A stretch of 42,082 bases of DNA from an uncultured bacterium (GTDB lineage: Bacteria; Verrucomicrobiota; Kiritimatiellia; CAIKKV01; CAIJXV01): positions 1-42,082 of the forward strand of contig CAIJXV010000031.1 in the NCBI GenBank assembly GCA_903824675.1, written 5' to 3'. The position numbers and the translations under genes are program-made. Every line of letters begins with the position of its first letter. Position 1 is the first letter of the stretch. This document shows positions 1 through 42,082 of this stretch, in pieces. Under the pieces are notes generated by a model. The model had not been told where the DNA came from. It saw nothing but the letters and a program-made list of their open reading frames with translations, and ran no database searches.

Positions 1-3000
1 CGCATCCAAAACATCTCGACCAACGGGTTGCTTGTGCTGGATGAAATCCGGATCCACGACCCCTATTATTCCGGCGTGGTCCTCAACAACCTGACACTGA
101 CGCCGTCCTCCCCCACCGCCACCAATCCCGTCACGGCGTCCATGGACATCCAGCCGTTCTCGGGTGCATCCAACATTCTGGCCACCCTGTTTTATCGCCC
201 CTTCGGTTCAACATCGTATTCCGCCATTGTCATGTCTAACTATTCCGGGCTGACGTACACGACGATCGCTCCCATCCCCGAAGGGATCGGCCCCAATAAC
301 CGAGCCGGCAATGTCGAATATTATATCCGCTGTTCTTTCACCGGCGACCAAAGCTCAGTGACCAGTCCCGTGGATTCTCCCATCAACGGCAGTAACAACC
401 CGTCGTTCTACACCATTCAAACCGCCACCACGTTGGTTGAAAATCTAACCCTGACCCCCGACCCCCCCCTGACCCTGACCAATAATCGGGTGGAGGTGGA
501 TATCACCCCGCTCGCGGCTGGCTCGAACGTCACGGCCACCCTGCTGTATCGGTTTGGATCTTCAGGGTGGATCGGAATCACGATGACTTCGGTCGGCACG
601 CACTATACCGGGGACATACCTTCTTTCAGCAATCCCGGAACCCCGCTTCAGTATTATGTGCAGATCAACTTTGTCGGCCCCGGCATCCCCCCACTCGTCA
701 ATTATTATCCGCCGGGCGGGGCCGCATCCCCGCGATCCACCCTTCTCCGGGCCGCGCCCCTGGCGACCGTGTATACCAACCTCGCCCTTTCCGGATCCTT
801 CTCCACCAACCTTCTAGCGGTCTCTAATTATCTCTGGCAGGGCGTGTCCTCGGTCAGCAACCTATCCAATCCGTTCTTCCGGTTTGTCGGTTACAACGGA
901 GGATCCAACGTCTGGGGTGATTCAAGCCCGACCGTCACCCAGATTCCCCTCTTTGGAACCGCGAGCAATCTGGACGGTAATTCGATCCAGATTTCGGGCG
1001 TCGTGACCGGGTATTATCGGTTCACTTTCGATGAAATCAGCCACAGCTATTCCGTGGTCAAATGCCAATACCTCAATTTCGACAGTTGGGCCGGCATCTC
1101 GGCGTCCTATAGCACCTATACCAATATCGATCAATGGGTCATCAGCAACAGCCGGGGAACTGCCACGGACGAACAAGATCGGGTTTTTCGCGGCAAGTCG
1201 GCCATCCTGCGGGATAGTGGGACCCAACCGTACATCCTGTCCCCCCTTCTGGTGGAGGGGGTCGGCGAAATCAGTTTCTGGTATCGCAATTGGAACACCA
1301 ACGGCCTGACGGCAGGCGCCATTGTCATTGAAAAGGCCGCCACCTCCTCCGGGCCCTGGACCCGCATCGGGCAAATCACCAACATCCTTTCTTTGGATTA
1401 TCTCTACTTCTACCTGCCGCATTCGGATCGGGATTCGCACTATGTCCGACTGGTCAGCAGTAACCAGCCGCCCGCGCTTTGTTTTGACGAAATCACCATC
1501 ACAGAACCGCCGGCCGGGGTCATGTTCACCAACCTGATCGCATCGCCGGCCAGCCCTACGGCCACGAATCCGGTCACCGTCTCCGTGACCATCACCAACA
1601 AGGCCGGAGCCACGAATTTGAACGCCATCGTGTTTTACCGGCCGGCCGGCATCGTGCCCTATTCCCAAGTTCCCATGTCCCAAACCACGGGCAACCTGTT
1701 TGTCACCTCCACCCCCATTCCCCAGGGAGTCGGCCTCAACGGCGGAGCCGGTCTGGTCGAATATTACGTCCAATGCACGTTTGGCGGGTATTTCAGTTCA
1801 ACCTTCAGCCCGACCAACTATCCGCTGACTCCCACCAATTACCGGATCATTTCGGCATCCGTGATCATGACGAATCTGACCCTGGTGCCGAGCCCGCCGC
1901 TCGTTAATTCCAATCTCGATCTCTGGCTGGATGTTTTCCCCCAAGCGGCCGCCGCCAATGTGTCCGTCACCGCCTATTACCGGTTCGCCAATTCCGGCGG
2001 CTTTCTCAGTCAGGTCATGTCCCACGAGGGATCCAATCGCTATAAAACCGCCGCCCCCCTGCTGCTGCAATCCAATCCCGGAACTCCCCTCCAATTCTAT
2101 TTCACCGTGGACTTTACCGGCCCTGCAGCCATGACACCGACCAACTATCCCACGGCCGGCTCCGCAGCCCCCTTTTCTAACATCGTCTATCGGACGACCG
2201 CCCTGACCTCCACTTATAACCGGGTTGAAACCTCCGGATCCTTCACCGGATCATTCATTCGCATCGAGGATGGGTTGTGGCAGGGGGTGGTCACGGTCAC
2301 CAATCTGACCAACCCGTCCATCCGGTTCGCCGGATTCACCACCTCCACCAGTTTCTGGGGCGATTCAGATCAGTCGGTTTCCAATCTCCCCGTCTATGGT
2401 TACACCGATTCGAATGGAACGCCGATTGTGCTCTCCGATGTTCAATCCGGACGACTCCTGTTGCGCTTTAATGAAACCAACCAAAATTACAGCATCCAAC
2501 GGTGCGCGGCGTATGTCGATTTCGACGATTGGGCCACCCTCCCCGTCCAAACCTTCGGCGGACCCTATACCAATTCCGAGCTATGGGTTCTGACGGACAG
2601 CCGGACCACCACCAATTCGGACCCGGCGGATCTCGCCCACGCCTTGCGCGGCCGTTCAGCCGTGATGGAAAACAGCGGGGCTCAGACCCAATCCCTGGTA
2701 TCCCCATATCTCCCCAATGGGATCGGCGACATCGTCTTCTGGTATCGCAACTGGGAAACCAACGGGTTGTCGCCGTCAACCCTTTACCTCGAAAAAGCCG
2801 TCACGTTGACCAGTGGGTGGGTTCGCGTTGCCGCCATCACCAATATTTTGTCCGTCGATTATATTCCCTTCCACACGGCCCTATCCGACCGCGCACATCA
2901 TTATGTCCGACTGTTAAACGCCACGAATAATCCCAAGGCGTCGATCTGTCTGGATGAAATGGTCATCGCCGAACCGCCCGCCGGAGTGGCGTTCAGCAAC

Positions 3001-6000
3001 GTGGTGTATTCGCCGGTTGATCCCGTGATCACCAATACCATCACCATTTCGGTCGATCTTTATCCCCTGACCGGCGCGGCCAATCTTTCGGCCATCGTGT
3101 GGTATCGGGCGGGCACGGATGGCGGATGGGACTCGACCCCGCTGACGTTCTCCTCCGGCAATACCTTCACCACCCTGACCCCCATCCCTCGAGGGGCGGC
3201 CGGTGTCATGCAATATTTCTTCGAGTGCTCCTATTCCGGTTTTTTGAGTGAACTCACCAGCCCGGCCTATTATCCCCTATATGGCAGCAACGGGGTCCTC
3301 CTGGTTTATACCAATCAGGATTCCTCGCGCGTTCAAACCTTCAATACCTGGCCCGATCAGACGGACTCGTTCGCTTATGTCGATACGAATTTTGACGGCT
3401 GGGTTGCCAGCCAGGCGTGTGTGCGCGTCGGCTACACCAATTCCCCCGTTTTCCCCAATGGCGACGCATCCTCCAAGGCCTGCTGGTTGAACCAGAACTA
3501 CAATTCCTGGATTCAATCGCCCTTGTTATCCAATGGCATTGGAGGCCTCGTGTTCCTCCAGCAACCCCGGCTTTCCGCCATTTCCCGCGACAATATAGTC
3601 TCCGTGGAAAAATCGTACGATGGAGCGGCCTGGTGGCCGATCGCGCAAGTAACCAACGCCTATCCCACCACCGGGTGGACCACCTCGCATGTCGATGTGT
3701 TGGAATTGCAACCGGTTTATATCCGCTTCACCAAAGTCTCGGATGATGGCCAAACCGATCAAGCCATTGGATTGGACACCCTCCGGATCACTTATCACCC
3801 CGCCCAAACCGTGATCTCGAACGTGGTGGTCCATCCCAGTTATCCCGCCAGCAATGACGACATCAATGTCTCGTGCGACATCTATTCCATCAACCCCTAT
3901 TCGCCGGCCTTGAATATTCAGGCCTTTCTCTATTATCGCCAGGGGACTTCAGGCGCTTATTCCAATGCCATTCCGATGGCCCGCAACGGCAATTCTTTCC
4001 GCACCGCGTACCCGCTCCCCAAGTTCCCCCGGAATGTCTGGGTTAATTATTTCATCTCCAATAGCTTTAAGGGTTACGCCTTTGTCTCCAATGCCATTTC
4101 CGAGGCCCGGAGTCCGATCTATTCTCCCGCCGGCGGATCCACCGCTCCGGCTGCCGTCTGGGTCCGTGAATTCCAGACGGACTTTGCGCAGCTCAACATG
4201 ACCCTGAATGGCAGTCCCGTCACCATCCGCCCGTTCTCCGATAACATCTGGCAGGGCATTGTCAGCCTCCCCACCACCAATGTCTTCTCCTTCAGTTGGT
4301 CCGGCGACTCCCCGTATAACGGCACCAATATTCTCGGCACCACGTATGTCTGGGGCGACAATTATCAATGGAAAACCAATGTGCCGTTGTCCAGCATCGC
4401 GCGCCTGGGCGAGGCGCCCATTCAAGTCAATGGCTACCTGGACGGGCAATACCTGTTCCGTTTCAACGAGGACACCCGTGCCTATACCTTCCGGCGGTGT
4501 GCCTGGCAGGACTTCGACTCTTGGGGGACGACCACCAACTACGTCGCCTCTGCCAATGACAACACCCCGCCGGCAGTGCAAAATTTCAACACGATTTCCG
4601 GAACGGTTAGCCAGATCTCGTCCGATAGCTTCACCACCTGGACGGCCTTCAATACGTTCACCAATGAATCGTGGAGCACGGGAACCGCGTCCTATTGGGG
4701 AGTGTTTAGCGCCCGGATCATCAATGTCGGGGGCAACGTCGTTCAAACCACCAATATCCTCGGGGGGGGGCGCGCCTATGTGGTGCGGAGCATGCTCTAT
4801 AATCCCCTCCGCGGCCTCGGGACCATCAGTTTCAGGTACCGAGCGGTCAGCGCCAGCAATACGGTGGGGATCACGCTCCGTCTCTGTCCCACCAATCTAA
4901 ACTATCGATTCGATTCGAACTGGCTGACCAATATTTATTTCAGCGCCACTGCGCCCGTCACCACCAACGCGGTAACGAATTGGTATTACACGACAAATGA
5001 GTTCAGCGAGGTATCCTCCAACTCCATCATCACCACCAATCGGATCGCAGCTTGGACGAATGCCGCCGTGGTCCTCAATACCAACGCCAGTTATCATGTC
5101 ATCATCGCTCAGCCGCTCTCCGACCCCTCCTCGCTCTATATCGACGATGTTCAAGCCACCGAGTGGTTTGCGGAAGATATCCAAACCAATGGATGGACCA
5201 TGTCACAGGTGTGGATGGCCACCAACAACTCCCATCGCTTGGCCGGAGACACGAATTACGGGGCTTGCGCTGAATTTGACGCCACCCGGGCGACGAATAC
5301 CATGTGGGCCCAAACCCCCACCCTTCCCGGTATCAGCTTTTTTGAGTTCTGGTATCGCGCCAAAAACACCAATAGCCCAGCCGCTTTCCGTCTTGATTTG
5401 TCGAATAACGTCCTGGCCGCATGGACTACCCTTCAAACCGTCACCAATAGTTCCACGAATTGGACTTTTGTCTCGCAAATAATACCCTATGGCAATTCCC
5501 AGGCGGCCAAGATACGGCTCAATAATGTCTCTCCGCAGGGGGGCATTCTCCTCGTTGACGATCTCAACGCCCTGGCCGTGTCCTCGGCCACCAACACCTG
5601 GCAGGCGAATAATGCCAAGATTGATGGCAGCGACGGCTCTCGACTGTATCTACTCAACTCGATGTTCCTGAACAGCAATAACACCGCCACGGCCGAGATG
5701 GGGTCGCCCGTCTATTCCAATCTGTCACCCTATCTCCGCACCGTGGAACTGCCCTCCGGCATCGGGGAAATCAATTTCCGCTATCGCAATTGGGCCACCA
5801 GTGGTTCTCCCACCCCCGCCTTCCTCGTGATCCAGAAATCCGTCTCGGGTAGCACTAACAACGCGGACTGGACGACCCTGGCGGTGCTCTCCAATATCGT
5901 TAATTATTCCGATTACAAAACCTATGTCCTGGGACTCTATGACGCCACCAGCCGTTACGTTCGCATCGTCAACCAGATCCCGGCCAGCCGGGTCTGTCTC

Positions 6001-9000
6001 GACGATGTCATGGTGGCGGCCACCCTGGCATCCGACTTTACCATGAGCAATTTGACCTTGAGCCCGCTGATCCCCATCAATTCAAATGCCACCCATGTTC
6101 TCGTCGACATCAATGAATTCTTCCTCGCGCCCTCCAATGTCCAGATCACCACCCACTACGCGCTGGATCCCGCCTACAATGGACCGCAGTGGAGCAACGA
6201 GATTCCCGCGACCATGTCCTGCATCGCCAGCAATACCACCAACTCCTGGTATCGTTACCGAACTGACATCCCGATTCCCGCCCAACCGGCCGATACCTAC
6301 GTGAAATATTATGTCACCGCTACCTTTGACGGCTATTTTGGCAACCTAGCCAGTCCCAAGACGCACAAAAAATTCATCGAACCCACCTGGTATACCCCGG
6401 TCACCAATGGCACCAATATCCCCTACTATATCTCCTATATTTGCGATCCCGGCCGCGTTTGGATCAATGAATTCAACCTCATCGACTGGTCCTATTACCT
6501 GGAGGATGGCCAGGGATATCAATACCAATACATCGAATTGGTGGGGCCGGCGGGGATCGATTTGCAGAATTGGACCCTCGAAATCGTCGACATCGCCAAC
6601 AATCTCATAGGGCGCTATGTGATCCCGGCGAATTCCATTCTGCCCAACAAATATCAGGGATATGGATTTTTCACCTTGGGCACTTCGCTCGTAACCGAAC
6701 GAAACATGACTTTGACCAATCAACTCGAGGAGTCCGGAGGCTTTCGTTTATATCGGAGTATGGGGGCATTGGAATACGCGGTTGCCTATGGCACCTATGG
6801 TTCCGCTTTAACCCCGTATGGCTTTACGGATATGAATATCGTCGACGAGTACATATGGGATGGCCCCCTCGAGTTGATTGGATCTGAAAGTAATTTCGCG
6901 CAATTTAACTGGACGTCCGACATCAGCGGGAACTTTTCACCGGGCGGGGTCAATAACGGACAGGACATCCTGGGCGGCACCTCCCGGCTGATGCTTACGC
7001 CCTCGATCGCGACCAACGCGCATCGCGGACAGATCAGTCCCTCCGTGCCGGTCTATGTCACCAATAATGCCCAGACCAATTTCATTCTCACGGCTTCGAA
7101 TTATTGGTATGTCGCGGACGTCCTGACCAATGGGGCTTCGATCGGCGGGATCACCGGTTTCTCCAACTCCTTCAATTTTGCCCTGACCCATATCACCAAC
7201 CCGGCGACGATTAAAGGCGTCATTTTGCCGCGTCTGGCCCCCAGTAATACCCCTTATGAGTGGATGGCCTCTTACGGGTTCATCACCAATTTCAGCTCCG
7301 CCGAAACCAATGATCAAGATAACGATGGCCGGCTCACCTGGCAGGAATACCAGGAAGGAACCGATCCCACGAATTTCCGGTCAGCCCGGATTATCCTCGT
7401 CCCGATCGCCGGGGAACATACCGCCATCTCTCCCTCGACCAATCTTTGGGTCTATAAAGGGGGGACGACCAACTTCGTCATCACGGCCTCCAACCTCTGG
7501 ATTGTGGCGGATATGAGGACCAATGGCGCGTCGATTACGTACGCGATTCCTGCCGTCAGCCAGTACACCTTCGTCTATTCCGGCATCGATGGCGATCGCA
7601 CCACCACGGTTCAATCCGTCGCGGGTCCGGCCGTCGCCGACTATGGAACCCCCCATTGGTGGTTGGCCTCTTACGGATGGACCAATAATTACAATGCCGC
7701 TGAAACCAACGATGCCGATAATGATGGCCGACTCACCTGGCAGGAATATGTCGAGGCAACCAATCCCACCAATTATTATTCCGCGTATATCGAACTGAAC
7801 ATCAGCGTCGAGGGGAACGGCACCCTGTCGCCCTCCGAACCGTTGTGGATCACCAAGGGGTCCTCGACCAATTTCATCGTACAAGCCAACACGTATGCTT
7901 CGATTTGGGCCCTTCAAACCAATGGCGCCAATATCGGCGTTTCGCTCACGGGCCTGGATTATTACAATTTCAATTACACCAATATCCAGGCTGACCGCAT
8001 CGGCACGGTGACGGCCATCTTCACCAATGCGATCACCACCCATGGCACACCCCATTCCTGGCTGGCCGGATTCGGCTTCTCCTATCCCTTCGAAACGGTC
8101 GACACCGCAGATGCCGATAATGATGGCCGGCTGACTTGGCAGGAATATGTCGACGCCACGGTGCCCACCAACTTCAATTCGGCCGTCATTGTCCTGGTCC
8201 CCCAGGTCGGCGCCCATGGACAAATCACGCCGAACACCAATATCTGGGCCTATAAAGGATCCGCCACCAACTTCCTCGTCACGGCGGACACCTATTTCAG
8301 GATCGCTGACATCAAAACCAATGACGCGTCCATCGGGGGATCCTTCGGCTCCAATTCCTATCTCTTCTCCTTCAATCCCATCTATGTCGATCGCACCGGC
8401 ATTGTGCAAGGCGTCATCGCGACGAACCTGGCGGCCTTGAATACCCCCCTCTATTGGCTGGCGTCCTACGGCTGGACCACGAACTTCAACGCCGCCGAAA
8501 CCAATGATGTGGATGATGACGGACGGCTGACCTGGCAGGAATACCAAGAGGGAACCATTCCGACCAACTTCCAATCTGCCATGATTGTTATCGCCCCCCA
8601 AGTCGACCCGTTCGGCCAGATCATGCCCAATACGAATTTCATGATCCTGAAAGGGTCCACCACGAATTTCACCATCACCACCTCTAATAACTTTTATTAT
8701 GTGGCGGGGGTCCTGACCAATGGTTCGTCTGTTTCGGGGAGTTTTGGCGGCCAACTCTCCACCTTCGTCTACCCCAATATCCAGGCCTATCGAACCAGTA
8801 TTGTTTACGGACTGATCCAGCCCTATCTGGCCACTCAGGGAACGCCCATCTGGTGGCTTTCCCAATATGGATTTAACTCCGATTTCGATCAGGCCGAAGA
8901 CGATGACACGGATCTGGACGGTGTGCCGGCTGGAGATGAATACGTGGCCGGGACCATTCCGACCAACCGGGCATCTGTCTTCCAACTCATTAGACAAGGT

Positions 9001-9207
9001 CGGCTCGGGGGATCCAATTATATCCAATGGCTGGGCGGAACCGGGGGGCCCACCAATCCTTATGGGATTTTCTATTCGACCAATCTTCAGACCGGCACTT
9101 GGTTGCCGACGGGGAAAGTCAATCGAGTGAATGGAACCAACACGCTATGGTTGGTGGTCCCGACTAATCGGAATGCCTTCTTCTATCGGGTTACGGCCAC
9201 CAATTAA
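1..9207 (+). CDS. Giant secreted tandem-repeat protein, 5' end missing
   Basis: The frame is open from base 1, so the start lies outside; 3068 residues are visible. Long units repeat at the N-terminal end: the DEI/DEM motif after each jelly-roll-like segment recurs at nt 40, 1486 and 2953 (482 and 489 residues apart), then at 3775 as a shorter unit. Each unit has two Ig-like pieces (NLTLTP..., YYVQ/YYIRC...) and a segment with ISFWYRNW. A lamin-tail-like domain (VWINEFN ... YIELVGPAGIDLQNWTLEI) lies near nt 6456-6800. The C-terminal part has five copies of a 133-residue unit (Trp of W.ASYG at nt 7261, 7660, 8059, 8455, 8854), each with DxDNDGRLTWQEY, which resembles a single calcium-binding EF-hand/dockerin loop. 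The end, FFYRVTATN, is of a type common in Verrucomicrobiota exoproteins. No catalytic motif was recognised. It is probably a surface or matrix protein; the function is unknown. Confidence 0.9.
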   Translation, partial: RIQNISTNGLLVLDEIRIHDPYYSGVVLNNLTLTPSSPTATNPVTASMDIQPFSGASNILATLFYRPFGSTSYSAIVMSNYSGLTYTTIAPIPEGIGPNNRAGNVEYYIRCSFTGDQSSVTSPVDSPINGSNNPSFYTIQTATTLVENLTLTPDPPLTLTNNRVEVDITPLAAGSNVTATLLYRFGSSGWIGITMTSVGTHYTGDIPSFSNPGTPLQYYVQINFVGPGIPPLVNYYPPGGAASPRSTLLRAAPLATVYTNLALSGSFSTNLLAVSNYLWQGVSSVSNLSNPFFRFVGYNGGSNVWGDSSPTVTQIPLFGTASNLDGNSIQISGVVTGYYRFTFDEISHSYSVVKCQYLNFDSWAGISASYSTYTNIDQWVISNSRGTATDEQDRVFRGKSAILRDSGTQPYILSPLLVEGVGEISFWYRNWNTNGLTAGAIVIEKAATSSGPWTRIGQITNILSLDYLYFYLPHSDRDSHYVRLVSSNQPPALCFDEITITEPPAGVMFTNLIASPASPTATNPVTVSVTITNKAGATNLNAIVFYRPAGIVPYSQVPMSQTTGNLFVTSTPIPQGVGLNGGAGLVEYYVQCTFGGYFSSTFSPTNYPLTPTNYRIISASVIMTNLTLVPSPPLVNSNLDLWLDVFPQAAAANVSVTAYYRFANSGGFLSQVMSHEGSNRYKTAAPLLLQSNPGTPLQFYFTVDFTGPAAMTPTNYPTAGSAAPFSNIVYRTTALTSTYNRVETSGSFTGSFIRIEDGLWQGVVTVTNLTNPSIRFAGFTTSTSFWGDSDQSVSNLPVYGYTDSNGTPIVLSDVQSGRLLLRFNETNQNYSIQRCAAYVDFDDWATLPVQTFGGPYTNSELWVLTDSRTTTNSDPADLAHALRGRSAVMENSGAQTQSLVSPYLPNGIGDIVFWYRNWETNGLSPSTLYLEKAVTLTSGWVRVAAITNILSVDYIPFHTALSDRAHHYVRLLNATNNPKASICLDEMVIAEPPAGVAFSNVVYSPVDPVITNTITISVDLYPLTGAANLSAIVWYRAGTDGGWDSTPLTFSSGNTFTTLTPIPRGAAGVMQYFFECSYSGFLSELTSPAYYPLYGSNGVLLVYTNQDSSRVQTFNTWPDQTDSFAYVDTNFDGWVASQACVRVGYTNSPVFPNGDASSKACWLNQNYNSWIQSPLLSNGIGGLVFLQQPRLSAISRDNIVSVEKSYDGAAWWPIAQVTNAYPTTGWTTSHVDVLELQPVYIRFTKVSDDGQTDQAIGLDTLRITYHPAQTVISNVVVHPSYPASNDDINVSCDIYSINPYSPALNIQAFLYYRQGTSGAYSNAIPMARNGNSFRTAYPLPKFPRNVWVNYFISNSFKGYAFVSNAISEARSPIYSPAGGSTAPAAVWVREFQTDFAQLNMTLNGSPVTIRPFSDNIWQGIVSLPTTNVFSFSWSGDSPYNGTNILGTTYVWGDNYQWKTNVPLSSIARLGEAPIQVNGYLDGQYLFRFNEDTRAYTFRRCAWQDFDSWGTTTNYVASANDNTPPAVQNFNTISGTVSQISSDSFTTWTAFNTFTNESWSTGTASYWGVFSARIINVGGNVVQTTNILGGGRAYVVRSMLYNPLRGLGTISFRYRAVSASNTVGITLRLCPTNLNYRFDSNWLTNIYFSATAPVTTNAVTNWYYTTNEFSEVSSNSIITTNRIAAWTNAAVVLNTNASYHVIIAQPLSDPSSLYIDDVQATEWFAEDIQTNGWTMSQVWMATNNSHRLAGDTNYGACAEFDATRATNTMWAQTPTLPGISFFEFWYRAKNTNSPAAFRLDLSNNVLAAWTTLQTVTNSSTNWTFVSQIIPYGNSQAAKIRLNNVSPQGGILLVDDLNALAVSSATNTWQANNAKIDGSDGSRLYLLNSMFLNSNNTATAEMGSPVYSNLSPYLRTVELPSGIGEINFRYRNWATSGSPTPAFLVIQKSVSGSTNNADWTTLAVLSNIVNYSDYKTYVLGLYDATSRYVRIVNQIPASRVCLDDVMVAATLASDFTMSNLTLSPLIPINSNATHVLVDINEFFLAPSNVQITTHYALDPAYNGPQWSNEIPATMSCIASNTTNSWYRYRTDIPIPAQPADTYVKYYVTATFDGYFGNLASPKTHKKFIEPTWYTPVTNGTNIPYYISYICDPGRVWINEFNLIDWSYYLEDGQGYQYQYIELVGPAGIDLQNWTLEIVDIANNLIGRYVIPANSILPNKYQGYGFFTLGTSLVTERNMTLTNQLEESGGFRLYRSMGALEYAVAYGTYGSALTPYGFTDMNIVDEYIWDGPLELIGSESNFAQFNWTSDISGNFSPGGVNNGQDILGGTSRLMLTPSIATNAHRGQISPSVPVYVTNNAQTNFILTASNYWYVADVLTNGASIGGITGFSNSFNFALTHITNPATIKGVILPRLAPSNTPYEWMASYGFITNFSSAETNDQDNDGRLTWQEYQEGTDPTNFRSARIILVPIAGEHTAISPSTNLWVYKGGTTNFVITASNLWIVADMRTNGASITYAIPAVSQYTFVYSGIDGDRTTTVQSVAGPAVADYGTPHWWLASYGWTNNYNAAETNDADNDGRLTWQEYVEATNPTNYYSAYIELNISVEGNGTLSPSEPLWITKGSSTNFIVQANTYASIWALQTNGANIGVSLTGLDYYNFNYTNIQADRIGTVTAIFTNAITTHGTPHSWLAGFGFSYPFETVDTADADNDGRLTWQEYVDATVPTNFNSAVIVLVPQVGAHGQITPNTNIWAYKGSATNFLVTADTYFRIADIKTNDASIGGSFGSNSYLFSFNPIYVDRTGIVQGVIATNLAALNTPLYWLASYGWTTNFNAAETNDVDDDGRLTWQEYQEGTIPTNFQSAMIVIAPQVDPFGQIMPNTNFMILKGSTTNFTITTSNNFYYVAGVLTNGSSVSGSFGGQLSTFVYPNIQAYRTSIVYGLIQPYLATQGTPIWWLSQYGFNSDFDQAEDDDTDLDGVPAGDEYVAGTIPTNRASVFQLIRQGRLGGSNYIQWLGGTGGPTNPYGIFYSTNLQTGTWLPTGKVNRVNGTNTLWLVVPTNRNAFFYRVTATN

Positions 9208-9222
9208 GGGCCTGGCCGACCC

Positions 9223-9326
9223 TGAATCGGGGGCAGCAACCCTACCCATGGGGAACCCATCTGCAGGTCAAACGGGGATGCGAACCCCCGCCCTGTCGGC
9301 ATCGGGTTGCGATCGGTAAAAATTCA
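9223..9326. other. Candidate structured RNA or bidirectional terminator between convergent genes
   Basis: Hand folding of the plus strand gives an outer stem TGAAT 9223-9227 with ATTCA 9322-9326 and a 7-bp stem GCAACCC 9236-9242 with GGGTTGC 9304-9310. These enclose two side-by-side hairpins: ATGGG-GAA-CCCAT (9248-9260) and CAGG 9264-9267 with CCTG 9292-9295, capped by CGGGG 9273-9277 with CCCCG 9286-9290. There is no U-tract, so it is not a standard intrinsic terminator. It lies after the giant gene (+) and after echF (-). The rest of 9208-9427 holds no gene. Confidence 0.35.
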
Positions 9327-9427
9327 TCTCGCCCAGAAAGCCTGAACCGCCGGGTGGATTTCCTTTAAAACAGGGTCTGGGAGGGAATGGTCCATCGCCA
9401 TGGAGGGCCATCCCCGGTCGGTGAAAT

Positions 9428-9727
9428 TTAAGTCGAAGCCCGTTGATGATCAGAATTCATCGACAGGGATTTCTTGGGGCAGACCTCAACGCAGTAGCCA
9501 CATAAAACACAACGGTAAGGATCCAAGGTCCAGGAATCGGGCTTCCGATTGACGACCAGCGCATTGGCCGGACATCGCTTGGCGCACAACGTGCAATAGA
9601 CGCACTTGTCCGGATCATTTACCAAATGACCGCGACTCCCGGAAATGGGCGCCCGTTTTTCAAACGGATATCGCCGGGTCGGCGGCCGACCGAACAAATT
9701 CTCAAGAACATAACGTAGGGCATTCAC
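9428..9727 (-). CDS. echF: Ech hydrogenase ferredoxin-like subunit EchF
   Basis: A 99-residue polyferredoxin subunit with two [4Fe-4S] motifs: CVYCTLCAKRCP (Cys42, 45, 48, 52) and CVLCGYCVEVCP (Cys73, 76, 79, 83). It is homologous to NuoI/HycF and would carry electrons between soluble ferredoxin and the small subunit on the cytoplasmic face of the complex. The start is GTG at 9727, with GGAGAG about 10 bases upstream and only 6 bases after the echE stop. It is the last gene of the operon, as in the archaeal echABCDEF order. The length fits a short EchF-type protein without extra domains. Confidence 0.9.
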   Translation of the reverse strand: MNALRYVLENLFGRPPTRRYPFEKRAPISGSRGHLVNDPDKCVYCTLCAKRCPANALVVNRKPDSWTLDPYRCVLCGYCVEVCPKKSLSMNSDHQRAST

Positions 9728-9733
9728 AATCGG

Positions 9734-10813
9734 TTATCTCTCCGTACAACTGATGCAAGGGTCAATGGACAGGACAATCACCGGCACGTCGGCCAGCTCA
9801 CAACCCGGCAACATCGCCAGCAAGGCGGCGGCATTGGCAAACGTTGGAGTCCGGACCCGCAACCGATCCAGATTCTTGGTCCCATTGGCCTTGAAATAAT
9901 AAAGCACTTCGCCCCGGGGTTGCTCAACCCGGGTCACCGTTTCACCGTCCGGATTCCCCTTCACCGGCACTTGAAGCGGCCCCTCGGGCAACTTGCTGAA
10001 AACTTGCTTGATCAGATCGATGGATTGGTAGAGTTCCCGCATCCGAACCTGGGTCCGCGCATAGCAATCGCCGGCGGTTTCCACGATCGGTTCAAACTGC
10101 AGGTCGCCATACGCGGCATAACCGGTGGTCCGGTGATCATACCGAATTCCGGTGGCCCGGGCGATGGGCCCCACGCCCCCGCGTTCAAACGCCACCTCCC
10201 GACTGATGGCCCCGACCCCCACCAACCGTTGCTGAACGGTATAATCGTTCAAAATCGCGGGAACCAACTTATCCAACTGGTCCTTCAACTGGTCCATTTC
10301 CGACAGGACGTGCCGGACTTGATCGGGTGACAGATCCCGGCGGACCCCACCCACTGAACAGGTCCCGTACATCACGCGGCCACCGGAGGTAAATTCGGCC
10401 AGATCCTGAACCTTTTCGCGCGCCCGCCAGGCCCACATGAATAAATTCTCATACCCAAAGGAATCGGCCAGCAAACCGACCCAGAGAAGATGGCTATGGA
10501 GACGGTTTAATTCGCTCCAGAACACGCGCAAATATTTGGCCCGGGGCGAAACTTCCAATCCCATCAGTTTCTCGATCCCCTGGCAGTAATTCATGGAATG
10601 GATGAAACTGCAAATTCCGCAGATGCGCTCCAACAGGAAGGGATTCTGCTGGAAATCCTTTTGCTCGACGAGTTTCTCCAGACCGCGATGAATATAGCCG
10701 ATGATCGGAATGGCGCTGACGACAATTTCATCCTCCAAAACCAACCGGAGCTGAATCGGCTCCGGCAGGACGGGGTGCTGGGGACCAAACGGAATTAATG
10801 TTTGTTGGGCCAT
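9734..10813 (-). CDS. echE: Ech [NiFe] hydrogenase large (catalytic) subunit EchE
   Basis: A 359-residue homologue of NuoD/HycE. It keeps both metal-binding pairs of a true [NiFe] hydrogenase: RICGICSFIH (Cys65, Cys68, with His72) and DPCISCTER at the very end (Cys353, Cys356). The four cysteines separate it from respiratory complex I NuoD, which lacks them. The protein stops three residues after the last cysteine, so there is no C-terminal extension to be removed by a maturation protease. Its start overlaps the end of echD by 19 bases. It would catalyse H2 evolution or uptake at the NiFe site, which needs Hyp proteins encoded elsewhere. Confidence 0.93.
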   Translation of the reverse strand: MAQQTLIPFGPQHPVLPEPIQLRLVLEDEIVVSAIPIIGYIHRGLEKLVEQKDFQQNPFLLERICGICSFIHSMNYCQGIEKLMGLEVSPRAKYLRVFWSELNRLHSHLLWVGLLADSFGYENLFMWAWRAREKVQDLAEFTSGGRVMYGTCSVGGVRRDLSPDQVRHVLSEMDQLKDQLDKLVPAILNDYTVQQRLVGVGAISREVAFERGGVGPIARATGIRYDHRTTGYAAYGDLQFEPIVETAGDCYARTQVRMRELYQSIDLIKQVFSKLPEGPLQVPVKGNPDGETVTRVEQPRGEVLYYFKANGTKNLDRLRVRTPTFANAAALLAMLPGCELADVPVIVLSIDPCISCTER

Positions 10814-11211
10814 ACAATCTCTTTCCGTTCAGGAGGGGTCGTCGTTACACCCGGCATCGGGGTCTTCCGCATCGGAGCCGTTGGGGCGCCTTCCGAAAGC
10901 ATAAACCGGCCCTCGTAATCGAGTGCTAAACCGGTAAACGACAGTCCGAACAAATCCTTGATCTCATTTTCCACCAGGGCGGCGGCAAAATAAATGGATG
11001 AAATACTGGGGACGGATTGGCCGTCCTCAATCCGCATCCGCAGGTTGCTCAGGGCATAATCCTTGTCAAAGTGATAAAGAATATCAAACGCCCCACCCAC
11101 GTCGACGCAGGACATCGTCACGAACCGGTACCCCATGGGTTTACGCGCCGCCACCTGCTCGAGCAATTGGTCGGATGTCACCGGTACACAATTTTCAATT
11201 TCCATACTCAT
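10795..11211 (-). CDS. echD: Ech hydrogenase subunit EchD (NuoC-like)
   Basis: A 138-residue homologue of the NuoC/30-kDa complex I subunit. The family motif is seen as ENEIKDLFGLSFTG (acidic residues followed by DLFG), and the fold-typical Y/F-rich strand DILYHFDKDY precedes it. It is a structural subunit of the peripheral arm with no cofactor of its own. The start ATG (11211) follows the echC stop TAA directly, with GAGAAGG in the end of echC as ribosome site, so translation is probably coupled. The C-terminus is a proline/basic tail (PERKEIVWPNKH) that overlaps echE. Confidence 0.85.
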   Translation of the reverse strand: MSMEIENCVPVTSDQLLEQVAARKPMGYRFVTMSCVDVGGAFDILYHFDKDYALSNLRMRIEDGQSVPSISSIYFAAALVENEIKDLFGLSFTGLALDYEGRFMLSEGAPTAPMRKTPMPGVTTTPPERKEIVWPNKH

Positions 11212-11721
11212 TTATGCCTTCTCCGAAGAAACCGGCGCCTCCGCCTCGGGCCTGACGGTGGGGACCATGCAAATCCGGGGTTTTTCCGCCAACGGCGTCG
11301 AAAGCCCTTTGGCTTTCGCATCCAATAACCCAATGGCCTTCGCAAATCCATCGATCATCGCCTCAGGCTTGGGGGGACAACCCACCACGAAAACATCCAC
11401 GGGAATCACCTTGTCGATCCCGCCTAAAATATTGTAGCACCCGGCAAAAATGCCGCCACTGGAGGTACAGACGCCCAGCGCCACCACCACGTTCGGCTTC
11501 GGAACCTGATCGTAGATGTTTTTCAAAACCCGGGCGTTGCGGTGGTTCACCGACCCCGTCACCACCAGAATATCGGCATGCTTGGGATTGCCGACATTGA
11601 TCACCCCAAACCGCTCGACATCATACAGGGGCGTCAGACAGGCCAGCAATTCGATATCACACCCATTACAACTATTACAATTGTAATGGCAAATCCAAGG
11701 AGAACGGGCGAGTGCTTTCAT
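11212..11721 (-). CDS. echC: Ech [NiFe] hydrogenase small subunit EchC
   Basis: A 169-residue NuoB/HycG homologue. The proximal [4Fe-4S] cluster ligands are visible: CNGCDIE (Cys18, Cys21), GVCTSSGG (Cys85) and GCPPKPE (Cys115). Two further cysteines (Cys11, Cys15) precede the motif. It passes electrons between EchF and the NiFe site in EchE. The gene starts one base after the echB stop. The final 25 residues are a low-complexity Ala/Pro/Glu tail. A hydrogenase role, not complex I, is supported by the CNGCDIE form of the motif and by the partner EchE. Confidence 0.92.
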   Translation of the reverse strand: MKALARSPWICHYNCNSCNGCDIELLACLTPLYDVERFGVINVGNPKHADILVVTGSVNHRNARVLKNIYDQVPKPNVVVALGVCTSSGGIFAGCYNILGGIDKVIPVDVFVVGCPPKPEAMIDGFAKAIGLLDAKAKGLSTPLAEKPRICMVPTVRPEAEAPVSSEKA

Positions 11722-11722
11722 A

Positions 11723-12577
11723 TTATTTATAAATCCAAATCAGGTTGCTTAAGGCCAGCACCAATGGAATGGACCACATGTACCGCACCATCCAATTCGT
11801 CGTCAAACGGGCGGTGAGATTATCCACCAGAATCATGGTTCCATATCCCGCCAGAGCCAATCCCAGACCGGCCCATAAATTGGTCGTCCAAAAACATGCC
11901 ATGACGCCAAAAATAACAAAGACTTCATAGGCAAACGTCAACTCAATGATCCCCAGAAAGGGCCCTGAATATTCGATGGTAATGCCCTTTACGAGTTCCT
12001 GGTGGGCATGATGGGAAGTCGCCACATCAAAGGGCGATTTGTCCAGCTTGATCATCCCCGCCACCACGAACGCCACAAAGATCAACGGAAGGGTCAGCAA
12101 CATCGGTTTGCCCAACAGGAAAACATCCCGGCCCATGAAACTGCCCTGATTGATATAAATACCAATCACCATGAGGATCATGATGGGCTCATACGCCACC
12201 ATCTGCATGATCTTCCGATGACTGCCGATTCGGCTGTACGGCGACCGCACGCACATCCCGCCCAGGATTAGGCAAATCGTGGAAAAGGCATGCGCAAACA
12301 GAACCAATAACAAATCCTGTCCCAAGACCAGCAGAACCACGGTTACCATCATAAAGGCCAGATGTAGGTAGGCATAAAGGATCTGAACCCGGTTCAGGAC
12401 CAGCGCTTCCTTGCTGAATAATTTCATCAGGTCATAATATGGCTGAAACAGGGGCGGACCAATTCGCCCTTGAAACCGGGCGCTCAGTTTACGTTCAATT
12501 CCCATCAGGAAAAGACCGATAATTGGCGCATAGACCAGCGCCAAAATAATAATCAACCATTGGGGCACATCAACCAT
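11723..12577 (-). CDS. echB: Ech hydrogenase membrane subunit EchB (NuoH-like)
   Basis: A 284-residue hydrophobic protein with about eight membrane segments. It carries the NuoH/HycD signature near residue 25: GIERKLSARFQGRIGPP followed by QPYYDLMKLFSKEAL. This subunit anchors the catalytic arm to the membrane and takes part in ion translocation. The start ATG at 12577 has GAGG upstream and lies 12 bases after the echA stop. A second conserved acidic stretch of the family is seen as KLDKSPFDVATSHHAHQELVKG, the loop that in NuoH contacts the quinone or cluster side. Confidence 0.9.
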   Translation of the reverse strand: MVDVPQWLIIILALVYAPIIGLFLMGIERKLSARFQGRIGPPLFQPYYDLMKLFSKEALVLNRVQILYAYLHLAFMMVTVVLLVLGQDLLLVLFAHAFSTICLILGGMCVRSPYSRIGSHRKIMQMVAYEPIMILMVIGIYINQGSFMGRDVFLLGKPMLLTLPLIFVAFVVAGMIKLDKSPFDVATSHHAHQELVKGITIEYSGPFLGIIELTFAYEVFVIFGVMACFWTTNLWAGLGLALAGYGTMILVDNLTARLTTNWMVRYMWSIPLVLALSNLIWIYK

Positions 12578-12589
12578 GAAACAGCCTCG

Positions 12590-14515
12590 TTATAGAAGGT
12601 GAATTTTGCCAAACATCGCCAGAATGAGCAGAAACGCCACCATGTTCAACCACGGGACGATTTTGGCCTCATTGACCGATGATCGCATATACTGCGAGCT
12701 CGACCAAGCCGGCTCGAATCGATCCCGGAACGTCCGGAAACTATAAGACAACACATCCCCGTCGACCGACCAGTCCTTCATATCGACATTTTCCCCGGCC
12801 AAATACGGCAACCGAACCTGCTCCCGTCGGATTCGCAGGGAGCTGATTATCGCCAGGATCAGAAAGACGCCGGGAATGACGATAAACGGCCAGAAGGCAA
12901 ATTCGGAATCCGCCCGGAATATCGACCATTCCGAAACACCCACCGGAATTCGTTGAAAAATTCCCGTGACCATGGGCCGCAAAATATCCCGATAGAGGAT
13001 AATCGACCCGAAACCCAACACCAGCACGCCCACCGCCAGGATAAACAGGCTGGCGCGCATGAACGGCGAAAGGGGCTCCAGGGTATACCGGGGATGGAAG
13101 GAAACGGTTTGAATGCGGCCCAACCATTTGGCCCAAAACAACACCGAAAACGCACTGCCGACCACGATCAGGAACATGACCACCGGCATATTGATCGACG
13201 CTTCAATCGCCATCCACTTGCTCAACAGCATCCCAAAGGGCGGCAACAGCATTGACACCATGCCCAATAAGGCCACCACGGTGGTAAAGGGCATCTTGTA
13301 CATGATCCCCCCCATGTCCTCGATGTCGCGACTGCCGATCGATTGCTCGATGGTCCCCACACACAGGAACAGCAGCCCCTTGGAGACCGCATGATAAATG
13401 AGAATCATGACGGCCGCCGCATAGGCTAGCGGGGAATCAATCCCGGCGCAGGCCACGATTAAACCCAGATTGGAAATGGTCGAATAAGCCAGCACTTTCT
13501 TGGCATTGCTTTGGACAATGGCCAGAAAAGACGCCGCCGCGAACGTAAAGGCCCCCGTCAAGGCCAGAACAACCATCAGGTCGGTGCCCCGGAACGCCGG
13601 CGCCAGCCGTAAAACCAGATAGGATCCCGCCTTGACCATCGTGGCGGAATGAAGCAAGGCCGAAACCGGTGTCGGCGCCACCATCGCCCCCAACAACCAG
13701 CTCTGGAAGGGAACTTGCGCGGATTTGGTCAATGCAGCCAAACACAAGAACGCCATCGGAATCACCAGTTGGGCCGCCTTTAATCCGGTCAGCGTGTCGG
13801 TTCCATGCGTGATGCACCAGAAGGACCCGACCGTCAGGGCCAATCCGCCGAACGTATTAATAAGCAAGGCCCGCTGCGCATTCGCCCGGGACTCGTCCGT
13901 TCCGTCATATCCAATCAGGAAGAAAGAGCACAACGTCGTGATTTCCCAGAACGAGGCCAGCCACTGGAGGCTGTTGGCCAGGACCAATCCGTTCATGGCA
14001 CCCAAAAATGCCAGCATAATGAAGAAAAACCGGCGTTCACCGGCCGCTGTCGGCGGAGCATGATGAGCATGCTGTTCCATATAGCCGATGGCAAACAAAA
14101 CGATGACCGGCCCAACCAGCGAAATCACCAGAACCAAAACCATCGACAGCGCATCCAGAATGAATACCGGCTCCAAAACTCCTCCGGTTCCCGTCCCGAT
14201 AATATGGCCGGCCAAAGCAACCGCTAATTGGAGCGCCGCCAGGTATAGAATCGGCCGGGACCGAATCCGAATCGCCACGCCTAAAATAGCCAGAATGGTC
14301 GCTAATTCCAGCGCAAAGGACAATCCCGCCTCCCACGGTCCGGGCGAAAACGTGAACCGTCCGCCTTTGAGCGCCAAAAGACCGGCGATAATGGTAAAGA
14401 AGGAACCGAGGATGACAAAAGCATTCCGCATCTTGGCGGGCTTGCTGAGACCGGCCACAACGCCCCAGAGGACGGGGCCAGCCACTAATGCAGTAACGAT
14501 GATTGCTTTATTCAT
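12590..14515 (-). CDS. echA: Ech hydrogenase antiporter-like membrane subunit EchA
   Basis: A 641-residue NuoL/Mrp-antiporter type protein with about 14 to 16 membrane segments. Family landmarks are the Glu of FWEITTLCSFF (TM5 region) and the proton-channel stretch PFQSWLLGAM...PTPVSALLHSATMVKAG with its conserved His and Lys. It is the ion-pumping subunit that stores the energy of ferredoxin-dependent H2 formation as a proton or sodium gradient. It is the first gene of the operon; no clear Shine-Dalgarno precedes ATG 14515. The C-terminal 90 residues form a cytoplasmic extension (ENVDMKDWSVDG...), then a last membrane helix. Confidence 0.9.
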   Translation of the reverse strand: MNKAIIVTALVAGPVLWGVVAGLSKPAKMRNAFVILGSFFTIIAGLLALKGGRFTFSPGPWEAGLSFALELATILAILGVAIRIRSRPILYLAALQLAVALAGHIIGTGTGGVLEPVFILDALSMVLVLVISLVGPVIVLFAIGYMEQHAHHAPPTAAGERRFFFIMLAFLGAMNGLVLANSLQWLASFWEITTLCSFFLIGYDGTDESRANAQRALLINTFGGLALTVGSFWCITHGTDTLTGLKAAQLVIPMAFLCLAALTKSAQVPFQSWLLGAMVAPTPVSALLHSATMVKAGSYLVLRLAPAFRGTDLMVVLALTGAFTFAAASFLAIVQSNAKKVLAYSTISNLGLIVACAGIDSPLAYAAAVMILIYHAVSKGLLFLCVGTIEQSIGSRDIEDMGGIMYKMPFTTVVALLGMVSMLLPPFGMLLSKWMAIEASINMPVVMFLIVVGSAFSVLFWAKWLGRIQTVSFHPRYTLEPLSPFMRASLFILAVGVLVLGFGSIILYRDILRPMVTGIFQRIPVGVSEWSIFRADSEFAFWPFIVIPGVFLILAIISSLRIRREQVRLPYLAGENVDMKDWSVDGDVLSYSFRTFRDRFEPAWSSSQYMRSSVNEAKIVPWLNMVAFLLILAMFGKIHLL

Positions 14516-14616
14516 AAAAAAACCGACACATTACACCACACCCGATCGACCAACGCAATTTTTTTAATTACGCTTAAAACCGTCCAACGCTCTTGCGCTT
14601 GCCACTTTCTTTGTTC

Positions 14617-15372
14617 TCAACGGTGATCCCATGCGTCCATAATGAAATGAACAACGGGTGAAGGATCCTCCAGACTATGGGGGTGATGGCCAATGCCAGG
14701 CTTGGTGATCACCAGCACGACCCCCCCGAGTTGGCGATACCGGATCGCCAGGCGGGCGGTGTTTTCCGGATAGGGAACGATGTCATCCGCATCCCCCACG
14801 ACATGCACGATGGGAACCTGAGCCTTGGCCAGCGGTTCCAATCGCTCAATCGGCCCCTCCTGATAGTCCGTCATTTCGGCCTCTGTTTTCCCATAAGCAG
14901 CCAGGCATTTTTGCCAGTCTGCTTTTTCGCAGGGAGCCTGCCCCATGCCGCCCGGCCAACTTCGCACATCGCAAACCGGCGCGTCCCCGTAGATGCAGAG
15001 CACTTTTTCCGGATTCTGAATGGCCCAGTGATAGACCGGCAATCCGCCGCGGCTGAATCCCTCCAAAGCCACTTTTGCCGAAAGGTGAAGGGTTTCGGTG
15101 CAGAATTGATAAAATAGATCGAACCGTCGGCACGCTTCCCGATTCCCGAATAGATCGTCATTATCAATAAACCCCAAATGAAAGCCGCGCGCCAGAAGCG
15201 CCCGGTCAACATCCGGCCAGGCATCGAAGAAATACGAACGCCAGATCCAGGGCGAACCGGACAGGGGAATGGCCGGCTTGACCAGCATGGACTGAAAGCC
15301 TGAAACCTCAAACGTATGGCGCTCGAATCCATTCCAGCGATCAAGAGTTCCCGGAAAAGGCTGCAGTGACAT
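14617..15372 (-). CDS. Alpha/beta hydrolase, probable serine esterase
   Basis: A 251-residue cytoplasmic protein (no signal peptide) with a complete catalytic triad: nucleophile elbow GFSRGG (Ser107), GDADDIVPY (Asp197 or Asp194) and GIGHHPHS (His229/230). The late Asp in a VVGDADDIVP strand is typical of the prolyl-oligopeptidase/dienelactone-hydrolase type. Related proteins in PVC bacteria are often annotated as sugar-ester hydrolases, but the substrate cannot be read from the sequence. It lies upstream of echA on the same strand with a 101-base gap, so co-transcription is possible but a functional link to hydrogenase is not evident. Confidence 0.75.
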   Translation of the reverse strand: MSLQPFPGTLDRWNGFERHTFEVSGFQSMLVKPAIPLSGSPWIWRSYFFDAWPDVDRALLARGFHLGFIDNDDLFGNREACRRFDLFYQFCTETLHLSAKVALEGFSRGGLPVYHWAIQNPEKVLCIYGDAPVCDVRSWPGGMGQAPCEKADWQKCLAAYGKTEAEMTDYQEGPIERLEPLAKAQVPIVHVVGDADDIVPYPENTARLAIRYRQLGGVVLVITKPGIGHHPHSLEDPSPVVHFIMDAWDHR

Positions 15373-15472
15373 GGAAAAACGTCCTTGTAAGGGTTAATGG
15401 CTTTCGATAGACCCCTACTTTATCACTTTTGTAAATTTTAACAATCCATCTGGCTGACCCAATCCTCGCCTA

Positions 15473-15874
15473 AGCCGAAACGATTCAGTTCAGGGGACGT
15501 ACGGTTCCGAGGTGGCCCGACGCGCGTGTCCCGCCGTAGTGCCGGAACGAAGGCGGATCCCGGCTGCGAGTGGAGGGAGGAGAGAGCCGAGAGCGGAGAA
15601 TATCCAAGATGAGACAAACCTGCCATTTTTCTCGCGGAGGCACGGAGGACAGAGGCCGAAAAGAAGGCCGCGCGGTATCCGGCTACGTTTCGTGGACGCA
15701 CATCGCGGGACCCTCTTCCTTGGCGAACTCCGCGGCGTGAGAAATCTCCGCCTGGTTGCCAAAATGCCAACTCCCCGGAGAGAAGGCCGTGCGAGGGACC
15801 GCCCGGCCCACCCCGAAAATCGCGATCACCTTTTGTATTTATAGCTTCATCATCGCCACTGAATCGTTTCGGCT
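15473..15874. mobile_element. MITE-like element bounded by a 17-bp perfect inverted repeat
   Basis: AGCCGAAACGATTCAGT at 15473-15489 is repeated exactly in inverse at 15858-15874. The 402-base interior has no believable gene. It holds a second, smaller palindromic element (15627-15744) and a GC-rich hairpin near 15492-15530. No clear target duplication is seen outside the ends. It could be a non-autonomous transposon or nested repeats. Confidence 0.5.
15627..15744. repeat. Palindrome-ended dispersed repeat, family R1 copy 1
   Basis: The left end TTTTCTCGCGGAGGCACGGAG is an imperfect inverse of the right end CTCCGCGGCGTGAGAAA. The right part (CCTTGGCGAACTCCGCGGCGTGAGAA) closely matches the right end of the element at 29541-29763 (CCTTGGCGAACTCAGCGGC...CGTGAGAA). 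Elements of this kind (cgcaaaggcgcaaagg-type) are common intergenic repeats in bacteria. Confidence 0.55.
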
Positions 15875-16057
15875 AAGAGCGCATCGCGCGGCTGCTCTCC
15901 CGCAAGCCAGCCCATAGGTCTGGCTTTACTGCCGGATGCACAGTACCGCCAGAGCCTCGCCCAGGGGAGAACTATCCATCTTGTATAGATTGACGTTTGG
16001 AGGGCAAGTCCCGCGTCTGCGGCCCGAACAGGTCAGGGACCGCCGCACCGCGGAGAT
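15875..16057. other. Gene-free stretch with several pairable segments
   Basis: Possible helices are AGAGC 15876-15880 with GCTCT 15894-15898, TCTCCC 15896-15901 with GGGAGA 15965-15970, and GTCCC 16008-16012 with GGGAC 16036-16040. The segment CTGGC 15920-15924 can pair either with GCCAG 15906-15910 or with GCCAG 15948-15952 (the latter extended by ACTG 15928-15931 with CAGT 15941-15944), so two folds exclude each other. No known RNA class was recognised. Confidence 0.25.
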
Positions 16058-16117
16058 TACGCGATAGGTTTGGTGGATTGTAAAGTTAAATGCCGCACAA
16101 GTTTTCCCTGATCTCCG

Positions 16118-16219
16118 ACCGTTTTCAATCGATGTCGGCCCGCCCTCGGTGGCGGGCGTCTGGTGATGGAGGGGATTGGATCAGCGGACGCCGGGCGCAG
16201 AGGCCCGGCCTACAACAAC
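16118..16219. repeat. Dispersed intergenic repeat, family R2 copy 1
   Basis: About 100 bases beginning ACCGTTTTCAATCGATGT and ending CGGCCTACAACAAC. It matches 25204-25306 with roughly 85% identity by eye, sharing CGGACGCCGGGCGCAGAGG. It contains internal palindromes (GCCCGCC...GGCGGGC). Confidence 0.7.
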
Positions 16220-16223
16220 ATGA

Positions 16224-16273
16224 GATCCCTCGACTTCGCCTGCCCTGAGGGTGTCGAAGGGCTCGGGATGACA
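16224..16273. repeat. Dispersed palindromic repeat, family R3 copy 1
   Basis: GATCCCTCGACTTCGCC...GTCGAAGGGCTCGGGATGAC is an imperfect palindrome. It recurs at 22518-22568 and as a shorter inverse form at 22336-22360. Confidence 0.65.
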
Positions 16274-16433
16274 ATGGGCAGGACGAGCTCTTCCAGCCTT
16301 CGTAGTCACGCCTTGGCGAGACGGAGTAGGCCCGAGCGAGCCGGAGCTGAATATAAAAGGGCTCACAGCACGCAGTTATAAAGCGGTATTTCATATTACA
16401 ATTCTGCGTACGCGATAGGTTTTTGGAAACAGC

Positions 16434-16462
16434 TTGACGCCAATTAAAAGTTAGCCTATCTT
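16434..16462 (+). promoter_or_regulatory. Sigma70-type promoter of the Rrf2 gene and sulfate locus
   Basis: TTGACG (16434-16439), a 17-base spacer and TATCTT (16457-16462) place the transcript start near 16469, about 29 bases before the Rrf2 ATG. An imperfect inverted repeat CTTA...TAAG (16460-16477) overlaps the -10 and start region and could be the site of autoregulation by the Rrf2 protein. Confidence 0.6.
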
Positions 16463-16497
16463 ATTTGTCATATTAAGCAGGAAATGGACGACCGGGT

Positions 16498-16899
16498 ATG
16501 AAGCTGACATCCAAAAGTGAGTATGCCTTGCTGGCGTTGGTCTACCTCGCCCGCCAGGCGGGCAAACGCGCCATCCCGGTCCACACCATCGCCGCGGCAC
16601 AAAAAATTCCGGAAAAGTTTCTCGAACAAATTCTGCTGGCCCTGAAACGCGCCCGCTTCCTCCGCAGTGTCAAGGGGCAGGGCGGCGGTTTCCTCCTCGC
16701 CCGGGACCCCGCCTCCATTTCCCTGGCGGACATCATCCGGCTATTCGATGGCGCCCTGGCCCCGACGGAATCGGTCAGCCGCTATTTTTACGAGTCCACC
16801 CCCATTGAGAAAGAAAAACGACTGCTCGCCGTCTTTCGCGATATTCGCGATCTGGTGGCCAAACGCATGGAGCAGACCAGTCTGGCCGACGTGGTGTAA
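16498..16899 (+). CDS. Rrf2-family transcriptional regulator, cysteine-free
   Basis: A 133-residue winged-helix protein with the family N-terminus MKLTSKSEYALLALVYLA, recognition region IPEKFLEQILLALKRARFLRSVKGQGGGFLLA and C-terminal dimer helix. It has no cysteine, so unlike IscR, NsrR or RsrR it cannot bind an Fe-S cluster. This places it nearer to CymR-type regulators, which control sulfur metabolism through protein partners. Its position 61 bases upstream of the porin and the sulfate transporter, in the same direction, supports a role as a sulfur-responsive repressor. The ATG at 16498 has only a distant AGGA upstream. Confidence 0.85.
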   Translation: MKLTSKSEYALLALVYLARQAGKRAIPVHTIAAAQKIPEKFLEQILLALKRARFLRSVKGQGGGFLLARDPASISLADIIRLFDGALAPTESVSRYFYESTPIEKEKRLLAVFRDIRDLVAKRMEQTSLADVV

Positions 16900-16960
16900 T
16901 TTTTTTGCGCGCAAATATGACTACAACAGTAGGATTAATCACCTATAAGGAGTTTGGAAA

Positions 16961-18319
16961 ATGAAGCGGTTCAGTCTCGTTCGTCGCAGTCTTCTCGCAG
17001 GCTCTCTCGCCGTCGCCGGACTGGGTCTTTCCACGGCCTCAGCCGCCGATCCCACCCTCCAGGAACTCGACCAAAAAGTCCGGATCCTCGAACGCAAACT
17101 TGAAATTGAACAGGAAAATGCCGCCGCCCAAACCACGCCTTCGGTCTCGGCCGGTTCGGACGGCTTTGCCCTCGTCTCGGCCGACAAGGCATTCCAACTT
17201 AAACTGCGCGGGTACACCCAGGCGGATGCCCGGTTCTACACCGATGATCCGGAAGATAAAAGCATCGACACCTTCCTGGTGCGGCGGGCGCGCCTGATCG
17301 TCGATGGTCAATTCGGCAAATATTTCGAAATGCGAGTGGCCCCCGATTTCGGCAACGGCAAGACGGAATTACAGGACGGATACCTCGACTTCAAACCCGA
17401 CCCCCTTTTCAATCTCCGCCTGGGTCGCACCAAGGTGCCCTTCGGCCTTGAACGGTTACAATCGTCATCCGAAACATTCCTTAATGAAACCGCCCTCTCC
17501 ACCGCCCTGACCCCCAATTACGACGCCGGCATTCAGCTCTATGGGTCGGCGGGAAAAGGCGTTCTGGATTATGCGGCGGGGATTTACAACGGCGGGGCGG
17601 ATGGTACCAGTGTGGATTCGGATTCCAATGATGCGAAGGATTGGGTCGGCCGTATCTTCCTAACCCCCTTCAAAAACAGTGGCCCCGATGCATTACGCGG
17701 CTTGAGTTTCGGAATCGCCGGCACCGTCGGCGATCACCAGGGATCGGATTCCTCACCCAACCTGCCGTCGTATCGCACGACCGGTCAGCAGAGTTTTTTC
17801 AGCTATAAAACCTCCACCAACAAGAGCAATACCGCGTTTGCCGATGGCGAGCAAACCCGCCTGTCGCCCCAGTTCTATTATACGGTCGGGTCCTTCGGCC
17901 TGTTGGGCGAATACATTCTTTCCGAACAGGAAGTCGCCAACGGGAAGTCGTCCGATTCCCTGGATAATACCGGCTGGCAGTTGACCGCGTCACAGGTGCT
18001 CACCGGCGAATCCCCCTCGCTGAAAGGCGTCAAGCCGCTCCGGCCCTACAACCCCTCCAAGGGCGATTGGGGGGCATTTGAACTCGTGGCCCGCTACAGC
18101 GCACTGAACATCGACGATAATACTTTCGATTCCGGCTTCGCCGACAGCAAAAAATCCGCCTCTGCGGCGGAAGCCGTCGGGGTCGGTGTCAACTGGCACC
18201 TCACCCGCAACGCCAAATTCGCGCTCCAATACGAGCAAACCGCCTTCACGGATGGCGCCTCCGACGGTGATCGTCCGGATGAACAGATCGTCATTGCCCG
18301 CGCCCAAGTCGGATTCTGA
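16961..18319 (+). CDS. OprP/OprO-type outer-membrane porin, probable sulfate port
   Basis: A 452-residue protein with a signal peptide (about 1-28, ending STASA), a short coiled coil ([21 protein letters not shown], in two heptad runs) and a beta-barrel with the start pattern of the phosphate-selective porin O/P family ([14 protein letters not shown] ... [26 protein letters not shown] ... [13 protein letters not shown]). It ends in an aromatic residue (QVGF), as outer-membrane proteins do. AAGGAG at 16947-16952 is a strong ribosome site. It lies 22 bases upstream of sbp. The family name suggests phosphate, but the genes around it point to sulfate; this is inference. Confidence 0.85.
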
Positions 18320-18341
18320 TCCCGTAACCCTGAAAGGCCCC

Positions 18342-19349
18342 ATGCATAATAAACTCTCCGTCTTCGCCCTCTCCCTCCTCGGCGCGGCTCTGCTGGCCGA
18401 CGCCGCGCCCAAACCCGTCACGCTCTTAAACGTCTCGTACGATCCCACCCGGGAATTCTATCAGGCCTATAACGTCGCCTTTGCCCGCCACTGGAAGGAG
18501 AAAACCGGGGGAGAGGTTACCATCAACCAGTCCCATGGAGGCTCCGGCAAACAAGCCCGATCCGTGATCGACGGCCTGCAAGCCGATGTGGTGACCCTCG
18601 CGCTCGCCTACGACATCGATGCCATCGCTGAAAAATCGGGGCGGTTGCCGGCCGACTGGCAGAAAAAGTTACCCCACAACAGTTCCCCGTACGTCTCCAC
18701 CCTGGCCTTTATCGTCCGCAAGGGAAATCCCAAGGGAATCCGGGACTGGGATGATCTGATTCGCCCCGGGGTATCGGTCATCACCCCCAATCCTAAAACC
18801 TCCGGTGTCGCCCGCTGGAATTATCTCGCGGCCTGGGGCTATGCTCTGAAAGCCAACGGCGGCGATCCCGCCAAAGCCCGGGACTTCGTTACGCGGCTCT
18901 TTAAAAATGTCCCGGTTTTGGATTCCGGCGCACGGGGTGCCACCACCACCTTCATTGAGCGCGGCATCGGGGATGTGCTGATCAACTGGGAAAATGAATT
19001 ATTGCTGGTGACGAAAAAACTGAATCCGGGGGAATACGAATTGATCGTCCCCTCGGTCAGCATCCTGGCCGAACCAACGGTCGCCGTGGTTGAAAAGGTC
19101 GCCACCCGCCGGGGTACCCGGGACATCGCCCAGGCCTACCTGGAGTATCTCTATTCCCCGGAAGGCCAGGAACTGGCTGCCCGGAATTACTACCGTCCCA
19201 CGCTCGAAGCGGTGGCAGAACGCTATGCCAATCAATTTCCCCAATTGACCCTATTCACCATCGACGAGGTTTTCGGGGGCTGGAAAAAAGCCCAAAATAC
19301 CCACTTCGCGGATGGCGGTGAATTCGATAAGATTTACCAGAAGCAATAA
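18342..19349 (+). CDS. sbp: Periplasmic sulfate-binding protein Sbp
   Basis: A 335-residue protein with a signal peptide (1-21, ALLADA). It has the Sbp/CysP family sequence: [32 protein letters not shown] (sulfate-binding Ser/Gly loop), [15 protein letters not shown], and [23 protein letters not shown]. It delivers sulfate or thiosulfate to CysTWA. The chosen ATG at 18342 has GAAAGG just upstream and lies 22 bases after the porin stop; a longer in-frame reading from 18186 would overlap the porin and lose the signal peptide. Its length matches the family (about 330). Confidence 0.93.
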
Positions 19350-19380
19350 TCGTCGGGTGGGAATTCAGCGATTCAAAGCG

Positions 19381-20220
19381 ATGATCCTTTTTAAAAAACG
19401 CAGTGTGCTGCCGGGTTTTGGCCCCGCGTTGGGCTTCACCTTGCTTTATTTGAGTCTGATCATTCTCATTCCGCTGGCGGCCGTATTTCTGAAAACCGCC
19501 AAACTGACGTGGCCGGAATTCTGGCAGACGGTCACGTCCGCCCGGGCACTCGCCTCTTACCGGCTCAGTTTCGGCACGGCGTTTCTGGCCGCGGTGATCA
19601 ACACCGTCTTCGGTCTTTGTGTGGCCTGGGTACTGGTCCGGTATCGGTTCCCCGGCCGGAGGATCATCGATGCCTTGGTCGATCTCCCCTTCGCCCTCCC
19701 CACTTCCGTCGCCGGCATCGCGCTCACCGCCCTCTATTCCAACCAAGGCTGGATTGGGCGCTGGCTTGACCCCCTCGGACTGAAGATTGCCTTCACCCCC
19801 GCCGGGATCGTCGTCGCCCTGGTGTTCATCGGCCTGCCCTTTACGGTTCGGACGGTCCAGCCGGTCCTGGCGGACCTGGAGCCGGATGTGGAACAAGCCG
19901 CCGCTTCCCTCGGGGCCACGCGACTGCAGGTCATCACGCAGATTGTCCTGCCCATGCTGTGGCCGGCCATTTTGACGGGGTTCGCCCTCGCCTTTGCCCG
20001 GGCCGTCGGCGAATATGGATCGGTGATTTTCATCTCCGGCAACATGCCGATGAAAACTGAAATCACCCCGCTGTTGATCGTCACCAAGCTTGAGCAATAC
20101 GATTATACCGGGGCGACGGCTATCGCCGTGGCCATGCTCGTCGTCTCGTTTATCCTGCTATTATCGATCAATCTCCTGCAATGGTGGAGCGGGCGCCGCA
20201 CCAGCGGAGGCGTGACATGA
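19381..20220 (+). CDS. cysT: Sulfate ABC transporter permease CysT
   Basis: A 279-residue inner-membrane permease with six predicted membrane helices, the same length as E. coli CysU/T. The family stretch [19 protein letters not shown] and the EAA loop ([21 protein letters not shown] ... [18 protein letters not shown], which docks on CysA) are present. The ATG at 19381 was chosen because it precedes the hydrophobic domain with a short basic start (MILFKKRS); no strong Shine-Dalgarno is seen. The stop overlaps the cysW start as ATGA. Confidence 0.92.
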
Positions 20221-21116
20221 CCCCGTCCGAACCCGTCAGGGGTCGCGCGATCGCCGCACAGGCGGTCACGGAATCCCGGGCCGTCCGATTTCTCCTGATC
20301 GGCATCGCTCTCAGCTTTCTGGCGCTGTTCCTGCTCCTCCCCCTGGCCATCGTGTTTGCCACCGCCTTGCAGAAGGGGTGGATCGCCTACTGGGCGGCGA
20401 TCAGCGATCCGATGGCGCGCTCCGCCATCCGGTTGACGCTCCTGGCAACCGCCATTGCCGTGCCTCTGAATCTGGTCTTCGGCCTGGCCGCGGCCTGGGC
20501 CATTGGTAAATTCCAATTCCGGGGCAAACAATTGCTCATCACCCTGATCGATCTGCCCTTTTCGATTTCCCCGGTGGTCTCGGGCCTGATCTACATGCTC
20601 GTGTTCGGTCTGCAGGGTTGGTTCGGTGCCTGGCTCGAAGAGCATGACATCCGGATTATTTTCGCGGTCCCGGGCATCGTCCTGGCCACCATTTTTGTCA
20701 CGGTCCCCTTCGTCGCCCGTGAATTGATTCCGCTCATGCAAGCCCAGGGGGCCGAAGAGGAAGAGGCCGCCATCACCCTTGGAGCCAGTGGCTGGCGGAC
20801 ATTTTGGAGCATCACCCTCCCCAACGTCAAATGGGCTCTCCTCTATGGCGTCATCCTCTGTGCCGCCCGCGCCATGGGCGAATTTGGCGCTGTGTCGGTC
20901 GTCTCCGGGCATATTCGGGGATTGACCAATACGATGACCCTGCACGTGGAAATTCTTTATAACGAATACCAATCGGCCGCCGCCTTTGCCGTCGCGTCCC
21001 TGCTCGCCCTGCTGGCGCTGGTCACGCTCGCGGCCCGGGGCTCGGTCGAATGGCGGGCCCGGCAACAACTCCGTGCGGCCCTGCGCCGGAGCGAGGAGGA
21101 ATCCCATGAACATTGA
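20217..21116 (+). CDS. cysW: Sulfate ABC transporter permease CysW
   Basis: A 299-residue permease partner of CysT, with six membrane segments, [20 protein letters not shown] and the EAA loop [22 protein letters not shown] ending in [14 protein letters not shown]. The start ATG overlaps the cysT stop by four bases and GGAGG lies 5 bases upstream, inside cysT, so coupling is likely. About 25 N-terminal residues precede the first helix, slightly more than in E. coli CysW. Confidence 0.92.
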
Positions 21117-22158
21117 AGTCCGCCATCTCACCAAAAAATTCGGTTCGTTCACCGCCCTCAAGGACGTCAGCCTCGATGTCGCGCCGGGCGAATTGGTCGC
21201 CCTGCTCGGGCCCTCCGGCTGTGGTAAAACCACGCTCTTGCGAATCCTGTCCGGCCTCGAATTCCCGGACAGCGGGTCCATCCTTTTTGGAGGCGAAGAC
21301 GCGGCGGCCCAAACAGTCGGCGACCGCCGGGTCGGCTTTGTCTTCCAGCATTATGCGCTGTTCCGCCATATGACCGTTTTTGAAAACGTGGCCTTCGGCC
21401 TGCGGGTCCGCCGCGAAAACCGGCCCTCCAACGAGGAGATTCGCCGGCGGGTGGAAGCCCTTCTGGCGCTGGTCAAACTCGATGGATTTGACGATCGTTA
21501 TCCGGCCCAACTCTCCGGCGGCCAGCGCCAGCGGGTCGCTCTCGCGCGCGCCCTGGCCGTCGAACCCCGCGTTCTGTTGCTCGATGAACCCTTCGGAGCG
21601 CTCGACGCCAAGGTCCGCAAGGAACTCCGTCGCTGGCTCCGCCGGCTCCATGACGAAATCCGGTTGACCAGTATCTTTGTCACTCACGACGTGGAAGAAG
21701 CGCTGGAAGTTTCCGATCGGGTGGTCATCATCAATAATGGGCGCATCGAACAGATCGGCACACCCGACGAGGTGTATGACCATCCGGCCTCTCCGTTTGT
21801 CTATCGCTTCCTCGGCAACGTCAATCTGTTTCATGCCCGGATGGATCAGGGTCGGATCGCCATCGCCGGGGCCGGCGAATCGCCGGAAGGCACCGAGCAT
21901 CCCCTCACCGCCTATGCCCGCCCGCATGAGGTTGAACTTTCACGGGACCCCGGTCCCGATCCCGCTTTGGAAGCGGACATCATCCATATCCAAACCGTGG
22001 GCCCCACCGTCCGGATTGAACTCCGCCGGTGCGATACCGGGGAAATCGTCGAAGCGGAATTGACCCGGGAACGGTACCGCACCATGGCCTGTAAAACCGG
22101 CGAACGCGTCCACATCCACCCCAACCGGGTCAGGATTTTCGAGGAGCCCAAGAATTAA
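21106..22158 (+). CDS. cysA: Sulfate ABC transporter ATP-binding protein CysA
   Basis: A 350-residue ATPase with all motifs: Walker [10 protein letters not shown] (35-43), Q-loop VFQHYALF, signature LSGGQ (136-140), Walker [10 protein letters not shown] (156-164) and H-loop THD (His194). A C-terminal TOBE-like regulatory domain follows (PHEVELSRD ... [16 protein letters not shown]), as in CysA. Its start overlaps cysW by 11 bases behind AGGAGGA. It energises sulfate import and is the last gene of the unit. The only odd point is that no sulfate assimilation gene (cysD, cysN, cysH) follows within the window. Confidence 0.94.
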
Positions 22159-22198
22159 TTCGGCCGACGGAGAAATGGGAACCGCAAATTGCCGAATT
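22156..22198 (+). terminator. Possible weak terminator or stem-loop after cysA
   Basis: AATTCGGC (22157-22164) is an exact inverse of GCCGAATT (22191-22198), starting inside the cysA stop codon, with a 26-base loop. No U-run follows, so termination would be weak or factor-dependent. The remaining gap to 22597 holds only repeats (R3 copies) and a pyrimidine-rich tract near 22256-22330; no gene is seen. Confidence 0.25.
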
Positions 22199-22335
22199 TC
22201 GAACCGCAGAATATTGAAGTCAATCCCGCCCTGCCCTTCCATTAAACCTCGCAGGTCCTCTATCCTTCATCCAGTTTCCCTCCCTCCAGCCGTCGTTCCG
22301 GCTCCCCCCGCTGGATTCCCGCTTCCCTTTCCGCC

Positions 22336-22360
22336 GTCATCCCGAGCGCAGTCGAGGGAT
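22336..22360. repeat. Family R3, short inverse form
   Basis: GTCATCCCGAGCGCAGTCGAGGGAT is the reverse-complement style of the R3 repeat ends found at 16224-16273 and 22518-22568; this type is widespread in intergenic DNA of many bacteria. Confidence 0.5.
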
Positions 22361-22517
22361 CGCATCTGCGCAGGGGACGACCAAAGAACGGCGCTCTTGC
22401 CTGCCCTTCGTACCCTTGGCGGAGGAGGGCGCGCCTTCTACAAACGCTGTTTCTCTCCCGTTCGTAGTAGCGCCGTGTGAGGCGCATTTTCCCGTAAGGC
22501 GAGTGTTGGCGCGTTGA

Positions 22518-22568
22518 GATGTCTCGACTTCGCCCGCCCTGAGCTGGGCCGAAGGGCTCGACATGACA
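22518..22568. repeat. Dispersed palindromic repeat, family R3 copy 2
   Basis: GATGTCTCGACTTCGCC...GCCGAAGGGCTCGACATGACA matches 16224-16273 and shows compensating changes in its two arms (GATGTC with GACATG here, GATCCC with GGGATG there), which suggests the folded form is kept. Confidence 0.65.
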
Positions 22569-22597
22569 GCGAGGGAAACGACATGACGGCGACGGTC

Positions 22598-23668
22598 CTA
22601 AATAATCAACATGCAATCGCCATAGCTGTAAAACCGGTATTTCTCGCGAATGGCCTCGGAATAGGCGGCCCGGATCAAGTCCCACCCGGCAAACGCGCTG
22701 ACCAGCATCAGCAGGGTTGATTGGGGCACATGAAAATTGGTCAGGAGCACGTCAACACACCGGAAGGCATAGGGTGGATATAGGAACAAGGCGCTCCGCC
22801 CCTGTCCCGCCGTAATCCGGCCATCCGGCCCCGCCACACTTTCCAGGGTTCGCACGCTGGTCGTTCCCACCGCAACGATCCGCCCTCCGGCCGCCCGGGT
22901 CTGATTGACGGCTTCGGCCGTCTCGGCAGAAACGATATAGCGTTCGGGATCCATCCGATGTTCAGTCAGCTCTTCCACTTTGATCGGCTTGAAAGTCCCC
23001 ACTCCCACATGCAGAGTGATTTCCGACACACCCACACCGGCGCCTTTCAGGCCCGCGAGCAATCCTTCCGTCAGATGCAGACCGGCCGTCGGCGCGGCCA
23101 CGGCTCCGGGCACCCGGGCAAACACGGTTTGATAGCGCTCCCGATCCGCCTGATGCCGCTGACGCTGGGCAGTGTCCGGCGTATGGGTATCCTCGATCTC
23201 CCGGTGGATATAGGGCGGCAACGGTACGATGCCTTCTTCTTCCAGTATATTCAGCAGGGGTTCGCGGCTATTGAACTCGACACGCATGAAGCGGGAATCG
23301 TCGTTTGCGACCACGCGGGCGCGTAACCGGCCGCCGGCCATGAGCAATTCCGCGCCGGGCCGGGGTTTGCGCGCTACGCCGCATAACACATCCCAGGTAT
23401 TGGGGGCGACCTCCTCCAACAGGAGAAGTTCCACCCGCCCGCCGGTCGCCACCTTATGACCAAAGAGCCGCGCCGGAATCACCCGGGTATTATTGAGCAC
23501 CAGACGGTCCCCGGCGCGTAGAAAAGTCGGCAGATCAACAACCCGCCGATGCTCGATCCGCCCTGATTTCCGATCCACCACCATCAGGCGCGACTGCGCG
23601 CGATCCGGCAGGGGTTCCTGGGCGATCAATTCGGGAGGCAATTCAAAGTTGAAATCCGAGGTCTTCAC
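22598..23668 (-). CDS. queA: S-adenosylmethionine:tRNA ribosyltransferase-isomerase QueA
   Basis: A 356-residue enzyme that transfers the ribosyl part of SAM to preQ1 in tRNA, giving epoxyqueuosine. Family marks are the N-terminus SDFNFELPPELIAQEPLPDRAQSRL (read in two parts), LVLNNTRVIPARL, APTAGLHLTEGLL, LHVGVGTFKPI and the C-terminal EKYRFYSYGDCMLI. The length is standard (about 350). The start is GTG at 23668 with AGGA upstream. It is followed, in its direction, by a repeat-rich gap. Other queuosine genes are not in this window. Confidence 0.95.
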   Translation of the reverse strand: MKTSDFNFELPPELIAQEPLPDRAQSRLMVVDRKSGRIEHRRVVDLPTFLRAGDRLVLNNTRVIPARLFGHKVATGGRVELLLLEEVAPNTWDVLCGVARKPRPGAELLMAGGRLRARVVANDDSRFMRVEFNSREPLLNILEEEGIVPLPPYIHREIEDTHTPDTAQRQRHQADRERYQTVFARVPGAVAAPTAGLHLTEGLLAGLKGAGVGVSEITLHVGVGTFKPIKVEELTEHRMDPERYIVSAETAEAVNQTRAAGGRIVAVGTTSVRTLESVAGPDGRITAGQGRSALFLYPPYAFRCVDVLLTNFHVPQSTLLMLVSAFAGWDLIRAAYSEAIREKYRFYSYGDCMLII

Positions 23669-23771
23669 TTGTTCCTAAATGATAGAGCGACGCCCTTTTT
23701 GCCTTTTTTCCCCATCCGGTGCAAGGATATCTTGAATCGAGTTGCGTCGAATCGGGGCCGGGTCGGGGGGA

Positions 23772-24998
23772 TCACTTAATGCTTATCCGATAATCGTACA
23801 AATGCGTCGTCCAATCCAGCGGCTGATCCTCAACCTGCCGGGCAAAGGGTCGCCACATGCATTGCCGGATCTCGCCCGTCTCCCGATCTTCGCGCGCATG
23901 AAAGTTACTCAAAAACAACTGGGGGCTCTCATCCGGCGCCCGTCGATCGATGACCGCCAGAGTGTTCCGCATCAAACAGCCGCTCGAGGGGTCCACTTCG
24001 CCGATCATCATCGGGTACCGCGGCCCGTTCCCCTGGGGATTCGTCTCGCAAATATTCCCCAACCAGAACAGCCGCCCGGAGGAATGCGGCAGCAACTGCG
24101 AACAGGAACTCGGCGAAAAATAGGGACGGCCCGCTTCGTCGGTCCACGGCTGGGGCCGGGTCCATGTCCTCCCGGCATCGCTGGATAGCGCCATCCATTT
24201 ATAGCCGGGGAGATGCGGTTTGGCATCGTTACTTCCCCGCATCACCATCAGGATCCGGCCATCGGGCAGGCGGGCGATGGTCGGTTCCACCATCCCGCGT
24301 GTCGTCCGTTCCGGATCGCCTTCCACCGGCTGAGAGATCGTCCATTCCAACTGATCACCCCGTCCCCAACGCCCTCGCAATACGGCCGCATAATGATAGG
24401 TATAACCGCCGCCGGGATTGTAGTAATTGCCGTCCGGGCCCACCGGAGTGATCTGGCAGGGGGCCAGAATCGTACCGTCGGGCAGACTGATCATTTCACA
24501 GGTCATATCGCCGAGCATCACTGAATTGCGGCCCCGCCAGACGCCCGGCAAGGGATGGTCTTCATTATATTCCGATCCGGAATGGATAATCAACCGGGGC
24601 GGGCCAAAGGTCCGCCCCTGGTCCTGCGAGACCGCGTAAAACAACTGCCACTGGCGCAACCCTTCCAGAGGATCATCCGACGGCAAAACCCCCTCTGTCC
24701 AGAGATGCACATACCATCCGCTGACCGGATCGGCCATGCCGCCCCGCAAATGCCGGCGCAACATTCCCCGGGGATGCGACTCGCCGGTCACGATGGCCAC
24801 CGGGGCCGACCACGTCCGTCCATTATCGGATGAAAACCGACGATAGGCCCGATCCGCCGTATCACTCCGGGTTTGGCAACTGTGATAGGAAATCAAATTC
24901 AACCCGGTCGGTTGGGTGTAATGACAAGACCCTGAAACCGCCACCCCCGGACCGGGCGACGGCACCCAAATCTCGCGCGAAACCATTTTCAAACTCAT
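23772..24998 (-). CDS. Sialidase-like BNR/Asp-box repeat protein
   Basis: A 408-residue protein with three clear Asp-boxes: SSDNGRTW (56-63), SQDQGRTF (124-131) and SSDAGRTW (272-279), which mark a six-bladed beta-propeller of the sialidase/exo-alpha type. ATG 24998 was chosen because AGGAGG lies 5 bases upstream; the in-frame extension to 25064 lacks such a site. No signal peptide is present. Proteins of this kind in PVC bacteria are usually annotated as exo-alpha-sialidase or BNR repeat glycosidase, but the Arg triad and nucleophile Tyr of true sialidases could not be assigned with confidence. Confidence 0.75.
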   Translation of the reverse strand: MSLKMVSREIWVPSPGPGVAVSGSCHYTQPTGLNLISYHSCQTRSDTADRAYRRFSSDNGRTWSAPVAIVTGESHPRGMLRRHLRGGMADPVSGWYVHLWTEGVLPSDDPLEGLRQWQLFYAVSQDQGRTFGPPRLIIHSGSEYNEDHPLPGVWRGRNSVMLGDMTCEMISLPDGTILAPCQITPVGPDGNYYNPGGGYTYHYAAVLRGRWGRGDQLEWTISQPVEGDPERTTRGMVEPTIARLPDGRILMVMRGSNDAKPHLPGYKWMALSSDAGRTWTRPQPWTDEAGRPYFSPSSCSQLLPHSSGRLFWLGNICETNPQGNGPRYPMMIGEVDPSSGCLMRNTLAVIDRRAPDESPQLFLSNFHAREDRETGEIRQCMWRPFARQVEDQPLDWTTHLYDYRISIK

Positions 24999-25152
24999 TC
25001 GATCCTCCTGGACGTCAAACCCGGAAACCCGTTTATATCCAGGCAAAATTTGAACCCATTTCAAATCCTGCCTTCATGAATTTCATTCCCGGGTCACACT
25101 AGCGCGGAATAGAGGGTCGCGCAATCGATATTTACTCACCCTCATTGCACCG

Positions 25153-25383
25153 GGCGCATCTGCGATTCGGTGCACAGAAACCTCCTAAAGGGCGTTTACA
25201 CCCACCGTTTTCAATCGATGTTGGCCCGCCCTTCTATGGCGGGCATCTGGAGAGGGAGGCGGCTGGATCCGCGGACGCCGGGCGCAGAGGCCCGGCCCAC
25301 AACAACGGGGAATCGGGTTATGGGCGAAGCCCCCCCTGGGGCGGTTGGAAATAGGCGAATTTGAACCGAATCGCAGATGCGCC
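25153..25383. mobile_element. Element with 19-bp perfect inverted ends and flanking direct repeats
   Basis: GGCGCATCTGCGATTCGGT (25153-25171) recurs inverted at 25365-25383. Just outside lie near-identical 12-mers, CCTCATTGCACC (25140-25151) and CCTCATCGCACC (25382-25393), which overlap the right end by two bases. The interior carries an R2 repeat and no gene. The layout is that of a miniature transposable element. Confidence 0.5.
25204..25306. repeat. Dispersed intergenic repeat, family R2 copy 2
   Basis: It starts ACCGTTTTCAATCGATGT and ends GGCCCACAACAACG, matching 16118-16219. Part of it (GGCGGCTGGATCCG) recurs again at about 25425-25437, so a further fragment lies downstream. Confidence 0.7.
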
Positions 25384-25465
25384 TCATCGCACCCCATTCC
25401 GCATGCAATTGACGGCGGCTGGATCCGGAGATCAATGGCGAATAGAATCTCCCGTTTCCTCATTC

Positions 25466-25494
25466 TTGACCATTTTGGCTGATTACGGCATACT
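25466..25494 (+). promoter_or_regulatory. Sigma70-type promoter giving a nearly leaderless transcript
   Basis: TTGACC (25466-25471), a 17-base spacer and CATACT (25489-25494) predict a start near 25501, only about 3 bases before the ATG at 25504. No Shine-Dalgarno is seen before that ATG (TTCTCAAATTATG). Confidence 0.6.
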
Positions 25495-25503
25495 TCTCAA
25501 ATT

Positions 25504-26070
25504 ATGAATGAACATCAAAAAGTCATCGACCGACTCAAACTTTATGGCCTGTATTTTCTTCAATATACCCAAACCAAACCGCGGACGGAAAAGCGAACCG
25601 CCCGGGCCTTATTTCTGGGCGAAACCAAAAAACAGATCGACTCCGGTTTGACGGAACTGCTGAACCGCGCCGATGGGACGGAAGTTTCCGTCACCGACCG
25701 CTATCTGGACATTGCCTTTCTGGCCTACCGCCCCGGAAGCGGCATACCGGACAGCGCCCCGTCCAACCGATATGATGTGTTCACGGTTTACTTCTGTAAT
25801 CCTGACGGTTTGGAGGGACTGAGTGCAGACCATGTGATCATTCTCCCCCCCGATTACCGTACGAAACAATTCGTGGACCGCCCGAATGTACCGCATGTCG
25901 AACTGCTAAAAAAATTGCGACACATGGCCGAAGACACCGGATTGATCGACATCAACCTCGCGAAAATCAGCAAGAAAGCCACAGAACGGCTGACGACAAC
26001 CAAAATTCGGGAACTGCACCACGGGTTCACCCGAATGATCGAAAAGGCAAAACCCGACTCCAACGTCTGA
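25504..26070 (+). CDS. Unknown 188-residue protein
   Basis: No family was recognised. The protein is soluble and basic-acidic mixed, with no signal peptide or membrane segment. The N-terminal third is charged and helical (HQKVIDRLKLYGLYFLQYTQ). The middle has beta character (VSVTDRYLDIAFLAYRPG, YDVFTVYFCNPDGLEG, DHVIILPPDYRTKQF). The C-terminal third is helical and lysine-rich (VELLKKLRHMAEDTGLIDINLAKISKKATERL). The upstream promoter and a convergent hairpin downstream support a real monocistronic gene, probably translated from a leaderless message. It converges with zwf. Confidence 0.7.
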   Translation: MNEHQKVIDRLKLYGLYFLQYTQTKPRTEKRTARALFLGETKKQIDSGLTELLNRADGTEVSVTDRYLDIAFLAYRPGSGIPDSAPSNRYDVFTVYFCNPDGLEGLSADHVIILPPDYRTKQFVDRPNVPHVELLKKLRHMAEDTGLIDINLAKISKKATERLTTTKIRELHHGFTRMIEKAKPDSNV

Positions 26071-26087
26071 TTTTGCAAAGAAGAGCA

Positions 26088-26109
26088 GGCGTCCCAATGG
26101 ACGGACGCC
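26088..26109. terminator. Convergent hairpin between the unknown gene and zwf
   Basis: GGCGTCC (26088-26094) and GGACGCC (26103-26109) form a 7-bp perfect stem with an 8-base loop. On the minus strand a fairly U-rich tract (GCTCTTCTTTGC) follows, so it may end zwf transcription; on the plus strand no U-run follows. Confidence 0.45.
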
Positions 26110-26113
26110 AGGG

Positions 26114-27547
26114 CTACACCGGCCCCTCACTCCCGATGGCATAGGGGAGCGGCTCCACCCGTTGTTCTTCCAGCGCGTGTAAAACCGGCGTGAAAATATC
26201 CCAGGCGACGGCCAGTTCGTCCGACCGGATGAATAAACTCCGATCCCCTTTCAAGACATCCAGAAGCAAACATTCGTAGGCATCCGGGATCTGCACCGGA
26301 AACGCGGCTGCATATCGCAAATTTAAATCGGTCGGGGCCAATTCCATCCCCAGCCCCGGCACTTTGTTCATCAGGCGCAACACCAAGCCTTCATCCGGTT
26401 GAATTCGAATCACCAGTTCATTGGGTTCCAGGCAGGTCCCTTCGGGTCCGCAGAAAATATTTCGGGGGACCGCCCGAAACCGGACGCGGATTTCATTGGT
26501 TCGATGGGAAAGCCCCTTGCCCGCCGTCATCAAAAAAGGAACCCCTTCCCACCGTCGATTGTTAATTTTCAGCCGCACCGCCGCATACGTCGGGGTCCGG
26601 GAATCCGGCGGCACCTGGACTTCCTGCCGATAACCCGGCAAGACCTGGTCCTTTCGCTCGGTCGCCCGATATTGCCCGATCACCACGTCGTCAACCGTCA
26701 ACGGCGGAATGCTCCGGAGCAGTCGCACTTTCTCGTCGCACACCGCACGGGCATCGTAATGGGTCGGCTCTTCCATCGCCATCAAGGCCAGAATCTGCAG
26801 TAGATGGTTTTGCATCACATCCCGAATGATCCCGTATCCATCAAAATATCCGCCCCGGGATCCGATCCCCTGTTCTTCTGACCAGGCTATCGAGACCCGC
26901 TCGATAAACATGCGATTCCAGACCGGCTCAAAAAACAGGTTGGCAAATCGCAGGACCATCAGGTTCTGGACAATTTCCTTGCCCAAATAATGATCGATCC
27001 GATACGTCTGGTCCTCCCGGAAGACCCGGCCCATTTCCTCCACCAAAACATCCGATGTCGCCCGATCCCGTCCAAACGGTTTCTCGATGACAACCCGGGA
27101 CCACCCTTCCCCCCCGCCACATTCCACCAGCCCGGCATTGCCGATCGCCCGCGCAACGCCCAGGAAAACCGCCGGCGGCACGGCCAGGTAAAACATCCGA
27201 TGGGCCCGAACCGACCCTTCCTCTGTTCGCAGGGCCCGATACAAATCCAGAAGGCTGTCGGCCGAATCGTATTGCCCCTCCTGGTAATAACACCGGCTCA
27301 GGAATTCGGCCATTCGATCCTCGCACCGGGAATGGGGCACATATCGACAGGTCAGATGCTCGCTCGCCATTTGTCGAAAAGCCTCGTGGGTCATCGCGGT
27401 CCGCGCAAATCCAAAAACCCGGAAGGGTCCCGGAATCAAGTTTTGACAATACAGCGCAAACAGGGCGGGAATAATTTTGCGGCGCGCCAGATCGCCTGAG
27501 GCGCCGATAATGACAATCGACAGGGTTTCCGGTTTTTCGTCAGCCAT
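26114..27547 (-). CDS. zwf: Glucose-6-phosphate dehydrogenase Zwf
   Basis: A 477-residue enzyme oxidising glucose 6-phosphate to 6-phosphogluconolactone with NAD(P)+, the entry to the oxidative pentose phosphate pathway. Motifs: nucleotide-binding GASGDLARRK (15-24), EKPFG (155-159) and the catalytic RIDHYLGKE (183-191). ATG 27547 was chosen with GGAG upstream; an in-frame extension to 27619 adds a lysine/proline-rich tail not seen in the family. The usual partners pgl and gnd are not adjacent. The gene stands between the unknown protein (convergent) and dsbD (same strand, 171-base gap). Confidence 0.95.
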   Translation of the reverse strand: MADEKPETLSIVIIGASGDLARRKIIPALFALYCQNLIPGPFRVFGFARTAMTHEAFRQMASEHLTCRYVPHSRCEDRMAEFLSRCYYQEGQYDSADSLLDLYRALRTEEGSVRAHRMFYLAVPPAVFLGVARAIGNAGLVECGGGEGWSRVVIEKPFGRDRATSDVLVEEMGRVFREDQTYRIDHYLGKEIVQNLMVLRFANLFFEPVWNRMFIERVSIAWSEEQGIGSRGGYFDGYGIIRDVMQNHLLQILALMAMEEPTHYDARAVCDEKVRLLRSIPPLTVDDVVIGQYRATERKDQVLPGYRQEVQVPPDSRTPTYAAVRLKINNRRWEGVPFLMTAGKGLSHRTNEIRVRFRAVPRNIFCGPEGTCLEPNELVIRIQPDEGLVLRLMNKVPGLGMELAPTDLNLRYAAAFPVQIPDAYECLLLDVLKGDRSLFIRSDELAVAWDIFTPVLHALEEQRVEPLPYAIGSEGPV

Positions 27548-27718
27548 GTGAAACTCCGGTTCTTTTCCGGCATGCGCCGGTGCATTCCCGGGGTTTCTTT
27601 TTTCCATCCGTCGCGCCACTCCGGATCCAACCGCGGCAAATCGCGCACCGCGAGGGGGGACACCATTGACAGGCCCGGCAATCAGGGCAGGGATGCTGTT
27701 TCGCTGTTTTTTGGGGGC

Positions 27719-29335
27719 TCATCGCGCCGGGCTTCCCCGCAGGACCACATAGGTCGGCAATCCCAATACCGCATACTCATTCATCAGCGCACGCGTGGCA
27801 GGATCGGAGGGTTGTTCAGCCTGGATCTTCACTTTGATAAACCGATCCAGGGCGTCACGAACCGCCGGATCCTTGAACGTGGTCTTCTCCATCGCCAGGC
27901 AACTCTTGCACCAGGTCGCCCAAAAATCGATCAATACCGGCTTGCCTTCCGCCCGGGCCCGCTCAAACGCGTCCGGCAGAGAGGTCAGCCAGCCTTCACT
28001 CATCGACTGTTCCGCCGCTTCCCGCACAGCCGCCCGGGCCGACGCGGAACGGCTCCGGATCTGATCGATTCCCTGCCAACCGTAATATAATCCGGCGGCC
28101 AAAATTACCGCGGCAAATGCGCGCTTGATGTTTTCCATCCATGCGCCCGGTTTGGGCAAAAAGGCCAGACCGGCTCCGGCAAAGGGCCAGGGGGAAGCCA
28201 TGCCGAGGCCCAAGAGAAACGGCAACAACAAGGCCAGCCCCCAACCCTGGGCATATAATGAGGCGGCCAAAACCAACACGGCAATCACGGCCGGCGCAAC
28301 GCAGGCCCCCGCCAGCAAGGCCGAAACCACCCCCATGATCAAAGCCTGTCCATACGCCATCCATCCTCGATCGCCCCCTGACGCCACGGGCCCCGCTTTC
28401 TGAAATCGGGAAAGATCGAGATTGAACAAGCCTAACATCGCCGCCGCCAATCCGATGAAAATCACCGCAATTCCCAGATTGAAGCCGGGCAGGGCGTTCA
28501 GGGTTCCAAACCGTGCACCGGTCAGTAGTACCGCCAACCCCAGCGCGCCATACGCCCCCGCAATCCCCAACCCGTAAAATCCGCCGAGGAGAAACCCCCG
28601 ACGCCGGTCGCCGCCCCGAAGCCCGGCGCCGATGATCGCCAGGTTGATCGGAATCATCGGTAACACGCAGGGCGTCAAATTCAACGCCAGCCCTCCCACC
28701 AGAATCAACAACAAGGTCACCCAAATTCCCCGCCGGGCAAACGGTTCTCCGTCGCCTTCCGGATCGCCGCTGGTCGATGATCGGGCTAAAAACTCCATGA
28801 ATTGGGGCGCTCGAAGATAACCGGAAACCCGACCCCGAACGCGAAAATCAGCCGGACACGTCCCGGGGTTTCCCGGCGGCGTTAAATCCGTGCCCGTCGA
28901 CGCGATTTCTCCGTCGGTCATTTCTGCGGCCCCGCCCATGGGGTCCAGCCGGAATCGACGGGTTTTCGGCAGAAAACAAAGTTGGTGATTGCACCCTTGA
29001 TAATCGATCGTCAGAACCTGCTCTGCACCGGATCCACCCGACACTTGGTAGGCATCGGTAAAATCGTGGGGCAACACCTCGCGCTCCCCATCGCTGAAAG
29101 CGTCATGGATCCGGTCCCGAGGCGCCAATTGTTCCGGTTTCACGGCCGCCCCTTCCACTCGAACCCCCAGCGCATCCGCATACAAATAATGTTCCGCCGG
29201 AACCGTCCAAACCAGAACCAGTCGCCCCGTCCCCCCCGCCGCGGGAGTCCATTGAACGTCGGCGTGAAAGGGGTCGACGAACTGCGCGGCGGCCCACGTC
29301 AGCGTTGCTAGCCAGATGCATATTATAGTTTTCAT
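27719..29335 (-). CDS. dsbD: Thiol:disulfide interchange protein DsbD
   Basis: A 538-residue inner-membrane reductase with all three DsbD parts. Signal peptide 1-18; N-terminal periplasmic alpha domain with the cysteine pair CNHQLC (115, 120); membrane beta domain of about eight helices (205-420) with the paired Cys223 (LNLTPCVLPMIP) and Cys345 (GACVAPAV); C-terminal thioredoxin-like gamma domain with WCKSC (476-479). It moves electrons from cytoplasmic thioredoxin to periplasmic disulfide isomerases or cytochrome c maturation. ATG 29335 begins a proper signal peptide; the TTG at 29374 would add a hydrophobic leader and is less likely. Confidence 0.92.
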   Translation of the reverse strand: MKTIICIWLATLTWAAAQFVDPFHADVQWTPAAGGTGRLVLVWTVPAEHYLYADALGVRVEGAAVKPEQLAPRDRIHDAFSDGEREVLPHDFTDAYQVSGGSGAEQVLTIDYQGCNHQLCFLPKTRRFRLDPMGGAAEMTDGEIASTGTDLTPPGNPGTCPADFRVRGRVSGYLRAPQFMEFLARSSTSGDPEGDGEPFARRGIWVTLLLILVGGLALNLTPCVLPMIPINLAIIGAGLRGGDRRRGFLLGGFYGLGIAGAYGALGLAVLLTGARFGTLNALPGFNLGIAVIFIGLAAAMLGLFNLDLSRFQKAGPVASGGDRGWMAYGQALIMGVVSALLAGACVAPAVIAVLVLAASLYAQGWGLALLLPFLLGLGMASPWPFAGAGLAFLPKPGAWMENIKRAFAAVILAAGLYYGWQGIDQIRSRSASARAAVREAAEQSMSEGWLTSLPDAFERARAEGKPVLIDFWATWCKSCLAMEKTTFKDPAVRDALDRFIKVKIQAEQPSDPATRALMNEYAVLGLPTYVVLRGSPAR

Positions 29336-29540
29336 AGGTGACAGGATGAAAACATAAAAACACCCGATAAACAATCGTAATTAAGCCTAAACCCGGGCTC
29401 CGAACGCAAGACAAATTCCGGGGAAATTAAAAAAAGCCTCATTATTTGGCCTATGAGCAGATTCAAGCATTCAAAAGATTGGATGGACAGGTGAAAACGG
29501 GGATTGATCGGATCCTCCCCCCGCCCTCCGGATCGGATTG

Positions 29541-29763
29541 TTTTCACGCAAAGGCGCAAAGGTCACAGAGGGGAGGCGCGAGGGGGAAAACCAAGCCGTG
29601 TGGTGAGCGCTCACGGGGCGTGATCGTGCACCTCGCGTCTGAGCCCGTTTAATGAGGCGCGGCGGTCCCGAACTAGCAGCCGCGCGAGGCACCCGCCGGC
29701 CTGGCGGCGGGCTCGTCGTGCGGCTATCAGGACCTTGGCGAACTCAGCGGCTTTGCGTGAGAA
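29541..29763. repeat. Palindrome-ended dispersed repeat, family R1 copy 2
   Basis: The left end TTTTCACGCAAAGGCGCAAAGG and the right end CGGCTTTGCGTGAGAA are mutual inverses, and the right end matches that of 15627-15744. The interior is GC-rich with several hairpins and no gene. The flanks 29336-29540 and 29764-29863 show nothing further. Confidence 0.6.
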
Positions 29764-29863
29764 CAATGGGAGTTCACACCGTTAGGGCGTAGCCGAAGAA
29801 TTTCGCCTTACCCCCCCGGGCTTACCTCCTCAGCTCCCGATACTGAGGACCGTGACTGGGGTA

Positions 29864-30535
29864 TCAATTGCGAAGGCCCATCGCATCGATATCTGACCCA
29901 TACACATCGGTTCTTTGCCGGACGATACCAGCCTTTGCCATCCCCCGAATCGCGCCCGACTCCAATATCTTGAACAGGTACTCATCAACGGGACCCTGGG
30001 CATAGCCCCTTGGGGCATGGTCAGACAACACGCGTGCGGCGGCGTTGTTCAAATAGTAAAATTCGGTCCACGCACCGGCCATGAACAACTCGTGCCGGCC
30101 CTTTCTGACGTGTCGAATAATCTTTGAGAGACCATCCGCCTCCAGGTGGAGATCATCTTCGGTCACAATCATTTCAGCCATATTCTTGGAGAGCATATAG
30201 CTCCAGATGCTATAGTGACTCATCCAGCAACCTCGTTCGCCAATATTCCGATGGGGCTGGGTGAGATATTGATTTTCGCTAAGATAAGAGTCGACGTCAA
30301 AGTCGCGATAGGTATTCAGGAACCGTTCGACATCCCCTTTCTTATGCGCATTGTAACATTGGGGCTTTTCCGGCTCGTATCCAAAGAGGGACTTGATCTG
30401 TTCAATATTGTCGGACCGTTTATCTGACACCGACACGATACAATAGGGAATCTTTTTCCTTCCCAACGACCCGATCATTTTTTTCAGGCGGGTGAGATAC
30501 GCGCCCATCGAACCCACTTGAGGAAACACTTTCAT
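29864..30535 (-). CDS. Glycosyltransferase family 25 (LPS/glycan biosynthesis)
   Basis: A 223-residue protein of the GT25 (LPS galactosyltransferase/procollagen GT) type. It has the early strand IPYCIVSVSDKRSDNIEQI (29-47), the motif GERGCWMSHYSIW (99-111, family form GC.LSH) and TEDDLH (125-130, the metal-binding EDD). A third family block is YYLNNAAARVLS ... GPVDEYLF. It would add a sugar to lipopolysaccharide or another cell-surface glycan. The first 28 residues before the normal family start have no clear counterpart, so a later start (Met20) is possible. No ribosome site was seen. It diverges from the amidohydrolase at 30627. Confidence 0.75.
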   Translation of the reverse strand: MKVFPQVGSMGAYLTRLKKMIGSLGRKKIPYCIVSVSDKRSDNIEQIKSLFGYEPEKPQCYNAHKKGDVERFLNTYRDFDVDSYLSENQYLTQPHRNIGERGCWMSHYSIWSYMLSKNMAEMIVTEDDLHLEADGLSKIIRHVRKGRHELFMAGAWTEFYYLNNAAARVLSDHAPRGYAQGPVDEYLFKILESGAIRGMAKAGIVRQRTDVYGSDIDAMGLRN

Positions 30536-30626
30536 GGCTGGAAGTTGCCAGAACAGGGTTCAAAAAACAAGTGTGTTATTCGAAAAGACCTTGCCCTTTT
30601 TCCCCCTCCCCCCTTACTATCAAGGC

Positions 30627-31499
30627 ATGTTTATCGATATTCATGCCCATGCCTATCGGGCCGGGTGCCCCCCGGCGGATGGGAATATTGTCTTTGCCAC
30701 GCCGTCGGAAGTTTTGAAACGCTACGACGAGCTTGAAATCGAACGGGGCGTCGTGTTGCCGTTGATTGGGCCAGAGGTTTATTTACCACAATCCAACGAA
30801 GATATTCTGGACATGTGCGAGCGGTCCGGCGGACGGCTTATTCCTTTCTGTAATTTGGATCCGCGCGGCTTGACGAATTCACCCGCCGCCCCTTTCGACC
30901 TCTGGTTGAACCATTACCAAAAGCGGGGGTGCAAGGGGATTGGCGAAGTCATGCCGAATCTGCCGTTTGAAGACCCGCGCTGTCAGAATCTTTTCAAACA
31001 GGTCGAAGCCGTTGGATTTCCCCTGATCTTCGACATTGCCGACCGGATCGGCGGGACCTACGGCTTTTATGATGATCCCGGGTTGCCGCAACTCGAGCGG
31101 ACGCTGAAACGGTTTCCCAAATTAAAGATTCTGGGGCACGGTCCGGCCTTTTGGGCGGAAATGGGAACCCTGGATACCCCGGCCGACCGGGGAACTTACC
31201 CGCTCTACCCGATCCGGGTGGAAGGCGTCGTACCCAAACTTTTCCGGCGATATCCGAATATGTACGGGGATTTATCCGCCGGGAGCGGCTATAACGCCTT
31301 TGCCCGGGATCCGGCGAATGCGGTCAAGTTTCTCAATGAATTCCAGGACCGGCTTTTGTTTGGAACGGATATCTGCTATGCCACCCAACCCTTGCCGATG
31401 GCGGAGTTTCTGAAAGACCTGCGCCGCCAGGAAAAGATTTCAGAGAGCGTCTTCCGTAAGATTGCCCGCGACAATGCCATCGCCTTATTGGGGTTATAA
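30627..31499 (+). CDS. Amidohydrolase-2 family metal-dependent hydrolase
   Basis: A 290-residue TIM-barrel hydrolase of the PF04909 type. Metal-binding motif IDIHAHA (His6, His8), His171 in LKILGHGPAFW and the Asp of LFGTDICYA (Asp248) are present. At the strand-5 position where many members have His, the sequence reads LIFDIADRIGG, so the second metal site may be altered. ATG 30627 was chosen because the HxH motif lies 5 residues in; the extension to 30534 encodes a low-complexity start. The substrate is unknown; PVC genomes have many such enzymes next to sugar-degradation genes. Confidence 0.8.
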   Translation: MFIDIHAHAYRAGCPPADGNIVFATPSEVLKRYDELEIERGVVLPLIGPEVYLPQSNEDILDMCERSGGRLIPFCNLDPRGLTNSPAAPFDLWLNHYQKRGCKGIGEVMPNLPFEDPRCQNLFKQVEAVGFPLIFDIADRIGGTYGFYDDPGLPQLERTLKRFPKLKILGHGPAFWAEMGTLDTPADRGTYPLYPIRVEGVVPKLFRRYPNMYGDLSAGSGYNAFARDPANAVKFLNEFQDRLLFGTDICYATQPLPMAEFLKDLRRQEKISESVFRKIARDNAIALLGL

Positions 31500-31525
31500 T
31501 CCCCCGAAAAAAGGCAAAGGATTGG

Positions 31526-31550
31526 AAGGTAAGGCGAGCACGCCATCCTT
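31526..31550 (+). terminator. Possible terminator between convergent genes
   Basis: AAGG-TAA-GGCG (31526-31536), loop AGCA, CGCC-AT-CCTT (31541-31550), followed by TCCTTATCG. The stem has an internal loop and the tract is only partly U-rich, so efficiency is uncertain. Confidence 0.35.
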
Positions 31551-31637
31551 TCCTTATCGTATGATCCGTACCATCCGGGGTAAAAGTATTCTTTTCCGCG
31601 GGTGTCGAATGAGACCGTCGTAACGCGGACCCCATTC

Positions 31638-32717
31638 TTACCGCTTCACCCGGGCATTCCCTTCCCAAATGCTCCACACCTGCTCTTCATCCGCGGGCTG
31701 TGCGTAGTCCGTCATCAACGTCGCCGCCAAGGCACCACTGGCCCAACCGAATTGCACCCACTTGGCCGGCTCCCAGCCCTTGAGAATTCCGTAGAGCATC
31801 CCCCCCACAAAACCGTCACCGCCCCCAATTCGATCCGCAACCCCGATTTCCCGCGGCTCGACCACGTGCCAATCGGATCCCGCGGACATGACCGCCCCCC
31901 AGAGATGGGTATTGGAACTCACCACCTCGCGCAAGGTGGTCGCGTAAACCGAAGCGTTCGGGTAAGCCGTCTTCACCCGCCCAATCATCCCCTTGAAGCC
32001 ATCGATCTTGGCGGCCAAACCTTTTCCGCCGGCTTCCGGACCTTCCACCCCGAGACAGAGCTGGAAATCTTCCTCATTCCCCACCAGGATATCCGCCACG
32101 CTCGCGATTTCGGCAAAAATAGCCCGCAATTCCTTCTCCCGTTTCTTCCAGAAGGAGGCGCGATAATTGAGATCAAAGGCAATCTTCGTTCCGTGTTTTT
32201 TGGCGGCCCGGGCCAATTCCAGGCAGAACGTACTCGTCTCCGGCGACAAGGCGCCGACGAGGCCGGACAGATGCACAATCTGCGCACCCTCCTGACCGAA
32301 TAGGCGATCGAGATCAAAATCCTTCACGTTCAGCGTCCGTCCCACTTCTCCGGCGCGATCATTCCAAACCCGGGGACCACGCGAACCACAGCCGCTGTCC
32401 GCAATATTGAATTGGTGCCGGTAGCCCCAAGGCCCCCCTTGCTCCACTTCGGCCCCCTCAAAATCCATGTGCCGACTGGCCAGATTGTCCTTGATGAGTT
32501 GGGCGATCGGACTGCCCTTGACAAAGGTGGTCAGAATCTTGACGGGCAACCCGAGATAGGAGGCCACACTGGCCACATTGGATTCCGCACTCGTCGCCTG
32601 CATCACATAGTGGGTGCTGCTATGAACCGGCTGGCCATTGACCGGGGTAATCCGAATGCCCATGCTCGTGGGGACCACCAGCGCATACTTACAACCTTTG
32701 CGTAATTCCAGTTTCAT
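31638..32717 (-). CDS. kdgK: PfkB-family sugar kinase, probable 2-keto-3-deoxygluconate kinase
   Basis: A 359-residue ribokinase-fold kinase. The C-terminal anion-hole motif reads DRIGGGDGFVGGML (Asp301 the catalytic base; the usual form is DTxGAGD). FDLNYRASFW (181-190) is the form found in KDG kinases (DxNxRxxLW). AAGGAT 8 bases upstream supports ATG 32717. It would phosphorylate KDG to KDPG, linking uronate or pectin breakdown to central metabolism. About 45 residues longer than E. coli KdgK. No KDPG aldolase gene lies beside it, so the sugar is inferred from the motif only. Confidence 0.75.
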   Translation of the reverse strand: MKLELRKGCKYALVVPTSMGIRITPVNGQPVHSSTHYVMQATSAESNVASVASYLGLPVKILTTFVKGSPIAQLIKDNLASRHMDFEGAEVEQGGPWGYRHQFNIADSGCGSRGPRVWNDRAGEVGRTLNVKDFDLDRLFGQEGAQIVHLSGLVGALSPETSTFCLELARAAKKHGTKIAFDLNYRASFWKKREKELRAIFAEIASVADILVGNEEDFQLCLGVEGPEAGGKGLAAKIDGFKGMIGRVKTAYPNASVYATTLREVVSSNTHLWGAVMSAGSDWHVVEPREIGVADRIGGGDGFVGGMLYGILKGWEPAKWVQFGWASGALAATLMTDYAQPADEEQVWSIWEGNARVKR

Positions 32718-32903
32718 GTGATATCCTTTTTGGGGTCGTCCAAATTGAACGCCTTTTTTAACGCAAAGAACGCCCCGTGGAAAGCGCAAAGTGAGCCCCG
32801 AAAAAAGGCAGGGCGAGCTCTTCAGAGTATCGACCGGTGATGCACTCCCGCCTGACTTATTCCATGCACCTTATTTGGAACTCATCTGGAGTCGCGGGTG
32901 CCC

Positions 32904-33668
32904 TCACCCCGCTCTGCCCGTTTCGGTAATCTCCCCCATCCACCGCAGGCTGTCGGTCGCCCAGGAAAAAGGGGTATTCAAACCCAGTCCATGCCGACCC
33001 CGGGTATATACATGTAATTCGAACGGGACCTTTGCCCGTCGCAAGGCCGATGCAAACATCAGGCTGTTTTCAACCAGAACGCCGTCGTCCTCCATCGTAT
33101 GCCAGATGAAACAAGGCGACGTATCCGCCTTGACTAATAATTCCGGGGACACCGCCGCCAGCCGGGCGGGCGTCAAATCCGCCCCCAGCAAATTCTGGAA
33201 TGACCCCTGGTGGCTAAACTCTCCTTGGGCCGTGATGACCGGATAACACAGAATGCCAAAATCGGGACGGAGTCCAACGGAACCGGCGTATTGATCCCAA
33301 GCCGTCACCGTATGCGCCGTCAAATGCCCCCCGGCCGAAGACCCCATCACTCCGATCTTGTGCGGATCAACTCCCAACTCCGCAGCGGCGCTCCGGACCG
33401 TATGCACCGCAGCCAACGCATCTTCCAGCATGGCGGGATGCCGGAAGCCTTGGGTTCCCAAACGGTATTTGACCACAAAACAAGCCACGCCTTGCTGGAC
33501 GAAATGTTCAGCGTATCCACGTCCCTCATGCTCCGCCAACATGCCATACCCGCCCCCGGGAAAAATGATCAACCCGATGGCCGGTGCCCCGCCCTGGGGG
33601 AGCCAGCATTCGATTTGCGGTGCCGGATTCGTCTGACCTGACGGAAGATGTCCCGTTATGGTTCGCAT
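32904..33668 (-). CDS. Alpha/beta hydrolase, acetylxylan-esterase-like
   Basis: A 254-residue BD-FAE/esterase-lipase type enzyme. It has the oxyanion-hole loop FPGGGYG (36-42), nucleophile elbow GSSAGGH (Ser111), EDDGV (Asp194/195) and RGRHGLG (His226). There is no signal peptide, so it would work on imported acetylated sugars or oligosaccharides. TTGAGG 8 bases upstream supports ATG 33668. It lies 186 bases after kdgK on the same strand; the gap holds a cgcaaag-type fragment (near 32760-32795). The gene diverges from the tandem amidohydrolase. Confidence 0.8.
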   Translation of the reverse strand: MRTITGHLPSGQTNPAPQIECWLPQGGAPAIGLIIFPGGGYGMLAEHEGRGYAEHFVQQGVACFVVKYRLGTQGFRHPAMLEDALAAVHTVRSAAAELGVDPHKIGVMGSSAGGHLTAHTVTAWDQYAGSVGLRPDFGILCYPVITAQGEFSHQGSFQNLLGADLTPARLAAVSPELLVKADTSPCFIWHTMEDDGVLVENSLMFASALRRAKVPFELHVYTRGRHGLGLNTPFSWATDSLRWMGEITETGRAG

Positions 33669-33814
33669 AGATTTTACCTCAAGTGCTCGGATGTGAATGG
33701 GCGTCCATTGTAAGCCCGGAAACAGGCACGGGTCAACGGAGTTTACAGGGTTTGAGGAATTCCAGCCGGACAAGGAACATCCCCGGAAAGATAGGTCTTG
33801 AGCTTTACCTCAAA

Positions 33815-35344
33815 ATGTCATTCAATCCGGCCATGTTCGTCATTGATTGTCACTCTTTTTGGGGAAAACGGGTTGCGTCAGATCCCCGTTACACCCCTGA
33901 CGCCCTGCGCGAAAACCTCACCCGCCACTCGGTGGCCGTCACATTCGCCTTCAGCCAGCGCGGACTCGATTATGACAGCCGCACCGCCAATCGCGAGGTG
34001 CTCGCCGTCCGCCAGGAAACCCCTTGGGTCCAGCCCATCGCCGTCCTCAACCCCCGCGACGCCCCCGGCTTTGAAGCCGAATTCGAATTCTGCCGCGACG
34101 CCGGCATCCACGCCTTCCGTTTTTTTCCCGGCTCGCAAAATTGGTCGGTTCAATCCACCCTCTTCCGCCGCCAGCTCAAGCTCATCAGCGGATCTCCTTC
34201 CGTCCTGATGTTCTCCTCCATCGATTCCTATACCGGTTGGGAAATCCCTTCCCAAATCGCCGCCGTAACTGCGGATCTCGGAGTGCCGGTTATTTTCGTC
34301 GACACCTTCTACGCCAATATGTTCGAAGTCCTCTCCACTTTGCGCGAGTTCCCCCATACCTATATCGAAACCAACAGTCTGGCCACTACCGACGCCCTTG
34401 ATACGGTCGTCGGGGAAGTGGGACCCGCTCGCGTCCTCTATGGGTCCAGCGCCCCTCTCCGGCCCATGCAAAAGGCCCTCAACCAGATTCTCGATGCCCG
34501 CCTTCCCACCGCCGATAAAGCCGCGATTCTCGGCGGCAATGCGGCGCGCCTCTTTCATCTCGATCCCACCCTCTGGACCGGGCGGCCCACGCTGACGAAC
34601 GATCAACCGGCGCGATTTGACGAGCCCGCCATCGACGTCCATTCCCATCTCGGGTACTGGCAACGCCCCCCTTACGAGGATTATACCCCCGACGGCATGC
34701 TGCGCCGGATGAAACAATTCAATATTCGTACCGGCATTGTCTCCGCCTACGAAAGCATGCGATATGATATCGCCGCCGGAAATCGTGCGATCGCCGCCGC
34801 CATCGAAGGGCATCCTGAGCTCAAGGGCTGTGTCGAACTCAACCCTCATCAGCTCGAGCTTTCCTGCGACGAAATGGACCGCTATTTCGCCCAACCGAAT
34901 TTCGTCGGCGTTGAGATCGAACTCTCTCATATCCCGGCGCCAACCGCCGGACCCCAGGTCAAAAAACTGATCGAAGCCATCGCCCGCCGGGGCAAGCCCA
35001 TCCTCTTCCTCCCCGCCGGCGGGGGTGATGCCCTGGCCGAGCGCGACCTGGCCCGGGCCCACCCCCACCTCGCCTTCATTCACGCGCATGGCTTTGATCC
35101 CGACTGGGCCCGCATCGTCGCCGACACCCCCAACATCCATGTTGAATTTTGCCTCAGCCGCCCCAGTCATCATCACCTGCGCGAATGCCTCGATATCCTC
35201 GGCCCGGAACGCATTCTTTTTGGCACCGATCAAACCCTTCTCAGTGTCGCCTCCCAGGTCGGCCTGTATCTCGACGCCGATCTTTCTCCCCGGGAGCGCC
35301 GCTTGATTTTGCACGATAACGCCTGCCGCCTTTACCACCTCTAA
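33815..35344 (+). CDS. Tandem amidohydrolase: degenerate domain fused to a canonical domain
   Basis: A 509-residue protein made of two amidohydrolase-2 domains. Domain 2 (about 272-509) keeps the motifs: IDVHSH (His276, His278), FIHAHG (His423/425), ILFGTDQT (Asp472). Domain 1 (about 8-250) reads IDCHSF at the first motif (second His replaced by Phe15) and VLYGSSAP at the last (Asp replaced by Ser212). Both end alike (GGNAARLFHL, HDNACRLYHL). Domain 1 therefore probably no longer binds metal and may serve in dimer formation or regulation. ATG 33815 or 33833 could be the start; neither has a good ribosome site. The stop lies 16 bases before the next gene. Confidence 0.8.
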   Translation: MSFNPAMFVIDCHSFWGKRVASDPRYTPDALRENLTRHSVAVTFAFSQRGLDYDSRTANREVLAVRQETPWVQPIAVLNPRDAPGFEAEFEFCRDAGIHAFRFFPGSQNWSVQSTLFRRQLKLISGSPSVLMFSSIDSYTGWEIPSQIAAVTADLGVPVIFVDTFYANMFEVLSTLREFPHTYIETNSLATTDALDTVVGEVGPARVLYGSSAPLRPMQKALNQILDARLPTADKAAILGGNAARLFHLDPTLWTGRPTLTNDQPARFDEPAIDVHSHLGYWQRPPYEDYTPDGMLRRMKQFNIRTGIVSAYESMRYDIAAGNRAIAAAIEGHPELKGCVELNPHQLELSCDEMDRYFAQPNFVGVEIELSHIPAPTAGPQVKKLIEAIARRGKPILFLPAGGGDALAERDLARAHPHLAFIHAHGFDPDWARIVADTPNIHVEFCLSRPSHHHLRECLDILGPERILFGTDQTLLSVASQVGLYLDADLSPRERRLILHDNACRLYHL

Positions 35345-35360
35345 CCCCGGATTCTCTCTC

Positions 35361-36716
35361 ATGCCCGCAAAATCAAAACCCGCTCCGCGGTCTGCGCCTT
35401 GGACCGTCGGGTTCGCCCTTGCCGATATCACCCCTCCCCTGGGTACCCACCTTTTTGGATTCGGCGGCCGCGACCGCGGCCCGGGCTGTGAAGCCATTCA
35501 TGATCCCCTCCAGGTCCGTGCGGTTTGGATCGCCGTCAAAAAAGAACCGGTCCTCATCCTGGCCTACGATGTGCTCTTTTTTGACCGTGCCGAGGCCGAT
35601 CGCATCAAGGGTGCCGTCGGCCGGGCACTGGATCTGACCCCCCGCCAAATCCTGATCAATTGCTCCCATACCCATATCGGGCCGGTTACCGGAACCTGGG
35701 CCTATGCCAATTATGAGCCGCTCAAAAATCGGGTCTATCTCGACGACCTCGTCTCCGCCACGATTCAGGCCGCCCTCGCGGCCCGGGATACCGCCCGGCC
35801 AGCCCGCCTCCGTTTCGGCAAAACCCGCTCCATCCTGCCGGTCAGTCGCCGCTTCATTACGACCGAAGGCAAGGTCGAATGGCGACCGGCCCCCGCCATT
35901 CCCATTTACAATGCGCTACCCGTTGTGGCGTTTGACGATCCCCTGACGAATTCGCCGATCGCCTTGATCTTCACCGTGGCCTGCCACCCGTCCACCACCG
36001 GCGGGGTCCAGATCTCCGCCGATTATCCCGGGGTCGCCCGGGACACGATCGATCGCGCCATCGGCCGACCGGTCTCCGTTTTCCTCCAGGGGGTCGGGGG
36101 CGACACCAAACCCTGCGTGGTGGCCAATGGCCCCACCGACGACACTGGTCGAAGCTCATGGCGATCAGGTACTTGGGAGGATATCCGCCAGGCCGGGGAA
36201 ATCGTCGCCGATGCGGTTCTCAAGATCCTCCCCCAATTGAAACCCATCCCGGATCCCCTCATTCAATCCGAGATCCGGGAGGCCACCCTTCCCCTGACAT
36301 CCATCCCCACCCAGGCAGAACTCGAACGGCTCCGATCGTCGCCGGAACCCCTGCATGATCTGCGACGCCTCTGGGTGACCCGCCAATTGGAATTGCTCGC
36401 CGCCTATGGCACTCTCTCCCCGGTTGCCCCCATCTTGATCCAGTCCATCCGCCTGTCGAAATCGCTCCGGTTCGTCGCGCTGGAAGGCGAACCGGTTGCC
36501 GCCTGGGGTTGGGCCATTGAGAAGACGTTCCGATCCGCCGGGGTCGCCATTCCCCTCGGGTACAGCAATGGGCAGGGCCTTTATTTGCCGGTCGAATCCA
36601 ACCTCGTCGAGGGCGGGTACGAGGTGGAAAGCGCCTATGAATACGGTTTTTCAGGGCAACAACTGGCCCCGGGGTTTTCTCAACCCCTCTTCGCCGCTTT
36701 GAAAAGCTTGAAATAA
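35361..36716 (+). CDS. Neutral/alkaline ceramidase-like hydrolase (N-terminal domain type)
   Basis: A 451-residue protein resembling the N-terminal domain of neutral ceramidase (PF04734): VGFALADITPPLGTHLFGFGGR near the start, NCSHTHIGP (His103, His105, zinc-binding), and FLQGVGGDTKP, the counterpart of the family QGxxGDxxP. Unlike secreted ceramidases it has no signal peptide and lacks the C-terminal Ig-like domain. PVC bacteria carry many such short versions beside sugar-catabolism genes, where a sphingolipid substrate is doubtful. It is probably co-transcribed with the tandem amidohydrolase, 16 bases upstream. Confidence 0.78.
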   Translation: MPAKSKPAPRSAPWTVGFALADITPPLGTHLFGFGGRDRGPGCEAIHDPLQVRAVWIAVKKEPVLILAYDVLFFDRAEADRIKGAVGRALDLTPRQILINCSHTHIGPVTGTWAYANYEPLKNRVYLDDLVSATIQAALAARDTARPARLRFGKTRSILPVSRRFITTEGKVEWRPAPAIPIYNALPVVAFDDPLTNSPIALIFTVACHPSTTGGVQISADYPGVARDTIDRAIGRPVSVFLQGVGGDTKPCVVANGPTDDTGRSSWRSGTWEDIRQAGEIVADAVLKILPQLKPIPDPLIQSEIREATLPLTSIPTQAELERLRSSPEPLHDLRRLWVTRQLELLAAYGTLSPVAPILIQSIRLSKSLRFVALEGEPVAAWGWAIEKTFRSAGVAIPLGYSNGQGLYLPVESNLVEGGYEVESAYEYGFSGQQLAPGFSQPLFAALKSLK

Positions 36717-36746
36717 CCGACCGCGAACCCAATGGAAGGACCGGCT

Positions 36747-37430
36747 ATGGATTTCAAACAATGGAGCCGATCGATGTCGCTCGTCTCCCGCGGCGTCCGC
36801 AACCAGTTTGCCGTTGCCATCGTCCTCATGTCGCTGATTCCCCTCGCGCTCCTCGTCTTTCTGATCGTCGAGGTCATTCCCAATAACTCCCTGCCGACCG
36901 ATGCGCTGAACCTGATCGCCCTCTGGGCCTTTGTCCTGGCCTTTTTGGGTTGGCGACTCCTGGTTAAATACCCCATCAACATCATCCGCTTACGCCGGTA
37001 TCTCGATGCCCTGGCCAAAGGCGAGATCCCCCGCCAGATCAATATCGAAAAAGGGGAAAGCGATCTCTTCGCCATTGAACAAAACATGAACCGGATTATC
37101 CTGCAAACGGAAGAACGGATTCACACCCTCGAAAATCACATGCAGATTCTTCTGGAAACGGAACGCCAGCGCGTCCTCCTCGAAAGCCTCGGCGCCGCCT
37201 GCCATCACCTCGGCCAACCGACCACCGTTCTGGTCACCTCACTCCAGATCATGAAAAATCAAGACCTCTCCCCCGACCTGCGCGAAATGGTCGAGGCCTG
37301 TGCTCACTCATCCCACGAGATCATGGAAATCCTCCACAAACTCCAAGGCATCTCGGTCTACAAAACAGAACCCTATTTAACATCCGACACCACCCACGAT
37401 CCCAGCAAGGACCGGATCCTCAAGATTTAG
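36747..37430 (+). CDS. Membrane-anchored phospho-acceptor (DHp-like) protein without ATPase domain
   Basis: A 227-residue protein: two membrane helices (about 20-42 and 54-73), a HAMP-like linker with a coiled coil (NMNRIILQTEERIHTLENHM), then a histidine-kinase dimerisation helix ERQRVLLESLGAACHHLG followed by QPTTVLVTSLQI. The first His of CHH (His153) sits five residues before Pro, where kinases have the phosphorylated His (H-E-x-x-x-P). The protein ends about 75 residues later, so there is no HATPase domain. ATG 36747 (AAGGA upstream) is preferred to 36732. Its end overlaps the convergent REC-DHp gene by four bases. It may be a phosphotransfer or scaffold protein. Confidence 0.65.
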   Translation: MDFKQWSRSMSLVSRGVRNQFAVAIVLMSLIPLALLVFLIVEVIPNNSLPTDALNLIALWAFVLAFLGWRLLVKYPINIIRLRRYLDALAKGEIPRQINIEKGESDLFAIEQNMNRIILQTEERIHTLENHMQILLETERQRVLLESLGAACHHLGQPTTVLVTSLQIMKNQDLSPDLREMVEACAHSSHEIMEILHKLQGISVYKTEPYLTSDTTHDPSKDRILKI

Positions 37431-38158
37431 CCCGATTCCTCGCCCGGAATCCGGACGATATTCACTTCCGTTTTGCCCGGTTCCGATTGGAGATACACCT
37501 CCGCTTGATATTCGTGGATCTCCTGCAGATGCTGGACCATCAAATTCAACTTTTTCAGCGCCTGATCACACTCCGCCAACATCGCTTTCAGTTCATCCGG
37601 CCGATTCTCCGTCTCCAGTTGCTTCTCGACGATCCGCAGGAAAATCCCCAGCACCGTCAGCGGCTGACTGAAATGGTGGCAGACCGCCCCGAAACTTTCC
37701 ATCATGACCCGTTGGCGCTCCGCCTGTAAAAGCTTTTCGCTCTGCTGGGCGAGGATGTTCTTCAGCTCCCGGGTCTTTTGGGCGTTTAAAAAAGCCCGGT
37801 GCAGGGTTTCCCGGGATAACTGCCCCTTGACCAGGTAATCCAGCGCCCCCTGTTTCATCGCATCCACCGCGATCTGCTCACTGCCCATTCCGGTCACCAA
37901 AATCACCGGCATATCGGGCCATTTCGCCACAATCTTCGGCAACCATTCCAATCCGGTCCCGCCGCTCATCAGGTAATCGAGAAATACGCAGTCCACCGGA
38001 TGTGTTTCCAGAATTTTCATCGCCTGTTCACCGTCATTCGCCTGCAGAACACGGCAGGGACAATCCCGTCGTAAAACATGAAAAAGTCGGGCCATATTAT
38101 CCCGACAGATCAGGTCGTCATCCACGATCAAAACCGTCGGTTCAGGCATTTCGCTCAT
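37427..38158 (-). CDS. Response regulator receiver fused to a DHp-like helix, no ATPase domain
   Basis: A 243-residue protein. Receiver domain 8-125: Asp13/14, phospho-acceptor Asp61 (VFLDYLMSGG), Thr89 and Lys111. A long helix (130-150) leads to ERQRVMMESFGAVCHHFS followed by QPLTVLGIFLRI (His161 the probable acceptor) and a second helix (QALKKLNLMVQHLQEIHEY). The motif matches the membrane protein encoded opposite. No N, G1 or G2 ATP-binding box follows. ATG 38158 has GGAGG upstream and overlaps the REC-HDOD gene by 17 bases, so the three minus-strand genes form one coupled unit. Confidence 0.75.
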   Translation of the reverse strand: MSEMPEPTVLIVDDDLICRDNMARLFHVLRRDCPCRVLQANDGEQAMKILETHPVDCVFLDYLMSGGTGLEWLPKIVAKWPDMPVILVTGMGSEQIAVDAMKQGALDYLVKGQLSRETLHRAFLNAQKTRELKNILAQQSEKLLQAERQRVMMESFGAVCHHFSQPLTVLGIFLRIVEKQLETENRPDELKAMLAECDQALKKLNLMVQHLQEIHEYQAEVYLQSEPGKTEVNIVRIPGEESG

Positions 38159-39347
38159 TCGTATATTCCTCCCCCTCGCTGGACCGCATTCCACGAGTCC
38201 AAAGCTCCTGGCATCGTCGAACCCATTCGTTCCCTATAGAGGATCCGGCAAAAGCCCCGGTTATTTCCAGCCTTTGATTCAGCGGTAAATACAATCCTTC
38301 ACCGCAGGCCTGCGGCATCTGCCCGGCCAGTTCATGTCCGCCCTGCACGGCGCTTAAGGTCGCATTTTCGCGAGAATCGGTCACGGGTTCATGGATGCCC
38401 CGAATGACACCCCGCAATTCCTTTGGAAATCCCCACAAGGCTAAAAAATAATCGCCCGCCAAAACGCCGAGCCCTCCCCGCCCATCCTGCGTCCCCCCGG
38501 CGGGCAAACCATCGGCGCCCATCAGATCGCCCAGATCATGAAGCAGTCCGGCCAGGTAGACTAATCCGGTCGTCGACCGGTCCAACTCCGCCCGTTCTGC
38601 AATCCCCCGGGCACACCGGGCGGTCATCAGACTATGCCGCGCCCAAGCCTCCAACTCCGGCGAGTCTGGAACCCCTTCGCAAAATATCGGCATTTCACCC
38701 AGGGATCGGAGTCGATCCACACCCACACGGGCAACGGCATCAGCCGGATCCGTTACGAGGGTCCGTCCGTGCCCGTAAACCGAATTACTCAATTGGACCA
38801 CGCGCACGGTCATCGCCGGATCCGCTCCCATGATTTGCCCCAATTCGTCGGATGAAATCGACGGACGGTCCAAGGCCGCCCGGAGTTGTTCCATGCGCCC
38901 GGATGGGCTCGGCAGACGTTCAATCCGGCCAATCCGACGACACTCATCGTCGCGTCCCAGCCGTCGACGAGGTTCCAGGGTGCGCTCCACCGTCTCAATC
39001 AATTCCTCGGGCAGGCAGGGCTTGACCAAAAATTGATGCGTCGTCCTCACGGCGCGCAAAATCATTCCCGGATCGGAATGCCCCGTCAGAATCAGACGGA
39101 CCACTTCCGGATGCCGTCGGCGGACTTCCTGCATCAGGGCCGCCCCATCGATCCCCGGCATCTGCATATCCGACACAATCACATCCGTCGGCCCTTCCGC
39201 CAGCCGGGACAACGCCTCCTCTCCCCCGGTCGCGAACACCATCGACCACCCCTTATTCTGACGGTGCAAAACACGTTCCAAGCCTTTTAAGACATGCGCT
39301 TCATCATCCACAAATAAGACTCGAACCGGATCCCTGAGCCGGGTCAT
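38142..39347 (-). CDS. Response regulator with HDOD output domain
   Basis: A 401-residue protein: receiver domain 8-125 with Asp14/15, Asp60 (VIVSDMQMPG), Thr88 (LTGH) and Lys109 (LVKP), followed by an HDOD domain (about 145-340; LAGLLHDLGDLM with His270-Asp271 retained). HDOD proteins are related to HD hydrolases but usually act as signalling modules, for example in motility, stress or cyclic-di-GMP pathways. The start overlaps the kinase stop as ATGA, so this is the likely direct partner of that kinase. Confidence 0.88.
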   Translation of the reverse strand: MTRLRDPVRVLFVDDEAHVLKGLERVLHRQNKGWSMVFATGGEEALSRLAEGPTDVIVSDMQMPGIDGAALMQEVRRRHPEVVRLILTGHSDPGMILRAVRTTHQFLVKPCLPEELIETVERTLEPRRRLGRDDECRRIGRIERLPSPSGRMEQLRAALDRPSISSDELGQIMGADPAMTVRVVQLSNSVYGHGRTLVTDPADAVARVGVDRLRSLGEMPIFCEGVPDSPELEAWARHSLMTARCARGIAERAELDRSTTGLVYLAGLLHDLGDLMGADGLPAGGTQDGRGGLGVLAGDYFLALWGFPKELRGVIRGIHEPVTDSRENATLSAVQGGHELAGQMPQACGEGLYLPLNQRLEITGAFAGSSIGNEWVRRCQELWTRGMRSSEGEEYTNERNA

Positions 39348-40960
39348 ACCCCACCCCCTTGGAGTGGCAGTCGCACGAAAAAGGTGGTTCCCTCGCCCTC
39401 CCGGCTTTCCACCGTCAGGGAGCCGCCGTGCTTTTTAACGATATTGTACGAAAGGGCCAGACCCTGCCCCGTTCCCTGCCCTGTCTTTTTCGTGGTGAAA
39501 AAAGGTTCAAAAATCCGCGATCGGATGGCTTCTGAAATACCCGTCCCATTGTCGATCACCTGGATCTCCACCTCGTCATTCATCCGCCGGGTAATGACCC
39601 GGATCCGGCCTTTTCCAACCAGTTGACCGGACTCACGCGCCAGCGCGACCGCATGAGCCGCATTCACGATCAGGTTCAATAATACCTGGTTGATTTCCCC
39701 GGGCGCACAGGTCACCAGCGGCAAATGGGCATCCAGGTCGGTCTCCACCTCCGCCACGTAGCGCCATTCGTTGCGCGCCACCGCAATCGTACTTTCCACG
39801 CCCCGGTTGAGATCGCTCGGAACCCGACCCACCGAATCCGGGTGCGAAAATTCCTTCATCGCCAGCACGATCTGCGAAACCCGCTGAATCCCTTCCAGCG
39901 ATTGCTCAATGGCCTTGGGAATTTCCCGCGATAGATAATACCAATCGCAATCCGCTATGGCTTTTTTGACCGCCGCCGTGCAGTCGGCCGCCGTCAACCC
40001 CTTCTCCACCTGCTCGCTCACCGCCTCCAGCGTTTTTAACATCCCCATCAAATCCGCAAAGGCATCCTTCAAAAACCGGGTGTTGTCCCCGACATACTGG
40101 ATGGGCGAATTAATCTCGTGCGCCACCCCCGCCGACAGACGTCCGATCGATTCCATCTTCTGGGCCTGGAGCAGTTGCGCCTGGAGCGCCTCCCGTTCCC
40201 GTTCAATCCGCCGCCGCTCCGTCAAATCACGCAACACGAACGACAACCCCACCCGTCGCAAGCGATCATCTTCAATGGCCGTCACCCCCATCTGCACCGG
40301 CCGTACTTCTCCGGACAACGTCCGCAATTCACTCTCCCCATGCCAGGGGAATCCTTCACAGATCCGGTCGACAATCGTCTTGAAAAGAGTCGGATCAACG
40401 AACAAGGGCGCCACGCCGGTCGGCGGGAGGGTTTCCCGGATGTGCCCCGATAACGAGGCAAACGCCAGGTTTAGATATAGCGGCCGCCCCTTTAAATCGG
40501 TCATTAAAATCGCTTCGGATACGTCATCGATCGCCGCTTGAATCCGCCGTAATTCCATCTCGGAACGGCGGCGCTCAGTCAGGTCCCGCGCAATCGACAA
40601 GACCAGCGGCTGGCCCTCCACCTCGACACGATGGGCGCTGATTTCAACCGGGATCCGGCGTCCATCCCGGGCGCGGTGAACCATCTCGTAGACCACCTGC
40701 CCATCCTTTTCCAGACGCCGCAGAATGGCCGGTAATTCCTGTTTCTTGTCCGGCACTTCAATCTCGGCCGGAGTCATCCGCAAAAGTTCTTCCCGGGTAT
40801 ACCCCCATCGTCGGCAGGCGACTTCATTCACTTCTTGAAAAAGCCCGGGCAACCCCTCGGGAGTCAGGGAATGCAAAAAAATGGCGTCATTGATCGAATC
40901 AAATAAGAACCGCCATGGCAGCTTGCTATTCGCAGGACCTGTCACCGTGTCCACAGCCAC
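39344..40960 (-). CDS. PAS-PAS sensor histidine kinase, soluble
   Basis: A 538-residue kinase without membrane segments. Two PAS domains (about 16-125 and 138-245, each ending in RDLTERRR), a coiled coil (EREREALQAQLLQAQKMESIGRLSAG in segments) and the H-box GVAHEINSPIQYV (His281). The HATPase domain has N-box LLNLIVNAAHA (Asn433), G1 DNGTGIS (470), F-box FEPFFTTK and G2 GTGQGLAL (496). About 90 residues of extra helix lie between the H-box and the second DHp helix, as in the LuxN/HPK4-type kinases. The start is GTG at 40960. Confidence 0.9.
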   Translation of the reverse strand: MAVDTVTGPANSKLPWRFLFDSINDAIFLHSLTPEGLPGLFQEVNEVACRRWGYTREELLRMTPAEIEVPDKKQELPAILRRLEKDGQVVYEMVHRARDGRRIPVEISAHRVEVEGQPLVLSIARDLTERRRSEMELRRIQAAIDDVSEAILMTDLKGRPLYLNLAFASLSGHIRETLPPTGVAPLFVDPTLFKTIVDRICEGFPWHGESELRTLSGEVRPVQMGVTAIEDDRLRRVGLSFVLRDLTERRRIEREREALQAQLLQAQKMESIGRLSAGVAHEINSPIQYVGDNTRFLKDAFADLMGMLKTLEAVSEQVEKGLTAADCTAAVKKAIADCDWYYLSREIPKAIEQSLEGIQRVSQIVLAMKEFSHPDSVGRVPSDLNRGVESTIAVARNEWRYVAEVETDLDAHLPLVTCAPGEINQVLLNLIVNAAHAVALARESGQLVGKGRIRVITRRMNDEVEIQVIDNGTGISEAIRSRIFEPFFTTKKTGQGTGQGLALSYNIVKKHGGSLTVESREGEGTTFFVRLPLQGGGV

Positions 40961-40980
40961 CCCCGGGGGTTAGATCACCG

Positions 40981-41001
40981 CCTGTACTCCGTCCTTACAG
41001 G
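40981..41001. promoter_or_regulatory. Inverted repeat in the kinase leader, possible operator
   Basis: CCTGTA (40981-40986) and TACAGG (40996-41001) with a 9-base spacer lie at the predicted transcript start of the kinase operon. This could be an operator or a small leader hairpin. Confidence 0.3.
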
Positions 41002-41005
41002 TCGC

Positions 41006-41033
41006 ATTATAATCCTGTGACTCAGCGCCGCAA
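41006..41033 (-). promoter_or_regulatory. Sigma70-type promoter of the kinase-HDOD-REC operon
   Basis: On the minus strand TTGCGG (41033-41028), a 16-base spacer and a perfect TATAAT (41011-41006) predict a start near 40999, about 39 bases before the GTG start of the kinase. Confidence 0.55.
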
Positions 41034-41178
41034 GCCCATTTTTGCTGTTTTCAGGGCAAGTGCAGGTACCTCCTGACCCACCCGGCCGGGGGAAAATTTC
41101 GCGACTCAGATGCATGGGGAGCTGCGGGATGAAAATATTACGCGAGAAACTCCGAATTCAACTCGGCAAAAAAAAGAT

Positions 41179-41249
41179 GGAACCAAGGGCAAAACCTGCT
41201 GGAATGGAGTTGCTTAATAACCACCAGAAGGGAGTTACACCTTGGTTCC
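41179..41249 (+). repeat. 10-bp inverted repeat in front of the transposase
   Basis: GGAACCAAGG (41179-41188) and CCTTGGTTCC (41240-41249) are exact inverses. The right arm covers the possible TTG start at 41242. Such a stem could limit translation of the transposase, or could be part of the element's end; the right end is outside the window. Confidence 0.35.
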
Positions 41250-41265
41250 GATTCCATACTACGAC

Positions 41266-42082
41266 ATGATCCGTTCTTCTGACCATACTTATTCGACGCG
41301 CCTGGCCATGGTTCTGCATGCCCAACGGCATGGCATTCGGGCCACCACCCGCGCCCTGCAGTGTTCCCGTAACACGGTGCGGACCTGGTTGCGTCGCTTC
41401 CAGGCGGGTGGCCGATCCGCTTTAAAAGTCCAGTCTAGTGCTCCCCACCATTGTCCGCACAAAACCCCGGAGGCGATAGAAAAACCGGTGATTTCTTGCC
41501 GGCGCCGAACCCCTTGTTTTGGGCCGCGACGCCTCAAGGATTTATGCCAGCTTAAACCGTCCTATGGCGCCATCGCACGCATTCTTCGGGCCCATGGCTT
41601 AGCCCAGCCCCGGCGCCGGAAGCGCCTGCGAAAAAACGATTTGCGGGCCATAAAAGCCCAATATGCCTGTGGTCAACGCCTGCAAGCGGATACCAAGCCG
41701 CTGTTTGATATCCCTCACTATTGGACCGCTATGACCACCCACAAGCTCCCGCGTCATGAATACACTCTGCGAGACGTCAAAAGTGGTGCGGTGTTCGTCG
41801 ATTATGCGAATGAGCTCTCCGCCACCTATGCAGCGCTCTCGGTCAAGCGGGTCTTGCTTCACCTCCGCGATCAGGGCTTCCCCTTGGATCGCCTCACCGT
41901 GTCGACCGATAACGGCGCTGAATTTGGCGGCCAGGAAAAATCCGAACGCCTCTCGGGCTTCCCGGCGATCATTCGCTCCACGGGCGCATCCCATCGCTTC
42001 ATTCCCCCGGCCACCCCCAATGCCCATGCCGATGTCGAAAGCTTTCACAGCTTCATCGAATCGGAATTCTTGGACCTGGAAA
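41266..42082 (+). CDS. DDE transposase (rve core, IS481/IS3-like), 3' end missing
   Basis: The frame is open to the window end (272 residues visible). An N-terminal helix-turn-helix (HGIRATTRALQCSRNTVRTWLRRF) is followed by a second DNA-binding part (YGAIARILRAHGL) and an integrase core with LQADTKPLFD (Asp142), VSTDNGAEFGG (Asp215) and ADVESFHSF (Glu258). This is a complete DDE set of the retroviral-integrase type. The start may be ATG 41266 or TTG 41242, which has GGGAG about 8 bases upstream; an in-frame stop lies at 41218. It points to an insertion sequence beginning between the kinase operon and this gene. Family assignment beyond DDE/rve is tentative. Confidence 0.85.
   Translation, partial: MIRSSDHTYSTRLAMVLHAQRHGIRATTRALQCSRNTVRTWLRRFQAGGRSALKVQSSAPHHCPHKTPEAIEKPVISCRRRTPCFGPRRLKDLCQLKPSYGAIARILRAHGLAQPRRRKRLRKNDLRAIKAQYACGQRLQADTKPLFDIPHYWTAMTTHKLPRHEYTLRDVKSGAVFVDYANELSATYAALSVKRVLLHLRDQGFPLDRLTVSTDNGAEFGGQEKSERLSGFPAIIRSTGASHRFIPPATPNAHADVESFHSFIESEFLDLE

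Follow-up and report, generated by a model that had tools for sequence, protein, structure and literature searches.

We identified a family of bacterial signalling proteins that end in a DHp-like module with a CHHxxQP box and have no kinase ATPase domain after it. Two members are encoded side by side in the window, by which we mean the whole stretch of DNA that was analysed (42,082 nucleotides). Judging from profile comparisons and structure models, the CHH module is a DHp-type domain, so divergent in the two window proteins that they fall short of the Pfam cut-off. We would give about even odds to the proposal that in these proteins a kinase-dead DHp module, gated by a sensor, exchanges phosphate with receivers, in the manner of ChpT, Spo0B or PhyT.

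The membrane protein P0001 is encoded on the forward strand (36747..37430) and consists of two TM helices, a HAMP-like linker, a DHp-like CHH module (ERQRVLLESLGAACHHLGQPTTVL...YKTEPYL, 37161..37379) and a C-terminal tail ending RILKI. P0002, on the reverse strand (37427..38158), is a receiver domain (Pfam E 2.6e-23) fused to a CHH module (ERQRVMMESFGAVCHHFSQPLTVL...YQAEVYL, 37490..37720, reverse strand). The two genes are convergent and their tails overlap by 4 bases (37427-37430), and the coordinates, strands and shared CHH helix reported in the sequence-only reading are correct; the helix reads ESLGAACHHLGQPTTVL in P0001 and ESFGAVCHHFSQPLTVL in P0002. The candidate phospho-accepting histidine of P0001 is residue 153 (codon 37203-37205, forward strand). 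In P0002, the CHH histidine is His161 (codon 37676-37678, reverse strand) and the receiver aspartate is Asp61 (codon 37976-37978, reverse strand). Each protein ends in its module of about 73 amino acids, and when the genome that carries the window was searched, the two modules matched each other with E = 3e-10; their resemblance is therefore beyond chance. A third CHH paralogue in this genome, on contig C55, has the architecture PAS-PAS-CHH. Just upstream of P0001 and on the same strand (33683-36716) are an amidohydrolase gene and a gene for a 451-amino-acid protein without a Pfam match, and P0001 may for this reason share a transcript with metabolic genes and not with the kinase.

A Pfam scan found HATPase_c in neither P0001 nor P0002 and detected it in the neighbouring PAS kinase, in agreement with what had been read from the sequence. 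Both proteins match HisKA (PF00512) below threshold (E 0.0019 and 0.046; 18.7 and 14.2 bits, where the cut-off is 26.9), and a REC-CHH homologue in locus L131 reaches E 6e-6 and 26.6 bits. The first histidine of CHH falls on HisKA profile position 11, as does the phospho-accepting histidine of a canonical kinase in L078, and the earlier claim that it is spaced as in a kinase H-box is thus borne out. The module shares with HisKA this position, the proline at +5 and a two-helix hairpin. However, it lacks the ATPase domain and has histidine in place of the acid at +1, and the window members and singly inspected homologues score below the curated cut-off. Among the 80 family members described below, 43 have a HisKA match at E<0.01, which in some may come from the extra N-terminal DHp domain of the long proteins. 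The Hpt profile (PF01627) matches neither P0001 nor P0002, nor is it among the 25 families listed for the scan of the 80 members. A PDB sequence search with the module profile gave weak matches only (the best, at E 0.04, apparently due to chance); they include ChpT and kinases at E about 0.06-0.4.

Structures were predicted as single chains. In the model of P0001 (pLDDT 82.4, poor in the tail), helices 51-90 and 105-170 are separated by a 14-residue connector placed as HAMP expects. The HAMP-like linker proposed from the sequence is weakly matched by profile (HAMP_2 E 0.085) and agrees with these two predicted helices and their connector. The best structural matches of this model in the PDB are the DHp domains of CpxA, ERS1 and GacS, with weak E-values (0.05-0.5). 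In the model of P0002 (pLDDT 91.7) the receiver is followed by two helices, the first of them long, and by a pair of short strands at the C terminus; the predicted two-helix hairpin is formed by helices 116-183 and 188-212.

Of 97 genomes searched, namely the one with the window and 96 relatives, 48 had a match to the module, the weakest of these matches being ordinary kinases. From 47 related genomes, 80 proteins were fetched, selected by overall similarity and not by motif. The module is C-terminal or nearly so in all 80 (median of 17 amino acids after it), and an HATPase domain follows it in none, although such a downstream domain had been named as the sign that the window proteins are truncations. 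A truncation or assembly artefact is ruled out by the C-terminal, ATPase-less module of 80 proteins in 47 genomes. The sole long C-terminal extension, in L141, runs into a receiver domain and not an ATPase. HATPase matches occur in seven of the 80 and fit degenerate ATPase remnants upstream of the module in long proteins. After the module comes a tail of about 17 residues with a conserved Y-T-Y...RILDI-like end.

The box itself is nearly invariant: cysteine at -1 in 78 of the 80, the histidine (H0) in 79, histidine at +1 in 77, glutamine at +4 in 79 and proline at +5 in all 80. The conservation of the histidine on which the sequence-only reading depended is thereby confirmed. Counts over a set of 117 modules agree with these, with the qualification that the larger set is biased because part of its rows came from a motif-based scan and were picked by the motif itself. 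Cysteine at -1 and histidine at +1 are unusual and not required by phosphotransfer, and one could read the Cys-His-His as a site for redox chemistry, metal or haem, which would make the module a sensor or output device instead of a phosphate carrier. However, H0, Q+4 and P+5 keep the HisKA H-box spacing, the cysteine is missing from a sister family in which H0 and Q+4 are conserved, and by our own reasoning the Cys -1/His +1 arrangement is unlike an obvious helical metal site. We regard such a site as very improbable, the least probable of the readings considered here.

This sister family, from the same class (LMHNINQPLTV type), also lacks the ATPase domain, has PAS input and shares the tail (L229:585-1286, L230:3138-4052, L232:3398-4642, L233:3590-4960, L235:2805-4085 and L237:124-1461). 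It keeps H0, Q+4 and, with one exception, the proline, and its +1 residue is N, H, T, S or E; such variability is what one would expect after a loss of autokinase activity. Several of its proteins run straight on into an HD-GYP-type domain. In another class of the phylum, L228:1835-2497 encodes a REC-DHp protein without ATPase that has an HELRQP box and the same EYRTxxY...RIVDL tail, which suggests the tail as the mark of a broader group of DHp proteins without ATPase. A Deltaproteobacterial HisKA-only family may have a similar tail. The window's own genome also contains HisKA matches with no HATPase_c match nearby among those listed (G000:C119:13554-13718, in L219, G000:C34:1413-1592 and G000:C37:22543-22728), which may be other ATPase-less proteins or have divergent ATPases.

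The residue at H+1 bears directly on function. In tested HisKA kinases an acid at this position is strictly required for autokinase activity and dispensable for phosphatase activity, which needs the residue at +4 (T or N) (PMC3510030). Canonical HisKA domains of the same genome (30 fetched) mostly have E or D at +1, with one Q and a few without a clean match, whereas the CHH members have histidine in 77 of 80. Direct phosphorylation in trans is less likely because this acid is replaced, and these residues suggest that a receiver is a more likely phosphate donor to CHH than a kinase ATPase domain. The proposal that DHp modules are phosphorylated in trans therefore stands as regards an ATPase-less DHp module with a conserved histidine, and is less well supported as regards a kinase ATPase domain as direct donor.

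The same residues bring in the main rival to phosphate exchange, in which CHH proteins are signal-gated response-regulator phosphatases that use the glutamine at +4 as catalytic amide. Their kinase-dead DHp domains would then strip phosphate from receivers upon engagement of the sensor. An amide is present there in 79 of 80 members, the lost +1 acid is the residue that phosphatase activity can do without (PMC3510030), sensor domains are kept as in regulated phosphatases, and Galperin et al. suggested the same role for archaeal HisKA-only proteins (PMC5847659). However, glutamine at +4 was not among the residues tested in PMC3510030, a phosphatase has no need for such strict conservation of the phospho-accepting histidine, and Hpt-less hybrid kinases beside some TM-CHH genes call for a histidine intermediate. 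The phosphatase reading fits the fixed glutamine and the sensors almost as well as phosphate exchange does, and the data do not separate the two; we consider it a serious possibility, with perhaps one chance in four of being correct.

CHH modules occur in four main architectures: TM2-HAMP-CHH, REC-CHH, PAS-PAS-CHH and REC/pseudokinase-TM-CHH. The set of unique modules (n = 117) includes 60 of the PAS, 25 of the TM, 16 of the REC and 15 of the long-TM type, and receiver fusions are known in both orders, CHH-REC and REC-CHH. A kinase is encoded within four genes of 12 of the 16 REC-CHH genes, in contrast to 2 of the 60 PAS-CHH genes (Fisher p 5e-9, with rows that are not phylogenetically independent). 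PAS-CHH proteins, the largest class, are mostly orphans with no kinase nearby. Most of them, L037:5114-6289 included, carry a conserved N-terminal peptide (TMRIDIxPD-like) before the PAS domains, which is possibly a docking or localisation tag.

The REC-CHH genes belong to a recurrent cassette. Five loci (L066, L069, L050, L118 and L131) encode, one after the other, a kinase, a REC-HDOD protein, a further REC protein (378-391 amino acids) and REC-CHH; in L102 these members are ordered differently. By Pfam this further REC protein is REC-HD_5 (HD-GYP type) in L066 and L102, the two that were scanned. The window carries this cassette minus the HD-GYP gene. Adjoining P0002 on the same strand are P0003 (38142..39347, reverse strand), a REC-HDOD response regulator that overlaps P0002 by 17 bases (38142-38158), and P0004 (39344..40960, reverse strand), a full PAS-PAS-HisKA-HATPase histidine kinase of the AHEINSPIQYVGDN subfamily that overlaps P0003 by 4 bases (39344-39347); these overlaps support the coupled unit proposed earlier. 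The cassette kinases are mostly of the P0004 subfamily (38-53% identity over the core), and their own DHp domains are intact.

With a full kinase two genes from P0002 and kinases near most REC-CHH genes, the ATPase domain of P0004 or of another kinase might phosphorylate the CHH histidine in trans, possibly in mixed dimers, the two parts forming a split kinase. Against this, the cassette kinases have DHp domains themselves, CHH lacks the +1 acid on which autokinase activity depends in the HisKA domains tested (PMC3510030), and in the REC and TM loci that were looked at no stand-alone ATPase gene was recognised beside CHH, on which ground a neighbouring ATPase was rejected as the missing half. 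Eight long proteins (in L038, L040, L041, L044, L047, L048, L054 and L065) also speak against a split kinase: they have a pseudokinase core upstream of the TM-HAMP-CHH unit in which the kinase histidine is replaced by arginine and the N box is gone, and CHH is kept. The HATPase match in these proteins was considered as a fused kinase and rejected on inspection of the arginine and the missing N box. The fusions thus lack ATPase signature boxes, and we judge a split kinase unlikely. In L039:6001-7749 a REC and an HD-GYP-type stretch lie upstream of TM-HAMP-CHH, which places a c-di-GMP-type output in the same chain.

Phosphate exchange between receivers fits the fixed histidine, the lost +1 acid, receiver fusions on either side of the module and the hybrid-kinase loci. 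The eight pseudokinase fusions, which retain CHH after losing the kinase histidine and N box, also speak for it. At L046, L058 and L061 the TM-CHH genes adjoin a hybrid kinase and a NarL/GerE regulator, both with the phospho-accepting aspartate; Pfam finds REC and no Hpt domain in the hybrid kinases of L046 and L061. The long-TM gene of L078 adjoins a REC-HisKA-HATPase-REC kinase. In the mechanism that we propose, the CHH module would be a dimeric HisKA-type DHp domain whose ATPase partner and autokinase residue are gone for good and whose phospho-accepting histidine is kept. Sensor input (membrane/HAMP, receiver or PAS) would gate phosphoryl uptake from one receiver, either the C-terminal REC of a hybrid kinase or a fused REC, and CHH would pass the phosphoryl group to another receiver. 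In the window, P0004 would phosphorylate the REC of P0002, whose CHH module would exchange phosphate with the REC-HDOD protein P0003 or another receiver, and P0001 would provide a membrane phosphotransfer input or branch. We infer that the modules dimerise and transfer phosphate, as we do the direction of flow and their partners.

The phosphorelay role suggested by the sequence-only reading fits this gene context. However, the kinase of a REC-CHH cassette could phosphorylate all the receivers itself, in which case a relay is not required; a passive Hpt would not normally carry sensor domains, which suit a signal-gated phosphatase as well; the PAS-CHH class is mostly orphan; and the window's own genome has three ordinary Hpt domains.

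The arrangement of P0001 and P0002 had also suggested that the two modules pair as heterodimers. Two CHH genes occur together only in the window among about 160 loci, and the architectural classes are mostly apart. In a module tree (few columns, rough support) the modules group by architecture, P0001 and P0002 are not sisters and P0002 is on a long branch. A P0001:P0002 heterodimer is thus unsupported, since no other locus pairs CHH genes and the tree does not join the two. A recent tandem duplication was rejected because the modules cluster by architecture and the pair are not sisters.

RetS and GacS are both complete kinases. Their DHp domains, from different proteins, pair with each other (PDB 7n0e, a structural match of the P0001 model), and CHH proteins could likewise act as decoys or scaffolds that form heterodimers with a kinase DHp domain or with each other, inhibiting or rewiring signalling as RetS does to GacS. 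Of the CHH loci compared, however, only the window has the convergent pair, and its modules are not sisters. A decoy has no need of a fixed histidine, cysteine and glutamine either, and the earlier suggestion of a decoy or scaffold leaves the fixed histidine in particular unexplained; we consider it improbable.

A scan of 84,980 species genomes gave 126 motif matches, leading to 97 relatives. The labels of the 80 listed include Kiritimatiellae, Pontiellaceae, Lentisphaerae and Verrucomicrobia, and among them is the isolate Pontiella sulfatireligans, which has a TM-CHH gene (L150); by record label alone, a few MAG contigs belong to Victivallis vadensis, Akkermansia muciniphila or Spartobacteria. 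Across 388 sampled genomes of the phylum, nearly every strong match comes from the window's class, with one outside (G345), and about half of the related genomes sampled carry the CHH family. Viral contigs yielded five pattern matches and no relatives. A plasmid search outside the phylum with the L113 protein gave weak matches, and the one inspected sits in a protein of about 508 amino acids annotated as a response regulator. With the L228 protein, a plasmid search returned thousands of weakly similar records; most of those listed bear the annotation of an ordinary response regulator or hybrid kinase.

ChpT lacks a sensor domain, and Spo0B is a kinase-derived phosphotransferase that acts between receivers and has a residual C-terminal domain. 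Like the CHH proteins as we read them, ChpT of Caulobacter has a DHp hairpin with a phosphate-shuttling histidine (His33) and a proline at +5 (Pro38), has no autokinase activity and works with receivers (PMC3433190, where Spo0B is also cited). However, ChpT keeps a degenerate Bergerat ATPase-fold domain (PMC3433190), whereas the CHH proteins have none and only the tail of about 17 residues. PhyT (PMC5898713) is similarly a kinase-derived phosphotransferase between receivers that is membrane-anchored and sensor-like; it differs in its degenerated ATPase domain and HRxxN-type H-box.

Proteins with HisKA and no HATPase have been catalogued in archaea, along with REC-HisKA regulators, and phosphotransfer or phosphatase roles proposed for them (Galperin et al. 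2018, PMC5847659); P2CS has a class for HisKA-only proteins, termed 'phosphotransfer proteins' (PMC2716373). The archaeal proteins share with the CHH family a sensor or REC domain followed by a C-terminal HisKA with a conserved histidine and no HATPase (PMC5847659). In contrast to them, the CHH family is bacterial and class-wide, and is marked by the CHHxxQP box, a +1 position without the acid, the Y-T-Y...RILDI tail and a gene cassette that recurs. Within the library covered, a literature search found no paper on the bacterial CHH family, which we regard as a new, well-defined bacterial family of a kind already catalogued in archaea.

Our tentative view, which we think has something under one chance in three of being right, is that Kiritimatiellota-type bacteria possess, as a layer peculiar to their class, DHp phosphotransferases that are kinase-dead and gated by signals. 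These would have an H-box chemistry of their own (Cys -1, His +1 and Gln +4), with sensing placed at the phosphotransfer step and not at the kinase, and with fusions to c-di-GMP-type outputs. The family offers a clean, testable case for HisKA without HATPase, namely whether a lone DHp domain relays phosphate or removes it. Sensing proteins of this kind, which are unable to use ATP, usually go unnoticed or receive a histidine kinase annotation. If the proposal is true, sensors would act on the phosphate-exchange step, and input would be integrated downstream of the kinase.
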